A stretch of 64,000 bases of DNA from Topomyia yanbarensis. Lineage: Eukaryota; Arthropoda; Insecta; Diptera; Culicidae. Made by a program: the position numbers and the translations under genes. Each line of letters begins with the position of its first letter. Position 1 is the first letter of the stretch. Where the stretch lies: positions 303,192,504 through 303,256,503 of the forward strand of contig NC_080671.1 of assembly GCF_030247195.1 (NCBI RefSeq), read 5' to 3'. Positions 1-64,000 of the stretch are shown piece by piece. A model generated the notes under the pieces. That model saw only the letters and a program-made list of their open reading frames with translations, did not search any database and had not been told where the DNA came from.

Positions 1-11
1 AAACCCGCGTC

Positions 12-1355
12 GTGTTCGACGCCTCGTGCCGCACTACGTCTGGTTATTCCTTGAACGATCTTCTTCTCGTCGGCCCGGTAGTGCAGGACGACCTGTTATC
101 GATTGTGATGCGCTTTCGTACCCGACCGATCGCACTTGTAGCGGACATAGAGAAAATGTACCGCCAAATTGAGGTCCACCAAGAAGATCGTCCACTTCAA
201 CGAATCTTATGGCGAGAACAGCCGTCAGTCCCGATTTCCACGTTCGAGCTGCAAACGGTCACGTACGGGACTGCTTCAGCACCATTCCTCGCCACTCGTA
301 CTTTGATTCAACTCGCCAAGGACCAAGGCGAAAGCTTCCTCTCCGCGCAGAACGCGGTGCTGGAAGATTTTTACGTCGACGATTTCATCAGTGGAGCAGA
401 TGATATTCAATCAGCCATCCAGCTTCGTCGTCAAGTAAGCACCATGCTGCATTCTGCTGGATTTCCACTACGGAAGTGGGCATCCAATTCATCGGCCGTT
501 CTAGCAGAAATTCCCGAAGCTGAGCTTGGAATTCAGCCATTTTACGATCTTTCTGACGACCAGTCAGTGACAACGCTTGGGCTGGTATGGGAACCAGGCT
601 CAGACACACTCCGCTTTAAAATTCAGCTGACACATCCAGCAGCTACACTCACTCGGAGAAACGTACTTTCGTACATCGCCCAGATTTATGATCCACTCGG
701 CCTCGTTGGGCCTGTTATTTCTATCGCCAAACAGTTTATGCTACGCTTGTGGGCACTTTCTTCGAGCAACGGTAAACCGTACGATTGGGATCAACCGCTT
801 CCGGAAAAACTTCAACATGAATGGAGGGAATTTCACGCTACCCTCAACATGCTCAGCGACATTCGAGTTCCACGTTTTGTTTCGGTGTCCGGAGCAACCA
901 ACCTCCAGTTGCATTTCTTCTCCGATGCGTCCGAGAAAGCGTATGGCACCTGTGCCTATTTGCGCTCTGTAGACAGTCACCAAAATGTGCACGTGCAGCT
1001 TCTAGCGGCCAAATCGAAGGTCGCACCATTAAAGACACACCATAGCATCGCTCGTTTGGAACTCTGTGGAGCCCTTCTTTCAACACAGCTGTTTAAAAAG
1101 GTAACTGCTTCGATAAAGGTTAACGCTGATGTGTTTTTCTGGGTAGATTCTATGACGGTGCTACAATGGCTGAAGTCACCGCCCTCCTGCTGGAAGACAT
1201 TTGTGGGCAATAGCGTGTCCAAAATACAAGAAGCAACGAGCGAGCATTCCTGGAATCACGTCCCTGGCAAGGACAACCCAGCCGATGAACTTTCCCGAGG
1301 CTTAACACCGGCCGAACTACTTCACCAGACGCGATGGTGGACCGGACCAACCTGA
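12..1355 (+). CDS. BEL/Pao pol: reverse transcriptase, Pao linker and RNase H (partial)
   Basis: The first 447 readable residues of pol, entering the window already inside the polymerase. Motif A is seen as DIEKMYRQI (about residues 45-53), the motif B region as TYGTASAPFLATRTL, and the catalytic YVDD at about residue 122. PLGLVGPVISIAKQ (about 230-243) is the segment matched by the Pao family domain. RNase H follows with acidic residues in FFSDASEKAYG, ARLELCGALL and FFWVDSMTVLQWL, then HVPGKDNPADELSRG. The frame ends at TGA 1353-1355 in the conserved connection WWTGP; the same frame stays open downstream, so the stop is a lesion rather than the natural end. The true start is upstream, so the first Met here is not a biological start. 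Confidence 0.9.
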   Translation: MFDASCRTTSGYSLNDLLLVGPVVQDDLLSIVMRFRTRPIALVADIEKMYRQIEVHQEDRPLQRILWREQPSVPISTFELQTVTYGTASAPFLATRTLIQLAKDQGESFLSAQNAVLEDFYVDDFISGADDIQSAIQLRRQVSTMLHSAGFPLRKWASNSSAVLAEIPEAELGIQPFYDLSDDQSVTTLGLVWEPGSDTLRFKIQLTHPAATLTRRNVLSYIAQIYDPLGLVGPVISIAKQFMLRLWALSSSNGKPYDWDQPLPEKLQHEWREFHATLNMLSDIRVPRFVSVSGATNLQLHFFSDASEKAYGTCAYLRSVDSHQNVHVQLLAAKSKVAPLKTHHSIARLELCGALLSTQLFKKVTASIKVNADVFFWVDSMTVLQWLKSPPSCWKTFVGNSVSKIQEATSEHSWNHVPGKDNPADELSRGLTPAELLHQTRWWTGPT

Positions 1356-2180
1356 GTTAGTCTCACCAAGCAGCATTGGCCGAATCAATCAGGTGATATC
1401 GATACAGCATCCAAAACATTCACCGAAGAACGCAAGGTGTGTTTAGTGACACTCGCGCCTCAACGTGATACATTTTGTGATCAGCTCTTCAACCATTATT
1501 CGTCGTACACAAGGCTGCGCAGGACCGTTGCGTACTTCCTTTTCTACATGCGTGTACTGCATGCATCGGCCGCCAAAAATCAACCGAATGGTGTTTGTGC
1601 AAAATCTTCGATGGCAAAGCTTGAACCATTCTCCCACCTAACTGCTGCTGAGCTACAAGATGCCGAGCTCATTTTATGTCGCCTTTCTCAGCGCGATAGT
1701 TTTTCGATGGAGCTGAAAGCTTTACGAGTCGGTAAACCAGTCGACAATTCTTCAACTATGAAGTGGATCAAGCCATTCATATCTAGCGATGGTCTTATTA
1801 GAGTCGGTGGGCGAATACGACTTTCCGGAGTGTCTGAAGCCATGAAACACCCAATCGTTATCTCCGGCAAGCATCGATTAGCCCTCCTACTGGCTGAACA
1901 TTTCTACCGATCGCTATTGCATGCAGGCCCACAACTGATGATGAGCACAATGAAGCAAAAATTTTGGTTGATTGCCGGCAGAGACCTACTTCGTCATGTG
2001 TACCACCAATGCCATACCTGTTTTCGCCGGAAACCAGTTCTCGTCCAGCAGACAACCGCAGATCTCCCGAGCTCCAGAGTAACTCCGTCACGCCCGTTTT
2101 CAGTTTCCGGGGTCGATTACTGCGGTCCGGTTTATCTTCGTGGACCACACCGAAGAGCCGGTGCGGTTAAGGTTAATTTC
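1356..2180 (+). pseudogene. BEL/Pao pol: H2C2 zinc finger and start of integrase
   Basis: Same frame as the upstream RT piece, resuming after the TGA and open to 2264. It carries the integrase-type zinc finger: a His in LLHAGPQLMMS, then CHTCFRRKP for the two cysteines. The integrase core begins with SGVDYCGPVYLRG, giving the first catalytic Asp. Around 2165-2180 the homology leaves this frame and continues in the frame that starts at 2140, so an indel separates the first catalytic residue from the other two. Residues after that point in this frame are non-homologous read-through. Confidence 0.85.
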
Positions 2181-3042
2181 AGTTTTTGTGTGCTTTTCTA
2201 CACGTGCCGTCCATTTGGAGCTCGTAGCCGACCTTTCCACAGCTGCATTTCTTGCCGCCCTTAAACGCTTCGTCGCGCGGCGTGGCAAAGTTCGCGAACT
2301 TCACTCTGACAACGCCACGAACTTTAAAGGGGCTGCGAACGAGTTAAACCATCTCTACAAGCTACTGAAGACTAACGATAGTAGTCGAAAACTTATTTTT
2401 GATTGGTGTGCCAATGAAGACATCCTCTGGAAATTTATACCACCGCGCGCTCCCCACTTTGGTGGCTTGTGGGAGGCGGCGGTTAAATCAGCAAAGAATC
2501 ACCTTCTCAAGGAAATTGGCAATACCACCGTAACCCAGGACGAGATGCTGACACTTCTCGCACAAGTGGAAATGTGCCTCAACTCTCGGCCCATTACCGA
2601 GATGTCCAGCGATCCGTCAGACTTGGAGGCCCTTACACCGGGTCATTTTTTGGTGGGATCGAACATGCAAGCGATTCCTGAATCCGATTACAAACAACAA
2701 CCCGACAACAGACTCACTCGCTGGCAGCTGATGCAGAAACGATTCCACGCAATATGGAAGCGCTGGAACACCGAATACTTGCAGCAGCTTCAAGCAGGCT
2801 CCACGAAGGGAATCAAACCGCCCGTCGACATTGAAGTTGGCCGACTAGTCATCATCAAGGACGACAACATCCCCCCAGCACAATGGATGCTAGGCCGCAT
2901 CACGAAAACTCATCCCAATCAGGACGGAATCGTGAGGGTTGTCTCTTTGAAAACTGGATCAGCCAACCATGTCTCCCGTCCAGTAACCAAAATCGCTCTT
3001 CTGCCGATGCCTTCGGCTTCTGCGAACAACGTTACGGGATAA
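2140..3042 (+). CDS. BEL/Pao pol: integrase core and C-terminal domain (partial, frameshifted)
   Basis: Continues the integrase after the frameshift. CFSTRAVHLELV is the strand after the first Asp; LHSDNATNFKGA carries the second Asp, and PHFGGLWEAAVKSAK the Glu of the D,D-35-E triad. The C-terminal part, with RWQLMQKRFHAIWKRW and WMLGRITKTHPNQDG, is the domain of unknown function that closes BEL/Pao polyproteins in insects. The stop at 3040-3042 looks natural because the domain is complete. The ATG at 2140 is only where the open frame begins; these residues belong to the upstream polyprotein. Confidence 0.88.
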   Translation: MDHTEEPVRLRLISVFVCFSTRAVHLELVADLSTAAFLAALKRFVARRGKVRELHSDNATNFKGAANELNHLYKLLKTNDSSRKLIFDWCANEDILWKFIPPRAPHFGGLWEAAVKSAKNHLLKEIGNTTVTQDEMLTLLAQVEMCLNSRPITEMSSDPSDLEALTPGHFLVGSNMQAIPESDYKQQPDNRLTRWQLMQKRFHAIWKRWNTEYLQQLQAGSTKGIKPPVDIEVGRLVIIKDDNIPPAQWMLGRITKTHPNQDGIVRVVSLKTGSANHVSRPVTKIALLPMPSASANNVTG

Positions 3043-3252
3043 AAGGTAACCTACTGACTTTGTCCAATAATTATGCTCTGTTTTTCGGTAGCCAGAACGA
3101 TATGCTGTTCCTCCTGACGGTGCTCACATGGATTCGTGGATTAATTGATTCACCAACTACAACATGGCACTAAATCATTTGTATGAACGATCGTCAGAAC
3201 ATTCAACATAAGCATACGTTAAAATAGTAGGCCTATTTTAAGGTGGCCGGAA
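3043..3252 (+). other. BEL/Pao 3' untranslated segment and polypurine tract
   Basis: Noncoding stretch between the pol stop and the putative LTR. It ends in AAGGTGGCCGGAA, a purine-rich sequence of the kind that primes plus-strand synthesis immediately before a BEL LTR. Confidence 0.5.
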
Positions 3253-3676
3253 TGTCAGGGCAAGGTGAAATAATTTAAAATATTCTTTCTTTTTGATAAT
3301 CTAAAATCAATAACTTAAATTCTAAAATTGAATTAAAATTAGTCATAGGCCACTATATATTATTTACCCTAAATTAAATTGAATTCAATCTAAAATTGTA
3401 AACTTATGAGCTAGAATAGTACGAAAATGATTATCACAGGAATAAGCGAGATGCACTGAACAATGATCACATTACGATCAGTATATAAGCGATCCGGGAA
3501 ACAATACACCGGTCCGATAAAAGGGATAGATCAGACGGCTATCAAGTTTAGTTTTCAAATAAACGTTATAGCAAGCACAAGGCATATTTTTCGTCGCGAG
3601 CAATAAAGTTGCTAGTATTCAATTGTCCAATCGTTTGTAAAAGGGGCTTCATTCCGAAATCACGTACCGTGGTACA
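3253..3676 (+). repeat. Putative 3' LTR of the BEL/Pao element
   Basis: Starts TGTCAGGGC right after the purine-rich tract and contains, in the expected order, a TATA-like box (3482-3489, TATATAAG) and a polyadenylation signal AATAAA (3602-3607). The end is uncertain: a terminal CA occurs at 3659-3660 and again at 3675-3676. There is no second LTR in the window to compare with. Confidence 0.55.
3482..3489 (+). promoter_or_regulatory. TATA-like box in the putative LTR
   Basis: TATATAAG lies about 113 bases before an AATAAA at 3602, the spacing expected of a U3/R core promoter followed by the R-U5 polyadenylation signal. Confidence 0.4.
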
Positions 3677-4111
3677 TCTATCGGGAGTGTTGTACAATAA
3701 TCGATGTCAAGTACGGACGCGGTAACTATCCGGAATCGTGAAGGTCTTACCCGGCGCTTTCCAGGCAGAAAGCGGGGAAGCTAGTGATTATCGGTGCACA
3801 CATTCTGTCCGCCCTTTTTATAAAGGAGAGAAGTGGTGATCAAGTGGATCAAACCGGCAGAGACGCGCTCTGCCCACGTGCCTAAAGTGACGTGGTGGCA
3901 TTCTTGGTACGAGGCCAAAGGCCGTTAAGTAAAACCTTCGTAGTCTGGTAAATCCGAGCTCCGCTCAAACAGACACCGTACACTTTTTACCAACCCTCCA
4001 GAGAGCTCTGCGGACAAAAACGTTCGTTTCACGCATCCAAAGTACGGACAAAAAGACCAGCAATGGGAACCAAGATCCGGAAACAGAAACATAGACCCAT
4101 TAACAACACCC
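3677..4111 (+). other. Noncoding stretch before the I-clade ORF1 remnant
   Basis: GC-richer than the AT-rich DNA of the window and without a meaningful frame. By position it could be the 5' UTR and degraded start of ORF1 of the I-clade LINE. A short sequence reading CCCTTTTTATAAAGGAGAG occurs at 3813-3831. No motif proves the assignment. Confidence 0.3.
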
Positions 4112-4486
4112 ATGAACCTAAAGAACAACGGAAACGTCGGAACAAACACAGCAAGCAGAAGCCAACAAGAAACTACAGGAAAAGTAAATGACCAAGAGAA
4201 ACCCTCGACTTCAACAAAAGTGAAAGTAGGGAAAAGCATTTCCCCAGTACCACCCCTGACCAGGGAAGTGCCGGTTAATACCGATGAACCTCAGGCGGCT
4301 GCCGGTGCGGGGGGCCGTGCTTTCCCCCGGGTAAGTAACACAAACAAATCCGTCCCTCACGAATCGATTACCGCCCCAACAATCTCCACAGATCCATCAT
4401 TTTCACAAATCGCAGAAAGGACGGAGCCCTCTCACAACGCGCAGGCAGCAAACCCCGAAAAAAAATTGCGCTGCAATGGAACATAA
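4112..4486 (+). pseudogene. Probable remnant of I-clade LINE ORF1 (C-terminal part)
   Basis: A 124-residue Ser/Thr/Pro/Asn-rich, low-complexity frame that overlaps the start of ORF2 by about 25 bases. Position directly before the endonuclease, in a different frame, is that of ORF1. No CCHC zinc knuckle is visible, so either the RNA-binding part is lost or this is only the variable tail. Assignment is from position rather than sequence similarity. A GGTAAGT lies at about 4331 but nothing indicates that it is a splice site. Confidence 0.4.
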
Positions 4487-4713
4487 ATGGAATGTCAGCG
4501 AACTTCGGCGACTTACAACGATTAGTGAACGACACATCTCCAATCGTGTTAGCACTCCAGGAGACCCATCTGAGAGCAGGTGTGGACCCATCAGGATGGC
4601 TTAGCGGACATTTCAAATCGTCGAAAGCAAGCGGTGCGAACATATACAGAGACGTTGGAGTCGGCATCAGAACGGATATTACTGCCGTTCCTATTATATT
4701 AGATACAGAGCTG
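4460..4713 (+). pseudogene. I-clade LINE ORF2: N-terminal part of endonuclease
   Basis: The frame of the ATG at 4492 can be read from about 4462 as IALQWNINGM, the usual opening of an I-type endonuclease; QETHL (4558-4572) holds the conserved catalytic Glu. The coding then runs directly into an unrelated LINE at 4714 after ILDTEL. The homologous endonuclease resumes in the same frame at 6328, after the nested insertion and its duplicated target site. The long open frame 4492-5409 is therefore an accidental fusion of two elements and not a gene. Confidence 0.8.
4701..4713 (+). repeat. Left target-site duplication of the nested R1-clade LINE
   Basis: AGATACAGAGCTG matches AGACACAGAGCTG at 6327-6339 in 12 of 13 positions. 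The pair brackets exactly the R1-clade sequence, and the endonuclease reading of the host LINE is continuous from one copy to the other. Confidence 0.8.
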
Positions 4714-5409
4714 GCAGGCGTTGCCGTATCTATCCTCAGGTACGGTGGCCCGTCATGGTCAAGAGCACTGAGGGTAACCAGTTACCTACAGAAACTGGAG
4801 AGCACCTACCGCCTGATGTGCCTCAGAGTGATATCTGCCTACCACACGGTATCACACGATGCATCCTGCGTGATAGCGAGCATGATGACAGTCGGACTGG
4901 TCATTCGGGAAGATGAGGAGTGCTTCGAGCTACGTGGAAATAGAGGTGCCCGCGAGCGCACCAGGGTGACCTCGGTCGCCAGATGGCAGCGTGAGTGGGA
5001 CAACTCCTCGAAAGGTAGGTGGACCCACCGGCTGATACCTAGCATATCGAGCTGGGTGGGAAGATCCCATGGGGAAGCTCACTTCAATCTGACACAATTC
5101 CTGTTAGGCCATGGCTGTTTCCGACAGTACCTTCACAGGTTTGGGCACGCGGAAGTCCCAGCCTGCCCTGATTGCCCAGGTGTAGACGAAATTGCCGAAC
5201 ACATACTGTTCGTATGTCCTCGTTTCGACGTCGAAAGAAGAGCAATGCTTGACGTCTGTGGCTGGGACACAACCGCTGATACCCTTATTCAGCGGATGTG
5301 TCAATCGGTGGAGAAGTGGAACGCAGTCTCGACTGCAACCACCCAGATTGCCTGTAGGCTACAGGTAATTTGGCGCACCGAGCAGCAGACGGCGGGCACG
5401 ACTAACTAG
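4714..5409 (+). CDS. R1-clade LINE ORF2, C-terminal region (partial)
   Basis: Starts at the truncation point with LAGVAVSILRYGGPSW, the post-RT segment typical of R1 (SILRYGGPxW followed by RVTSYLQKL). A linker with RWQREWDNSSKGRWTHRLIP follows, then a Cys/His cluster ACPDCPGVDEIAEHILFVC near the end, where R1-clade proteins carry a zinc-knuckle-like motif. It is open for about 230 codons to TAG at 5407-5409, which I take to be the natural stop. RT and endonuclease are absent because of 5' truncation. No promoter or start codon of its own is visible. Confidence 0.8.
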   Translation, partial: AGVAVSILRYGGPSWSRALRVTSYLQKLESTYRLMCLRVISAYHTVSHDASCVIASMMTVGLVIREDEECFELRGNRGARERTRVTSVARWQREWDNSSKGRWTHRLIPSISSWVGRSHGEAHFNLTQFLLGHGCFRQYLHRFGHAEVPACPDCPGVDEIAEHILFVCPRFDVERRAMLDVCGWDTTADTLIQRMCQSVEKWNAVSTATTQIACRLQVIWRTEQQTAGTTN

Positions 5410-5655
5410 TGATTAGTTAGTTGGAGCGAAAAAGGCCGAGCGTAGAAAAAGGATTGAATGGTCTGTTCATGCTGAGGCAGGTTTGGCGCAGCGACTGGCA
5501 ACCGCGTAAGGGGTAAACCCAGCCACCCCGAAGCAAGGCAGAAGAGCGAGTGTATAGGCGTATATGTGGACTGCCTCATGCCAGGATGGGAGGGTCGTAG
5601 CGTAGTATGTTGGGATTTAGCTATCGATGCCTCGTGGCGTGGCAGAGGAGTGAAA

Positions 5656-6090
5656 GGGTGAGCATTCAAATCAGTCTCACACGGTATGTTAAGGGTGAGC
5701 ACAAAAGTCATGGTAGAGGTGAGCACAAAAGTCAGCCTCACAAGGTATGAAAACGGTGAGCACCCAAGTAAGCCTCGCATGGTATGTCAGTAGTGGGGCC
5801 GAAGAAAAATGTCCCACATGGGATGCCAGGGGGAGCGACAGGGGTATAATAGAGTGGTACGATCGAGTGTGAACCAGGTGATAGGGTGAGCATCCAAGTC
5901 AGCCGCACATGGTATGTTAGAGGCTAGCACAAAAGTAAGCCTAGCAAGGAATGAAAAAGGTGAGCACACAAGTCAGCCTCGCAAGGAATGAAAAAGGTGA
6001 GCACAAAAGTCAACCTCATGTGGAGTGTTAGAGACTGAATCAAGGTGCGATAGAGAGAGCACCCAAGTAAGCCTCATACAGGACGTATGA
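5656..6090 (+). repeat. Minisatellite in the R1-clade 3' UTR
   Basis: About nine diverged copies of a 33-37-bp unit of the form GGTGAGCACAAAAGTCAGCC, then a CTCRCAWGGTATG-like half, at roughly 5656, 5692, 5720, 5755, 5885, 5925, 5957, 5994 and 6055. Spacing is irregular, and other sequence (5780-5880) interrupts the array. Confidence 0.75.
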
Positions 6091-6326
6091 ACGCGTGAGC
6101 GAGAGTGAATGAGTACATCAAGTACAGCCATCCCCCCAGAAGTAATCCCGAGAGGTAGTCCCTGGGGGGAACGATGGTGGAGCCCAATGGAGTTTAGTCG
6201 GTATTAATGGCAGCATCACCATTCGAGCCTGACACGCCCCCAGTAGACCCCGTGTGGTAGCTTGGCATCTACTAATAGCACGTGTACTGGGCCAGTACGT
6301 AAATGTATTCTCCATTGGAAAAAAAA

Positions 6327-6339
6327 AGACACAGAGCTG
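6327..6339 (+). repeat. Right target-site duplication of the nested R1-clade LINE
   Basis: AGACACAGAGCTG directly after the A-tail; see the partner at 4701-4713. Reading resumes here as DTELIV of the I-clade endonuclease, in the frame left at 4713. Confidence 0.8.
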
Positions 6340-6647
6340 ATCGTGACTGCCCAACGGATTAGTTTTCCGAGAAAATGTACAGTCGGATCAATTTATATAC
6401 CACGGGATGTAACCGAGGTTGGAAACAAACTAAGGTATTAGAGCAACTTGGAGACCCTTGCATATTAATGGGAGATTTTAATGCACACCATACTTCGTGG
6501 GGAGCGAGCAGATACTGCCAAAGAGGAAACGCAATAAGCAAGGCAATCGAACAGGCAAACTGTGTAATTATCAACGACGGCAGACCAACTTTCTACAATC
6601 ACTCAGTGAAATTCCCCCAACCACCACCAGAAGAGCCAGATGGCTAG
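6340..6647 (+). pseudogene. I-clade LINE ORF2: C-terminal part of endonuclease
   Basis: TVGSIYIPRD is read in one frame to a TAG near 6440. The continuing ILMGDFNAHHTSWG, the most conserved endonuclease motif after QETHL, lies in another frame, so there is an indel near 6425-6435. After FYNHSVKF the usual final endonuclease block (a conserved SDH) is missing and the text passes straight to the linker, so an internal deletion near 6615 is likely. Confidence 0.78.
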
Positions 6648-7264
6648 TCGAACAAGCGGATTGGGAGGGGTACGAAGAAGAACTCAAAAACCTAGTGAAC
6701 AGAAACTACGAATATACACCGGAAGAAATTGCGAGAAGTCTTACGATGGCAGCTAAAAAAAAAGTATCCCTCGCACAAAAAGCACACCACCCAAGAAAGC
6801 AGTACACTGGTGGAATCCAGAAGTGGGAAAGATCATCGCAGAATGCAGAAGAGCCGTCAGGTCTCTTAAGAAAACCAAACTACAACACCCACTAAGAGAA
6901 GAAAGAGAAGCTAACTTTCGCAGCCTACGCAACGAAGCCAGGAAAGCCATAGAAGAGGCGAAAACCCAAAGCTGGAAGGCGTTTCTAGCAGGGATTCGCT
7001 CCGAAACACCTGTCACAGAGTTATGGAGGAGAATAAACGCACTATCCGGTAAAAGAATCAAAACGGGATTCTCCCTAGAAGTTGACGGAAATACCACCAC
7101 CGACCCAGAGATAATCGCTCAAAAGAAGATGGGAGAACACTTTGCTTCAATATCCCCCGATACATCACTCCCAGCAAAATTCCTACCCAGAAAGCGAAAG
7201 GCAGAGTTAAAACCAACCTCCTTTCCGGCTAACACAGTACAACAAGCGGTTCACAGGAAGCGAG
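6648..7264 (+). pseudogene. I-clade LINE ORF2: endonuclease-RT linker
   Basis: WEGYEEELKNLVNRNYEYTP and the Lys/Arg/Glu-rich helical segment ANFRSLRNEARKAIEEAKTQ are the charged linker that precedes LINE reverse transcriptases. Two frames are needed: one from 6497 to about 6800, then another to 7296. SWKAFLAGI and ELWRRINALSGK lead into the RT. Confidence 0.75.
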
Positions 7265-8063
7265 CTGGCAACGGCCCTGGCAACGACCAAAGGTAAATCC
7301 GCCGGTATCGACGAAGTTTGCTACCCAATGATAACAAGGGCCCCACCACACGTAAAAAGAGCGCTACTGAACAGCTTCAATGAGATCTGGAACGGAAAGG
7401 AATTCCCCGAGTCATGGAAGACGGCGCTAATAGTTCCCATTCCGAAACGCTGCGAAGGAAATCGAAACACCAACGGCTTTCGGCCTATCAATCTCCTGTC
7501 ATGCATAGGCAAAACCATGGAGGGGATGGTAAACCAAAGACCGATGACGTATTTGGAAGAAAACCAGCTGCTGGATCACAGGCAACACGCTTTCAGACAA
7601 GGTCACGGAACAGGAACTCTCCTTGCAAGTCTTGGGGAGATTCTAAAAAAAGGCGAAACATGAGAACCAGCACGCCGACATTACAATCCTAGACATCGCT
7701 AAGGCGTACAACACAGTGTGGAGAGAAGGAGTACTATGACAATTGCGAGAATGGGGAGTAAAGGGTAACCTAGGAAGCTTCATCAGCGAATACCTAAAAG
7801 ATCGAACATTCAGGGTCTGCATAAGAGGAACGCAGTCTAAAAAATTCAACGAGGAAAACGGGCTACCACAAGGATCCGTACTAGCAGACACACTCTTCCT
7901 AGTGAGCATAAACTCCATCTTCGCAACGTTGCCAAAAGGAATACGCATACTCGTTTACGCGGACGATATAGTAATAATCGTACCAGGGACGCGACTAAAA
8001 AGAACAACAGCTACAAGTAGCTGTCAACGCAGTAGAAAGATGGGCCGATTCAGTAGGCTTTAA
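7265..8063 (+). pseudogene. I-clade LINE ORF2: reverse transcriptase
   Basis: The fingers motif KSAGIDEVCYPM starts near 7291, followed by FPESWKTALIVPIPK and NGFRPINLLSCIGK. Motif A is ILDIAKAYNTVW (near 7689, after a frame change at 7663), motif B is GLPQGSVLADTLF (about 7861) and motif C is YADDIVIIV (about 7957). The catalytic aspartates are all still present although the frame is broken near 7265, 7663 and 8000, and a TGA lies at 7737-7739. Confidence 0.85.
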
Positions 8064-8502
8064 CATAGCAGCCAACAAATGCGCCATAACACACTGCTGC
8101 AACTTCCGGCACGTGGACACTAGCAGACCAGTTAAATTAGCCGGAACAACAATACCCTATCGAAAGGAGCCAAGAATTCTTGGGATAGTAATTGACCGTC
8201 AGCTCACTTTCAACCAACACTTCCGTCAAACCAAAAAAAGCTACGACAGTCGTAACAGACTAGTGAGAACAATCAGTACAAGACACCCAAGATGGAACAG
8301 GGGGACTGCAATAACGATAAGCAAAGCGATTATATTCAGCAGAATATACTACGGCATCGAGATAACTGGCCTAAACCGAGAAGGACTCATCCAAATCCTT
8401 GCCCCTCAATACAACAAAACGATCAGAGCAGCGTCGAATTTGCTTCCAAGCACACCAGCTGAAGCAGCATGTATGGAAGCCGGAGTACTGCATTTTAGAT
8501 AG
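8064..8502 (+). pseudogene. I-clade LINE ORF2: RT thumb region
   Basis: FNIAANKCAITHC, then the thumb signature ILGIVIDRQLTFNQHF (about 8179-8226) and SRIYYGIEITG. It ends at a TAG at 8500-8502 in the middle of homologous sequence (ACMEAGVLHFR then ATARVILKRFL), which is a nonsense mutation within ORF2. Confidence 0.75.
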
Positions 8503-9517
8503 GCAACGGCAAGAGTGATACTTAAGCGTTTCCTGGCGTGGATGGAACGAACAGAAGGAAAAGACGGCATTTTAGCGCAGAGAGCCAATGAAGTACATCG
8601 GGAATTCACCGGAAACGAATTACCGCAACTAGCAAAGCTGCACAGAGCTAACAAGAGACAGTGGAACGCGAAACTCATAGAAATCGACACTAGCCTAACC
8701 GTCACGGTCCGCGCTGGAGATCCCCCCAGCAAAGCCAAATCAGAACAACAACGACTAATCGAAAGAAAGTACCGAACCCACAACAAATTGTACACAGACG
8801 GATCAAATGCAGAAGGAAAAGTAGGAGTAGGAGTAAGCGGAGAGGGCATCAGACTCTCCTATAGGCTACCCGCGACATGCTCCGTATTCTCGGCGGAAGC
8901 CGCAGCGATTTCATTGGCAATAACCAATAAAGCGGAGAATACGCCAACAGTAATTTTCACTGACTCTCTTGCCTGTAATCAAAACTCTGGAAAGCGACCA
9001 AAAGAAGCACCCTTTCCTGCAATCAATTGAAAACAACAGCGATATGTGGACGACGATCTGCTGGATACCAGAACACTGCGGGATCAAAGGGAACGAAGAC
9101 GCTGATAAACTAGCCGCCGACATAATCAAGAACTTTGACGCCCTAACGTTGAACAATTTCAATCAGCACTGGAGAAGTCAAACCGGGCACCTACAAAAGA
9201 TTAAAGACACACTTCAAGCATGGACCGACAGAGTTGACAGAATAGAACAACGAGCGTTATCCCGGCTGAGAGTCGGACACACCAAATTAACACACGCACA
9301 TAGAATATCGCGGGTCGACCCACCACAGTGTGAAGCATTCGGGGTAAGGAATACCGTCGAATACATCTTATTAAACTGCGGAAAGTTAGAGGACGTCCGA
9401 AATCAACATCAACTGACGACATCTTTAAAGGACACCTTATCCAACGAACCGGACAACGAAGAGAAGCTAATCTCCTTCTTAAAGGACGCCACCTCTTCAA
9501 GGACCTATGAAAACTAA
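8503..9517 (+). pseudogene. I-clade LINE ORF2: RNase H and C-terminal domain
   Basis: RNase H begins with LYTDGSNAEGKVGVGV (first Asp), continues with FSAEAAAISLA (Glu) and VIFTDSLACNQ (Asp), and ends with WIPEHCGIKGNEDADKLA (His and last Asp). The frame changes near 8970-9020 between the third and fourth motifs. The C-terminus, SRLRVGHTKLTHAHRI and then CEAFGVRNTVEYILLNCG, is the usual post-RNase H Cys motif of I elements. Stop at 9515-9517. RNase H degrades the RNA strand during second-strand synthesis. Confidence 0.82.
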
Positions 9518-9728
9518 AAAGAAACAACCCGAAAACGTCAAATACTACTCGGAAGGAAGACAAGAGGACAGGAAACATGACGATCAGGAAACGGAAACGA
9601 TTAAAACTACAAGAAGAATTGAACAATTCTAAGCACAACCAAATGACATGTACATATACGAATAGGTGAAATCAGCGAATGACCTAAGTGGTTAAAACTG
9701 AAATAAACATACATACATACATATACTT
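9518..9728 (+). other. I-clade LINE 3' UTR and CATA tail
   Basis: An A-rich 3' UTR with AATAAA at 9702-9707, followed at once by about four CATA units (9708-9725). A short tandem repeat instead of poly(A) is common in I-type elements. Confidence 0.6.
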
Positions 9729-9967
9729 TCCCTAATAAGGATGTAAAAATTAAAAAGCATTTGAAAATTAATAATAGCTTTAGTGAACGAGGTAGTGACC
9801 GTCGCTCCACAACGCAGTTTATTTTTCATGACTTGCGGTTAGCACGATTTCTCGAATTGGTGAACTGAAAATTATGGAATAGAAGCTAGTTATTAGAATT
9901 CTTTACATATTTAACCCGCTGAAAATCGCGTAAATGGCTCGGAATGAGACCCGCTGATGCCCTAAGA
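9729..9967. other. Unassigned AT-rich sequence
   Basis: No frame, repeat partner or structure was seen. Confidence 0.3.
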
Positions 9968-10392
9968 CAATTTCGTTAGATTTTCAGAGCAGCGTGCACC
10001 CAGTGCACAAACACAAGTGACGGAAGGTTATCGAAAAGTTTCGTGGAAACGAAAATTACAGTGATGATGATTTTCCCTAACGGGTTTCGAGAGTTTATTA
10101 TTTGATCTTTGGCAGTAGGATGAGCGATAATAATTCAAATTAAAGATACTACTGGGAAGTCACTTTTAGAAAAAGTCGATATCGAAGTAAAGTTTGAACT
10201 ATTCACGCATGCACTTCAGATGTAGCGTGATATCAAGAGCTACAATTTCAGTTTTTAGTTCTCTGCATGTGTTATCAAATCATCGCGAAACATAAAGTTC
10301 TAAATATTCACAATCGATATAATATCAGAAGAGAGTGATAAGAGTTATAAGAAATGTCTCATCACACTGTTAGGTGGATTAAAAACGTTTTT
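9968..10392 (+). repeat. Dispersed repeat family P, copy 1
   Basis: Shares blocks, in the same order, with 21027-21536 (plus) and 50765-51110 (minus). Examples are GTGCACCCAGTGCAC, a TTATCGAAAAG segment, TTTGGCAGTAGG, AGAGCTACAATTTCAGTTTT, and for the plus copies the end block TCATCACACTGTTAGGTGGATT. It is noncoding. The right edge at TAGGTGGATT resembles the ends of other repeats here. Confidence 0.7.
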
Positions 10393-10847
10393 GAATGAGC
10401 ATGTATTTTTATCTTGTGTGCATTATCTTCAAAATGTTTTATAAAGTTTTTTTAAACAGTGAAAATGACTCGGTCCGCAGGTTTGCATTCTTAAACTGAA
10501 TCGCCTGAAAAAAATCAGTAGCAATATTTTAAAGGCGATTCGCTTAATTGGTATTGCGAGGAAATTGAATGAAATAATTTGACACAGAATATACACAGTA
10601 CACACACAAAAACATTTTCCGATCTCGAACTAAGAGTGGAAGAAGTAAGATTGCGTAACGAAATGTTTTTTTTCAAGTGAAAATAGTGTTTTTTTTTTGG
10701 AAAAATCGTCCTCGTTTCCAATTTTTTTTATTGAATCGTTCAAGGACACCACAGATACACATTAATGATTTTTTTTTAGTTTTATGCTTTCAGTTGAGTT
10801 GGACTGGAATCGTAGTCACGGCAAACCTCTTTGAAAAAACCTGTTTT
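10393..10847. other. Unassigned AT-rich sequence
   Basis: Homopolymer T runs and no convincing frame. 10740-10847 leads into the next repeat. Confidence 0.3.
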
Positions 10848-11854
10848 AATCCACCTAGAGGTGCAATTGTGCCTTTCTCATTTCTCCAAACTATGATTTA
10901 GTAGCTGGTTCGTACAATATAACATTATGGTAATGTTTTTCATTCTTATTACACTTGGTAAGTATATATAAGAGCACCTTTTTGCATTCATCGCGGTATC
11001 GGTTTGAATCGGAGTTTTCTATGTGATCGCACTCCACAACCCGTAACTCCGGAACCGGAAGTCGGATGGAGATGGAATTTAATATCGGTTTCCGGGGACG
11101 CAACACCTTTCATTTGAGACTAAGTTGATCAAATCGGTCTAGCCATTTTTGAGAAACCAATATAACCGTTATTCTGAATTTGGATGCTTCCGGATCCGTC
11201 GATGGTGGCCAGTGTGGCCAAAGAGACTTTGAATGACTGTTGGTGACCTAGATCTACAAATTCAACAAATGTGTTTACATTTTGGAAAAAATTCACCTTT
11301 TTACATTCATCGCAGAATTCGTTAGAATCGGGATTTGCTGCGTGATCGTACGTATCACCCTGTAATTCAGGAACCAGAACTCGTATCCACACAAAATTCA
11401 ACAGCAGCTGATGGACCTTTCATTTAAAATCAAGTTTGTCAAAATCGGTTCAGAAAATTCCGAGAAACCGATGTGGACAAATCAACAAATTTTGTTTTGT
11501 AACCATACTCTTCAGCTCGTAATCCGGAACAAGATGTCGGTTGAAAATGAAATTCAATAGCAACCTATGGGAATATTATACCTTTCATTTGAATCTTAGT
11601 TTGTAAAAATCGGTTCAGTCTTCTCCGAAAAACCGATGTGGACATTTTGTTAACAAATCCGCACATACACACATACATACATACATACATACATACATAC
11701 ATACATACATACATACATACATACATACATACATACACACATACATACACACAGATATTTTGCGATCTCGGCGAACTGAGTCGAATGTTATGAGTCGGTT
11801 AGAAAGTCGGTTTTTGGAGCAATTGCATAACCTTTCTATATGAGAAAGGCAAAA
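10848..11854 (+). repeat. Composite modular repeat, unit 1
   Basis: Opens with AATCCACCTAGAGGTGC and CCTTTCTCATTTCTCC and closes with CCTTTCTATATGAGAAAGG. In between, a module recurs at about 320-bp spacing: ACTCCGGAACCGGAAGTCGG near 11046, a diverged copy near 11361 and a truncated one near 11520. Each copy is followed by CTTTCATTTGA and AAAATCGGTTCAG. A microsatellite and GATCTCGGCGAACTGAGTCG precede the closing hairpin-like end. It is noncoding, and the inverted relative is at 53061-53800. Confidence 0.75.
11662..11752 (+). repeat. CATA microsatellite
   Basis: About 90 bases of CATA/CACA repeats inside the modular repeat, at the same relative position as the CA repeat at 12883. The open frame read through it on the other strand is not a gene. 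Confidence 0.9.
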
Positions 11855-13055
11855 GAATAATATTTAGCTTAATCAGCATGAGTTCAATAGTATTTTCATG
11901 TGATTATATTTTGAAATGATGGTGGAATGGGTTTGAAAGTGGAGGGAATGGGGGGTTAGTAGAGTGGGAGTGGAGGATGCGTCAGAAATCCTTCATCTTA
12001 TTTCGGTATACGGGATGGATGCAGGAAATGCGGGCGTGAGGGTGGTCCAAGGGGAGGGGAGTGATGAAGGATGGAGGTGTAAGGGCAAGACGGAGGGGGG
12101 GGGGGGGGAGGGGGGCGGCGACGCAATACTCAACTGCATATTTTGTCTTCCATTTGAGACTTGGTTTGAGAAAATCGGTTCAGTCATCACCGAAGAACCG
12201 ATTTGACTTTAATTGTGGAATATGCCCGGAATTCCGGACTTCCGGAATCGTCGATAGTAGGCAATATATTCAAAGAATGTTTGATTGGCAATCAGTGATC
12301 TAGATCTGCGATTAGAAGTTATTTGGTGACCATTTCAATAGTTTTTAGCCTCTGAGGTATTACGATTGTACCGATTTATATGGGAAATTCCAGTGTATCC
12401 TTACTAACACCCCTGTAACTCCGGAAGCAAGAGTCAGAACCGAATGAAATTCAGCAGCAGTCAATGGCATTACTGTATCTTTCATTTGAAATCAAGTTTG
12501 TAAAAATCGGTAGAGAATTCGTTGGGGAATGGGTGTGATATTAGCTTAGGAACTTGGCGAGTTCCCCGGGGGCGTCATGACCTGTCATAGGTGGCCAATT
12601 TGGTCAAAGCTGCTTTGATTGATCATTAGTGATCCAGACCCGCAAACTAGAGTAATGTTACATAAATTTTAATATGTTTTACATCATTTGAACATCATGG
12701 TGGTACCAGTTTATATGGGAATTTGCTGTGTGACCGCACTCTTCAACCCGTAACTCCGGAACCGGAAGTCGGATCAACTAAAAATTCAATAGCAGCTTAT
12801 GGGAGCGTTATACCTTTCAGATGAAACTAAGTTTGCGAAAATCGGTTCAGCCATCTCTGAGAAAATTGTGTGAGTTTAAATGACACACACACACATACAC
12901 ACACACATACACACACACATACATACACACACACACAGACATTTGCCGATCTCGACGAACTGAATCGAATGGTGTATGACACTCGGCCCTCCGGGCCTCG
13001 GTTAAAAAGTCGATTTTTACAGTGATTGCATAGCCTTTCTTTATATGAGAAAGGC
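11855..13055 (+). repeat. Composite modular repeat, unit 2
   Basis: Module copies with ACTCCGGAAGCAAGAGTC (about 12418) and ACTCCGGAACCGGAAGTCGG (about 12747) lie about 328 bases apart, each with the blocks TTTCATTTGAA, AAAATCGGT, TCGTCGATAGTAGG-like and GATCTAGATCTGC-like. It ends with a CA repeat, GATCTCGACGAACTGAATCG, a GGCCCTCCGGGCC palindrome and CCTTTCTTTATATGAGAAAGG. A G-run with a short interruption sits at about 12090-12117. The same series of blocks occurs inverted at 52078-53060. Confidence 0.78.
12883..12938 (+). repeat. CA microsatellite
   Basis: CACA/CATA repeats immediately before GATCTCGACGAACTGAATCG, as in the other copies of the composite repeat. Confidence 0.88.
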
Positions 13056-13695
13056 AAAAATACGTTTTTCAGAAATTACTATAACTTCGACTTACTAATA
13101 TTTTTTATGTTCTCAAGAGGATTTTGCACATTGGACATTGTACTAAGCTAGACGTATAACAAGTACTTCATAAAATATGCAAAGGTACAAAAATTCCAAC
13201 TTACCCTTTTTTACTGCATCCCAACATATGACCAAGGCTTCGAAAATGGCAAGCACAGGAGAAATTTTTTTTATCAAATTTTGCGCCTAATTTTTTTCCG
13301 TATCTATGTAACCTCTTATATTAAATAATACGAATTGCGAGCCCAAAAAATGCATGTCTGTCATTTATTAAAGTTTGTTGATACTTCTTGCGTGACTTGA
13401 AAATGGCTAAAGGACCGTAAGGAGATAAAAAGATAAACAAAATCCATATTTTCAACTTTTTGTCTAGAACCACATTTTTCCATCGTAGTCCAATTTAAAT
13501 TTAATTATATAACTTGAAAATTGGAGAAGAAAATTTATTAATGCTTAGTTTTGATGGTGAAGTAATGAAAAACAAATAACTTGTAACGTGACAGATAAAA
13601 ATTTCGAAAAAGTTTTGTGTACCACACCAACAGCTTGCATACAATGTCTAACCTACATTTTTTCTTTCTACTTTGAGTCTACTTTTTGAAACTGT
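13056..13695. other. Unassigned AT-rich sequence with one TGTAACGTGACAGAT
   Basis: No gene seen. Holds the first of five copies of a 15-mer motif (13582-13596) that recurs up to 19644. Confidence 0.35.
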
Positions 13696-13965
13696 ATAGC
13701 AGGCATGTCCAAATACGCCACGGCACCGCGTGCTGCATTTTAACACCACAACCGAGTGTATTGAAAGGAGCACCCCAAGCCAGAGTGCTCGATACGAAGC
13801 ACCGATGCACGATAAACGAAGCACCTGTGTCGGTGGCGGTGTTACATTTTCGATCCGGTGCTTGGATGCTTCGGAAAACACTCGGGCTGGGTGCTTTGAA
13901 ATTTCTGAAGCACCGGAGCCGAGCGCTTTCAACTTCGGATAACACCTCGGAAACTCTTTGACTTT
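13696..13965. repeat. GC-rich dispersed repeat, copy 1
   Basis: A sharply GC-richer island in AT-rich DNA. It is full of GGTGCTTCGG-like and GAAGCACC-like direct and inverted words and begins TATAGCAGGCATGTCCAAA. The reverse complement of that start, GCCATGCCTGCTGTATAG, lies at the right edge of the island at 18110-18437, so both are one family in opposite orientation. The overlapping open frames on both strands follow from the base composition and show no domain. Confidence 0.6.
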
Positions 13966-14936
13966 GCACCCGTATCAAAGCGAGAATGTTTAAGTCCGCT
14001 AGCATATGCACAAAAAGAAAGAAAAAAAAGATTTTTCGGTGCGACGGAATAAAAGAGAACAGAAAATATACTTCTATAATCACGGCAGTTTGATTTTTAG
14101 TTAGATATGTAATTATAAAATATCCAAAGTCGATGCAAGTATAGATCGCGGTTAGTGGATTTTTTTTTAATTTTGCGTCTTGGAAATACTAGTCAATGAA
14201 AATTCTATTTCTTTATCTTCTTGCAAATGTATATCTAATTGAAAGCAAAAGATAGGAACTTTGCCATCGATAAACATGTTTTTTATTTTTTTTTTATGAT
14301 CCCAATCTATACGGATAACGCACATATGGTGCTTAGCTCAATTTGAATCTATTCCTATTGGCGCCATTTAGTTGGTATTTCTATACAACTCAATCTTATT
14401 ATGGCGTTAGAATTGGGCACATGTTTCGAATTTTCGATCAATCAATCACAAGTATTTCACAGCATTTGGATAATTTTTATTATACGAAACTTTGGTACAA
14501 ATTTTTATATATTCTATCTATTGCTGGTCGTAATAATAAAGTATTGAGTCATTTCGTGTCGCAAACTCTATTACAATATTTAGCTAAAATAGTGATGAAC
14601 TGCCTCATAGTGCTTTTTAGGCTGACAAAATGGAGACACTGAAAAAATCAGTTTATCCGGTGATGCTATTACCTGTAAGTCGATTATTCTGGGAAAGTGA
14701 ATGGGTTACCAGGTTGTTTTGAAAAAAGAATTAATTTCAATTAGAATGTCAAATTACAGTACTAGTTTTATCATTGCGGTAATAAAACGTATTTTCAGAG
14801 GAGCTAACCTCATATAAAATTGTGGCCCTTCGCTAAAACAAGGTCATGTATGATCATGTTTCTCAAATATTTTATATTCATTCCAAGCACCTCGGCCTGG
14901 TAAGTTAAAAGGGAGAGAGGCTTTGCTTTACTCTAA
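13966..14936. other. Unassigned sequence
   Basis: No domain recognised. At 14630-14674 an ATG in good context (ACAAAATGG) opens 15 codons that end exactly at CCT|GTAAGT, a consensus splice donor. This could be chance. Confidence 0.25.
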
Positions 14937-15184
14937 GGGACCATTCATAAATTACGTAACGCATTTAGGGGGGGAGGGGGTACGACAAGTTGTGACATAG
15001 GGGGGAGGGGGTGTTAACTACATCGTCACGTAACATGTTTTCATCGAAGAAAAAAAAAATGTCTTGGAATTTGTTTCGTAACAGGGGAGGGGGGATGGAG
15101 AAATTTGTGACAATTTGTTACATAGGGGGAGGGGGGAGTCAATTTTGGGCAATTTTTGCGTTACGTAATTTATTAATGGTCCCT
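14937..15184. mobile_element. MITE with GGGACCATT termini and TTAA-like target
   Basis: Terminal inverted repeats of about 27 bases: GGGACCATTCATAAATTACG at the left, and its complement with one or two changes at the right, ending ATGGTCCC at 15184. Flanks are CTAA (14933-14936) and TTAA (15185-15188), close to the TTAA target of piggyBac-type elements. The interior is G-rich with two GGGGGAGGGGG blocks. Confidence 0.78.
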
Positions 15185-15883
15185 TAATGGAACTGGAATT
15201 GTTCATATCATTTGTAGCAAGTTACCTACTGCAGAGAACTTCAATTTTCAAAATTACTTGAAACACGTTATCGTATGTAAAGGCGTTAGGGCACAATCGA
15301 GTGCGCCCATACGATTTATTGCCGCATTATACGTCATTGCCAGTGCCATTACAAAACTTCTAACTCAGCACAATGCAAAGAAATGAATTTTGGCCGGAGT
15401 TCATTACGTTTCTGGCACATCCAACGGCGTCCGTGTGTTGACGTGCCGTTTGGTTCGCTGTACTTATAGACTTATAGAGAATTAATTTAGAAAAATCTAC
15501 GTTATCATAAATATCGCTAGCTAGTGTCCTAGTCCTTATCAGTTCTTCGATAGTTATACTATATAAGCTATATTCATCATTCCGCATGTAAACACAATAA
15601 AACAAAGACAAATTTAGTTGACAAGATGGTAAGTGATCACCTAAACCACATTCTGAAGACTAGATTTTTGTCTTGCTATATTCTGCATTTTTAATAATTG
15701 ATCCGATACCTTGTCCTTTTTATATCTATTCTGCTTTAAGGTATACAAAAACCAGCTTCAAATGGGTTTTTACAATTTGCTGGGCAAAATTTAATTTCTG
15801 CATGCATTTTAGATGCATAATTTTTTTTTGGCTCTCTAAGGAGATTTCAATTCTTGCATAGTATAGTGGGAAAGTAGACTTAC
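15185..15883. other. Unassigned sequence with a promoter-like patch
   Basis: Nothing coding is certain. ACTATATAAGC (about 15558-15568) is TATA-like; about 65 bases later AAGATG|GTAAGT (15626-15634) would be a start codon abutting a consensus donor. The minus-strand frame 15360-15611 shows no domain. Confidence 0.25.
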
Positions 15884-16118
15884 CAATCATAGAGAGAATA
15901 ACTGTACTGGAAACAGTGATCGACGTAAGGATATGCGATGATGTTTGCTGATATGGTCGGGCATCTATCATCGACATAACTTTATAGTCCGTCGGAGATG
16001 GCAAACATGAGTTGGAAAGTTTGTGTAAACTAAAAGCATATTGACCACCAGACCATCCAGTACAATATTGGTCAATGAAGCTATGCTTTGTGTAAGCACT
16101 ACGCACAGGAGGAGACTC
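15884..16118 (-). CDS. Candidate internal exon of an unrecognised host gene
   Basis: On the minus strand an open segment of 78 codons runs from a possible AG acceptor (16119-16120) to ATTG|GTAAGT, a full-consensus donor. The peptide has a Cys/Trp-containing N-terminal half (YCTGWSGGQYAFSLHKL) and a hydrophobic end (SHILTSITVSSTVILSMIG) that could be the start of a membrane helix, as at a receptor or transporter N-terminus. I do not recognise the family. The frame has no upstream ATG, so it would be internal. Against it, no neighbouring exons were found, and unused donors are common in AT-rich DNA. Confidence 0.28.
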
Positions 16119-18109
16119 CTCTCACTTGAACGTTGAGAAGTTAGCTAAAGCATGTAACACCACAACAACAACGAACAGCTCTTTAATTTACTTTACTTTT
16201 TTAGTAGTTGAAAAATTAATTGACTTACACCAGAAAATCGAATAACAGACAAATGATTTCCCGGATAACGCGACCTGTAATGCATTAAATACACCTTAAG
16301 TTTGTTTGAGAATTCATGCACAAATAGCTATACAAAACTGAAATATATCATGAACCCGTTAACAATATATTAAATAAATGAAAAGCAACTGAAAAGACAA
16401 ATCACACCTTGGAATTTTCCAAATTGAATAGAGCCAAATTGATACATTTACATTTACCATATTTTATTTTAGATTCGATTACCCGGGGTAAGATTTTTTA
16501 AATCCCCGGATATTCGAATCTGACCTGTTTATTATTTGGAATAAATTTCCCTTATTCCACAGCAAAATAAAAAAAAAATATGTGTGCATACTTTGCATCT
16601 ATAAGATGTGAACAACATTCTTAAGAAATGATACTTGAATTTGCCTTGGTTCGTCAATAGACCATCGGTATAATTTGTGTTGAGTTTGTGTAAGTCATAG
16701 AAATTTAAACGCGTATGTAAATGATATGTTCCCACGCGAGTTGACTTTATTCGCTTGCATATTATCATATGATAAGTTGTTTCTTTTTACTTTTACTGTA
16801 AATTTTGACAAATGAACAGTATATTTGATTGAATTTATTAGAATGATAAAATACGATAATTTGTATTGAACAAAAACCAAGATATAAAAATTGTAATACA
16901 AACTAGTTGGATCCACTCACATTTGCCGGAAAGGTAGACTGAAAATATTGGTCCTAAAGTTTTTGTTTAATTCATACACGGCACTCATGAAATCATTTGA
17001 CGGTAGCTGAAGCCGCCACTTTAGAAATTTTACTAAAATACTACAATTTCATGTCTGATTTTACCTATGCCGAAACCAAAGAGAATTTCCATAGATTTTA
17101 AATATTGATCTTTGTACCTAGAGTTAAAAACTAATATGTTTTCTCAATCAGTGACATATTCACTTTCCAGACTGATGGCTGGAAACATAATTTCTTTTTG
17201 AAATTATGACTAAAGCTGAATACTTTACAGGATACTTAACGACCTTGACTTATACTACATTTTCAGAAATCATAGTTTTATTAATTTTATAATGACGGGA
17301 CATTATTTTGAGCATTTCGAGACAAATAAAAAAAAATACAACCGTCAAACTGGGAACTTGCAACACTTCTGACTTCCTCTGCTAATGTAAATTTGGCGGT
17401 AATAATAATTTTAACAATTTGGAGTCAAAAGTCTTAAAATTATGCAAAACATATGAAAGGTGTTGACCGAATAAAAATATTTAAAATCAACATTTTTTCT
17501 ATCACGCTTTCCAATTTGCTTTTCAATTTAATTTAGGCGCATATGTATTTCCATACCTGAATAAAATTTTCAAACTGAGCTATCTAGTACTAAGTTTCGG
17601 AAAACTTTGACACTTTAGTCTTTCAATGATACTTTTAGTAATACAAATGTGGAGTTTACAATCCAATCGCTATTAATCGTTAAATAGATAGTCTCAATAT
17701 TAAATTTTTTAGTTTTTAGAAGAGAATTTTCTCTTATTTTTAAAGCATACAAATGACCGGACTATATTTAAATTTCGAAGTGCAGAAAAATCTTTTTAAT
17801 TTTGATACTGAATAAAGGTCAGTTATGGTCTTCAGACGTAATACTCGGCCTGAGGTTGTTTGATGTAAGAGTTGGCTAAGATGTACAATTCGACTCCAGT
17901 ACCAATGCCATTTTTGAATCCATTCATTTATCCAATTATAATTCCTACTTGCATACCAACTTAATCCTTCCTTACTGTATAATGCATTACAGATTCTTCA
18001 CAAAGTACCAAGCTCGTTCATGCATATGAACGCACCAAATTGCTTTGAGCCACTTACCAAGCGACAGCAATAGCGCGGCTATAATCGCTACCGAAATATA
18101 AGCTGCCGT
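16119..18109. other. Unassigned AT-rich sequence
   Basis: About 2 kb with no domain or repeat partner seen. One near-palindrome at 16472-16521 (AGATTCGATTACCCGGGG against its complement, two mismatches) forms a small hairpin. Confidence 0.35.
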
Positions 18110-18437
18110 GTTTTACGAACTTAAAAACACTCGGTACGGTGCCAGCCGATGCCAGAAACACCTCGGTTGCGGTGCCTGCCGATGTGAGATGCACCTCGGT
18201 TACGGTGCCTACCGAAGTCAGAAACACTCGGGTCGGTGCTTTGCCGAAGCAACGAGCACGGTGGTTAAATATCAAGCGCTGGCACCGACACCGGTGCCTT
18301 GGTATCGGCGACCGGTGTCTGCTGTTGAGCGCCGGTACGGCGTGCCAACTTCAATGCTCTTAGTGGCGTGTTTATTGGTAGAAGTGCCCACCGTGCAGCA
18401 CCGTTCGGTGCTTTTGCCATGCCTGCTGTATAGTGGA
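18110..18437. repeat. GC-rich dispersed repeat, copy 2, with 33-bp minisatellite
   Basis: Inverted relative of 13696-13965, ending GCCATGCCTGCTGTATAG. Positions 18148-18247 are three tandem units of 33, 33 and 32 bp (each RAARCACYCGG-like followed by CGGTGCC), with a degenerate fourth before them. Words such as CGGTGC and GCACCG form many potential stems. Confidence 0.65.
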
Positions 18438-18859
18438 AACCTTAAAGTTTTATTCATTTTAAAGAAAACACAGCTGATCTTATGTAACGTGACAGATGTT
18501 TTCTGCTGTAAAGCAATTCCATTAAGATCGATGCAATTAGGGTGAAGTGCCTATTTTCACCATACTAAGCAAGGTGCCTCACTAATTCGTTAATTTCTCG
18601 CCCTACAATCAATGGAATACGTAAAAATTGACATCAACAGCTTTGCTTCGTTGTTAAGAACCAATATAATAACACAAATGCACTGAAAACAGTGAAATTC
18701 TCGTGTTTGACCGCAACGAAAACTCGAATCGGGTGCCCCTATTGTTGCGCTACCATTTGACTCAATGCGTTGAACAAAGATGGCAGACACTGCTCTAACC
18801 AACGGCTTCAAATGGGTAGGGTGATAATAGAAACATGGCGCAAATGGGCTCATCACCCT
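18438..18859. other. Unassigned sequence with one TGTAACGTGACAGAT
   Basis: Holds the 15-mer motif at 18483-18497. TAGGGTGAAGTGCC at about 18538 and TAGGGTGATAATAG at about 18817 are related words and may be ends of a small element. No gene seen. Confidence 0.3.
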
Positions 18860-19070
18860 ATGTCAAAAATGGTGACCATCTTCGATTCTGATGAAACTTT
18901 TACGATTCATCTATATGGGAGACTAAGTATTTTGCATTGCGAACAAAAAATTTATTCAAGAGAAATATTTAAAAAGGGGGTATGGGATCTTGAATGTCCT
19001 ACTTTCAAAATTTGTTGGTCAAAAATTGCCATTTATACAGAAAAATTATATGATAGCGACTTCTAGGGAA
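18860..19070 (+). repeat. Dispersed repeat family T, copy 1
   Basis: Blocks GTGACCATCTTCGATTC, GATGAAACTTTTACG and TATTTAAAAAGGGG align in order with 19820-19960 and 47895-48050. Noncoding; diverged. Confidence 0.5.
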
Positions 19071-19667
19071 TTAAAATCTTTCAACATAATGTGTTACTTC
19101 GTGAAATTGCGACATCATAAATTATTCACGTTTGTTCATCAAAACCAATAGGTTTTTCAAAATAAACATAAAATTTCCCGTTAATACTCAGTTCCCCATC
19201 AGGAATGATTAATGTACGACTGTCTCTATATCCTTGCTTCAATAAAAATACAGAAATGTAACATGACAGATTTTGGTTGTAACGTGACAGATCATTTAGA
19301 ATACTCCATAAATTCGAAAATAAAGTTTTTCTTCAGAAAAACTATATTTCAAACTCTTCTTTGTTTTACAAGCTTCAACTTAGAACTGTGTTCACGCAAA
19401 TTTGGGGGCCTATGAAACAGCCTTTTTTGATTTGGTCGGGCAACCTCCAAACTCACTGCTAAAATGGTGTACCGTGATAGACGTATCAAAATGACAATGA
19501 AAACCGTTCATGATAGAAAATAACTTTCTGTAGAAAAATGTGCGGTTTAGTGACATTAATAATATGCAATTGTGATATAATCTGATTTTAACGTTTTTGC
19601 AGACTTACGTTATGAAATATGCGTAAACTTGTAACGTGGCAGACAGAAGCCTTGACCAAATATCCTT
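19071..19667. other. Unassigned sequence with three TGTAACGTGACAGAT-like motifs
   Basis: Motif copies at 19257-19271 (one change), 19278-19292 (exact) and 19630-19644 (two changes). No gene seen. Confidence 0.3.
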
Positions 19668-19716
19668 AATGAGAAAGATGCAATTGTACCACTAGGTGGA
19701 TTATAAGTTTTTTTTT
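19668..19716 (-). repeat. Terminal module of the composite repeat family
   Basis: ATGAGAAAGATGCAATTG and CCACTAGGTGGATTATAA are the inverted form of the opening block at 10848-10890. Solo end fragment. Confidence 0.55.
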
Positions 19717-19819
19717 ATCAAGAATACTCTCAGAAAAACTATTGTGAATGAGACGGTTTTAATCATCGTTATTTGTTTATGTACTCGAGGAATACCACGA
19801 AGATCCGTCCGAAAATATT

Positions 19820-19960
19820 TAAAATCGTGACCATCTTAGATTCCTATGAAACTTTACACGTTTCACAGGCATAGAAAAATAAACATTTTCCACAATCAGT
19901 AAGATTATTTTGACTCAGGAGTAATATTTGAAAGGGCGTAAGCATTTCTACGTGCAATTA
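19820..19960 (+). repeat. Dispersed repeat family T, copy 2
   Basis: TTTAAAATCGTGACCATC, TTAGATTCC, CTTTACACGTTTCA and CATTTTCCACAATCA match 47895-48050 closely and 18860-19070 more weakly. Confidence 0.6.
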
Positions 19961-20433
19961 TTTCAAAAAAATTTTGTTCAATTGCTGTATTTTTTTTGAG
20001 AACGAGTTTCAGGGGATAAATATTTATGTGCGAAAAAATATACAATGAAAAAAATGTGTCATTATTCACAAAAACTAAAATTTGTCTTAAAAATTTAAAT
20101 TGTGAAAAAACCAATTTTTATAATTTGTTATATTTTGTCAACAAAAATCTAAAGAGAAAAGAAACATTTTTAATGTGATTGTATGATGGAGAACTTATCG
20201 GTAAAAAAGTTTTTCTAACAATTACTTTATACATGTTTTAAAACTTCCTATTAATTTACATACAAAACTGTAATCTTATTACAGAATATAATTCTAAGTA
20301 TCATTTTAAATTAAAATGCATTTAACAAAAATCTTTCAAAATGTAATAGTTTTCGAGATATTTAGAGTTTTGTTCCAACAAAAAGAGTTATATCGTGTGA
20401 TCATGCCCTTTTTAAAAGTTTTTCGCGTTACCC
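19961..20433. other. Unassigned AT-rich sequence
   Basis: Nothing recognised; A/T homopolymers throughout. Confidence 0.3.
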
Positions 20434-20725
20434 CATCATAAAATGTTAAAAATCAAATGCTTAAAAGAAATGTTTTGGAAATTTTTCTTGATGCAATGTA
20501 AAAATGAATCGAGATCCCTTGAAATCAGATTCATCACACAAGTTCTGATGTATAAATAACAAAATGGTCAAGAATTTTCCATCATAAAATGTTAAAAATC
20601 AAATGCTTAAAAGAAATGTTTTGGAAATTTTTCTTGATGCAATGTAAAAATGAATCGAGATCCCTTGAAATCAGATTCATCACACAAGTTCTGATGTATA
20701 AATAACAAAATGGTCAAGAATTTTC
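20434..20725. repeat. Perfect tandem duplication, 2 x 146 bp
   Basis: 20434-20579 and 20580-20725 read identically at every position compared, with period 146. It is noncoding. Perfect identity among heavily diverged repeats points to a very recent duplication, or to an assembly effect. Confidence 0.9.
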
Positions 20726-21026
20726 GATACAAGATGGCGGTTGGATAGTATTTTCCCGCACGCGAGTTCTTTCCATGGCCGGAGATCTATCTCCCGTAAT
20801 CTTTGGCCTAGAGCTAAAAACAAAAGTTTTTTTCGATTCCTTACAACGATAGACACTGAAAATGCCATAAAAATCGACACAAAAATGATCACTTAAAAAA
20901 ACTTCTGCTCGCTGGAAAAAGCAATTTTTAATACGCTTTAAACATTTCAGAACGATGGAAAATCATTTGTTCCAATTATATTTTCAGGTACCGCAGGTGC
21001 TTTCGAGAAAAACTCAGTTAAAGTTT
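20726..21026. other. Unassigned sequence
   Basis: Includes a short GC-richer patch at about 20740-20810 with no domain. Confidence 0.3.
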
Positions 21027-21536
21027 TTAGTACACTCAGTAATAGTGACGATTTTTCCTTAAAAAGTGAGAGCTTTCTAATTTGTTTTTTGGCAGATTAG
21101 TAATAATAGAGCAAATAAAAATCACTAGCTATTGTGAGTCCAATGGTATTCGAAATATGTTGCTCACTGCGAGGTCCTTTTTAGAAAAAAGGTATCGAAA
21201 TAATCGCGTTGAGGTAGCGTGTTATCAACGGTTGCAATTTCAGTTTTAGTTTTCAGATCGCCATGAAAATTTGAATAAACGCTATCAAGGATATATGCTT
21301 CAAATATACGTAACTTAAGGGAATTAAGTTTTTCCATTAATATTGTATTGAATGAAGAGCTTAAATATTTTATTTACAAAGCATTAGTAATAAGTCGATT
21401 GTCCACCTATGTTAAAGAGCATTTTTTGGTTTTACTTTTGACTTGTCCCATGCTAATTTGATCGATATAATATCCGAAGAGAGAGTGGAAAGAGTTATAG
21501 AAAAAGTCTCATCACACTGTTAGGTGGATTAAAAGC
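21027..21536 (+). repeat. Dispersed repeat family P, copy 2
   Basis: Same orientation and order of blocks as 9968-10392, ending TCATCACACTGTTAGGTGGATT shared letter for letter apart from the spacer. Extra sequence between blocks (about 21240-21460) makes it longer. Confidence 0.68.
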
Positions 21537-21699
21537 GTTTTCAATCAATATAATTAAAAATTAAGACTTTGGTCCATTAATCTATCCGGTCCATTATAAC
21601 AATTGTATTTATAATTGTGTGTACGCTTATTGAAGAATGTGAAATATAACTAACACGAATACAACTACACAAATGGTTGCCATCTGAACGTCAGGAATC

Positions 21700-22012
21700 A
21701 GAAATCAGTGGCGACTGACTCAAATTTCACGTTCCCCATGTTGATCAGAGATTTGTGCCTTGCCATGATCTGCTATTTCATCATTTTCCTGATGGAAGGA
21801 TTGGGGAAGTGGCATGGTTAGGGGTAAGGAAAATAACGACACAGAACAATTAAAACAGGGCATTATGCACCCCCGGGAGAATGCGGAACGGTCTGCAGGT
21901 GCTACAATCGCAGAATTTTTATTTAAATAACGAGCGGATATATCCCCGTGGGGATACTGAGATAACAAAACGACAAGACCTACGAAAGGCTATAGGTTTA
22001 AACTATAGCTCT
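21700..22012 (-). other. LOA-clade LINE 3' UTR
   Basis: On the minus strand the segment after the C-terminus ends with TGATCAACATGGGGAACGTG near 21730. The same terminal text, also minus strand, occurs alone at 40053-40102, which supports this as the 3' end of the family. Confidence 0.55.
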
Positions 22013-22393
22013 TTACCACCATAGCATATCCTTGAGTTTCAGTTTTCTGTACATAGGTTCATCTATATATGGGAAACCAAAAATCCATATACGCATTTGC
22101 ATTATTGTTGCGCAGTTACATACCAAATGATCCGCAATCGGATTCACAAAGATCACACGAATAGTATTCAAGCACGCTGAATAGTAGCCATGTGATAATT
22201 GAGTTTGCAATATCCAGTCAGTGCCCCGACTAGAATACTGCAATTGTGCTTGGAAAAATGCAGCCAATTCATTGACATTCACGGACTCATATCCAGCAGA
22301 AAAGTCTTTGATTGAACGCAAGCTTGCAAGGTATGTCAATAGTTGGCATGTTCGGATGCAGCGCAACAGCGAATCTTGTCCTTTATCCAACAT
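22013..22393 (-). pseudogene. LOA-clade LINE ORF2: C-terminal Cys/His region
   Basis: Pieces in different frames: GYCKLNYHMATIQRA, then YHLVCNCATIM and YRKLKLKDM. In LOA proteins these follow RNase H and carry a CCHC-like cluster. One frame is open across the whole segment, but only its last third (from about YHLVC- equivalent residues HLVCNCATIMQM) is in the homologous frame. Confidence 0.7.
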
Positions 22394-22960
22394 ATCGAAA
22401 GTGGTAAAACTGGGTATGAACCAATGAAATCAGTCGCAGCGACCGCTCTAGCCAATTCGCCCTCCCATTCATTTCCAGTTATACCGGAATGACCAGGTAC
22501 CCATAGAAGGAAGATAGCGTTTGAAATTCCAAATTCTTCGACTTGAGTTCGATATGCGATGACTAATTTTGATCTCGAATTTGTCGAACTAAGTACTTTC
22601 AGGGCAGCCTGACTGTTAAATCAAAATCAGAATCGCAAAGATTTCTGCTTGGAATACGGTACAGTATCACCAAACGAATGAGACTGGTTTAATTTCGTTT
22701 CACAACAATAGACACCAGCACCGGCTCGGCCCTCTAACAAAGAACCATCAGTATAACAAACTACGTATTCTTCAAGTTGTCACTCCATCCAGCCAGACAG
22801 CCATTCCGCACGAGGACTAATTCTCACATTGAAAGTTTTAAAAGGAAAACTACGTATGAGTGTAAGGTCACTGGGAGAAAGTGTAAAGCCATCCCAAGTA
22901 ACCATTTGGTGTCACAGTCTTGTGTGGCTAGTTGCACGATCTATTGAGTTACTGTTCCAA
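22394..22960 (-). pseudogene. LOA-clade LINE ORF2: RNase H
   Basis: On the minus strand: CYTDGSLLEGRAGAGVY (first Asp) near 22750, NSQAALKVLSS (Asp region) near 22610, and LWVPGHSGITGNEWEGELA (final His and acidic residue) near 22490. The segment before it, KVTRLWNSNSIDRATSHTRL, is the usual approach from the thumb. Frameshifts and stops lie between the motifs, so it is not functional. Confidence 0.78.
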
Positions 22961-23126
22961 AGCCTAGTAACTTTAAGATGGAATGCACAAGAAAGTACAC
23001 CGGATTCTGTTTTTGCACGCACTTTTTTGCACGGTTTTTTTTTGCACGACTTTCAGATGATACTTTATACTATTAGATACTTTATGTATAAAATACCTAT
23101 TTCGATATACCAGTTTAATGATTTGA

Positions 23127-23260
23127 TCATCCCGTGGAAAAAAACCGTGCAAAAAAAAATCCGTGCTATTTCGAGAAACCGTGCAAAAAAATCGTGTTAT
23201 TTCGAGAAACCGTGCAAAAAAAAAAAATCCGTGTTGAGAAACCGTGCAAAAAAAATATTT
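23127..23260. repeat. Left terminal array of the foldback-like element
   Basis: Three to four units of CCGTGCAAAAAAA plus TCCGTGCTATTTCGAGAAA, with variable A-run length. Confidence 0.8.
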
Positions 23261-23280
23261 TTGATAGGCATTTAGTAACG

Positions 23281-25440
23281 GCAGCTGAAAATAAAATGCA
23301 TTGGATATTTGCAATGCAAATGGGGATGATCTGCCAATGTGTAAAAATCGCGTATTTTTCAATTTTAGGAAATGAGTTGTTATTCAAAATTCAAGTTATG
23401 GTAGTTGAAAATCAATAATGTTGGGCAATGGTTTTTATAGGATTGTATGCTTTTTAGATATCATCAAATAATATTCCGGTTCATATATCACATCGCATTG
23501 GCAATGGAGCAATTGCTATATGGCCAAGTTCCCCCGGGTAGTGCCACTACACAAAGTATATTAATTTTGCTTGTTCAGTTTGATAAGCTAGAAACTGATA
23601 GCGGAGATTTTAATATGCAGGGATACGCAATACGTATTGTTTGGTCTGAGTAGATAACGACTGATGTTTCTTTTTATCAACCAATTAGTGATCTCTGAAT
23701 AAATAGAGCTTTCAAAGAGTTAGGGACAGGCACAAGTCTATTTTTTTATTGAGATGGGACAAGTTGGTGCTGGACCTGTGGCCTTCGTCTGGTATGATCC
23801 ATTCTCGTGTTCATGACTGGTTTGTGGATGAGTGGTCCTACTTACAAGTGAATTGATCACTTGCTTGGGTGGAGATATATGTAACTTCTGCTAGCTGTCG
23901 AACTTGGATATGTTAGCTGGTTCCAACAAGATGTGCAGGACTGGCACCTACGAGAATGTTGATTGTTTCACTCGAGCGTTGGTTCTTGGAAATAACAAAT
24001 CGCTTCCTCGGTGTGATATGTTCAAGTTGAATGCTCAGTGGTTGAAATGTGCATTCGGTTCGAGAAGATTGAGTCGTTTGGAGGACTGGTGGTTTCCGAG
24101 AGCAGATGCGTATAACTCTGAAGTATCCAATAAAGGGAGATTGTATCTGTGGAACTGAAAAATATTGTCACTACTCTAGCATATTTTCCTAATGTATTGT
24201 ACATCATAACAACTACCAATATCGACTATTTAGAACAGAGATTTTCAAATTCTGTTATAAGATCGAGAAGAAATATAGCACAGTTGTAATGAATAAAGTA
24301 TTTGCGAATAAGGGCCAATACTGCTGGCATCTTTTATCATATTTATTAATAGTCGATTGATCCGCTTCAGACCTAGGAGACGAAAGAAAAGAATAGGAAC
24401 AAGACAAAAGGCGGTTATAATTCTAAATTGGTTTAGTATAGATATAGACGACTCACTGGCACTGGTAGGAGAATATTTTTTAGAAGTAGACAAATTAGAG
24501 GACATCACACTTTTTGAGACACACATGCACAAAACTTTATCGTCCTCCTGAAGATCGGTATTTAATTGGCAGATAGTCGCCATTTCGTACGATTTCGCAA
24601 AGTTTGCCTCGCGGGACGGACCGATATCCACCAAGGCATAGGTTGCAGTCGTTAAAAAAACTAGATTCGCTAAGTGTAAAATAGCGAATTTTTCAACTTT
24701 TCAGGAAAGAATTTTTAATCAAAGTGCAGTTTTGGAAATTTTAAATGCAAAAAAGGGGTCTGTCAACATTGCAAAATAATAAATGCTGCCTCTTTTCAGG
24801 AAAGAGTATTTAATTAAGTAAAAGCCAATCAATAGGCCGTTGAAAATTGACAATTTCTGACATTTCAATTGCGCAAGAGAGTCTTTGTATCAAAATGATT
24901 TTTTTCTTACTTTTCATGAAAATTATTTTAATGAGAAAAAAAACCATTTACATGAAAAAATCGCAAAAAATTACAATTTTGTCCCAGAATCGAAAAGTGT
25001 TTCTTACCAAACTGTATATGACCGCATACTGTTCGAAAGGTCTAGTTTTCTTCGTTCAAAAAATGTTACAAAACCAAAAATCGGCTGAAAATGACAACGT
25101 AGCTAATTTTGTTGTGGCAAAGGTCCCGAAAAATGTTTTTTTTGCTTCAAAATTTCGTGTGTACATTACTTTGTATCGCATTTGCTATACTAGTTCATTT
25201 TAAAAGTTTAAAATCACTGTAGCACAGTGTAATCTACAAAAACTCTAAATAGTTGAAACGTTTTACCATTTTAACTATTGCTTTTCAACGGATAATAACT
25301 TCTTTTAACAAATAAAAAAAACTTACATTTTTCTAAAAAAAACCTCGAAAAATTAAAAATCTTCTACTGGGCACATTGACAGCCCCCTTGTGCATTTAAA
25401 ATGTCCAACAGTATTCATTGTTAAATACCATAAGCAAATA
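23281..25440. other. Core of the foldback-like element, no domain recognised
   Basis: Contains an 84-codon plus-strand frame at 23904-24158 (residues LPRCDMFKLNAQWLKCAFGS) and a 129-codon minus-strand frame at 24245-24634. Both are longer than most chance frames here, but neither shows a transposase signature that I can name. They may be relics of a coding region, or chance. Confidence 0.3.
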
Positions 25441-25454
25441 GCTGTTAATAAAAA

Positions 25455-25615
25455 AATTCAGATTTTTTTACACGGTTTCTCAAAATAGCACGGATTGTTT
25501 TACACGGTTTCTCGCAATAACACGATTTTTTTGCACGGTTTCTCGAAATAGCACGGATTTTTTTTTACACGGTTTCTCGAAATAACATGGTTTTTTTTAC
25601 ACGGTTTTTTGCACG
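25455..25615. repeat. Right terminal array of the foldback-like element
   Basis: Four to five units reading CACGGTTTCTCGAAATAGCA, the reverse complement of the left array. Confidence 0.8.
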
Positions 25616-25654
25616 GAACGCATCCCCCGTGCAAAAAAAGAATTTGGTGTACTT

Positions 25655-26215
25655 CATTTTTCAGAGACACATATAGTGCTTTATGTTGAAGAGTGCCTCT
25701 ACAGCACCAATAAGTGTCGAAAACGCACTAGTCATCGCTGGCCGAAGGCCATGCAAGCTTCCTTGATTATGAAATCGATGTGAGCATTCCAATTAAGTTT
25801 TAAGACAAGAATTACCCAAACGTACTTGATCTGTGACAATAAAGTCAAAGAACTGCAATCCTTCGTTGCGTGGAAAGCACCATTGATGTTTTATTTGGAT
25901 TAACTGATAGTCCAACATGAAGACACCATTACGCAACAACGCTAAAGTCTCGTTGCATCATATTAAAAATGTGTTAATGCAAATACTGGAGATCATCATC
26001 ATATGATAATCATCGCCGAAACCATATGTCGGAAACGAAAGCTCATTAAGTTTCCTCAACAAGCCATCGGCAACGAGGTTCCATAGAAATGGATACAGCA
26101 CATCACCTTAAGGACATCAGTTTCCTTATCTCTACTTGTATTTACGATCTGCACAGATGTCGGTTGCTAAGCATTGCGTGTATCCAGTTCGTAATATATA
26201 TAACATACTCTATGA
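25655..26215 (-). pseudogene. LOA-clade LINE ORF2: RT palm and thumb, 3' portion
   Basis: Minus strand after the SINE: LYPFLWNLVADGLLRKLN (motif B and following helix), then GFGDDYHMMM where other elements have YADD, then TLIGAVEALFNI of the thumb. Stops and frame changes are present. The altered motif C probably reflects decay. Confidence 0.7.
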
Positions 26216-26384
26216 AGGGGGTGGGCGTAGCGTATTGGTAAATCGATTGCCTTGTACGCAGCGCACCTGGGTTCGGGTCCCGACCCCGCACATAGGGTTA
26301 GTAATTTTTCATAAGAGATTTTTCTAACCCGAAGAGGCGAATGACCTTAAGGTTAAAACCTCTATAATCGAAATAAAAAAAAAT
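26216..26384 (+). mobile_element. tRNA-headed SINE (Feilai-like)
   Basis: Begins GGGGGTGGGCGTAGCGTATT, where TAGCGTATTGG resembles an RNA polymerase III A box (about 26226); GGTTCGGGTCC (about 26271) is a B box with one departure from consensus. A non-tRNA body and an A-tail with a T interruption follow. Flanked by a perfect 11-bp duplication, ATACTCTATGA, at 26205-26215 and 26385-26395, so retroposition is well supported. The family name is from memory of mosquito SINEs; the structure is what is seen. Confidence 0.88.
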
Positions 26385-26395
26385 ATACTCTATGA

Positions 26396-26960
26396 CCTCA
26401 TGCTACAAGACGGATTCGAAAGACACGTTGTCAAAAGCACCTTCAAAATCAAGAAAATCTCCTGAACTTGATTGCTTTCGTGAAAAAGCTTTTCCAATGT
26501 TGTAGAAAGCATTAGGTAACAGGGTGGTAGTAGACTTCCTCCACTGATATACATGTTGCATTGCATTCCGAATGTAGTGGCCGATTAAGAAAGGAGGTCA
26601 GACTGACGGTCTAAAGCTCTTTGCCTCCTCATAACGCGGCCACTTTTGGGAATGCATTCTACAGTTATTTCCCGCCACGATAATGGAATGCATCTCGTTG
26701 CGAGATTACAAGTAATAACCTTTTTCAAAATATGCTTGAAGTTCAAAATATGCTTGAAATATCCTCTTTGAAGCAGAACTGGAATGATTCCATCTTTTCC
26801 CGGAGACTTATATGGAGTAAATCTTTCAATCGCCCATTTGATCGATTCGGTTGTCACAATTGTACAAGTAAAGGCTCAAGAATCAGAGCTACTTGAAAAG
26901 AACTCTTGGGCAGCCGTCAGTGATGCGATTCCAAGCTCTTCTATGTAATTTTCGAGTCGA
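26396..26960 (-). pseudogene. LOA-clade LINE ORF2: RT fingers and motif A
   Basis: ERFTPYKSPGKDGIIPVLLQ (26857-26760) is the fingers motif of LOA/R1 reverse transcriptases, followed by WREITVECIPKSGR. FLDFEGAFDNVSFESVL near 26440 is motif A with its Asp. An apparent duplication FKHILNFKHIL inserts about seven residues. After this the SINE interrupts. Upstream text (WWNTELVRLENYIEEL) is the charged linker. Confidence 0.78.
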
Positions 26961-27300
26961 ACAAGTTCAGTATTCCACCAAGGTGTTCACGGTATAAAGT
27001 GCAATTATTTGGAAGAGTGAAGGTTTAAAAATCGGGGTTTGGAAAATACCACGAAATGGGGTCGAAATTGAAATATTTCTGAGCAGTAATACATTAGTAA
27101 CACGCAAAGTGGCTATTACAGCAGTTACTATCAGCAAAAATGAGAATGATTTTTTTACTTCAAAATTATATTAAATTAATTGAATAAATGCTTAAAAACG
27201 ATTATTTAATACTAATTGTTACTTACGTAGTAAACCAACCAGTATTTAAACTGGTATTGTCACGAGTCACATTTTCACTAACAGCTCGAAACCTGACGAA
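26961..27300. other. Unassigned AT-rich sequence
   Basis: Nothing recognised. Confidence 0.3.
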
Positions 27301-27530
27301 ACGCTAACGGCAACCGTACACTGGGGTACAAATGTACCCCACGCCAACTTTAACACCTGCTTCCACACAGGCTATAAGCAAGCTGGCTTTACCACCTTTT
27401 CCTACTCTTACTAGGAACTCTAAATAGAATTATGGTTACGGTCCCAGGTCGGTAAATGTCGAATTCTTGTCTTCACACGGCTCCAAAGAAGGCATGGGGT
27501 ACATTTGTACCCCAGTGCAACGTTCTACTG
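27301..27530. mobile_element. piggyBac-like MITE, diverged copy
   Basis: CACTGGGGTACAAATGTACC at the left and its complement at the right (27495-27516), then AACGTTCTACTG and TTAA at 27531-27534. It is a shorter relative of 59818-60106. The GGGGTACAAATGTACCCC block inside each end is itself nearly palindromic. The left outer end is too diverged to fix the exact start. Confidence 0.65.
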
Positions 27531-29000
27531 TTAATCATTGATATGTCATCGCCAAAAGCTTTTCTTGTACTGAAACTTCGGTACTGATACTTTCACAGCT
27601 CTGGACCACTGTGAGACGTCGTGAACACTGGAACGTACTTATAGTTTCGGATATAATAACGCATACGAATATCCCATGTCAGTGATTGAAATTCTGATGT
27701 TTTGGTGATTAGTTTAATATTGTTCGAGATTGTTATAGGGTTAACAATATGTGTAAATAAATAGCATTTCTTGAGAGATTCAGTAGCTATGAATAATATG
27801 TAAATCCGAATACTATGCCCTGTCAGTAATATGAACAATTTTGAAAATCATGTCAAAACGAGGTTTTTGGAAAAACGTGTGGTAACTTGATCCCCTGCCT
27901 ACTAGGGCTAAAGAAACAAAGTACACTATGACTAATAGTCACGAATGTACAGCTAATCACCTGTTCTTACAAATTAATTAATTAGACTACCTTTCTAGAT
28001 GCACGATGAACTTTAATCACAATAGAAAGTCCACACAAATATTTGCGGTAAATCAGTGCTATTTAACTGGTTTTTCCAACCTTCAGTAACTTATATCATA
28101 ATTCGTTAACGGAAAAAAACATTTTAGATCAATTAATAGTGCCAGGCACTTTCTGAAAATGATGTTTTTGTATTTCTTTTCATCTCGAAAGTGCTTGAAA
28201 GAGCTGATGATAGGGATCAAGTATACCCATTGTTACAGGGATCAAAGATACCTATTGTATGAGGTGAACAAAATTTATTTTTGTTGAATGTGTTGTGAAG
28301 CTTTTTATTCGAAAAACGTTTTTTTTCTAGCCAAACCCCTTAGAAAGTAATCGTACCAGAAAATATTCATATATATTTAGTTCGCCGATCTCATACAACC
28401 GTTTTAAAAATTTGTAAAAAGATCTTCGAGATGGATATCAACACATATTTTCTAAAATATTGTACAACTTTTCCAAACCAAATGTCATACATTAGATTTG
28501 TTTTTAAAACATCATAAACGATTCAATATTTAATTTTCTTTTTATATTGTGGTAACTTTTGATGTATAGGTTATGAGTTATGGCCAGGGAATCAAATATC
28601 CCCTAGGATCAAGTGTCCTCACTCTCCCCTACATTTTAGCAGTCGTTACGCCAAAATGTGGTAAGAGTTTACTTCTTATTCTTCTACCAAGTGCGATAGT
28701 GCACTACGTTCACTACTACCAAAACGTGATGGTCATTGAGTACCAGGTGCTGCTCGTTTAACCGGCCATTAACACCGGACATCCGGCAGGTTACAATCAA
28801 GTTTCACTAGAAATTACCCTCGAATGATCAAATCCCCTGATGATTCTAGTGTTTTCAGATAAAACAAAATTGTCTGAGTATTTCAGGTTTTCCATGATTT
28901 TTTGTTTTTCCAGAGAGTGGATAGCTCCTCTTAGTATTAATAGCTTATACAAACTCTCTTCCTTGCCTATAACACAGGTCAGAAGCTTGTGATTAGTAAG
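27531..29000. other. Unassigned sequence
   Basis: AT-rich, no gene recognised. GATCAAGT-like words recur at about 27888, 28206, 28234 and 28608 and may be remnants of one element. Confidence 0.3.
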
Positions 29001-29830
29001 TAAATTTGCAAAACCTCCAATGAAATGTGATCACCGTCTCAAAAGAAACGAACAATTTCACCTAACACGTACTTGACTGATCCGAATTGAAATACAGCAC
29101 ACGAGTCTATAGCAGATATATACGTATGTACATGCATATACCAGCCAGCTGACGAAGCTATTTCGAACGGGTAACATTTCAGGCGTGCAACAAGTGAAGA
29201 ACAGCGACTTTCGATTCGAACTGCGCAATTTAATTCCGCGAATGAATTTTCTTTTATCGTACCTCAACCCAGTAAGGACAACTCAGAATTATATTTGCGA
29301 TTATAGTTGCATTCGAAATTACAAAAGGATATTTAAATACCAGCTTGTATAAACTCTTACAGAATGCGCTTTCCAGTTCATGAAAATGGTGTGATCCCTT
29401 TACTCGTGAGCTATCGCTATTATAAAATCAGTTTTATTATTATTCTCCAACTTTTTGATTGTATTCCACATCATCAACGGGGGCATTCACGCTCTGTGCT
29501 TCATACGGCGCACAACGAAGCGAAATATGTGTCTGCTACTAATGAAAAAACAAGCGATGTTGGTTCGTTGCGCGGAACCAGGTGCCGGTGTGTGGATTCC
29601 CTTGCTTGTGTGCATATCACGTTTCTTTTATGTACTGCACTGGTTTATGTATATAACAAAAATAGCTCCATCGCGGATTAAACATCGAACGCTCTTTCCT
29701 TCGCTTGGTGAAGTAGGTACAAGTCATGTTCGACAGATTCATAGTTCTGTTCTGTTATGTGCTACAGAAAGCTTTCGTCGATAGAAACATTCGAAAGCTC
29801 TCATTCTTTAGATATTGACACGTATTACTA
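29001..29830. other. Unassigned, slightly GC-richer sequence
   Basis: Two overlapping plus-strand frames (29364-29681 and 29455-29784, about 105 codons) have no domain. They could be chance or exonic; no strong splice sites support an exon. Confidence 0.25.
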
Positions 29831-30800
29831 AAGCAACAGAGGAGCTTAGATTAAGAAAGTAGCTCTCGTAAATTAGTGAGTATAAGGAAGGTCCCATGTG
29901 ATGGACCTTGTAGACTATATGAGCACTCTTGAGGAAAATAGTTTCAAAGATTACTTTAAAAAGGCAATGCATATATTTGACAGTATCTCTTTGTTTGAAT
30001 TAAAGGCGTTTTTTGAAAAAAAAATTAATAATACTAGTTTACAAAATTGAAAACGCCTTTCAATCTAACTAGCTGTGGATTGTTGTCTTTCTCATTTATT
30101 AACATTAGTTTTCGTTGATTTTCTACATGCAATATAAATATTTTATTGTTATTACACTGGTGCAGAATTGGATCGTAAAACTACCCGCATAAATAAGAAC
30201 CATAGATGGATAATTTGCTTCCAAGTGTCATGTTTGTGTTGTTCATTAGCTAAATCATGACAGATATTGATTGCTTAACATTCGAACTATTAACAGGAAC
30301 AGTAACATATGCAATATTGCATATATTTATAGTACTATATATGGCCTAAGGAACAATTCTTTGCTTTCGTTTACTATTTGTGCTCCCAAAAATAAATCCA
30401 TGGGGGTGTTAGCACTAGATGTTGGATGCAATAGACACATTCCACGCACTTGTATCGCTTACCTCATAAAAATAAATCTGCTAATATAAGTAAAAGTTGT
30501 TCTGAAATATGTTGGTGTAGGTTTGAGGCTCCCAAATCATAGATATATAGAAATTTTTTAAAAGAATTTTATAACGGTCGTCGATGAAAACCATTTAAAA
30601 CAAAAACATTTATGACTTGTTTTTAATAATTGAATTGATTTTTCCGTACCACACCGACCGGTTTGTAATTTTATTTATTTGGAATAAGCTTAAATTCCAT
30701 TTTATTGTTCACATATTGTACTAAGATTTCATCTTCGAACGCAGATTTATTCAGTGAATTGATCGTCGGATAAAAGGGGAGGGGGCAAAAATTGACCATT
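29831..30800. other. Unassigned AT-rich sequence
   Basis: A loose hairpin, AAGGCGTTTT at about 30003 with AAAACGCCTT at about 30049, is the only structure noticed. Confidence 0.3.
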
Positions 30801-32072
30801 TTTGCGTTGTCCCTTAACGCAAATATCATTTTTTTTTCAATTTTTCACAAAAGCAAAGCACGCTATCTATGAAATCTTTTCAGAAGCTATTAGTACTCAT
30901 CAATACCTTTCTAAAAATATGCTATTTGTATATAACAAGCTTTGGAATCGTTCTTTCAGAGGGGTGCACTGAAGTGTTGTCTCCTAACGCTTACCGTTGC
31001 AATACGATAAATCCTTCTGTAGAGTTACTTTGAGAGCCTACAGAACAGTATATGGACATAAAAGATATAACCAACCTATTTCAGCAATACCGCAGCCATG
31101 CATTCATGGGTGGTCTCAGGGGCGGGGAGAGGAGGGGTGGGGGGTTTCATTAAGGGGGAGGCCTTATAATATCGAAAAATTATCAAGTTTTTTATTACAT
31201 ATATCAGTAAATAAACTGTCTAAGGATATATCAACAATTTCAGAACAGAGTTCGAAGTGATTTCAAAGATATAGAATGGAACGCATTAGAATACCAAATA
31301 AGATTTTCTTCAACATGAACATCGTAGTTTAATGCAGTTTTTTTATGTTTTATAGCACTTTAAATTCCTTTAAAATTGTTATCCTGAGGATACGCATTTC
31401 TTAGAATTCGCTAATAAAAGATACAATTTTACGAAATTCACCAGTTTTCTATTATTTAGATAATTCAATGACAAGCCAGCCATCTGAGCCATAAAACCGC
31501 AATTGTGTGAAATTTCTTAACGAATTTTTTTGTACTCTAATATACCAAAATTTTCAAAAAGCTGGATCTTACCCTTCTTTTCCAAAAATTGCGTAAAACG
31601 GCTACATTTTGTTTAATTTCCGCAATCCTCACTAATAAGTGTCATCTTGCAGATATATGAGTAGAAAGAGTTGTGCAAACGCCAGAGGATGAACTGGAAG
31701 TGCGATATTCTCTTTGGAAATTTTTTTCAACCGTATACGAGTAGTATTTCTCGACAACATTATATACAATATGTAAATATAATAACTGCTCGACTGAGTA
31801 TAATCGTTTGACAGTCTTTCCTTTGTTGAATTGCTTCAGAGTCACATTTCTGTATTTGTAACTTAACAAGAAAATAAATATTGAACAACCCTATGACGTA
31901 TTTTATCTGCCCTAATCACCAGTCAATTTTATTTTCAAGTTTTTATAAGGTCAAAAAACAAAGTCAGTGCACCAAACTTACATGAAAAAAACTTAGTTGG
32001 TTAACAAAATAAAACAATTTGAGTCACTCTAAGAAACAGTTAATTTTATTTCATATATTTTCCTATGTCAAT

Positions 32073-32594
32073 CAGGAGCGGATCCAGAAAAAAATTTCGG
32101 ATGGGGTCTAAAATTTTGACTTTAAAATGTTCATTGCACAATACGTAATAGGCACCATCCATAAATGACGTAGCATTTTTTGAGTAATTTTTAACACCAC
32201 CCTCACCCATCGTAGCATTTCGTCACAAACCTCTAAATACCCCCCCCCCCCCTATTCTTTTTTAAATAAAAAAACGATGTTAGTTATTCCCCTTTAAAAA
32301 AGCTACGTAGCCTGACATGACCCCCTACCCCCCCCCGCCCCCGTTGTCACACATCATCACAAAATGCAAAACTCTCTCCTCCCCCATATAACGCTACGTC
32401 ATTTATGGATGATCCCATATGTAATACCCTCATTTAATTAAACTCAGTTTTGGTAATCGAATCTGGTTTGCAAAGATTTTGAACTTAGAATGAATTAATA
32501 AAGAAACTTTTTTAAAAATTCTCAAGATGTTAAAAATTTTCGGGGGGGGGGGGGGGACCGCACCCCCAAGACCCTCCCCCTGGATCCGCCACTG
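32073..32594. mobile_element. hAT-like non-autonomous element
   Basis: Ends CAGGAGCGGATCCAG and CTGGATCCGCCACTG, inverted repeats with two changes, flanked by a perfect 8-bp duplication ATGTCAAT (32065-32072 and 32595-32602). Eight-base duplications and CAG...CTG ends define hAT elements. There is no transposase, and a second MITE is nested inside. Confidence 0.88.
32151..32416. mobile_element. MITE nested in the hAT-like element
   Basis: Inverted ends around ATCCATAAATGACGTAGC (left) and GCTACGTCATTTATGGAT (right), with C-rich tracts inside. Layout resembles 14937-15184 (short inverted ends with an ACGTA core, G/C-run interior), but the ends differ, so it is a related or parallel family. 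Confidence 0.65.
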
Positions 32595-33339
32595 ATGTCA
32601 ATAATATAATAAACTTACTAAAACTACTTGAAACCACCTTTTTCGATCCATTAGAAAGTGGCGATTGTGGTCTACAATCTCTTCTATACCGCGCCACACT
32701 GTGGTATGCGGTGTGTCCTGTTCTCATTTCATATTAATTTGATTTCTTAATAAAACACATGAAGGTGAAACTAAAAATACATCTGGTTTGGCGTTTCAAA
32801 TCTTTATTTTGAGTTATTTACAGGTTCAGAGGTAATATACATCGCTTTGTTTGAGCTTCAACAAATTCTTCAGTCGCGTTAGGGGACAACACTTCATATG
32901 CGACCGTTTGTGTTTATTTTGGTGTTGTCCCCTAACGCAGTGTTCGTAGCGGTCGTGAAAAAAATTTCCTAAAAACTTGAAAATCTAAGTATACAGAACA
33001 ATACTGTGACTATTGATGATCAAATTTCTAGAACAAATAGATGCTCTAAAGTTTGAGACAGAGCAGGTTTTTTGATAAATACAAATGTAGGTTGGAAAAT
33101 CTTTTTTTTGCGCTGTTGTCCCCTAACGCGACATCTTCACCTCTCAGAATGAAAGAACAACCTGAAAAACATCAAACCCATAACATTAACGTTGTGTTAG
33201 GACTTTTAAAGTATTCAATTAAGTTTTTTGAGCGTACATCGCAGGAGTTTTCAAACGACGAGCTGTTAACAGTTGCATGATGCGTGCAAACGTTGTCCCC
33301 TAACCCTGGAATATGTCAATAGCGTATTTTGAGCATATA

Positions 33340-33440
33340 CAGTAAGATTCCGTTTTTGGCACGTTCCATTTTTGGCATGCTCCCATGTTGGCACACTCCG
33401 ATTTTGGCAACAAATGGGTTCCGTTTTTGGCAACATTCTT
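33340..33440 (+). repeat. Subterminal TTTTTGGCA tandem words
   Basis: Five irregular repeats built on CCRTTTTTGGCA at 17-27-base steps just inside the left end. The second tandem copy begins within this array. Confidence 0.6.
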
Positions 33441-35155
33441 GTTGTACATAATAAGTCTTTGAAAAATGTGCACTAGATATTTTTTCGTAACAATTGACAC
33501 CACAGTTGACTTTATTTCCAAACATGGGAGTCTCAAAGGCGTAAATAATTTTTTTCCAAATATTGTTAAAATTGTCTCATAGTTTCAATACATTACTGTG
33601 ATAATTTTGAGATGCTTTTCGCAATATTGTTTTAAAACAGTGTTATGCATTTAGGAGTTAACTATATTTTACACTATACGTGCATTGGCGTGCGCAAGGG
33701 GGGGGAGCTATAGCCCCCTCTAATGCTACGGAATTTAAAAAAAAAATATTTAGTATTAAACTTACTGCATATCTCATTTTGTTTAAATAAGCCATGCTAT
33801 CTTAGTTGGCGCAAGTTCATTAAAATCAGGAATCTCTATCGATAACAAGATAAGAGGAAGCGGTAACTGCAGTAAAGATTTGGTTACCGACTTAAAAATA
33901 CAAGACTTTCATTTTTTTGCTTTTATAAACTTTTTATTGCAAATGATTAATGCAGTTGGTAAACACTGATAGAATATATTCGTAAATCGCTATGAATTAG
34001 TTTCTTACTGACAATTTTCATAAAATACACGAATTTTTCGTACATGTTATGATTCATTCGTAGTTACATTGAAAAACTTTTATTTTTTTTACGAGTTTTT
34101 CGTGAAATCCACGAAACGACATTCGTTGGCTTATTACAAAACGGCTTCATTAGGCAAACGAATTGTTCACTGTTATTTACGAAAGACTTAATAATATTTA
34201 CGAGCACCATTCGTCAAACAGTCAATGTCAAAAGAGCTTCAATAGAGGTTGAATATGGAATCCTTGTTGCTATATGTCGCAGGATCTCACCGGATAGAAC
34301 AACACACACTGAATCAGCCCCTTGCTCTTTTGAAATGGTAACTGTGGCCGTCGTTTGGACAACTCCATATCAATTTTTGAATAGGGCTAATAAGATTTGT
34401 AAACAAACTTTTGTTTTGCTGATTTCTCTTAATTTGTTATAATTTCATCCTAGAAAACATTTGAAATTGATTCTACTAGGGGTAAAGATGATGATTCATA
34501 TGTATTTTTCATGAAATTCAACTCGGCAGCAGAATAATGAGCGAAATAGGTTTGTTTACAAAAATCTCTTTAGCCTTTTTGAAGAATTAATATTGAACTG
34601 ATGAATGAATACTGAACGATTGGCAGGTTCCAGCATGACAGTGGCGAAGTAATCCCCCCGCCCTTGCCCCGTAACCTGTTTAATGTCCTTGAAATGATTG
34701 ATAAATAAATATTCCAGTTATAGATTGTAGGACTCAGCATGTCCCGGAAGCGGTCTCTTATGAGCGACAACATGATCATGAATGCGACGCATTTCTTCCT
34801 TGATCGGTGTCCCAAACCATGTAGAACTTAGGGCCTTTGTTCAAAGCGGCTTGCTTTTCTACCTTGGCACGTGTTTTAATCCAACCCATCTTGAGTGCAT
34901 GAACAAGGCCATGGATTTTCAGCTTCTCCGATTTACTTGGCAACAATGAACGCTTTTGATCCGTAATATTACGAATGGGCATCTTTTCTACTTCTGATGT
35001 GAACCACTCAATCCAGGGCTGCAAAGACTAATATTAGAAAATTCACTAACGAGCGATAGTTTAAAAATTTACCTGATAATCGTCGTACTGATCATCCGTA
35101 TTTCTCCCAGCCACGATACGCTTCATGTGCCGAACGTCTTCGTCACTCAGCACAA
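33392..35155. repeat. Segment A, first copy of the large duplication
   Basis: Identical to 37360-39122 as far as compared, apart from one G in a G-run near 33698. Ends at CACAA inside a BOP1-like exon. Offset between the copies is 3968, then 3967 after the indel. Confidence 0.92.
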
Positions 35156-36410
35156 TATTTTGACGAGTTTGTAGATTCTTAACTGTTCGCCAAAAGTTCG
35201 GATCTTCCATCTTTTTCAGTAAATAATCGATGGCATCAGTTTCCGGCAGTTTGCATCTTAATCGTATCCAACGTGTTTATACTCATCGTACCAGTGCATC
35301 GGAATGTTTCCCACCGTGTTCCTTATATCCTTCTCGTCCGATGTATCTCCAGCAGCATACTCGTCTTGGTTCTTGAAGTGCGATTTTTTTTCTGGGAAGA
35401 CACCTACGCCGTTGAAATATGGATAAATTGGCTTAATTTGCTCGCCTAGTCACATTACTTTCAACCTATATGCATCTTACCTCGTCCGATTTATAAAAAT
35501 CGCTGGCACTTTCCTGACCTGCGGATTCCGTTGTCTTTAGACTCGATTTGGGACCGTTCTCATTTTCCGTCTCCGATTCCAATGAGGTAAACCAAAAATT
35601 ACTGAAAGCACGTGCAAACGACTATCAAACATACCACGCGATTTCCTGAACCTCTTTCGCTTCCAGTTGATCCAGAATCCGGAGCAATACGGATTTAGTT
35701 GAGCCATCGCGAACTGCTCGTTGGTTTTGTATGAGAAAGTTTGAGTTTTTCTCTACCGGAGCGATGTCAAAATATTATTAAATACGACAACTTCCCTAAG
35801 ATGAACGAATGAATTCAAGGGGCCAACGAAAACGAAATTCGCTTTTCTAAGGTAAGCGAAATTAATTTGTGCGACCAACGAAATCTTTCATCATATACAT
35901 AAACATTTATTGATATAAACGAATCACTTCATTTCATTCACGAAACTTTTGTTCATTAAGCGGCCATTTCTTCGTACCACAATAAAATCGATTTGGCCAC
36001 ATCGATTATTTTAAATTAAAAAAAATCGATGTTGTCAAACATCGATCCCATAAAATCGACTGAAAACAATAAGAGGCTAATAATTACGAAAACTTTACTA
36101 AGATAAACGAAATAAATTCAGGCCACCAACGAAATCGTTCGTAATATACACAAGCGTTTATTCAAATTAACAAAACATTTCGTTTCATTCACGAAAAATA
36201 AAGTCGTTATCAACGATAACATTCGTGCAGTGTACATTAAATGTGTAAAATTTGCGAAAGCTTTAGTTCACCACGCGGCCATTCTTGTTCATGAAATGAA
36301 CGAAACCTACTGTTTACAATGCACGAAAATACTTCGTTGCAGAAAACGACGAATGAATTCGTGCATTGCATGATCGATTTCATTATATTTACGAATTTAT
36401 ATTATCAGTG
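33964..36410. mobile_element. TIR element carrying a BOP1 gene fragment
   Basis: The left end CACTGATAGAATATATTCGT and the complement of the right end CACTGATAATATAAATTCGT match at 21 of 24 positions over the full terminal repeat. Both subterminal regions (33985-34220 and 35800-36405) are dense in ACGAA/TTCGT words. The centre is an intron-containing BOP1-like copy on the minus strand. No transposase frame was seen. CACTG ends suggest a CACTA/Chapaev-like group, which is weak. The flanks offer only AA as a possible duplication. Confidence 0.65.
34590..35745 (-). pseudogene. BOP1: BOP1-like gene fragment with introns (ribosome biogenesis protein)
   Basis: BOP1 works in the PeBoW complex (PES1-BOP1-WDR12) in the nucleolus for 60S subunit assembly. 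Read on the minus strand, exons are 35481-35601 (acidic: SDE end), 35073-35403 ([35 protein letters not shown]) and 34590-35018 (PWIEWFTSEVEKMPIRN, VHALKMGWIK, KFYMVWDTD, RRIHDHVVAHKRPLPGHAES), all within the BOP1 N-terminal domain. A jump to GRGDYFATVM follows, which belongs to the WD40 part. GT-AG introns of 54 and 77 bases remain (and a doubtful 33-base one, 35602-35634, with a less certain first exon above it), so it is a DNA copy rather than a retrocopy. Frameshifts occur after HVGYD and after WDTDQ, a stop follows AESYN, and coding blocks are missing, so it is dead. Confidence 0.82.
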
Positions 36411-36919
36411 AAGGCATATGGAAAGCGAGAACAAGAGAAACTTTCAACTTTCTTCTAAAACTTAACAGTAATATAATCTTAGAAGAACTATAAGGATGTT
36501 ATTTATTTGGATAACAACTTATTCTACTACTATCTTCTTTTCATTTTAACGACATTAAATTAGCTAGAAATTACTAAGTGCGAAAAGTTTAAAAAAAAAG
36601 TTATGAAGGGATTTGGAATATTCAGATAGGAAAGCTGTCGGTCTTATGGTCTCATGGTAAAGAGGGACGACTCTGCTGTTGCCGTGAAACATGGTAAATT
36701 TAAGCAATTCATAGTAACTCTGCCTAAGCACGACTCCTATCAGCAGAAGATAAAAAATTAGTCCGAAAACTTTCAAGCCTGTTCCTACCCAAGTAACAAT
36801 TGAAGTATTATAGCACGCTACAAGTGCAATCTTAGTTTAATAGTGAATACCAAAAAATATATGTTTAAATATTTTATTTCATGGAAAGCATGAGATATAT
36901 AATTCTGCCTTTAGGACAA
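35156..36919. other. Segment X, present only in the first copy
   Basis: 1764 bases between two ACAA words (35152-35155 and 36916-36919). In the second copy the sequences on either side are joined at a single ACAA. X holds the upstream BOP1-like exons and the right end of the TIR element. 36411-36915 shows no gene. Confidence 0.8.
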
Positions 36920-37356
36920 AAGGTTTTGGTGAACGATCAACAAGAGATTGCCTGATCACAACGTAGCAAAAAGTTCATAAGGTGATCAGTTCAGCAGGCA
37001 CATCGGAAAACATACGAGGAAACTGGTTCGATGTGGAGTGCCAACGAGCAATAGATGAGAAAAATCAGACTAGGAGCTTATTGCTCGCACTGGTTATATG
37101 TTAGAACCAGGTATCTGCTACGCCGCCATGATTTCAAAGCCAAGATCTAAAACGTCGCGTTAAGGTCGATCCACAATTAACAGAATCGATTTCATTCGAG
37201 ACAACTTTGCGATAGTCAAGTTCGTTGAATTTGTTGATGCATAATGGTGTAAAGTTTTTGTTTTTCGTCGACATGTCCTAAACAACACTTTCCATCAATT
37301 AGCGGTCCAATATATTCACTTTTTAACAAACAGCTAAACATTGAGTCATACTGTAC
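36916..37356. repeat. Segment B, first copy
   Basis: Repeated at 39119-39559 with constant offset 2203. Ends CATACTGTAC. Confidence 0.92.
36985..37165 (+). pseudogene. LINE ORF2 linker fragment
   Basis: NIRGNWFDVECQRAIDEKN reads like the W-F-D-x-E-C motif and charged helix between endonuclease and RT in jockey- and I-type LINEs. About 45 residues with a stop inside; no RT follows. The repeat copy is at 39188-39368. Confidence 0.5.
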
Positions 37357-37359
37357 ACA

Positions 37360-39122
37360 CACACTCCGATTTTGGCAACAAATGGGTTCCGTTTTTGGCA
37401 ACATTCTTGTTGTACATAATAAGTCTTTGAAAAATGTGCACTAGATATTTTTTCGTAACAATTGACACCACAGTTGACTTTATTTCCAAACATGGGAGTC
37501 TCAAAGGCGTAAATAATTTTTTTCCAAATATTGTTAAAATTGTCTCATAGTTTCAATACATTACTGTGATAATTTTGAGATGCTTTTCGCAATATTGTTT
37601 TAAAACAGTGTTATGCATTTAGGAGTTAACTATATTTTACACTATACGTGCATTGGCGTGCGCAAGGGGGGGAGCTATAGCCCCCTCTAATGCTACGGAA
37701 TTTAAAAAAAAAATATTTAGTATTAAACTTACTGCATATCTCATTTTGTTTAAATAAGCCATGCTATCTTAGTTGGCGCAAGTTCATTAAAATCAGGAAT
37801 CTCTATCGATAACAAGATAAGAGGAAGCGGTAACTGCAGTAAAGATTTGGTTACCGACTTAAAAATACAAGACTTTCATTTTTTTGCTTTTATAAACTTT
37901 TTATTGCAAATGATTAATGCAGTTGGTAAACACTGATAGAATATATTCGTAAATCGCTATGAATTAGTTTCTTACTGACAATTTTCATAAAATACACGAA
38001 TTTTTCGTACATGTTATGATTCATTCGTAGTTACATTGAAAAACTTTTATTTTTTTTACGAGTTTTTCGTGAAATCCACGAAACGACATTCGTTGGCTTA
38101 TTACAAAACGGCTTCATTAGGCAAACGAATTGTTCACTGTTATTTACGAAAGACTTAATAATATTTACGAGCACCATTCGTCAAACAGTCAATGTCAAAA
38201 GAGCTTCAATAGAGGTTGAATATGGAATCCTTGTTGCTATATGTCGCAGGATCTCACCGGATAGAACAACACACACTGAATCAGCCCCTTGCTCTTTTGA
38301 AATGGTAACTGTGGCCGTCGTTTGGACAACTCCATATCAATTTTTGAATAGGGCTAATAAGATTTGTAAACAAACTTTTGTTTTGCTGATTTCTCTTAAT
38401 TTGTTATAATTTCATCCTAGAAAACATTTGAAATTGATTCTACTAGGGGTAAAGATGATGATTCATATGTATTTTTCATGAAATTCAACTCGGCAGCAGA
38501 ATAATGAGCGAAATAGGTTTGTTTACAAAAATCTCTTTAGCCTTTTTGAAGAATTAATATTGAACTGATGAATGAATACTGAACGATTGGCAGGTTCCAG
38601 CATGACAGTGGCGAAGTAATCCCCCCGCCCTTGCCCCGTAACCTGTTTAATGTCCTTGAAATGATTGATAAATAAATATTCCAGTTATAGATTGTAGGAC
38701 TCAGCATGTCCCGGAAGCGGTCTCTTATGAGCGACAACATGATCATGAATGCGACGCATTTCTTCCTTGATCGGTGTCCCAAACCATGTAGAACTTAGGG
38801 CCTTTGTTCAAAGCGGCTTGCTTTTCTACCTTGGCACGTGTTTTAATCCAACCCATCTTGAGTGCATGAACAAGGCCATGGATTTTCAGCTTCTCCGATT
38901 TACTTGGCAACAATGAACGCTTTTGATCCGTAATATTACGAATGGGCATCTTTTCTACTTCTGATGTGAACCACTCAATCCAGGGCTGCAAAGACTAATA
39001 TTAGAAAATTCACTAACGAGCGATAGTTTAAAAATTTACCTGATAATCGTCGTACTGATCATCCGTATTTCTCCCAGCCACGATACGCTTCATGTGCCGA
39101 ACGTCTTCGTCACTCAGCACAA
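37360..39122. repeat. Segment A, second copy of the large duplication
   Basis: Second copy of 33392-35155. It includes the left end of the TIR element (37931) and the last BOP1-like exons, then stops within an exon and joins segment B. Near-identity means a very recent event or a haplotype/assembly artefact. Confidence 0.92.
38557..39119 (-). pseudogene. BOP1: BOP1-like gene fragment, second truncated copy
   Basis: Repeats the two most downstream exons of the fragment at 34590-35155, including the 54-base intron, and ends at the microhomology junction. The upstream exons are deleted. Carries the same frameshift and stop as the first copy, so the lesions predate the duplication. Confidence 0.8.
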
Positions 39123-39559
39123 AAGGTTTTGGTGAACGATCAACAAGAGATTGCCTGATCACAACGTAGCAAAAAGTTCATAAGGTGATCAGTTCAGCAG
39201 GCACATCGGAAAACATACGAGGAAACTGGTTCGATGTGGAGTGCCAACGAGCAATAGATGAGAAAAATCAGACTAGGAGCTTATTGCTCGCACTGGTTAT
39301 ATGTTAGAACCAGGTATCTGCTACGCCGCCATGATTTCAAAGCCAAGATCTAAAACGTCGCGTTAAGGTCGATCCACAATTAACAGAATCGATTTCATTC
39401 GAGACAACTTTGCGATAGTCAAGTTCGTTGAATTTGTTGATGCATAATGGTGTAAAGTTTTTGTTTTTCGTCGACATGTCCTAAACAACACTTTCCATCA
39501 ATTAGCGGTCCAATATATTCACTTTTTAACAAACAGCTAAACATTGAGTCATACTGTAC
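39119..39559. repeat. Segment B, second copy
   Basis: See 36916-37356. Followed by non-duplicated sequence from 39560. Confidence 0.92.
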
Positions 39560-40052
39560 CATGTCTGACTAGTGAAGATCGAGCTTCGAGCAAAACAAGC
39601 AGAACAATTTGAACTGTCAGTGGGGCCCATAATTTGTGTGCCCGCTGAGATGTTGACTTATGTCAGTTCAATAGAAATGGGATAGGGGTGCCATATACGT
39701 GGTTAGAACAGTGTAGTGAGCTGAAAGCCGCTGAAAAGGTCGATCACGACAGGGGCGCATAAGGTTTGATAATTATGGACTAGAATGTTAGAGACAGTTT
39801 AAAATGATATTCAGTTTTGGGCGCAGGAGACTCGTTAAAGTGATCAGTAGACAACCTATAAGGCGTCGTTGACTTTTGGGGAAAGCGTTGCTGTCACTGG
39901 AGGTATGTAATCGAGGAAAAGATGTGTGTGGAGCTTGACTGGAAAGTGGCTCCCTGTAAATGTTTAATGCATTCAACCATGGTTTGTATGAAATACCCAG
40001 TCGCTATAAATAGCACAGGTTTACGAAAAAAAATGATTTCTTTCCTATCAGT
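39560..40052. other. Unassigned sequence
   Basis: Two overlapping 62-codon frames without a domain; nothing else seen. Confidence 0.3.
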
Positions 40053-40102
40053 AGCGTCTGGCTCAAATGGCACGTTCCCCATGTTGATCGGAGATTTGTG
40101 CC
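40053..40102 (-). repeat. Solo 3' end of the LOA-clade LINE family
   Basis: CTCAAATGGCACGTTCCCCA and ATGTTGATCGGAGATTTGTG match the 3' terminus at 21718-21760 with a few changes, same orientation. A very short 5'-truncated insertion or a shared end module. Confidence 0.55.
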
Positions 40103-41604
40103 TAAAAAATTGATATCATAAAATGAAGTTAACAAAGTTTTAAAGTAAAATAAAAACTTAAACTTAAAAACCTATAGTTGAACAAACCATAATCCATTAC
40201 CAAATCCTCCCGAGATAGAAAAAGAAACAATATATTTCGTAAATATTTTGATCTGATTACTGAAATTCAATTTTTGTTTTTTTTTATATTTTTGTACTTT
40301 TTATATCACATAATGAATTTTTTATGAATTTTTCCACTAAGCAGTTCATAGTACTTTTTTATTGATTGTATTTATGTTTTGCTTTTTGTTCAGTTTTAAA
40401 ACTTTTCATTGAAACATTCTTGAGTTTTGGATGTTCAGGAAAATACCAATTAATGGTATTAAAACAAGGCAGCTTTATAGCAGGCGGCCTATTAAGATTG
40501 AAATAGCTCGCATGTTGAGATCCACTCTGATTTAAAAAGAAATTCCCAACATAATTCTAAAAATTTAGAAAATAAACCTAGTTAGAAACATTTGAAACTC
40601 TACGAATGTAAAATCGTTATGAGTCTTCTTTTCCGGGATAATGCTCTTTGTGACCGGTTCTGTAAATTTTTGGCTGCAATTTGCTTGCAATGAAATGCAA
40701 AAATTTGTTTTCATAAATTGTCACGCAATGGAAAAATAGAGAATTAATTCTCCACAAAAGAAATGAAAACCCGAGTATGATGATCACAATGACCAAACCT
40801 TTATATGTGCAGTACAAACAGATTTCATGTAATGTTTGTCCTGACCTGTCGTCGAAGCGGTGTCATCGTTTTCGTATAGGGCTATCAAGCAATCGAGCTG
40901 GACCGTAAAGCAAAACATTATGGCCAAAATCGCGGGTCTGAAAGATGTATGGTCAGGATCTCAACAAATTCAATAAATGCATGGGTAATGAAAATTTGAT
41001 TTTAAACAGCTTCCGGAACAGAAGCTTTATATTGCCAAAGATCACAAATTTCCCAGAAGTATAAAATTATTGTTGACAAGTTTGCCGGAAAAAGTGTATG
41101 ATCTGGCAGTAAATTTGCAGTTATGGCCGTAAGACTCCGATTTTCATCACAACATATGAGTTCTACATCTACGATAGTCTTAAAACATCTAGTGATTAAT
41201 TAGGTCCCTCCCAAGTTTTTGCCATATTTGGCGAGTAGCTACTACAGTAAGAATGCGCAATAGCAGTACCTGGATAATGACGTCAACGTCCTTGAGACTA
41301 AGATGAACTCCCCAAACTGCCCAATTCAAATCTATACACTCTATAAATATACATAATTGAAACATGCCTAAGGGTGCTAATTCAATGACCAGATACTGGA
41401 AAAAAGCAGCCAGAGGTGTTGACCTTGTGCTTGTGCAGAAATTAAATGCAGGTATCAAACCCAAAGCTAAAATTTTCATTCAAAATATTCCATTCTTTAA
41501 GAGAGGGTGTCATAAATATGTGCAATGCAAATATAGCTACTAAACTATATTTATTTAGTAAATTTTGGGTCGCTGAATCCGAATTTCACATTAAAAAATT
41601 GATT
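40103..41604. other. Unassigned AT-rich sequence
   Basis: No gene. Frames of up to 96 codons (41189-41479, minus) show no domain. Confidence 0.3.
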
Positions 41605-41650
41605 GTATCCACCTAACAGTGTGATATGGCCTTTCTTATTACACTAATCA
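41605..41650 (+). repeat. Terminal module with ATCCACCTA
   Basis: TATCCACCTAACAGTGTGAT is the inverted form of the family P right end (ATCACACTGTTAGGTGGATT at 10362 and 21507). Confidence 0.6.
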
Positions 41651-43618
41651 TTCATATTTAATTAACATTATTTTTTGCCCTAACATTTTTTTGAGTATCA
41701 AATAGTACATTTTTGTTGTGCTTGCAAAAAAAAACATGATTTTTTATTGAAAATTCTTGAAACTGCAGTTTTTGTGCTTGAACGTCAATATTTTGATATC
41801 GTTTCCAGTGAACATGATATCTCGTGAACCAAATCACAGACTAATCTTCAATTTTGGAATGTTGTTCGTGATTATAATAGCAAGCTCACGACAAAATTTC
41901 AAAATTAATTGTGAATGATTCCCTAAAAAAATTTAAAAATACAACGTGTTTTTGCCACCGTAAAAATAAAGCTTTTCGCATAAATAAAAAATATCCTCAT
42001 TATGGTACCAATAATTTTAAAATAGAGCAACAGTTCATAACTTCAAATTTATTTGTGAATTGGAACTACGGATATGATATGAATCGCAATGGATTTTCTC
42101 AAAAAATTCCCATTCGAGAACATCGTTCTGGTACGAAGTAGAGCGAGGCGTACATCGAATATTCCATTCTGACATGTGTTTGAAAAAGTAGCTTCCAATA
42201 AATTAATATTACTCAAGTTATGATCCGATCGAAAAGAAATTTTGTGAAAATAATAATTAAGCTATAAAATTTCAAAATCTGAAGTATTAATAAATAGTAT
42301 AATTCTAAAATGTGAAATGTCTTTTTGTTGTCTTTTACTAACTCGTCAAATATATACAACATCTTAGATTCTCCAGGTATTCTGGGCGCAGACGTGCGCA
42401 TCTGAAGCCTAGTTTAAAAAGGAACTGAATAGTCTGAATATCAAAATACTAATATTGATATCTACAGTTCGACAAAAAAAATTTCTGACGAGCAATCAAT
42501 TATCAATATTATTTAACTTATCGGTATATAGCGAACCACCCTAAGAATTCATCTAAATACTAAAAAATCAATTCATTATTGTTAAAATTAAGTTTGAAAC
42601 AATAAAACATATAATCACGAGATAAAACACGCGATATATTTTTTTATGTTATTGGACTATGGGGGGACCAATGTGCTATGTATTTTTAAACTACAATAAA
42701 TATCATTTTCTTCTAATAACGTTTTATTCTAAAGCACACTTCCAATTGAAAGCATCAAATTGGTTTTGCTTATTGCAGGATACATAAAGCAAATGTTCAA
42801 AAAAATTCCAGTCAACTCATACGAAATCACAACTTTAAATGTTCTTAAAAAATTCCATGCATCAATCGTTTACGTGTTATGTGAGACTGAAAAATGGTCA
42901 ATTTTACTAATTTCAAAAAAATCATATTGCAAAAAACGTGAGAATTGGTTTGCGTCAAAGACCACGAGAAATTTTTTTTGAGAACGTTGAAAATGTTTAA
43001 TGTTAATTTTTAGGCCTACTTAAAATGGGATGATTATTATTAGATACAGAAATACTTTGATTGCCTTTTTTGAGAAACCTGTTTCTACATTTAAAAAATA
43101 AATTAACAATAACAAAATAAAATAACTGTTTTACAATCGAACCTTTACCAGAACTCTACCTTATAATGAAGGTTTAATATAACTGAGAAAATTTTCAATA
43201 GAACCTTAGTAACACTGCGAGCCTCTTTCTCATTCGATTATTGCGACGTCACTACAAAACTTGGCACTAAATTTTCAGTAAATATCGAAAGCCCGTATTT
43301 AGGAATACAAAACTGATAGTTCCCAAATGGTTTGTTTTAGCTTCATGATGTCTTTGGCAAATTTGTTAGTTTTTTTTGGCGATTTTTTGAAATGAATGTA
43401 ATTAGGGGGGGGGGGGGTCCTTGTGGTTAGGGTGTTCAAAGTATCGTCTGTTTAGATGTGTGAAGGTTTCCTGCGCAATGCCCTACAATATAATAACACA
43501 AATAAATTGAAGCTAGTTTGGTGAATAAACAAAGCTTTCTATAATGGTTAATTTGCTATGATTTTTTTTAAATATTTGGGGTAGGGTGGCTCTTGAAAAA
43601 TTGTTCATTAATTTTTAG
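41651..43618. other. Unassigned AT-rich sequence
   Basis: No gene or clear repeat. A G11 run occurs near 43407. Confidence 0.3.
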
Positions 43619-43840
43619 AAAGATATCAGCTCCAGTAGCGATATCAACACTGCAGTGAATTGTTTGAGCTTTGACGTCCAGTGGACCGAAGAAAAGCGAT
43701 TAGAATTAAATGATATGTTACACCTCCGTAATGAGGGGCATTGTACTCGAGAAGTGCGCGAAGATTGTGAGAATTCTACTGGACGACGCACAGTGTCGTA
43801 CAAAACCTCAAAATTTTATTTTGGATTTTTCATGGATTAA
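43619..43840 (+). CDS. Candidate terminal exon, unrecognised
   Basis: After a pyrimidine-rich stretch and TTTTTAG (43612-43618) the frame is open for 73 codons to TAA at 43838-43840. The peptide is charged and non-repetitive (FDVQWTEEKRLELNDMLHLR, then CTREVREDCENSTGRR), and the segment is GC-richer than its surroundings. I do not know the family. It could be a gene fragment carried by a repeat, or chance; no partner exon was found. Confidence 0.25.
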   Translation, partial: KDISSSSDINTAVNCLSFDVQWTEEKRLELNDMLHLRNEGHCTREVREDCENSTGRRTVSYKTSKFYFGFFMD

Positions 43841-44719
43841 TATTTTTCTCTGTTTGTGAACAGGTTGAATAGAGTCTTCTCAAAATATTAAGTCTTGAGG
43901 ACAGAACAAAAGATAGATTTTTTTACAGACCTTCAAAGGTGAAATAGATAATCAATTCTGGAAAAAATTGTGTTCAAACCTATGATATTTAAATGAATAT
44001 ATCGTTTTAGATAAAATTTCGATTAGGGTCGAACTGATTTCATTAGTAAGGTTATTCGGTGGACTTATATTTGCCATTCAATTTAGTCGATACAAGGCTT
44101 TCTTCTCAGTCAATCTTTCAGAAGAACAAATAATAAATCGTGCATTAAATTGAAATTATTTATTCAGAGCGGCTGTACTTGTTTAGAAACAGTTCGGAAT
44201 GATCGCTTGTAGTTCATGATTTTTGAAAATTAGTGTACTTTTCGAAAATAAATGTCTTGTTTTGCTCCTTTCTGCCCCGATGTATGAAAAAAGGTGATTT
44301 TCATGATATGTCTGAAGGAGACGCATGGTAATGTTTGATTACCCAGGGTTCGCAAAATAATTTATAAAATATGTCTCTTAGCATTATCAACAATTGGAAA
44401 AAAAAATGTATTCTGCTAAAAATACACTAAACCAACATTTTTTAAATGAATTGTCAGATATGGTGCACTTTATATTCGTAAATGTTGAATTTTCAAACCA
44501 CCTTAGGTGTTTTCATCAAATTCAATCCCCTTTTGAGGTTTTGTCCTACTTTTGTATCGAAGGTGATCACTGTGCGACAAATGAATTTGATAAAAACATG
44601 AATAAAATTGAATTTTCTTATTTTTTTTCTTTCATTTCATTCCATTTCACATATGATTAAAAACCCTTGAAACATTTTTGAAGTCGTAAAATGAAAATCC
44701 AAAACTCAAAAATAAGGCT
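43841..44719. other. Unassigned AT-rich sequence
   Basis: No gene seen. Confidence 0.3.
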
Positions 44720-44800
44720 CCATTTTTGACACGGTTCCGGTTTTGGCAACAGAAAAAAAAATTGTTGCCAAAAACGGAATCATACTGTATCTCAAAATGA
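44720..44800 (-). repeat. Solo pogo-like end, palindromic
   Basis: GGTTCCGGTTTTGGCAACA, an A-run, then TGTTGCCAAAAACGGAATCA and TACTG before TA. The right half is the complement of the pogo-like end at 33340. The two halves form a 19-base stem with few mismatches. Confidence 0.6.
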
Positions 44801-44973
44801 CTTGGCTTAACACAGGCCATATTTACTCGAAAACGGGAAGGCGAAATGGATTGAGGTTTTTTGCATATTACAGAACATACTTTAGTATTGAACCAATTTC
44901 TAGTTGTATACGAAAACCCCTTCACCACTCGTCTCCTGATCTTTGAAGTTGCCAATGCAAAAATAGATAAAAT

Positions 44974-45744
44974 ATCGTTGCTGTTGTGCTATCTATGACA
45001 AACGCCATTTTGGGGTAAACTGAGTTAGATATGCCACATCACGTGTCTAAAAAATCTCTAAAAAGTGGCGTTTTCAGAATTTTGATATTCTGCTTGGTTA
45101 CTGAGATATAGCAAAAACATGATGAGAAATTTAGAATTCTTTGCTTCAAATGACTGTGTCTGGGGATTAACTCAGGGTATCTTGATATATAAGATGTTTT
45201 TATATGTAAAACTATCTAAAGAACACAATGGCATAATTACTTTCAAAACAAAATTACACGAATTGTGTGAAAAATGTAGTTTTAGTTTTTAACTTGAAAT
45301 ATAGCATATTTGGCAACACTGTAGCCAAAAATAACTATTTTTGCTAGATTTTCTGACTCATTTCCTTTAAAATGCATCTCACCGATTGTTTATAGGCCAA
45401 ATTAAACCAAAGATATGAATAAAAGTTAATAATTGATGTTTTTTTCTATGGAAAATTTTCCATGCACGATTATGACAAGCCATACAAATTTTGTCATCTA
45501 TACATACCTATGATACGTGTGAATGCCACTTTTGTTTACATTCATAGTCAAAACTCGCAACATAGTCAACCGATCTTCATAATATTTGAGATATTAATAA
45601 AGAATAGATAGAAGTATCGATTGTCTTCTTTGAATTGTTTATACCATTTATAATTTTCAAGATATTCAATCTCAAACTTTAAAAATCGTTTTTCTCGAAA
45701 TGAGCTAAATGGCGCTTGTCATAAAATAGCACAACAGCGACGAT
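44974..45744. mobile_element. Non-autonomous TIR element, about 770 bp
   Basis: Inverted ends of about 37 bases: TCGTTGCTGTTGTGCTATCT at the left and the complement TCGTCGCTGTTGTGCTATTT at the right, continuing into ATGACAAACGCCATTT. Interior noncoding. No target duplication identified. Confidence 0.65.
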
Positions 45745-46127
45745 GTGATACCATGAAATGGCGCTCGCATGTCCATTGAAAATGAAAAATTCGAAAAGGG
45801 TCTTAAAGCATATTAAATTATCTAGTCCTTGACCAATCCTTCATCAAAAATTCAAGTTATGAACAAAATGGTTAGCATTTGAGCAAAAAATGCTTACAAT
45901 TTAAATTATACAAAACGATGGGTCAAAGCCTTAATAAATTAATGAGTTTTTATATGAAAATAGTAACGGTTGAGTGGTTCTTGAGATGTTCATGGTACCG
46001 ACTTTGAAGACATGGTTTGGAGAAAAACGGGATTGAGTTCGATCGCAGCAAGCATCGATGCAGGTGCTATTTTTTCACGACCTTCATTTTTCTTCGAAAT
46101 TATTGGGGCTTGACATGGGTGTTTGAA
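45745..46127. other. Unassigned sequence
   Basis: AAATGGCGCTCGCATG near 45766 repeats a word from the preceding element. No gene. Confidence 0.3.
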
Positions 46128-46305
46128 ATGGGTTCAATCCATGAAAACACCATTACCATGGTCCGGTAGATCCCATATAAAATACCATATGTTGGTGTAT
46201 TTATGGGTTATTGACACTATTTTATGGTGTCTTAATGGTTGGAAATTTTGGCACGGACCATGTTTAAGGTCTTTTGAAGGGGCTGTGTGGTGTTTGAACC
46301 CATGA
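46128..46305. repeat. Short inverted-repeat element
   Basis: ATGGGTTCAATCCATG...AACACC at the left and GGTGTTTGAACCCATGA at the right are imperfect inverted copies around about 130 bases. Weakly supported. Confidence 0.4.
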
Positions 46306-46770
46306 ATATTTGCTCGGGATCGTTGCTTGTGTTTAAATAAATACCATAATTTGTGGGTTCGCTTCGTGTGTGAAAAGTGAGAAATTTACTTTGTATCAAT
46401 TATCGCCAAAGAGGATATAAATTGTCGGTCGGGAGGCTTAGTACCGCCTCTAATTGGAAGCCTGCGAAAAGTATGTGTGAAAGATATAATGAAGAAAAAT
46501 TTTCGATGGTCGGAAAACGAGCTACCACATGAAGAGAGAACCATTTTGGACTAGCAAAATATACGGTGAAGGACATCCAATATAATTTATTATAACCATA
46601 AGTATTATTGGACACTAAATTGTATAAATATGACATGAAGTGTTTCAGGTTTTGTGCTTTTTACATAAAATCATGTTAACGATATTTTTCATGGCATCGC
46701 TGTTAGGATTGCGTATTGAGTTCTACAAGATGACGACACGGATGAACTTATGATGAAAGAAATTCATGTT
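46306..46770. other. Unassigned sequence
   Basis: No gene; the 78-codon minus frame 46400-46636 has no domain. Confidence 0.3.
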
Positions 46771-46891
46771 TGACAATTCTCGGTGATTTGTTTGCTTTGT
46801 CGACTGCGTGAGTGCGAGTGCAACAGATGCTCATCTGTTACATTCGAACTCACGTAACTCTCATGTAAGCGGGCCATTGGGAATTGTCTAA
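46771..46891. repeat. Small foldback, about 120 bp
   Basis: Outer words TGACAATTCTC and GGGAATTGTCTA are inverted; inside, GTGCAACAGATG and CATCTGTTAC form the hairpin tip (46816-46840). Confidence 0.5.
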
Positions 46892-47171
46892 CGAAGTTCA
46901 TCTGGCTCGTTTTGTGGGGTTGTGTCGGTTGGTGTAAAACCTAATTGAAATCCATGGATTGTTATCTACGTTCTCTAAACTTATATAATTACAGTAACGC
47001 TATAGAAAGGTGTCTGTTAATCAAACATTGGCAGATTGTATCGTACAGTATTTGAAATTTTTAAAATCCCTCATTCATGATTATCAGCTGTTGCGAATCA
47101 ATATTTCTTAGAAGCTGTACATTTTATCTTATAATGTTCTTTCTTACTTTTTACTAACAATTTTTATCCAA
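46892..47171. other. Unassigned sequence
   Basis: Nothing recognised. Confidence 0.3.
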
Positions 47172-47368
47172 CAGGTTCATAGCGAGTAACGGCGCTTTAA
47201 CCTAGGCTTATTATCCAGGGCAAGGTGTAAATACCTCTGTCCCATCCCAAAGGACCAAAGGAGTGGCATTAACCTTCTTAGCCAAGTCACTCCCAACGAT
47301 TTATTATATCCCCTTTAAACTGAAACGGTCGGTACGGTTGTCCTCGTTTCTTCCTCCTTTAAGATTCA
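47172..47368. repeat. Probable dispersed repeat, GC-richer
   Basis: A noncoding island (CCAGGGCAAGGTGTAAATAC, CCCATCCCAAAGGACCAAAG) unlike its AT-rich surroundings. I believe this text recurs widely in mosquito genomes, but there is no second copy in the window to prove it. Confidence 0.35.
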
Positions 47369-47894
47369 AAACAATACGTTAATCACATTATTCATTGAAT
47401 GAATAATTTAATTGCCGTCTAATTTTGAAACATCTCCAAACCCAACTCTGCACAGTAGGCCTGGCCGTTTTAATATTTGCGACATATGAAAATATGCTTC
47501 AAATATTAATATTGACAAGAAAAACACTACAGAATAACTGCAGTGTTTTTCAGGATGCTTTTCAATACTGGCTGTAGATAGATCTGTTCGCACCCTCTCA
47601 TTCTGCTACTAGCGACAAAAAGCTGATAGCACCCAGTCGTCGCCAGTCTAAGGACCAAATGTCATCAATAGACTTAGACTCGCGTGGAGGCATGAGATAG
47701 AAACTTGTGAGAATTTTGTTATCCCACCGTTTGACGACCATGAAAAAAACCGATTTTCTTATGAAAGCAAAACTCCTCTGCCCTCTGAATTCGTCGACAC
47801 CATTATTGTATAACCATTGTTATAATACATAAAACGAACCTAAGTTCATATTGTCGAAAATTGCAAAAGAGGGATTCCACGGAGTTTGGTCTAA
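47369..47894. other. Unassigned sequence
   Basis: No gene recognised. Confidence 0.3.
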
Positions 47895-48150
47895 AAATCT
47901 TTAAAATCGTGACCTCTACTCTTAGATTCCGACGAACCTTTACACGTTTCATTGGTATGGAAGCCTAAACATTTTCCACAATCAATAATATTATTTAGAG
48001 TCAAGAGCATTTTTTTTAAAGGACGTAGACGTTTCAATGCCTGAATATCCTGGCTCCTTTTCTAAACTTTCTTTCTTCAACTCCTTGTTCTCTCTTGAGT
48101 ACTTCGGCACTTAATATTGAAAAATATTTCACACCTTCCAGTCCCTTAAT
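47895..48150 (+). repeat. Dispersed repeat family T, copy 3
   Basis: TTTAAAATCGTGACCTC and CATTTTCCACAATCA match copy 2 at 19820. The continuation (48055-48150, CTTTCTTCAACTCCTTG then ATATTTCACACCTTCCAG) is the inverted relative of 53930-54000, so two modules are joined here. Confidence 0.58.
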
Positions 48151-48878
48151 AATTAAATGTCGTTAAAACACTAGCATACGTAGTTAGTTTCTAGGCATAC
48201 CTAGCAACTCATCTTATGGCTACAAACTAAGGTGGTTCGTATTCAACTATGTTATATTCGTACCAATTTAATAATGTAAGTGAAGAAACGGATGATTCAA
48301 TACTAAAAATATCGTTTTTGGTACAATCTTATCAGGTCATTCCATACACAAAACTCCAGTAATTGTACAAAGAAAATTTATCCTGCGTCGAAATCCTCTC
48401 CATGACTGAGAATCCTGTTCCTTTTCTTCTCCGAAAACAAAATTGGGTAACTGATAACACGCAGTCACCCTCAACCTAACTGTCGAGACTTCGTAGGATA
48501 TTTTTCTCCAACAATTGCAATTTCGCAATTGCAGTCGAGTTACGAGTTATGATCGGGGTCTGTTTCCTGGTTTTGAAATGCCAATAGCTTTCACTTGTCT
48601 TCTGTCACACGCAGCAATATTCTGTTAGAAAAACCTGTTGAATAAATTCAACTAGCGTCTTTTTGCAAGGTCGGAAAGATTTTTCATCGAGTTGAATTTG
48701 ATTCTGTTCGACCCTGATCATTATTGCTGAATGCTTGGAGGTTAATTGAAAACTCCATCAATGCCAAGGGTGAGTCGTTTAAGACGTTACTTATGGGAGC
48801 ATACTTAATGATATTCTGCGCAGTATAAGAATCTAGACAAACGTTACCTTTCATTTTCGAATTCTTCTGGCTGTGTTC
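48151..48878. other. Unassigned sequence
   Basis: Minus-strand frames of 63 and 65 codons without a domain. No gene. Confidence 0.3.
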
Positions 48879-48922
48879 CAAAGAGTACCCAATGATAGAG
48901 ACACTTCATTGGGTACTCTTTG
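48879..48922. repeat. Perfect 17-bp hairpin
   Basis: CAAAGAGTACCCAATGA (48879-48895), a 10-base loop, then the exact complement (48906-48922). No T-run or gene end nearby. It may be the relic of a target duplication in inverted form or a tiny foldback. Confidence 0.85.
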
Positions 48923-49099
48923 CCATTCAGGAAGTGCCTCGAGTAACTGCTCATTTAACACGTCGTAAACTGTTGATTTGCTTTACCAAATCGTATATTT
49001 TTAAAATAACTTAAAGGTATCCCTTTGACGTAAAAGAAATTTTTTAGAAGTGTTTTGTTTGGCTTCATAGACCCCATGCACCATTCCAGCCTTTCAAAT
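48923..49099. other. Unassigned sequence
   Basis: Nothing recognised. Confidence 0.3.
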
Positions 49100-49500
49100 A
49101 CTCTACAACTTCGTAGAACATCAGATCATTGCATTATCTCTTACCATTGTATAGAGAGGCGTATTAGCTTGAATTAATGTTGTTCACTGGCGCCACCATA
49201 TAGTAGAATTTTGAATTTTTCAAATGAGAAAAGAAAGTATTTTTTGCTACTCTACAACATTGTAGAACAACAAAATACTTCATCTCTTTTAATGGCGTTG
49301 TACAGATAGGAGTATTCCCTTTAAATTGCTTGGCTCACTACCGCCAACATGCGGAGAAATTCTAAAATTTTCAAGTGAATATATAAAGTACTTTTATCCC
49401 TCTACACCTTTGTGGAACAATATAACTTTTTATCTCTGATCGTTTCAGTGATAAAGGAGTTTTTCTCAATTTTTCCAACCTTGATTTCAATCTATCTCCC
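49100..49500. repeat. Diverged tandem repeat, about 150 bp x 3
   Basis: Units start with CTCTACAACTTCGTAGAACA (about 49101), CTCTACAACATTGTAGAACA (about 49250) and CTCTACACCTTTGTGGAACA (about 49400), a period of 149-150. Each continues with ATCTCT, a GTATAGAGAGG-like word and TTTTTCAA. The start of each unit is a small palindrome (CTACAA and TTGTAG). Confidence 0.72.
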
Positions 49501-49909
49501 AAATGATTATATTAGATAGTGCGCGAAAAGTGCATTTAGTATCCATATTGATATTATATCTATCCATGAATTAAAGTTATTTTTAAATAGTTTTTCATTA
49601 AATATGTGGTGGGGTTATTTGGCAATGACGCACGCGGGGAACGTTGTCGGTACTATTTACTGTGCAAAAATAGTCATCAAATATTTTTATTTTTAGAATT
49701 CCCTCCAAAGTACGAAAAAAAATCTTGTGTATCTCGTCAATGCAGTGGATAATTATTCCGGCCAATCGCCTGAAAAATATCGAAAATATGTTTTTGAATA
49801 AGAAATACGCGTCAAAGTTAAAATGCCGGGGTATTGAGACTGAAATATATTGACAATTGGCGGTAATATACAATTACATTGAAAAGACATTCAGCACATT
49901 CCATAAGGA
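49501..49909. other. Unassigned AT-rich sequence
   Basis: No gene; the minus frame 49598-49873 has no domain. Confidence 0.3.
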
Positions 49910-50459
49910 CCCTTAATGTAATAGCAGCCCTAAGTTTGCGCCGCTAAAATAACAAAAATGATCCATAAAAAATTGAAAAACGATCCATAAAAAAGTTGTT
50001 CATGTACCCTAAAACAAAACTGAAAATCCCTAAAACAGTGTGAATGATCCATAAAAAAAGGGTAATTTGATCCATAGATTATGTAAAATTGAACCATAAA
50101 GTGGTCGCAAAAGAGCAATAAAATAGTAATAAAAGAGCAATTAAAATCAACCAACGCCCCATAAAAATATTGGAAATGTTCCATAAAATGATACATTTTG
50201 CGCCATAAATTAACTGACATTGATCCATAAAATATTAATATATATGTACATGAAAATATCTTTCGCGACCATTTTATGGTTCAATTTTACATAATCTATG
50301 GATCGAATCGCCCTTTTTTATGGATCATTCACACTGTTTTATGGATTTCCAGTTGTGTTTTATGGAACATGGACAACTTTTTTATGGATCGTTTTACAAT
50401 TCTTTATGGACTATTTTTAAATATTTTATATGCAAAAGTATATTTTCCCTTAATGTAAT
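49910..50459. mobile_element. Foldback element of CCATAAAA words with 13-bp flanking repeats
   Basis: CCCTTAATGTAAT occurs at 49910-49922 and again at 50447-50459. Between them, arms at about 49955-50110 and 50266-50425 are inverted copies (for example GTGTGAATGATCCATAAAAA and its complement) around a spacer of about 155 bases. WCCATAAAA recurs at least 15 times in one orientation or the other. No transposase. Confidence 0.75.
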
Positions 50460-50764
50460 TCAACTTATATTTTATTGCTTATTCTCTGGCGCATTAATAC
50501 ATGCTGTCAACTTTCCCCGGGGCCGGGGTAAGTTAGCGGGTTTTCAGGGTCACACAACTCAGAGAAACGCTCAAATCAGCATAAGACAACATCAGTGCTA
50601 AAAATCTCAAAAGTTAAACCAAATCAATAGAAAAGCGGAAAATGGCCCATAAAATAGACATACAAACGAATTATTGCTAATGCTAATAACATATCTAAAT
50701 TCTTCCATCAATACATTGTGTAGCGAAAACTGAATTTTCCTAATGCGGTTATATATGTTGTGCT
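50460..50764. other. Unassigned sequence
   Basis: Nothing recognised. CCCCGGGGCCGGGG at 50515-50528 is a short GC palindrome-like patch. Confidence 0.3.
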
Positions 50765-51110
50765 GAGCCAAAAAAAACCGGAATTTTTTTTAATCGATTT
50801 GAAGTTCATACTCTCAATAGCGTTTAAGAACAGAAATTGCAGCTCTTGATAACAGGCTACCTCTGAAGTGCATGCGTGCATAGTTCAAACTTTTCTTCGA
50901 TATGGACTTTTCCTAACAGTGACTTCCCAGTAATATCACTCATTTAAATTATTATCGCTAACCCTAATGCCAAGAACAAATAAAAAAAACTCGACACCCG
51001 TTAAGGAAAATCATCATTATTGCTGGAATTTTCTTTTTACGACACTTTTCGATAACCTTCCGTCAATTGTGTTAGTGCACTGAGTGCACGTTGCTCTGAA
51101 AATCTATTAA
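50765..51110 (-). repeat. Dispersed repeat family P, copy 3
   Basis: Reverse complement of the block series at 9968-10392: GAAATTGCAGCTCTTGATA, TGAAGTGCATGCGTGCATAG, AGTGACTTCCCAGTA and GTGCACTGAGTGCACG. Confidence 0.7.
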
Positions 51111-51134
51111 AAAGTTTCAAGCACTTTATAATTT

Positions 51135-51640
51135 TCATAACTTTATTCGGGAAAGTTGCTTAAGGGGGGAAGGGTAAGGGTTTCAGGCGAATTAATCAAA
51201 GCTTTTGTACATTATAGTATATCATTTCAACAACACGCCATAATTTTTCTATACAAAAATATCGACAAACAACTTGGTGGCGAAGTTATTTGTAGAACGT
51301 CTTTGGAAAATCATGATTTGCGGTGTTACCTGCAATTCAAAAACTACTCAACCGATTTATTTCAAACTTTACCCAACACATTCTATGTAAAAAATACCTA
51401 ACCACTACGTTGAGTTTTTGAGATAAATTTTCAATTAAGGGGATTTTTTACTCACTTTAAATAAAAATTACTATTTTTCAAGAAAAATTCCGCCTTTTTA
51501 TGAGTAAACAGCAAATGAAAAAATATTCCAAAAACTCAACGTAGCGGTTAGGTATTTTTAACATAGAATGTGTATGCAAAGTTTGAAAGAAATCGGTTAA
51601 GTAGTTTTCGAATGGCATACAGGGTGGTTGCAGTAGTGGG
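51135..51640 (+). repeat. Dispersed repeat family Q, copy 1 (inverted arms)
   Basis: Matches 55985-56520 over blocks such as ATTTTTCTATACAAAAAT, CGACAAACAACTTGGTG and GCGGTGTTACCTGC. Inside, 51335-51425 and 51525-51620 are inverted arms: ACATTCTATGTAAAAAATAC and GGTATTTTTAACATAGAATG. It can fold back on itself. Confidence 0.65.
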
Positions 51641-52077
51641 TTGTACGCCTAACTAAGGTACCATCCATCAACAAATATTTTTTATCGATTCATCGCACTA
51701 AAGTTATGCGACAATAAAACTGTTATCCTTGAAATTTGTTCAAATAACTATTGAAAAAAATGATTTTCTTGCACCTATAATTGATCTAATGTACCTATAG
51801 TTGCAAGTCCCATAAGAAATCAGTGGGATTTGGAACAATAGGAACCGAAATTAGCGATTGCACCACTATTGGCACATGTGTTCCTATAGTGGTACAAGCG
51901 GTTTTGAATACTTAATTGGTTATTAAGCCATCTTTAAATTTTTCCTATGAAGTAGGGATTGAAAGCTTTTGTTTAAAGTATTAACATTGCCCATAGGTCT
52001 ATTCATCGATTTTTTAGCAAGTCTTCCTTAAGTATGCGACTATTGGTACATCCACCTTAACACCGCAAATCGCGTTT
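51641..52077. other. Unassigned sequence
   Basis: ACCTATAGTTGCAAG and CCTATAGTGGTACAAG are related words. No gene. Confidence 0.3.
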
Positions 52078-53060
52078 TGCCTTTCTCATATAAAGAAATG
52101 CTGTGCAATCACTGCAAAAATCGACTTTTCAACCGAGGCTCGGAGGGCCTAGTGTCTTATACTATTCGACTCAGTTCGTCGAGATCGGAAAATGGATGTG
52201 TGTGTATGTGCGTGTGTGTCATTTAAACTCACACAATTTTCTCCGAGATGGCTGAACCGATTTTCACAAACTTAGCTTCAAGTTAAGGGTATAACGCTCA
52301 GTATAATAGGCTGCTATTGAATTTTTAGTTGATAGTAGATTTGCAGGTCTAGATCACTAATGACCAATCAAAGTAGCTTTGACCTCATTGGTCACCTATA
52401 ACGGTTCTTTCCCAGTGAATTCTCTACCAATTTTTACAAACTTGATTTCAAATGAAAGATACAGTAATATCATTGACTGTTGCTGAATTTCATTCAATTC
52501 TGACTCTTGGTTCCAGAGGTATAGGTTAGTTAGTAAGGTCATACTGGAATTTCCCATATAAACCGTTACAATCGTAATACCTCATAGGTTAAAAATATAT
52601 TGAAATGGTCACCAAATTACTTCGACTCGCAGGTCTAGATCACTGATGCTAATCAAAAAAATTTAAATATATTGATCACTATCGACAATTCCGGAAGTTC
52701 TGGATTTTGGGCATATTCCACAATTTAAGTTACATCGATTCTTAGGTGATGACTGGACCGATTTTCTCAAACCAAGTCTCAAATGGAAGATATAATATGC
52801 AGTTGGATGTAGCAACGCCCCCCCCCCCTTACACCTTTCCCCTTCATCATCCTCCCCCCTGGACCACCCTCATACCTGCATTCTTTTCCTTCACCCCGTA
52901 TACCGAAATAAGATGAAGGGTTTCTGAAGCATCCTCCATTCTCAAGCAACTAAACCCCACCCCCTCCACTTCCAAACCCATTCCACCGACATTTCATAAT
53001 CTGATTACATGAATATAACATTGAACTCAGGCTGATAAAGTCAGTTAAATATTATATTTT
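52078..53060 (-). repeat. Composite modular repeat, unit 2, inverted copy
   Basis: Carries the same blocks as 11855-13055 in reverse: TGCCTTTCTCATATAAAG, the GGCTCGGAGGGCC word, TTCGTCGAGATCGG, modules with CCGATTTTCACAAACTTAG, a C-run (about 52816) matching the G-run, and TTCCACCGACATTTCATAAT. No frame. Confidence 0.75.
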
Positions 53061-53800
53061 TGCCTTTCTCATATAGAAAGGTTATGCAATCACTCTGAAA
53101 AACGTCAACCTAATCCCGGCCCGGAGGGCCGAGTGTCATATCCCATTCGACTCAGTTCGTCGAGATCGGAAAAAGTCTGTATGTGTGTGTATGTGTGTAT
53201 GTTTGTGTGTGTGTATGTGTGTATGTGTGTGTGTATGTGTGTGTGTATGTATGTGCGTATGTGTCAAATAATGTCACTCATTTTTTTTCGACTCGCTTAA
53301 GGTTTCTGGATTTTAACAGGGGCGTAGTTGATGGTTTACGGAGAGGGGTTACACTCCCCCTCTACTGTTCACTCCCCTCCTTTAAAAATCTCCTTAAATC
53401 ACCCCTCAGACCACCACCTCATACCCCTCCCTTTCAACCCCATCATCTTTAAACCACCACTGTATTACAAAGCATACCAATTTAAACTGGGGAGTCGTTC
53501 GTTCATGGGACTTTCGCCCTCCTCACATACCCATCCCCGCATGACAAAATGAGTTAGCAAGCAAATAACATTGATCTAATGCTGATTAGGCTAATGGAGT
53601 ATGATATTTTTTTGTTTCAAGTGTTTCACCGTCGACACGTAGCTCATCAAGTTCGTGGCTGGCATGCCATTGTGTATAAGTGCAAAGTGTACTAAGAATG
53701 TAATGGACATTTCCACAATTATGTTGAACATAAAAAGCCTCCGTGCCATAGTTTAGAGAAATGAGAAAGGCACAATTGCACCGCTAGGTGGATTAAAACA
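53061..53800 (-). repeat. Composite modular repeat, unit 1, inverted copy
   Basis: Opens with TGCCTTTCTCATATAGAAAG and GGCCCGGAGGGCC, then a TG microsatellite, and ends AATGAGAAAGGCACAATTGC and CTAGGTGGATT, the complement of the start at 10848. The interior differs from 10848-11854: it has a C-rich section at about 53340-53540, and the ~320-bp modules are mostly absent. Confidence 0.68.
53179..53262. repeat. TG/TATG microsatellite
   Basis: About 80 bases of TGTGTATG repeats at the same relative position in the composite repeat as the CATA and CA arrays at 11662 and 12883. The 89-codon frame through it is spurious. Confidence 0.88.
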
Positions 53801-54160
53801 GGTTTTTTTGTTTAAAGTGACTCGGCGTCAACTTTCGTGGTAGTAGAGGGATACATGCTACGTATACGAATGTAATAGATATTTTCACAATTATATTGGA
53901 CAATCCCAGCTAATTAGCAAGGGACTGGAAGGTTTGAAATATTTTTCAATATTAATAGCTGTAACACCCAAGGAAGAGCGAGAAGGAAGAAAGTTTAGAA
54001 AAGCGTGGAATAGGCAATTTAATATCGTTACAATATAAAAAGTAAAAAGAATGATTCACTGTAAGTCATTAATAAAAAAAGAAAAAAACAGCTAAGGAAT
54101 CATAGTTTAGATAAATGAGAAAGGCACAATTGCACCACTAGGTGGATAAAACAAGTTTTT
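53801..54160 (-). repeat. Repeat end module with ATGAGAAAGGCACAATTGCA
   Basis: Ends with the same AGAAAGGCACAATTGCACCA and TAGGTGGAT text as 53758-53800, and shares GAATGTAATRGAYATTT-like text with it, so it looks like a second, shorter copy in tandem. 53930-54000 is the inverted relative of 48055-48150. Confidence 0.55.
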
Positions 54161-54290
54161 TTTCCAGAGATGTTCTATAAAAGGCTTCGTCACCAAGTCG
54201 TTTGTCGATATTTTTGCATAGAAAAATTACAGCATGTTATTGAAATGATACACTATAATGTACAAAGCTTTTGTAATATTGTGTAAACAA
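54161..54290 (-). repeat. Dispersed repeat family Q, fragment
   Basis: CACCAAGTCGTTTGTCGATA and ATGTTATTGAAATGATACA are the reverse complement of text at 51220-51290 and 56125-56190. Confidence 0.6.
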
Positions 54291-54472
54291 ACTGAAAATG
54301 TCTACATTTTCTCCATCTACAACATATAAATCCTTAATGAATCACTTCAATGATATTTGTGATAATACTGCATTTCGCGTTTTCCTCGGTTTCGGCAATT
54401 TGAATTGCGTCCATTTTACTTTGATACCTAAAATAAAGCGCAAGAAACATTTAGAAACCTTCATCGAAAAAA
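54291..54472. other. Unassigned sequence with a 76-codon frame
   Basis: A frame from 54298 (STFSPSTTYKSLMNHFNDIC) runs into the next element. No domain. Confidence 0.25.
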
Positions 54473-55180
54473 TATGGGTCATTCCACGCGAAGTGATAAA
54501 AAAAATGCAAACTAGAAATCGACCTTAACGGATTTGAACCAAATTTTGAGGAATAGTTAATCTAGGGCCAATATATAAAAACCCAACTTTTTGGGTCAAT
54601 CGAACCACCCCTCGGGCCATGGGAGGATCCCCCGTCTTGACAAATTGCCAAAACTCTTCATTTTCTTTTAATTATATCTCCGGTTCTGTTTACTCTAGAA
54701 TCAAACCGTAAGATGGCTTTTGAAGAAAATTGTTCAAGGAATCTAGAAAAAATATTAACTTTTGGCGGCAGTGTTGCCGACTATGCGATTTTTTCAGTTG
54801 AATATTTTTTTTTAGTTTTCTCTCAAGACATACATTTTAATTTTGAAAATTCTAATGTCATCGTGTTCCTCAGACATTTTTACATAAAAAAAAACACTTA
54901 TGATCTTAATTTTCTAGACTCCTTGAACAATTTTCTTCAAAAGCCATCTTACGGTTTGATTCTTGAGTAAACAGAACAGGAGATATAATCAAAAGAAAAT
55001 CAAGGGTTTTGGCAATTTGTCAAAACGGGGGGTGCTTCCATGACCCGAGTTGTCATTCAATTGAAACAAAAATTTGGGTTTTTACATATTGGTCCTAGAT
55101 GAACAATTCTTCCAAATTTGGTTCAAATCCGTAAAGGTAGATTACAGGTGCCTTGATCACTTCGCGTGGAATGACCCATA
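54473..55180. mobile_element. Long inverted-repeat (foldback) element, about 710 bp
   Basis: Starts TATGGGTCATTCCACGCGAA and ends with its complement TTCGCGTGGAATGACCCATA. Inverted similarity continues inward for most of both halves (for example CCGGTTCTGTTTACTC at about 54683 and its complement GAGTAAACAGAACAGG at about 54964; GATTCCTTGAACA-type words), leaving a small unpaired centre near 54790-54880. Frames read within are consequences of the fold. Confidence 0.78.
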
Positions 55181-55984
55181 TCTAAGTTACATGCATATGG
55201 ATACTTCATTACTCGTTTGTACGTCGATCTTAGAGACTAACTTTTTTTTGAAAATTGATGAATAATTGGCATCAGAAAATGAATTCTTAGATAATGATGT
55301 AATTATGTTGTTTGAATTCAATTAGTTATGGGGTTGTTTAATATTTAAATTTAGAGAATTTTTTCGCGAGCGAGCTTCCATTTCATCTTGAAGTTATTTT
55401 TATGCATGTACTGATTTCAATTATTACAGTGTTTGTTAGTACATATGTTATAAGAACAATAACAGCCTAATATCTGCTTCCTATATCTATTTTCTACTTA
55501 AAATTTTGAATACTTTCTCTTTGGATTTGCGATCAATACACCAAAATATTATTATATTTTACCTTGAAAATACTACTATATAGAAAACGTTACAAGTTTT
55601 CGCATCTATCGCATTGTGAAAAGACTTAAATAGATGAGTTTTTATGTTATTAGAGTTTTTTGCTCGGGATTCTTTTCCGACCCTTTTCATATTCAAAATT
55701 TTATTATTTTCGGATTTCTCAGACCATTATTTGATGTATTTATATCCTTTGTTTCATCGGTTAATCAAATCGAAATACTTGATCAAGTGCACTTTAAAAC
55801 TTCAACTTTCCCATATTTCCTATAATAAAATTGCTACTTTAAACATATACACTATACCTAAAAACAGATAATACATTGCTGCTTCCAAACATTTTCTCGC
55901 TGACTACAAAACAGAACGTGAAATGATTTTGCGGGAAATACAATTTTCTACTAAAAAGTGAACCAATGTTATTCTGTTTTTTTT
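55181..55984. other. Unassigned AT-rich sequence
   Basis: No gene seen. Confidence 0.3.
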
Positions 55985-56520
55985 AAGAGAGAGTATTTCG
56001 ATAGTGTTTAAGAAGGAAGAGGGGAGGGGGGGGGGGGTAGGTTAACGGTTTCAGCGTGAAAAAAACGCTTTTTGGTGATTTTTTAGAACTTTGCGTGAAG
56101 CCAGTTGATGAAAACTTTTCTACATTATAATGTATCGTTTCAATAACATGCTGTAATTTTTCCATGCAAAAATCGACAAACGACTTGGTGACGAAGCTTT
56201 TTGTAGAACGTCTCATAAAAAACATGTTTTGCGGTGTTACCTGCCATTCAAAAACTAACGATTTCTTTTAAACTTTGCATACACATTCTATTTAAAAATA
56301 CCTATCCCCTGCATTGAGTTTTCGAGATAAATTTTCAATTATGGAAGTTTTATACTCATGTTAAATAAAAATTTCTATTTTTCACGAAAAATTTCGGCTG
56401 TTTTGAGTAAACACCCCCTTAAACACAAAATTATCTCAAAAAGTAAACGTGGGGGCTAGATATTTTTTACATAGAATGTGTATGCAAAATTTGAAATAAA
56501 TGTAACAGTAGTTAGCATAG
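55985..56520 (+). repeat. Dispersed repeat family Q, copy 2
   Basis: Same order and orientation as 51135-51640: CATTATAATGTATCGTTTCA, CGACAAACGACTTGGTGACG, GCGGTGTTACCTGCCATTCA and AGATAAATTTTCAATTA. Begins after a G-run at about 56025. Confidence 0.65.
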
Positions 56521-56984
56521 CATCCCCGAGCAAAAATATCTTTCGAAGAAAAACTAATTGAAGGAAACATTTTGTTTTGCGATTTTCAAGATATCTAATT
56601 ACCAACACGACACTGGCTAAATGGGGTCTACGAAGATTTTCATTAACATTACAAGCTCGTTCCTCTAACAGTGTCTGTTCACTGATCTAACTTCCTACTC
56701 ATTGAAAAATTGCCCAAAAAATTGATCATCAAAATGTTAAAAAAAGTTGTTCTAGGCCCTCCGATAGAACAATTCAAAGTTATGCTCAAATGGAAGAGGA
56801 GCATCTAAGCTTTTGATTAGTGAGTACTTTAGCAATTCCTATTTTTTTTGTCTAAATTTTTTCTACCATAGACACCGTGATATTGTATTTTATGCAATTG
56901 TTCAGTTCATTCCTAAAAAGACGCGCCGTGAACCCATGTATCCACCTTGGTCCAACCCAACTTTAAAACAATATGAATGCTGAC
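56521..56984. other. Unassigned sequence
   Basis: No gene seen. Confidence 0.3.
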
Positions 56985-57184
56985 CGAGCAGACTCAGAAA
57001 ATTGTCGAAGCATCCCACCCTCCATCTGAGGTCATATTACGTACACCTCAACAATCGTTACAAGCGATAGAAAAGGCACTTCACTATGCTTAGTAATGTC
57101 GCATTCCGAATAGTCTTAAAATAAACCCAAAATTGTTTTGAAATCACGGTAACGAGCAGAGGAAATCCGCATTACCCAGATCAG

Positions 57185-58090
57185 ATGTCACTTTATGGTT
57201 CGTATGCATCAATCTTAACCGGAATATGTAGCCTATTCCGTAAACATTTCAGTAGTATGTTTACCAAAGAAACTTTGACTAGCCATCAAATTTTAGTTGC
57301 AACCAGAAATATTCCACCCCATTTTCTCATCGGGCCCCTTCCCATCATCACAACTGCCATTGTCAACACTGCATGTTCTGAATTGAAGTCATCGTCGAGC
57401 GCCGGACCCAATTCAATTCTATATATTGTGCTGAAGAAAAGCATAAGCAGTCTCCTTGTACCATTGTCAATAATACCTGTTTGCGTTCGGGAATTTTCCT
57501 GATTCATGGAAACATTCTTACATTTTTCTCGTTTTTAAAAAAGAGTACAAATGCCTTTTATGTGCAGTATCTAAGCTATTTGAAATTATTGTGCTCCAAT
57601 TTATCACTCACAACTGCTTTAGATACATATCTGTTACCCAGCATGGTTTTATGCCCAAACGATCAACTTCAACAAATCTTGTTTGTTACACATCTTTTAT
57701 CATCAAGTTCTTACAAGCACGACTTCAGGTTGACAGCATATATACCGATTTCTCCGCTGCTTTCGATAACATAAATCACCAGATAACCATTGCCATGTTC
57801 GATAGGCTTGGATTCAATGGTTCTCTTCTGGTTTGGACCCAGTCATATCTGACTGGTCGTGACATGACTGCAAAATTGGAGACTGCACAACCATGCCATT
57901 CGAAGTGGCCTTTGGGGTCCCTCAGGGAACCCATGTTGGACCCTTCATATTTTTACTCTATCTAAATGATTTAAACTTTACATTTGAATGCTGTATGTTG
58001 TCATTCGTCAACGACATCAAATTATTTAATCTAAACAAGCATCCTGAAGATACTAGTTTTTTTTTGCAGACACAGTTGGATATTTTTTGA
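57185..58090 (+). pseudogene. jockey-clade LINE ORF2: reverse transcriptase
   Basis: Motifs in at least three frames: SSSSAGPNSILYIVLKKSIS (fingers, 57391-57450), TQHGFMPKRSTSTNLV (about 57637), YTDFSAAFDNINH (motif A, about 57741), FGVPQGTHVGPFIFLLYLND (motif B, about 57905) and SFVNDIKLF where YADD would be (motif C changed to VND, about 58001). Lost frame and altered catalytic motif mean it is dead. Confidence 0.82.
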
Positions 58091-58250
58091 AATCGGTGCA
58101 ACGTTAAGAGGATGGTATTGAATCCCTCAAAATGTTCCGTTATCCCTTTCTCCCGCAAACGCACGATAATTAAATATGACTACAAGCACTACGCTATATT
58201 TCACCCTAAGGAGAAAAAATGGATAGACACCAAAATTTCCCACTAGGACA

Positions 58251-58420
58251 ATTTTTTTGGTAAAACCAGTCTTTGCACTTGAAGGACACAAATCCTGACT
58301 TATTACTTGGGTGCGTTTCGACTTCGTCTCATCAGAAACCGACACTAACTTTTGTCGGAATAGAGTAATAAGTAAGGATTTGTGCCCTTCAAGTGCAAAG
58401 ACTGGCTTTACCAAAAAAAT
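58251..58420. mobile_element. Foldback MITE inside the jockey-clade remnant
   Basis: Arms of about 55 bases: ATTTTTTTGGTAAAACCAGT at the left and its complement at the right with single changes, containing CTTTGCACTTGAAGG. The spacer of about 60 bases has GACTTCGTCTCATCAGAAAC. Confidence 0.78.
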
Positions 58421-58863
58421 ATAGTGCTTTCGCATAGGCCTGCTAGCCAAGACAAGTTTCAGTTTCACTGTCTTATCGGAATAAACAGAACTTCTGCTCG
58501 GACGGGATATCACGTGTGACCAGTCGTTCGATTGAAACACAAAGTGTTTTTTATTAGCACATTTCCCCAAAATTCCACGCTGCCTTTCCTGATCGAAAGG
58601 AACGGCCGCGCTTCATGAAATACCGCGCTTAGCCAATCTGTCATAATGTTACAAATTTGCATAACGAAGGAATGAATGAGTAAACAAGTTGTTCCAAAAA
58701 TCTGCCCTGCGTTATGCATCGTTTTGTGAAGGTTGAGTATACCAGATGCAAGTGGTGCCAAATTCATCACGTTCAGTAAAATTCAAAAATTCTTTTTAGT
58801 TTAGAGAATTGATAAAATTGGTTTAAGCCATATCAGGACCGCTGCCAACTTATCATTCTCGAC
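58421..58863. other. Unassigned sequence between the jockey-clade pieces
   Basis: Not readable as LINE; slightly GC-richer at about 58560-58640. May be part of a larger insertion that includes the foldback. Confidence 0.3.
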
Positions 58864-59109
58864 TTGCTGTTCGTTCGACAAGATGTCTCCAAAACTGTTT
58901 TTATTGCTTATCTGCTACAATCACGAATTGATTGCTCAAATCTCCTACAATATGTGGACTTCAATATTCAACCTCATAGTCTTCGATTTCATCCCTTTTT
59001 AAAAATACCTAATGCCAGAACCAATAGGGCTCTTGCTACACATACAGTCAAAGCATCTGTTGGGCGCACATTGCATGTTGACATTCTATGCAGCAAGATA
59101 AAAGTTTGA
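58864..59109 (+). pseudogene. jockey-clade LINE ORF2: C-terminal region
   Basis: SRIDCSNLLQYVDFNIQPHS, LRFHPFLKIPNARTNRA: the RIDC-x-LL, F-x-(V/I)P and RTN motifs typical of the end of jockey-type ORF2 are recognisable. Separated from the RT by about 770 bases of other DNA. Confidence 0.65.
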
Positions 59110-59817
59110 CCAAAATAATATTTTCCTCAAAAATAAATCCAACCACTTTCATAATTATAATCTGTGATTATATGGCAATAAACGAAAAGGATTATTTTAA
59201 CATTTGTACATATAAACCCGTGTTTGGAACGTGTACAGTTTATGGTTGCAAAAGAGACAAACGTAATGGGTGGTCACTTTTCGCAAGGGAGTAATTGTCC
59301 AGAACAGCTTTGTTCAGTTATATTTGCAATCTACAATACTAAATGGACTGAAGTAGGCTGACTTGGTATCAAAGCAAATTTCGCAAATCCAACCATGTAA
59401 TCGTAAGAAACCGTTGTGGAATATAGCGACACTCAGGCTTCAGTTATAATATTGGTTCACCTATAAAAATAAAACTTAATTTTTTTTACAAATCACATTT
59501 TACAAATTGTACCCGACTCTCCATGTTAAAAAAGTCAAATTCAACATATTTAAAACCATGGATTAGGTTGTATAGGCATTAAAACCTCACAATACCTTGA
59601 AACTTTCTTGTATGTACGAACTTTCGACGTACAAGATATTTCACAAATAAGAAATAAGAAACATTTTTTGGGCAAAAATCTTACGGTATATTCGTTGTTT
59701 CCATGGGTATGAAGCATAACTTTGGCAATATTTTCGAGGGGCAAGCAGAAGCACTAAATCTTCAATGCGACGCAGTGCCAAAAATCGTACTTAATTAGTT
59801 ACTTTAAGTTCCATTCA
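59110..59817. other. Unassigned AT-rich sequence
   Basis: No gene seen. Confidence 0.3.
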
Positions 59818-60106
59818 CCCTAGAACGTTGCACTGGGATACAAATTTACCCCACTCCATCTTTGGAGCCGTGAGAAAACGAGAATTCGGCATTTACCGAC
59901 CTGGGATAAACCAATTTATGTATCATTGATTTAATAATTTCGTTAGTTTCTACTACACAGCTGTTTTCGCAATTAAAAAACGAAGAAAATGATACATTTC
60001 TTTTGTTTGCATTTTGATCTGCGCAAATTGAAATCAATCCCGTGGGGTACGTTTGTACCTCAGTGCAACGTTGTAAGGTAAGAAAAGTAAGTGTAACGTT
60101 CTAGGG
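59818..60106. mobile_element. piggyBac-like MITE
   Basis: Ends CCCTAGAACGTTGCAC and GTGTAACGTTCTAGGG, inverted with one change. Flanks TTCA (59814-59817) and TTAA (60107-60110) fit the TTAA target of piggyBac, whose ends also start CCCTAGAA. A second inner inverted pair (CACTGGGATACAAATTTACC; GGTACGTTTGTACCTCAGTG) links it to 27301-27530. Confidence 0.8.
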
Positions 60107-60775
60107 TTAAATACCGCCACAATTAAAATAGCACCTGTCAAATTAATTGTACGTTAATTACACAAAAGATTTTAAGTACAGAGTATTCGTACTTTAAATA
60201 CGCAAAATATTTTAATTGCCGCCGCATTATGTACCCGAAATAGTTTAAGTACTTGCTCATCGACCTTAATTATATTAAGTACTTTATTAAATGGAACAGA
60301 AGTAATTTAAATACTTTCGTTAACTACTTTAATAACATTCAAAATATACTGGTATTTTCAATACGCTGCACTCAAACCTAGTGCTTGCCCCTCGAATATT
60401 TTTTTCTTATTTTTGCAGATTAATTTTTTTTTATTTTTGCTCGATATATTAAGAATTATTTAATCAAAAAAAAAATAATCTCGCCACTCCGTTAAACGTT
60501 AAACGTTACATATTATGTAGCTGTCATTTTTGCTTGCCCAACGCCTCACCAATACATATGCGCTCTGCAAGCGCCCTACTACGGGTATAATGAGCCATTT
60601 GCTAGTATGTGTCGTCTATTCAATCGTCAATGTAATGTCTCTGATTTCCTCTTATCCCGAGATGTTATAAAGCGATTGTTCCATAATACGGTCTCATGTC
60701 AATAATAATATCAGTGTTAGTTTGTAAGCGTGAATATTCTACTCGTAGTATTAGTTATAGTGAATCGTTTATATG
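60107..60775. other. Unassigned AT-rich sequence
   Basis: 60120-60370 repeats words such as TTTAAGTAC and TTAATTA, suggesting a degraded element. No gene. Confidence 0.3.
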
Positions 60776-61077
60776 CAGCGATGCCACATGGTTTTTTTGA
60801 AATGTCCGTAGAAGAATAACTAAAATGTCTGTAAAAGTCTGTAGATAGTTGTGTAAATCCTAGTTACACCAAAATGTTACTTTAAAAATAGATTGAAAGT
60901 AGAATTCTATTGTGAAGGAATCACTCGTATTCGAAAACAGTTCTTCTAATGCAATTTTACTAAACACTATTACCCATTTAAAAGTCTGTAGATCTCTGGC
61001 TACGTCTGTAGGAGACATCAAAAGTCACCAAAAGATATCCAAAAATACAGACTTGTCTGTATATCTGGCATCGCTGT
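60776..61077. mobile_element. hAT-like MITE, 302 bp
   Basis: Ends CAGCGATGCCA and TGGCATCGCTG, perfect 11-base inverted repeats, flanked by a perfect 8-bp duplication TTTATATG (60768-60775 and 61078-61085). The interior contains GTCTGTA words in both orientations and no transposase. Confidence 0.9.
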
Positions 61078-62496
61078 TTATATGTGTCATTTGGATGTTT
61101 ATAATCTGTTGGTGCAAAGGATGATGAGGTTTTATGCTTGCTGAAGAGCAAGATTGAAAGGATTTCAGCTCCAGCGGGCTTTTCCCCGCTCCCAAAAAAG
61201 CAAAAAAAACAATAAAACACCGTGACATATAGAATTATGAGTCCATTTATCTAAATATTTCAACGGGCGATATGTATCTAAGTATGGTTACTTCGGTTTA
61301 TTCTTTAAATATTCAGGCACTTATTTCCGTGAACGCATCAACTTGTATAGATATCAATATTGGGATAAAAACACCAATTTCAACGAGTTAACCCTCAAAA
61401 AGACAAATTAAAATTGTGAATTTAAGAAATATCGCTCCTAAGACCCAAATAAGTCAAAAGCTTCTTGTGTGTATCAGTGAGAGAATCGAAAACCCGAAAA
61501 CGCTCAATAATTTTACAATCAAATTACAAGTTCATTGAAACTAGAGAACTGTAATAAGTCGGGCCTCTGAGACCCCTTGCCTTTTTAAGGGTTAATGCAT
61601 GAAGCTTTCAAGAATAACCCTAAGTGATATAAATTCATTGTACGGACCATTGTATCAACACATAGATATTAGGGTGGGGCAAAATGATCGTTTTTTCAGC
61701 ACAGCACTTTTTTGGTTCCTTTTGGGGTCCCAAATAACTGTTCAAAATTTGGGGTCGATTGGTTTTGACCCGGCGTAGCGCATTGCGTTTGAAATTTGTA
61801 TGGAAATTAGAATGGGAAAACATACTTTTTTGTATTTTTAATTCTACAGACTACAATTCTTCCTGCAGTATGCCAACAAATAGATAGAAGTGTAGTCCAG
61901 GATATGCTGAACAACTTTGCCGAAGGATGTATGGTTTTAGATTGTCTCTAAACCAAGTTATAGCTGTTCAAAGTTCGATACATCGAAATAAATGCCAAAA
62001 ATCATTTTTATTGCCAACACTGCGGGTGTACCAATGATATTCCATATAGCATTCCAAAATAACATCATATATTTTATATTTACCACATTGGTATGTTTGG
62101 ATGAATTATTCAAGAGTCTTAGCTCAATTTCATGAGCGTAGGTAGTTGAGCAATAGGGCGTAGTGAGGGGAGGGGGGGTCTATAATAAGTAGAAATGCAA
62201 ACTGTAATATTGTCGAGTTGGAATGTTTAGATGAATTATTTCAAAACATTTACACAATGCCCTACGCATAATAGTAACGATGAAATAAAACATACTGTAT
62301 CCCTACTTTTATCAATAGAAGTTACGTTACAGACTGAATCAACTGATGTCGAGTTCATATGTCAGAGGATTGCATTGATTATATTTTGGTGTAATACTCA
62401 TTATGATTTGATAGCATGCTCATTTCGATGCTGTTCGATCACCTGAAGAAAAAATTGCTGTTGAACTACGGATCTGGTGGATTTCACGTTGAAATC
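61078..62496. other. Unassigned sequence
   Basis: No gene recognised. 61670-61850 (GGGTGGGGCAAAATGATCG, GACCCGGCGTAGCGCATTGC) looks like dispersed-repeat text, without a partner here. G-run near 62168. Confidence 0.3.
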
Positions 62497-62533
62497 CAGA
62501 AATTAGCCTCACGCCTCGTGAGGCTAATTTCTG
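62497..62533. repeat. Perfect 17-bp hairpin with 3-base loop
   Basis: CAGAAATTAGCCTCACG, loop CCT, exact complement. Such perfect short palindromes decay fast unless recent or selected. No gene end or T-run beside it. Confidence 0.88.
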
Positions 62534-62729
62534 AACATTAACTGTTCGCTATTTTTCAGTGTAGGACCAAGGTACGGCGTTTCATATGCGCCATCTTTCC
62601 CGAATTGACCATTATTCCATTATTTTTTAAATGCTCGTAGAAAAACGATGTATTTTTTGTGATGTCAAGAACTATTTTAGTGTATTTTAGATACCTTTTT
62701 TCCTTGTTTATTTGACAGGGCTCCATGCG
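62534..62729. other. Unassigned sequence
   Basis: Nothing recognised. Confidence 0.3.
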
Positions 62730-63285
62730 TTAGTTTCTTGTACTTACGGGTCGCTGTTGTAAATCCTTCGTCATCGGTACTTGATTCTTTATTGCTGGTG
62801 TTGGTTTAGATGTATTTGGTGTAATCGTTGTGACATCGCTGTTTGAAATGGCAGTTGGTTTGATGGTACTGGGCCGGATCGCTGTTGAGCTGGTATATGT
62901 TACTGCAAGGTCCGCTGTCGTTAGTTTAACAACCGGTTGTGGTTTAGCATACAATGATTGTATACCGGTTTGTCGTAGCAGGTGGAATTTCCTTAGCAGT
63001 CTCTGCGCAAGGTTTTCCGTGGTGTAGCGGCTGATCACAATGCTGGCATGTATGAATTTGCCCTGGGTACGTGATTAGTGTTCGTTGAGAATATTCAACA
63101 CCTCGAGGTGATGTGCAGGTGAAAGTCAAGTAAGAGGGAATAGGATTTGTTGGACGCATTCCCACCACACGAACGCCGTTGCGGAGTCGTGGGAAGAAGT
63201 TCCTCCAAGTATCTTCCGTAATACTATTCACCTCTCCGTATTTTGACATGATTTTTTTTGATAACAGTTGAGCTAACACACTCAC
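62730..63285 (-). pseudogene. LINE ORF1 (gag-like) fragment
   Basis: On the minus strand, KYGEVNSITEDTWRNFFP and NGVRVVGMRPTNPIPSYLTF form an RNA-binding-type fold found in insect LINE ORF1 proteins, followed by HTCQHCDQPLHHGKPC, a zinc-knuckle (C-x2-C-x4-H-x4-C style). At about 62990 the homology moves to the second frame (62730-63038), whose Thr/Pro/Ser-rich tail is typical of ORF1 ends. The N-terminal part is missing, cut by the element at 63279. The parent clade (I or LOA) cannot be told. Confidence 0.68.
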
Positions 63286-63833
63286 CCTTCCGCTCTTCTT
63301 TGGTTTGACGTTCCGACTGTTTAAATTGACGATTTAGTGCCTATAGAAATGGGGTTCAATCCGAAGTTCAAAAGCTCATCCCAATGTGATATACGCGTTT
63401 GACTGATCTGTGGGAAGATTTGCTTGCATATTCGGTTGAATCCAAACTCTACCTAGACGTTTAGTTGAAATTGCACAAACGTGGATTTGCAATTGGATTT
63501 TTTTCGAAGAATCGTGTAGAATTTGCATTTTGATTTTTCGTTTATTGCATCTTCATTTATTACAGAAATGCATACGAGTTTAGGTGATTATTGGAATTTT
63601 AGGTACGTTGAAGCCTTAAAAATACTTGTATGCGGCTAGTTAGCAGTAGGAATGCTAACTTATAGTCAATCTAGAGTTTTAAATTAGTGCTTATGGTTAC
63701 TTGGGTGATCAAACGCATATACCCAATTGAGACGAGGTTTTCGACTGCGGATTTAATTCCATTTCTATAGCCAGTAAATCGTCAATTTAAACAGTCGGCA
63801 TGTCAAACAAAAGAATAGAGGAAGGGTGGGTAC
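63279..63833. mobile_element. Long-TIR MITE, about 555 bp
   Basis: Inverted ends of about 100 bases, with CCGACTGTTTAAATTGACGA identical in both and outer text ACTCACCCTTCC against ACCCACCCTTCC. The centre of about 350 bases is AT-rich and noncoding. It abuts the ORF1 fragment, which it probably interrupts. No clear target duplication. Confidence 0.8.
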
Positions 63834-64000
63834 GTTATCGAAAGGTATTTTTTTCTTTTGCTGTGTCGATAAAGAAGGGAAGTTATTAAAAAAAACACAG
63901 CTCTATGTTAACATTGCTGATAGCCATTAAGGTTCTTCTGAACTTGCTCTATTCTGGCACATTCTTTCGTCTTTTCCGATGCTAAGTGTGCTTTAATGAT
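63834..64000. other. Unassigned sequence at the window end
   Basis: No continuation of the LINE ORF1 was recognised. Confidence 0.3.

Follow-up and report, generated by a model that had tools for sequence, protein, structure and literature searches.

The BOP1-carrying element and its surroundings

The window analyzed here is a stretch of 64,000 nucleotides on contig C2 of the 1.168-Gb genome of Topomyia yanbarensis, and positions given without a contig or locus name are those of the window. At 33964-36410 lies a complete terminal inverted repeat (TIR) element that encloses, on the minus strand, a decayed piece of BOP1. Its left TIR (CACTGATAGAATATATTCGTAAAT, plus strand, 33964-33987) and right TIR (minus strand, 36387-36410) are 24 nt long and complementary at 21 of 24 positions (88%), as the original prediction had stated, and the AA dinucleotide found outside the left TIR recurs directly after the right TIR, forming a 2-bp target-site duplication. 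The left TIR belongs to an ACGAA-rich subterminal zone (33964-34278; element positions 1-315) that is common to copies with and without BOP1, and a second ACGAA-rich zone (35776-36410) contains ~100-bp and longer repeated units with the right TIR at its end. The predicted enrichment on both sides was confirmed by 1,000 shuffles: ACGAA/TTCGT occurs 10 times in the left 315 bp (shuffle mean 0.63, maximum 4) and 20 times in the right 635 bp (mean 1.29, maximum 6), and it is not enriched in the middle 1,497 bp (2 occurrences; mean 3.35) or in the flanking 2-kb controls (3 and 4 occurrences; means 4.30 and 4.15).

Two further components were recognized within the element. A protein-like minus-strand stretch at 35643-35775, which we call piece X, is an older piece of the element and not BOP1, being present also in most sampled copies that carry no BOP1. 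No convincing match to piece X was found in Pfam (best E value 0.13), PDB, NCBIfam or the protein collection, and it may be a third captured piece. A 231-bp insert nested in the BOP1 sequence (34365-34595) has inner inverted arms (TTTGTAAACAAAC / GTTTGTTTACAAA) and perhaps a duplication of 4 bp (AACT); it is unrelated to BOP1 and missing from those carriers that could be aligned on both sides of it.

A second, truncated copy, consisting of the left end and part of BOP1, lies at 37931-39122. Sequence 33392-35155 is repeated at 37360-39122 (99.94% identity) and 36913-37356 at 39116-39559 (99.8% identity), the second unit of this 33392-39559 tandem duplication being devoid of 35156-36912. The second copy was rejected as an independent insertion, being the product of this local tandem duplication and not of transposition; the duplication itself may be genuine and young, or an error of the assembly.

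The BOP1 piece is a genomic segment with internal deletions

The BOP1 piece occupies 34279-35643 on the minus strand and replaces a ~75-bp core of the BOP1-less elements. Among six minus-strand pieces submitted to domain models, three matched BOP1NT (PF08145), with E values of 1.1e-16, 7.3e-13 and 8.2e-4 (the third below the curated cut-off), and the longest submitted piece matched BOP1/ERB1 chains in PDB, in agreement with the predicted BOP1-like sequence on this strand. The span originally given for it, 34590-35745, does contain BOP1 similarity, and its limits had to be revised to ~34285-35643.

The best PF08145 place in the genome, C3:269.46 Mb (locus L029), is on another large contig than the window and holds an open BOP1 gene across four exons with splice sites; the gene model (708 amino acids, N-terminal part) is 100% identical to the NCBI Topomyia yanbarensis BOP1 protein of 857 amino acids. 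Alignment of the window copy with this functional locus, as the original prediction had proposed, allowed us to recognize intron 2 and part of intron 1 and to map the lesions. Exon 1 and upstream DNA are found at 35481-35643 (minus strand, as are all BOP1 parts), where an 80-column deletion takes out the start codon. Intron 1 survives as a 43-position remnant (35415-35480) that has kept its donor and lost its acceptor and most of its length, and exon 2 as its 3' part (35073-35414), the acidic 5' half being deleted. Intron 2 (35019-35072) is complete from GT to AG, with 4 differences from the parent in 54 positions. It is followed by the 5' half of exon 3 (34704-35018) and by a remnant of exon 4 (34285-34704) that covers 185 of 488 positions and is split by the 231-bp insert; the remaining exon 3 sequence, the whole of intron 3 and a portion of exon 4 are deleted as a block of ~700 bp (parent ~3616-4314). 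There are also frameshifting deletions of 13 and 5 bp and one 3-bp deletion. The frameshifts and missing blocks noted in the original prediction are thus real, the blocks being the ~700-bp block, the first half of exon 2 and most of intron 1, whereas the count of at least two GT-AG introns was too generous, as intron 2 alone is whole, intron 1 is a remnant and intron 3 is gone.

Comparison of the carriers with the parent locus showed that the captured segment is a contiguous 2.65-kb piece (2,653 bp, L029 ~6077 to ~3425) that includes three introns, starts upstream of the ATG (L029 5984) and stops near the end of exon 4. In the carriers examined, no match to the rest of L029 was found except two matches each, to its far part, in L039 and L046. 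No element ends were found in 9.9 kb around the parent gene. Intron 2 is kept in 21 of 24 projected sequences and intron 3 in 11 of 24 (in L043 with 5 sites only), and intron 1 is partly kept in L010 and L043 (141 and 145 of 336 sites). These results bear out the proposed capture of a genomic piece of BOP1, given that introns and DNA upstream of the ATG were retained, and the deletions relative to L029 agree with the proposed loss of internal parts after capture. A processed retrocopy, that is, a BOP1 cDNA retroposed into the element, would be conceivable inasmuch as an RNA route seems possible in this family, where copies of a second gene, TXNL1, show no introns and are followed by AATAAA and an A-run (see below). 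However, the retention of introns 1 (in part), 2 and 3 and of DNA upstream of the ATG refutes this explanation for BOP1, and we give it next to no credence.

BOP1 was captured once and the chimera is present at many sites

A genome search with PF08145 returned 65 rows, which were grouped into the gene and 23 other places (C1:45.937 and C1:45.940 Mb being counted as one place). Element sequence adjoins BOP1 at all 23, in the form of the left part at 22 and of the right zone only at L010. Two further carriers, L031 and L032, have no PF08145 row. There are three near-duplicate pairs, i.e. the pair in the window, C2:457 Mb/C626 and C1:106.31/106.33 Mb, so that the carriers represent ~20 independent insertions. 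In the locus L044 (C1:45.935-45.943 Mb), two BOP1 blocks lie between one left end and one right end; perhaps one carrier is nested in, or duplicated within, another.

L047 and L048, two copies without BOP1, share their ends with the carriers, and relative to such copies BOP1, which lies between positions 316 and 1680 of the element, takes the place of ~75 bp. The junctions agree in nine carriers on the left and eight on the right, judged against five and six BOP1-less copies, respectively, with small exceptions such as a short deletion in L037; microhomology at the junctions is 0-2 bp by eye, and none is long. In a tree built on the first 315 bp, 19 carriers were separated from 11 non-carriers with a branch support of 100/99. 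Sixteen of these 19 were chosen by similarity to the left end of the window element, a sampling that favors a clade and is not unbiased, and two, L012 and L025, came from the domain search. The common junctions in 8-9 carriers and the single clade of 19 indicate that BOP1 was captured once. Several carriers have deletions in common, e.g. of parent 3792-4106 or 5047-5758, and most other carriers are without parent 5964-6023, a 60-bp stretch that holds the start codon.

All 12 elements whose right end is complete, 1.2-4.0 kb in length, have matching 2-bp flanks; right ends were taken from retrieved copies, and for this count the end of L040 was set one base beyond the alignment. The dinucleotides are TA (6), TG (2), CA (2, representing one duplicated locus), CT (1) and AA (1), and the insertion sites are otherwise different, except that L041 and L042 have a common flank. 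Among family members sampled on contig C1, duplications match in L049, L052, L054 and L056, L053 has no clear duplication, and L050, L051 and L055 show no right end in the stretch read. The flanks of L045 mismatch (TA/CA). Together, the duplications and the copy number point to mobility of the element.

The same data speak to the possibility that the locus is a segmental duplication or a degraded BOP1 paralogue that came to lie between repeats by chance. A local tandem duplication does adjoin the element, and the pairs C626/C2:457 Mb and C1:106.31/106.33 Mb do resemble duplicates. Nevertheless, all carriers aligned have BOP1 similarity ending at two constant points, the host flanks differ from the gene locus (the matches of L039 and L046 to far L029 look like unrelated repeats), and the insertions have different flanks with 2-bp duplications. 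We therefore rejected this explanation, to which we assign only a very small probability. Two outcomes had been named in advance as pointing to it, that every copy with these ends lacks BOP1 or that BOP1 similarity extends past the TIRs into the flanks; instead, many such copies carry BOP1, and its similarity stops at the two junctions in the carriers aligned.

The BOP1 piece shows no clear coding constraint

Fixed differences, i.e. those between the gene and the commonest letter among the copies, amount to 38/539, 30/538 and 50/540 at codon positions 1, 2 and 3 (7.1, 5.6 and 9.3%), to 3/43, 2/54 and 2/58 in introns 1, 2 and 3 (3-7%), and are highest upstream of the gene (7/54). The rates at codon positions 1 and 2 thus come close to that at position 3, which is the pattern of a piece free of coding constraint; the rates in introns 2 and 3, measured on few sites, are lower than that at codon position 3, so that strict neutrality cannot be claimed. 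The BOP1 piece has no clear coding constraint and behaves as a passenger. The median difference between carriers and gene is 9.4% (22 sequences), against 5.8% for carriers compared among themselves (229 pairs), in a set in which L017 overlaps L044 and from which L024, L031 and L042 were left out. These values indicate that the capture is older than the spread.

A large TIR family also carries TXNL1

Searches of the genome for the left-type TIR found 686 + 670 = 1,356 sites with 24 nt and at most one mismatch, and 868 + 861 = 1,729 sites with 23 nt and at most two mismatches; the reversed TIR, used as a control, gave 0 sites. We read the interior at 68 C1 sites with a perfect TIR, among the sites listed, 8 of them long and 60 short (451 bp each), so that the counts refer to C1 only and genes deeper than the 451-bp stretch would escape. 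Of the 60 short sites, 45 contain the older core or piece X, 9 contain sequence of thioredoxin-like 1 (TXNL1), one is subterminal only, and 5 have content other than core, X, TXNL1 or BOP1. All 8 long sites have parts of the core and of piece X, and none has TXNL1 or BOP1. BOP1 was found at 0 of the 68 sampled sites. The copies with these ends differ in their interiors (core/X, TXNL1 or BOP1), an outcome that the original prediction had named as support for a capturing family.

The nine TXNL1 sites are L071, L073, L083, L086, L091, L103, L107, L109 and L116. Four of them (L073, L091, L083 and L071) were extended as L097-L100, and each of these has a minus-strand TXNL1 frame that runs from the ATG into the PITH domain, with the right TIR beyond it. 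No introns were visible in the frames of these four copies. The end of the PITH domain is kept in L073, L083, L086 and L091 and gone in L071, and 3' of the stop there is an AATAAA followed, except in L073, by a short A-run and piece X. In TXNL1 carriers, piece X appears as a 60-amino-acid frame (M...DIAPAEKNS...). In each of the four extended copies, a stop, frameshifts or deletions disrupt the frame. Copy-specific changes in their first 189 codons number 11/596, 8/596 and 5/600 at codon positions 1, 2 and 3, a distribution that gives no hint of coding constraint after the spread. Among the matches listed, the TXNL1 protein is 75-78% identical to TXNL1 of the mosquitoes Uranotaenia and Anopheles, and up to 81% identical to other sequences. 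By eye, the NCBI protein P0187 ("thioredoxin-like protein 1 [Topomyia yanbarensis]", 222 amino acids) is the same as the frame of L100. A further entry, P0206, looks like another annotated TXNL1 copy.

TXNL1 at 9 of 68 sites, taken with the BOP1 carriers, indicates that one TIR family holds at least two host genes. The original proposal of a gene-capturing family is therefore strengthened as to the family, which has a second host gene, and has to be narrowed as to BOP1, whose carriers form a small subfamily that derives from one capture. The TXNL1 frame would have arisen as a retrocopy or from an intronless parent, and extrapolation from 9 of 68 sites on one contig suggests that ~200 copies carry it.

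As to the order in which the cargoes were acquired, TXNL1 and piece X might be the oldest cargo and most copies deletion products, BOP1 having later replaced the core beside X in a serial capture. Piece X does adjoin TXNL1 in its carriers, and the commonest form has the core or X with TXNL1 absent from the stretch read (45 of 60); against this, no clear duplication or deletion scar was seen by eye at the TXNL1 site. We regard serial capture as a serious, somewhat doubtful alternative.

Transposase and superfamily

No transposase was recognized inside the element copies read, only part of which were searched with domain models. Transposase fragments with DDE_Tnp_4 and HTH_Tnp_4 domains, which are presumably PIF/ISL2EU-like, are located ~0.9-2.1 kb past the right TIR of L097/L101 (C1:51.94 Mb). 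As a partner of the family this transposase was rejected for want of proof: it lies outside the element, and no pair of ends to match was found on its two sides.

The ends and duplications of the family fit neither hAT elements, whose duplications are 8 bp, nor strict TA insertion, nor Mutator-like elements (MULEs). Only 6 of 12 duplications are TA, the other 6 being different from the TA-only pattern of Tc1/mariner, and the 24-bp TIRs and 2-bp duplications depart from the TIRs of >100 bp and duplications of 8-10 bp of Mutator-like elements. Helitrons are not known to have TIRs or duplications, and this element has both. Two-base duplications and CACTG termini are compatible with some ISL2EU/PIF-Harbinger or CACTA-like groups. 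It is about an even bet, in our view, that the family belongs to a known superfamily of this kind, with a complete autonomous copy in the genome and the gene pieces as ordinary Pack-type cargo. Besides the termini, the DDE_Tnp_4 + HTH_Tnp_4 transposase that begins ~0.9 kb past the right TIR in L097/L101 would favor this assignment; its position outside the element, with no matching end pair found around it, and the failure to recognize a transposase inside the copies read, which were partly domain-searched, argue against it.

Relation to known gene-capturing elements

The copies have the features by which Pack-TIRs of animals are recognized: both ends of one TIR element flank host sequence, the parent copy of BOP1 is elsewhere and has no element ends within the 9.9 kb around it, introns 1 (in part), 2 and 3 among the copies distinguish the BOP1 cargo from a retrocopy, and one chimera occurs at several sites with distinct duplications. 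In the accessible text of Tan et al. 2021 (PMC8277862), animal Pack-TIRs are likewise host sequences between the ends of one TIR element with the parent elsewhere, and their multicopy cases have distinct duplications for each copy and a parent far from the copies. That text reports 370 Pack-TIRs in 100 animal reference genomes, none of them in insects, and four multicopy cases only, its worked example comprising three copies; it also gives four copies for Ssk-FB4 of flies (PMC8277862). In contrast to the cases described there, BOP1 occurs in the present genome at 23 places in addition to the gene itself, and the family also includes copies with a second gene. The window copy falls outside the filter of Tan et al. 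(PMC8277862), which asks for 80-120% of the length of the parent piece between the ends and for minIdentity 90, as it aligns over 1,105 sites of the 2,653-bp parent piece and is 9.1% different; this filter selects recent captures and is no definition of a Pack-TIR.

In Aedes aegypti, according to the portions available of the Muta1 paper, ~20% of Muta1 derivatives contain host-gene sequence, and these are also non-autonomous TIR elements of a mosquito (PMC5225508). Muta1 is Mutator-like, typically with TIRs >100 bp and duplications of 8-10 bp (PMC5225508), as opposed to the 24 bp and 2 bp found here. The mosquito setting of the original prediction was therefore correct and not a first, since Mutator-like elements with gene fragments have been published for Aedes aegypti (PMC5225508, in the text available). 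The ATon elements of the same mosquito are similar in being abundant, non-autonomous TIR elements with no superfamily named and a dinucleotide at the site; they are <500 bp and 'AT'-specific, and the ATon text that was accessible contains neither 'captur' nor 'host gene' (PMC3422177), whereas the 12 complete elements described here are 1.2-4.0 kb and have the sites TA, TG, CA, CT and AA. Plant Pack-MULEs, as cited in the excerpts of PMC8277862 and PMC5225508, also capture gene pieces as DNA and then amplify them; they belong to another transposon superfamily and another host. Thus, as far as these partial texts go, Pack-TIRs in animals and the Muta1 cargo in Aedes aegypti make the kind already known, also in a mosquito (PMC8277862, PMC5225508). 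We found no published description of the present TIR family in a search that largely covered literature outside subscription journals. To judge by that literature, novelty lies in the family itself and in the number of its copies, in a capture whose parent is available for comparison, and in the presence of two host genes within a single family. These comparisons support its classification as a multicopy Pack-type TIR family, known in kind and unusual in scale.

A model for capture and spread

Altogether, we estimate a probability of about 90% that this is a non-autonomous TIR family in which a single DNA-level capture of BOP1 was followed by trans-mobilized spread, and which holds TXNL1 as a second host gene. 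The reading draws on the ends, the duplications, the common junctions, the parent gene, the one clade, the lack of clear coding constraint and the second gene, all of which were observed. The element would be a non-autonomous cut-and-paste transposon, belonging to a large mosquito family whose TIRs are 24 bp and whose duplications are 2 bp long. In a founder copy, ~75 bp of the middle would have been lost and the contiguous 2.65-kb genomic piece of BOP1 gained, most likely during repair of a break within the element for which the BOP1 locus served as the template, be it by gap repair or by template switching. With a transposase supplied in trans, the chimera would then have reached many sites, where copies lost internal blocks and some deleted forms probably moved further. 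The BOP1 piece would be a passenger that yields no working protein, and TXNL1, as most of a frame without visible introns, would ride in a separate and apparently larger subfamily.

Gene capture by TIR elements is well known in plants and sparsely documented in animals, where multicopy cases are few. Since the parent gene, the pre-capture form, the junctions and >20 descendants are present in one genome, the relative age, the order of deletions and the mode of capture can be read directly. The match by eye between an NCBI "thioredoxin-like protein 1" and a frameshifted, transposon-borne copy is a caution for annotation. Finally, it is a tentative proposition, to which we give slightly less than even odds, that a single TIR family of a sabethine mosquito is a repeated carrier of host genes, with most of an RNA-derived, intronless TXNL1 frame in ~200 copies, of which one or more are annotated as a gene, and a DNA-derived BOP1 on a separate branch. 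If true, two acquisitions by two routes would offer a natural experiment on the gain of cargo by animal TIR elements.
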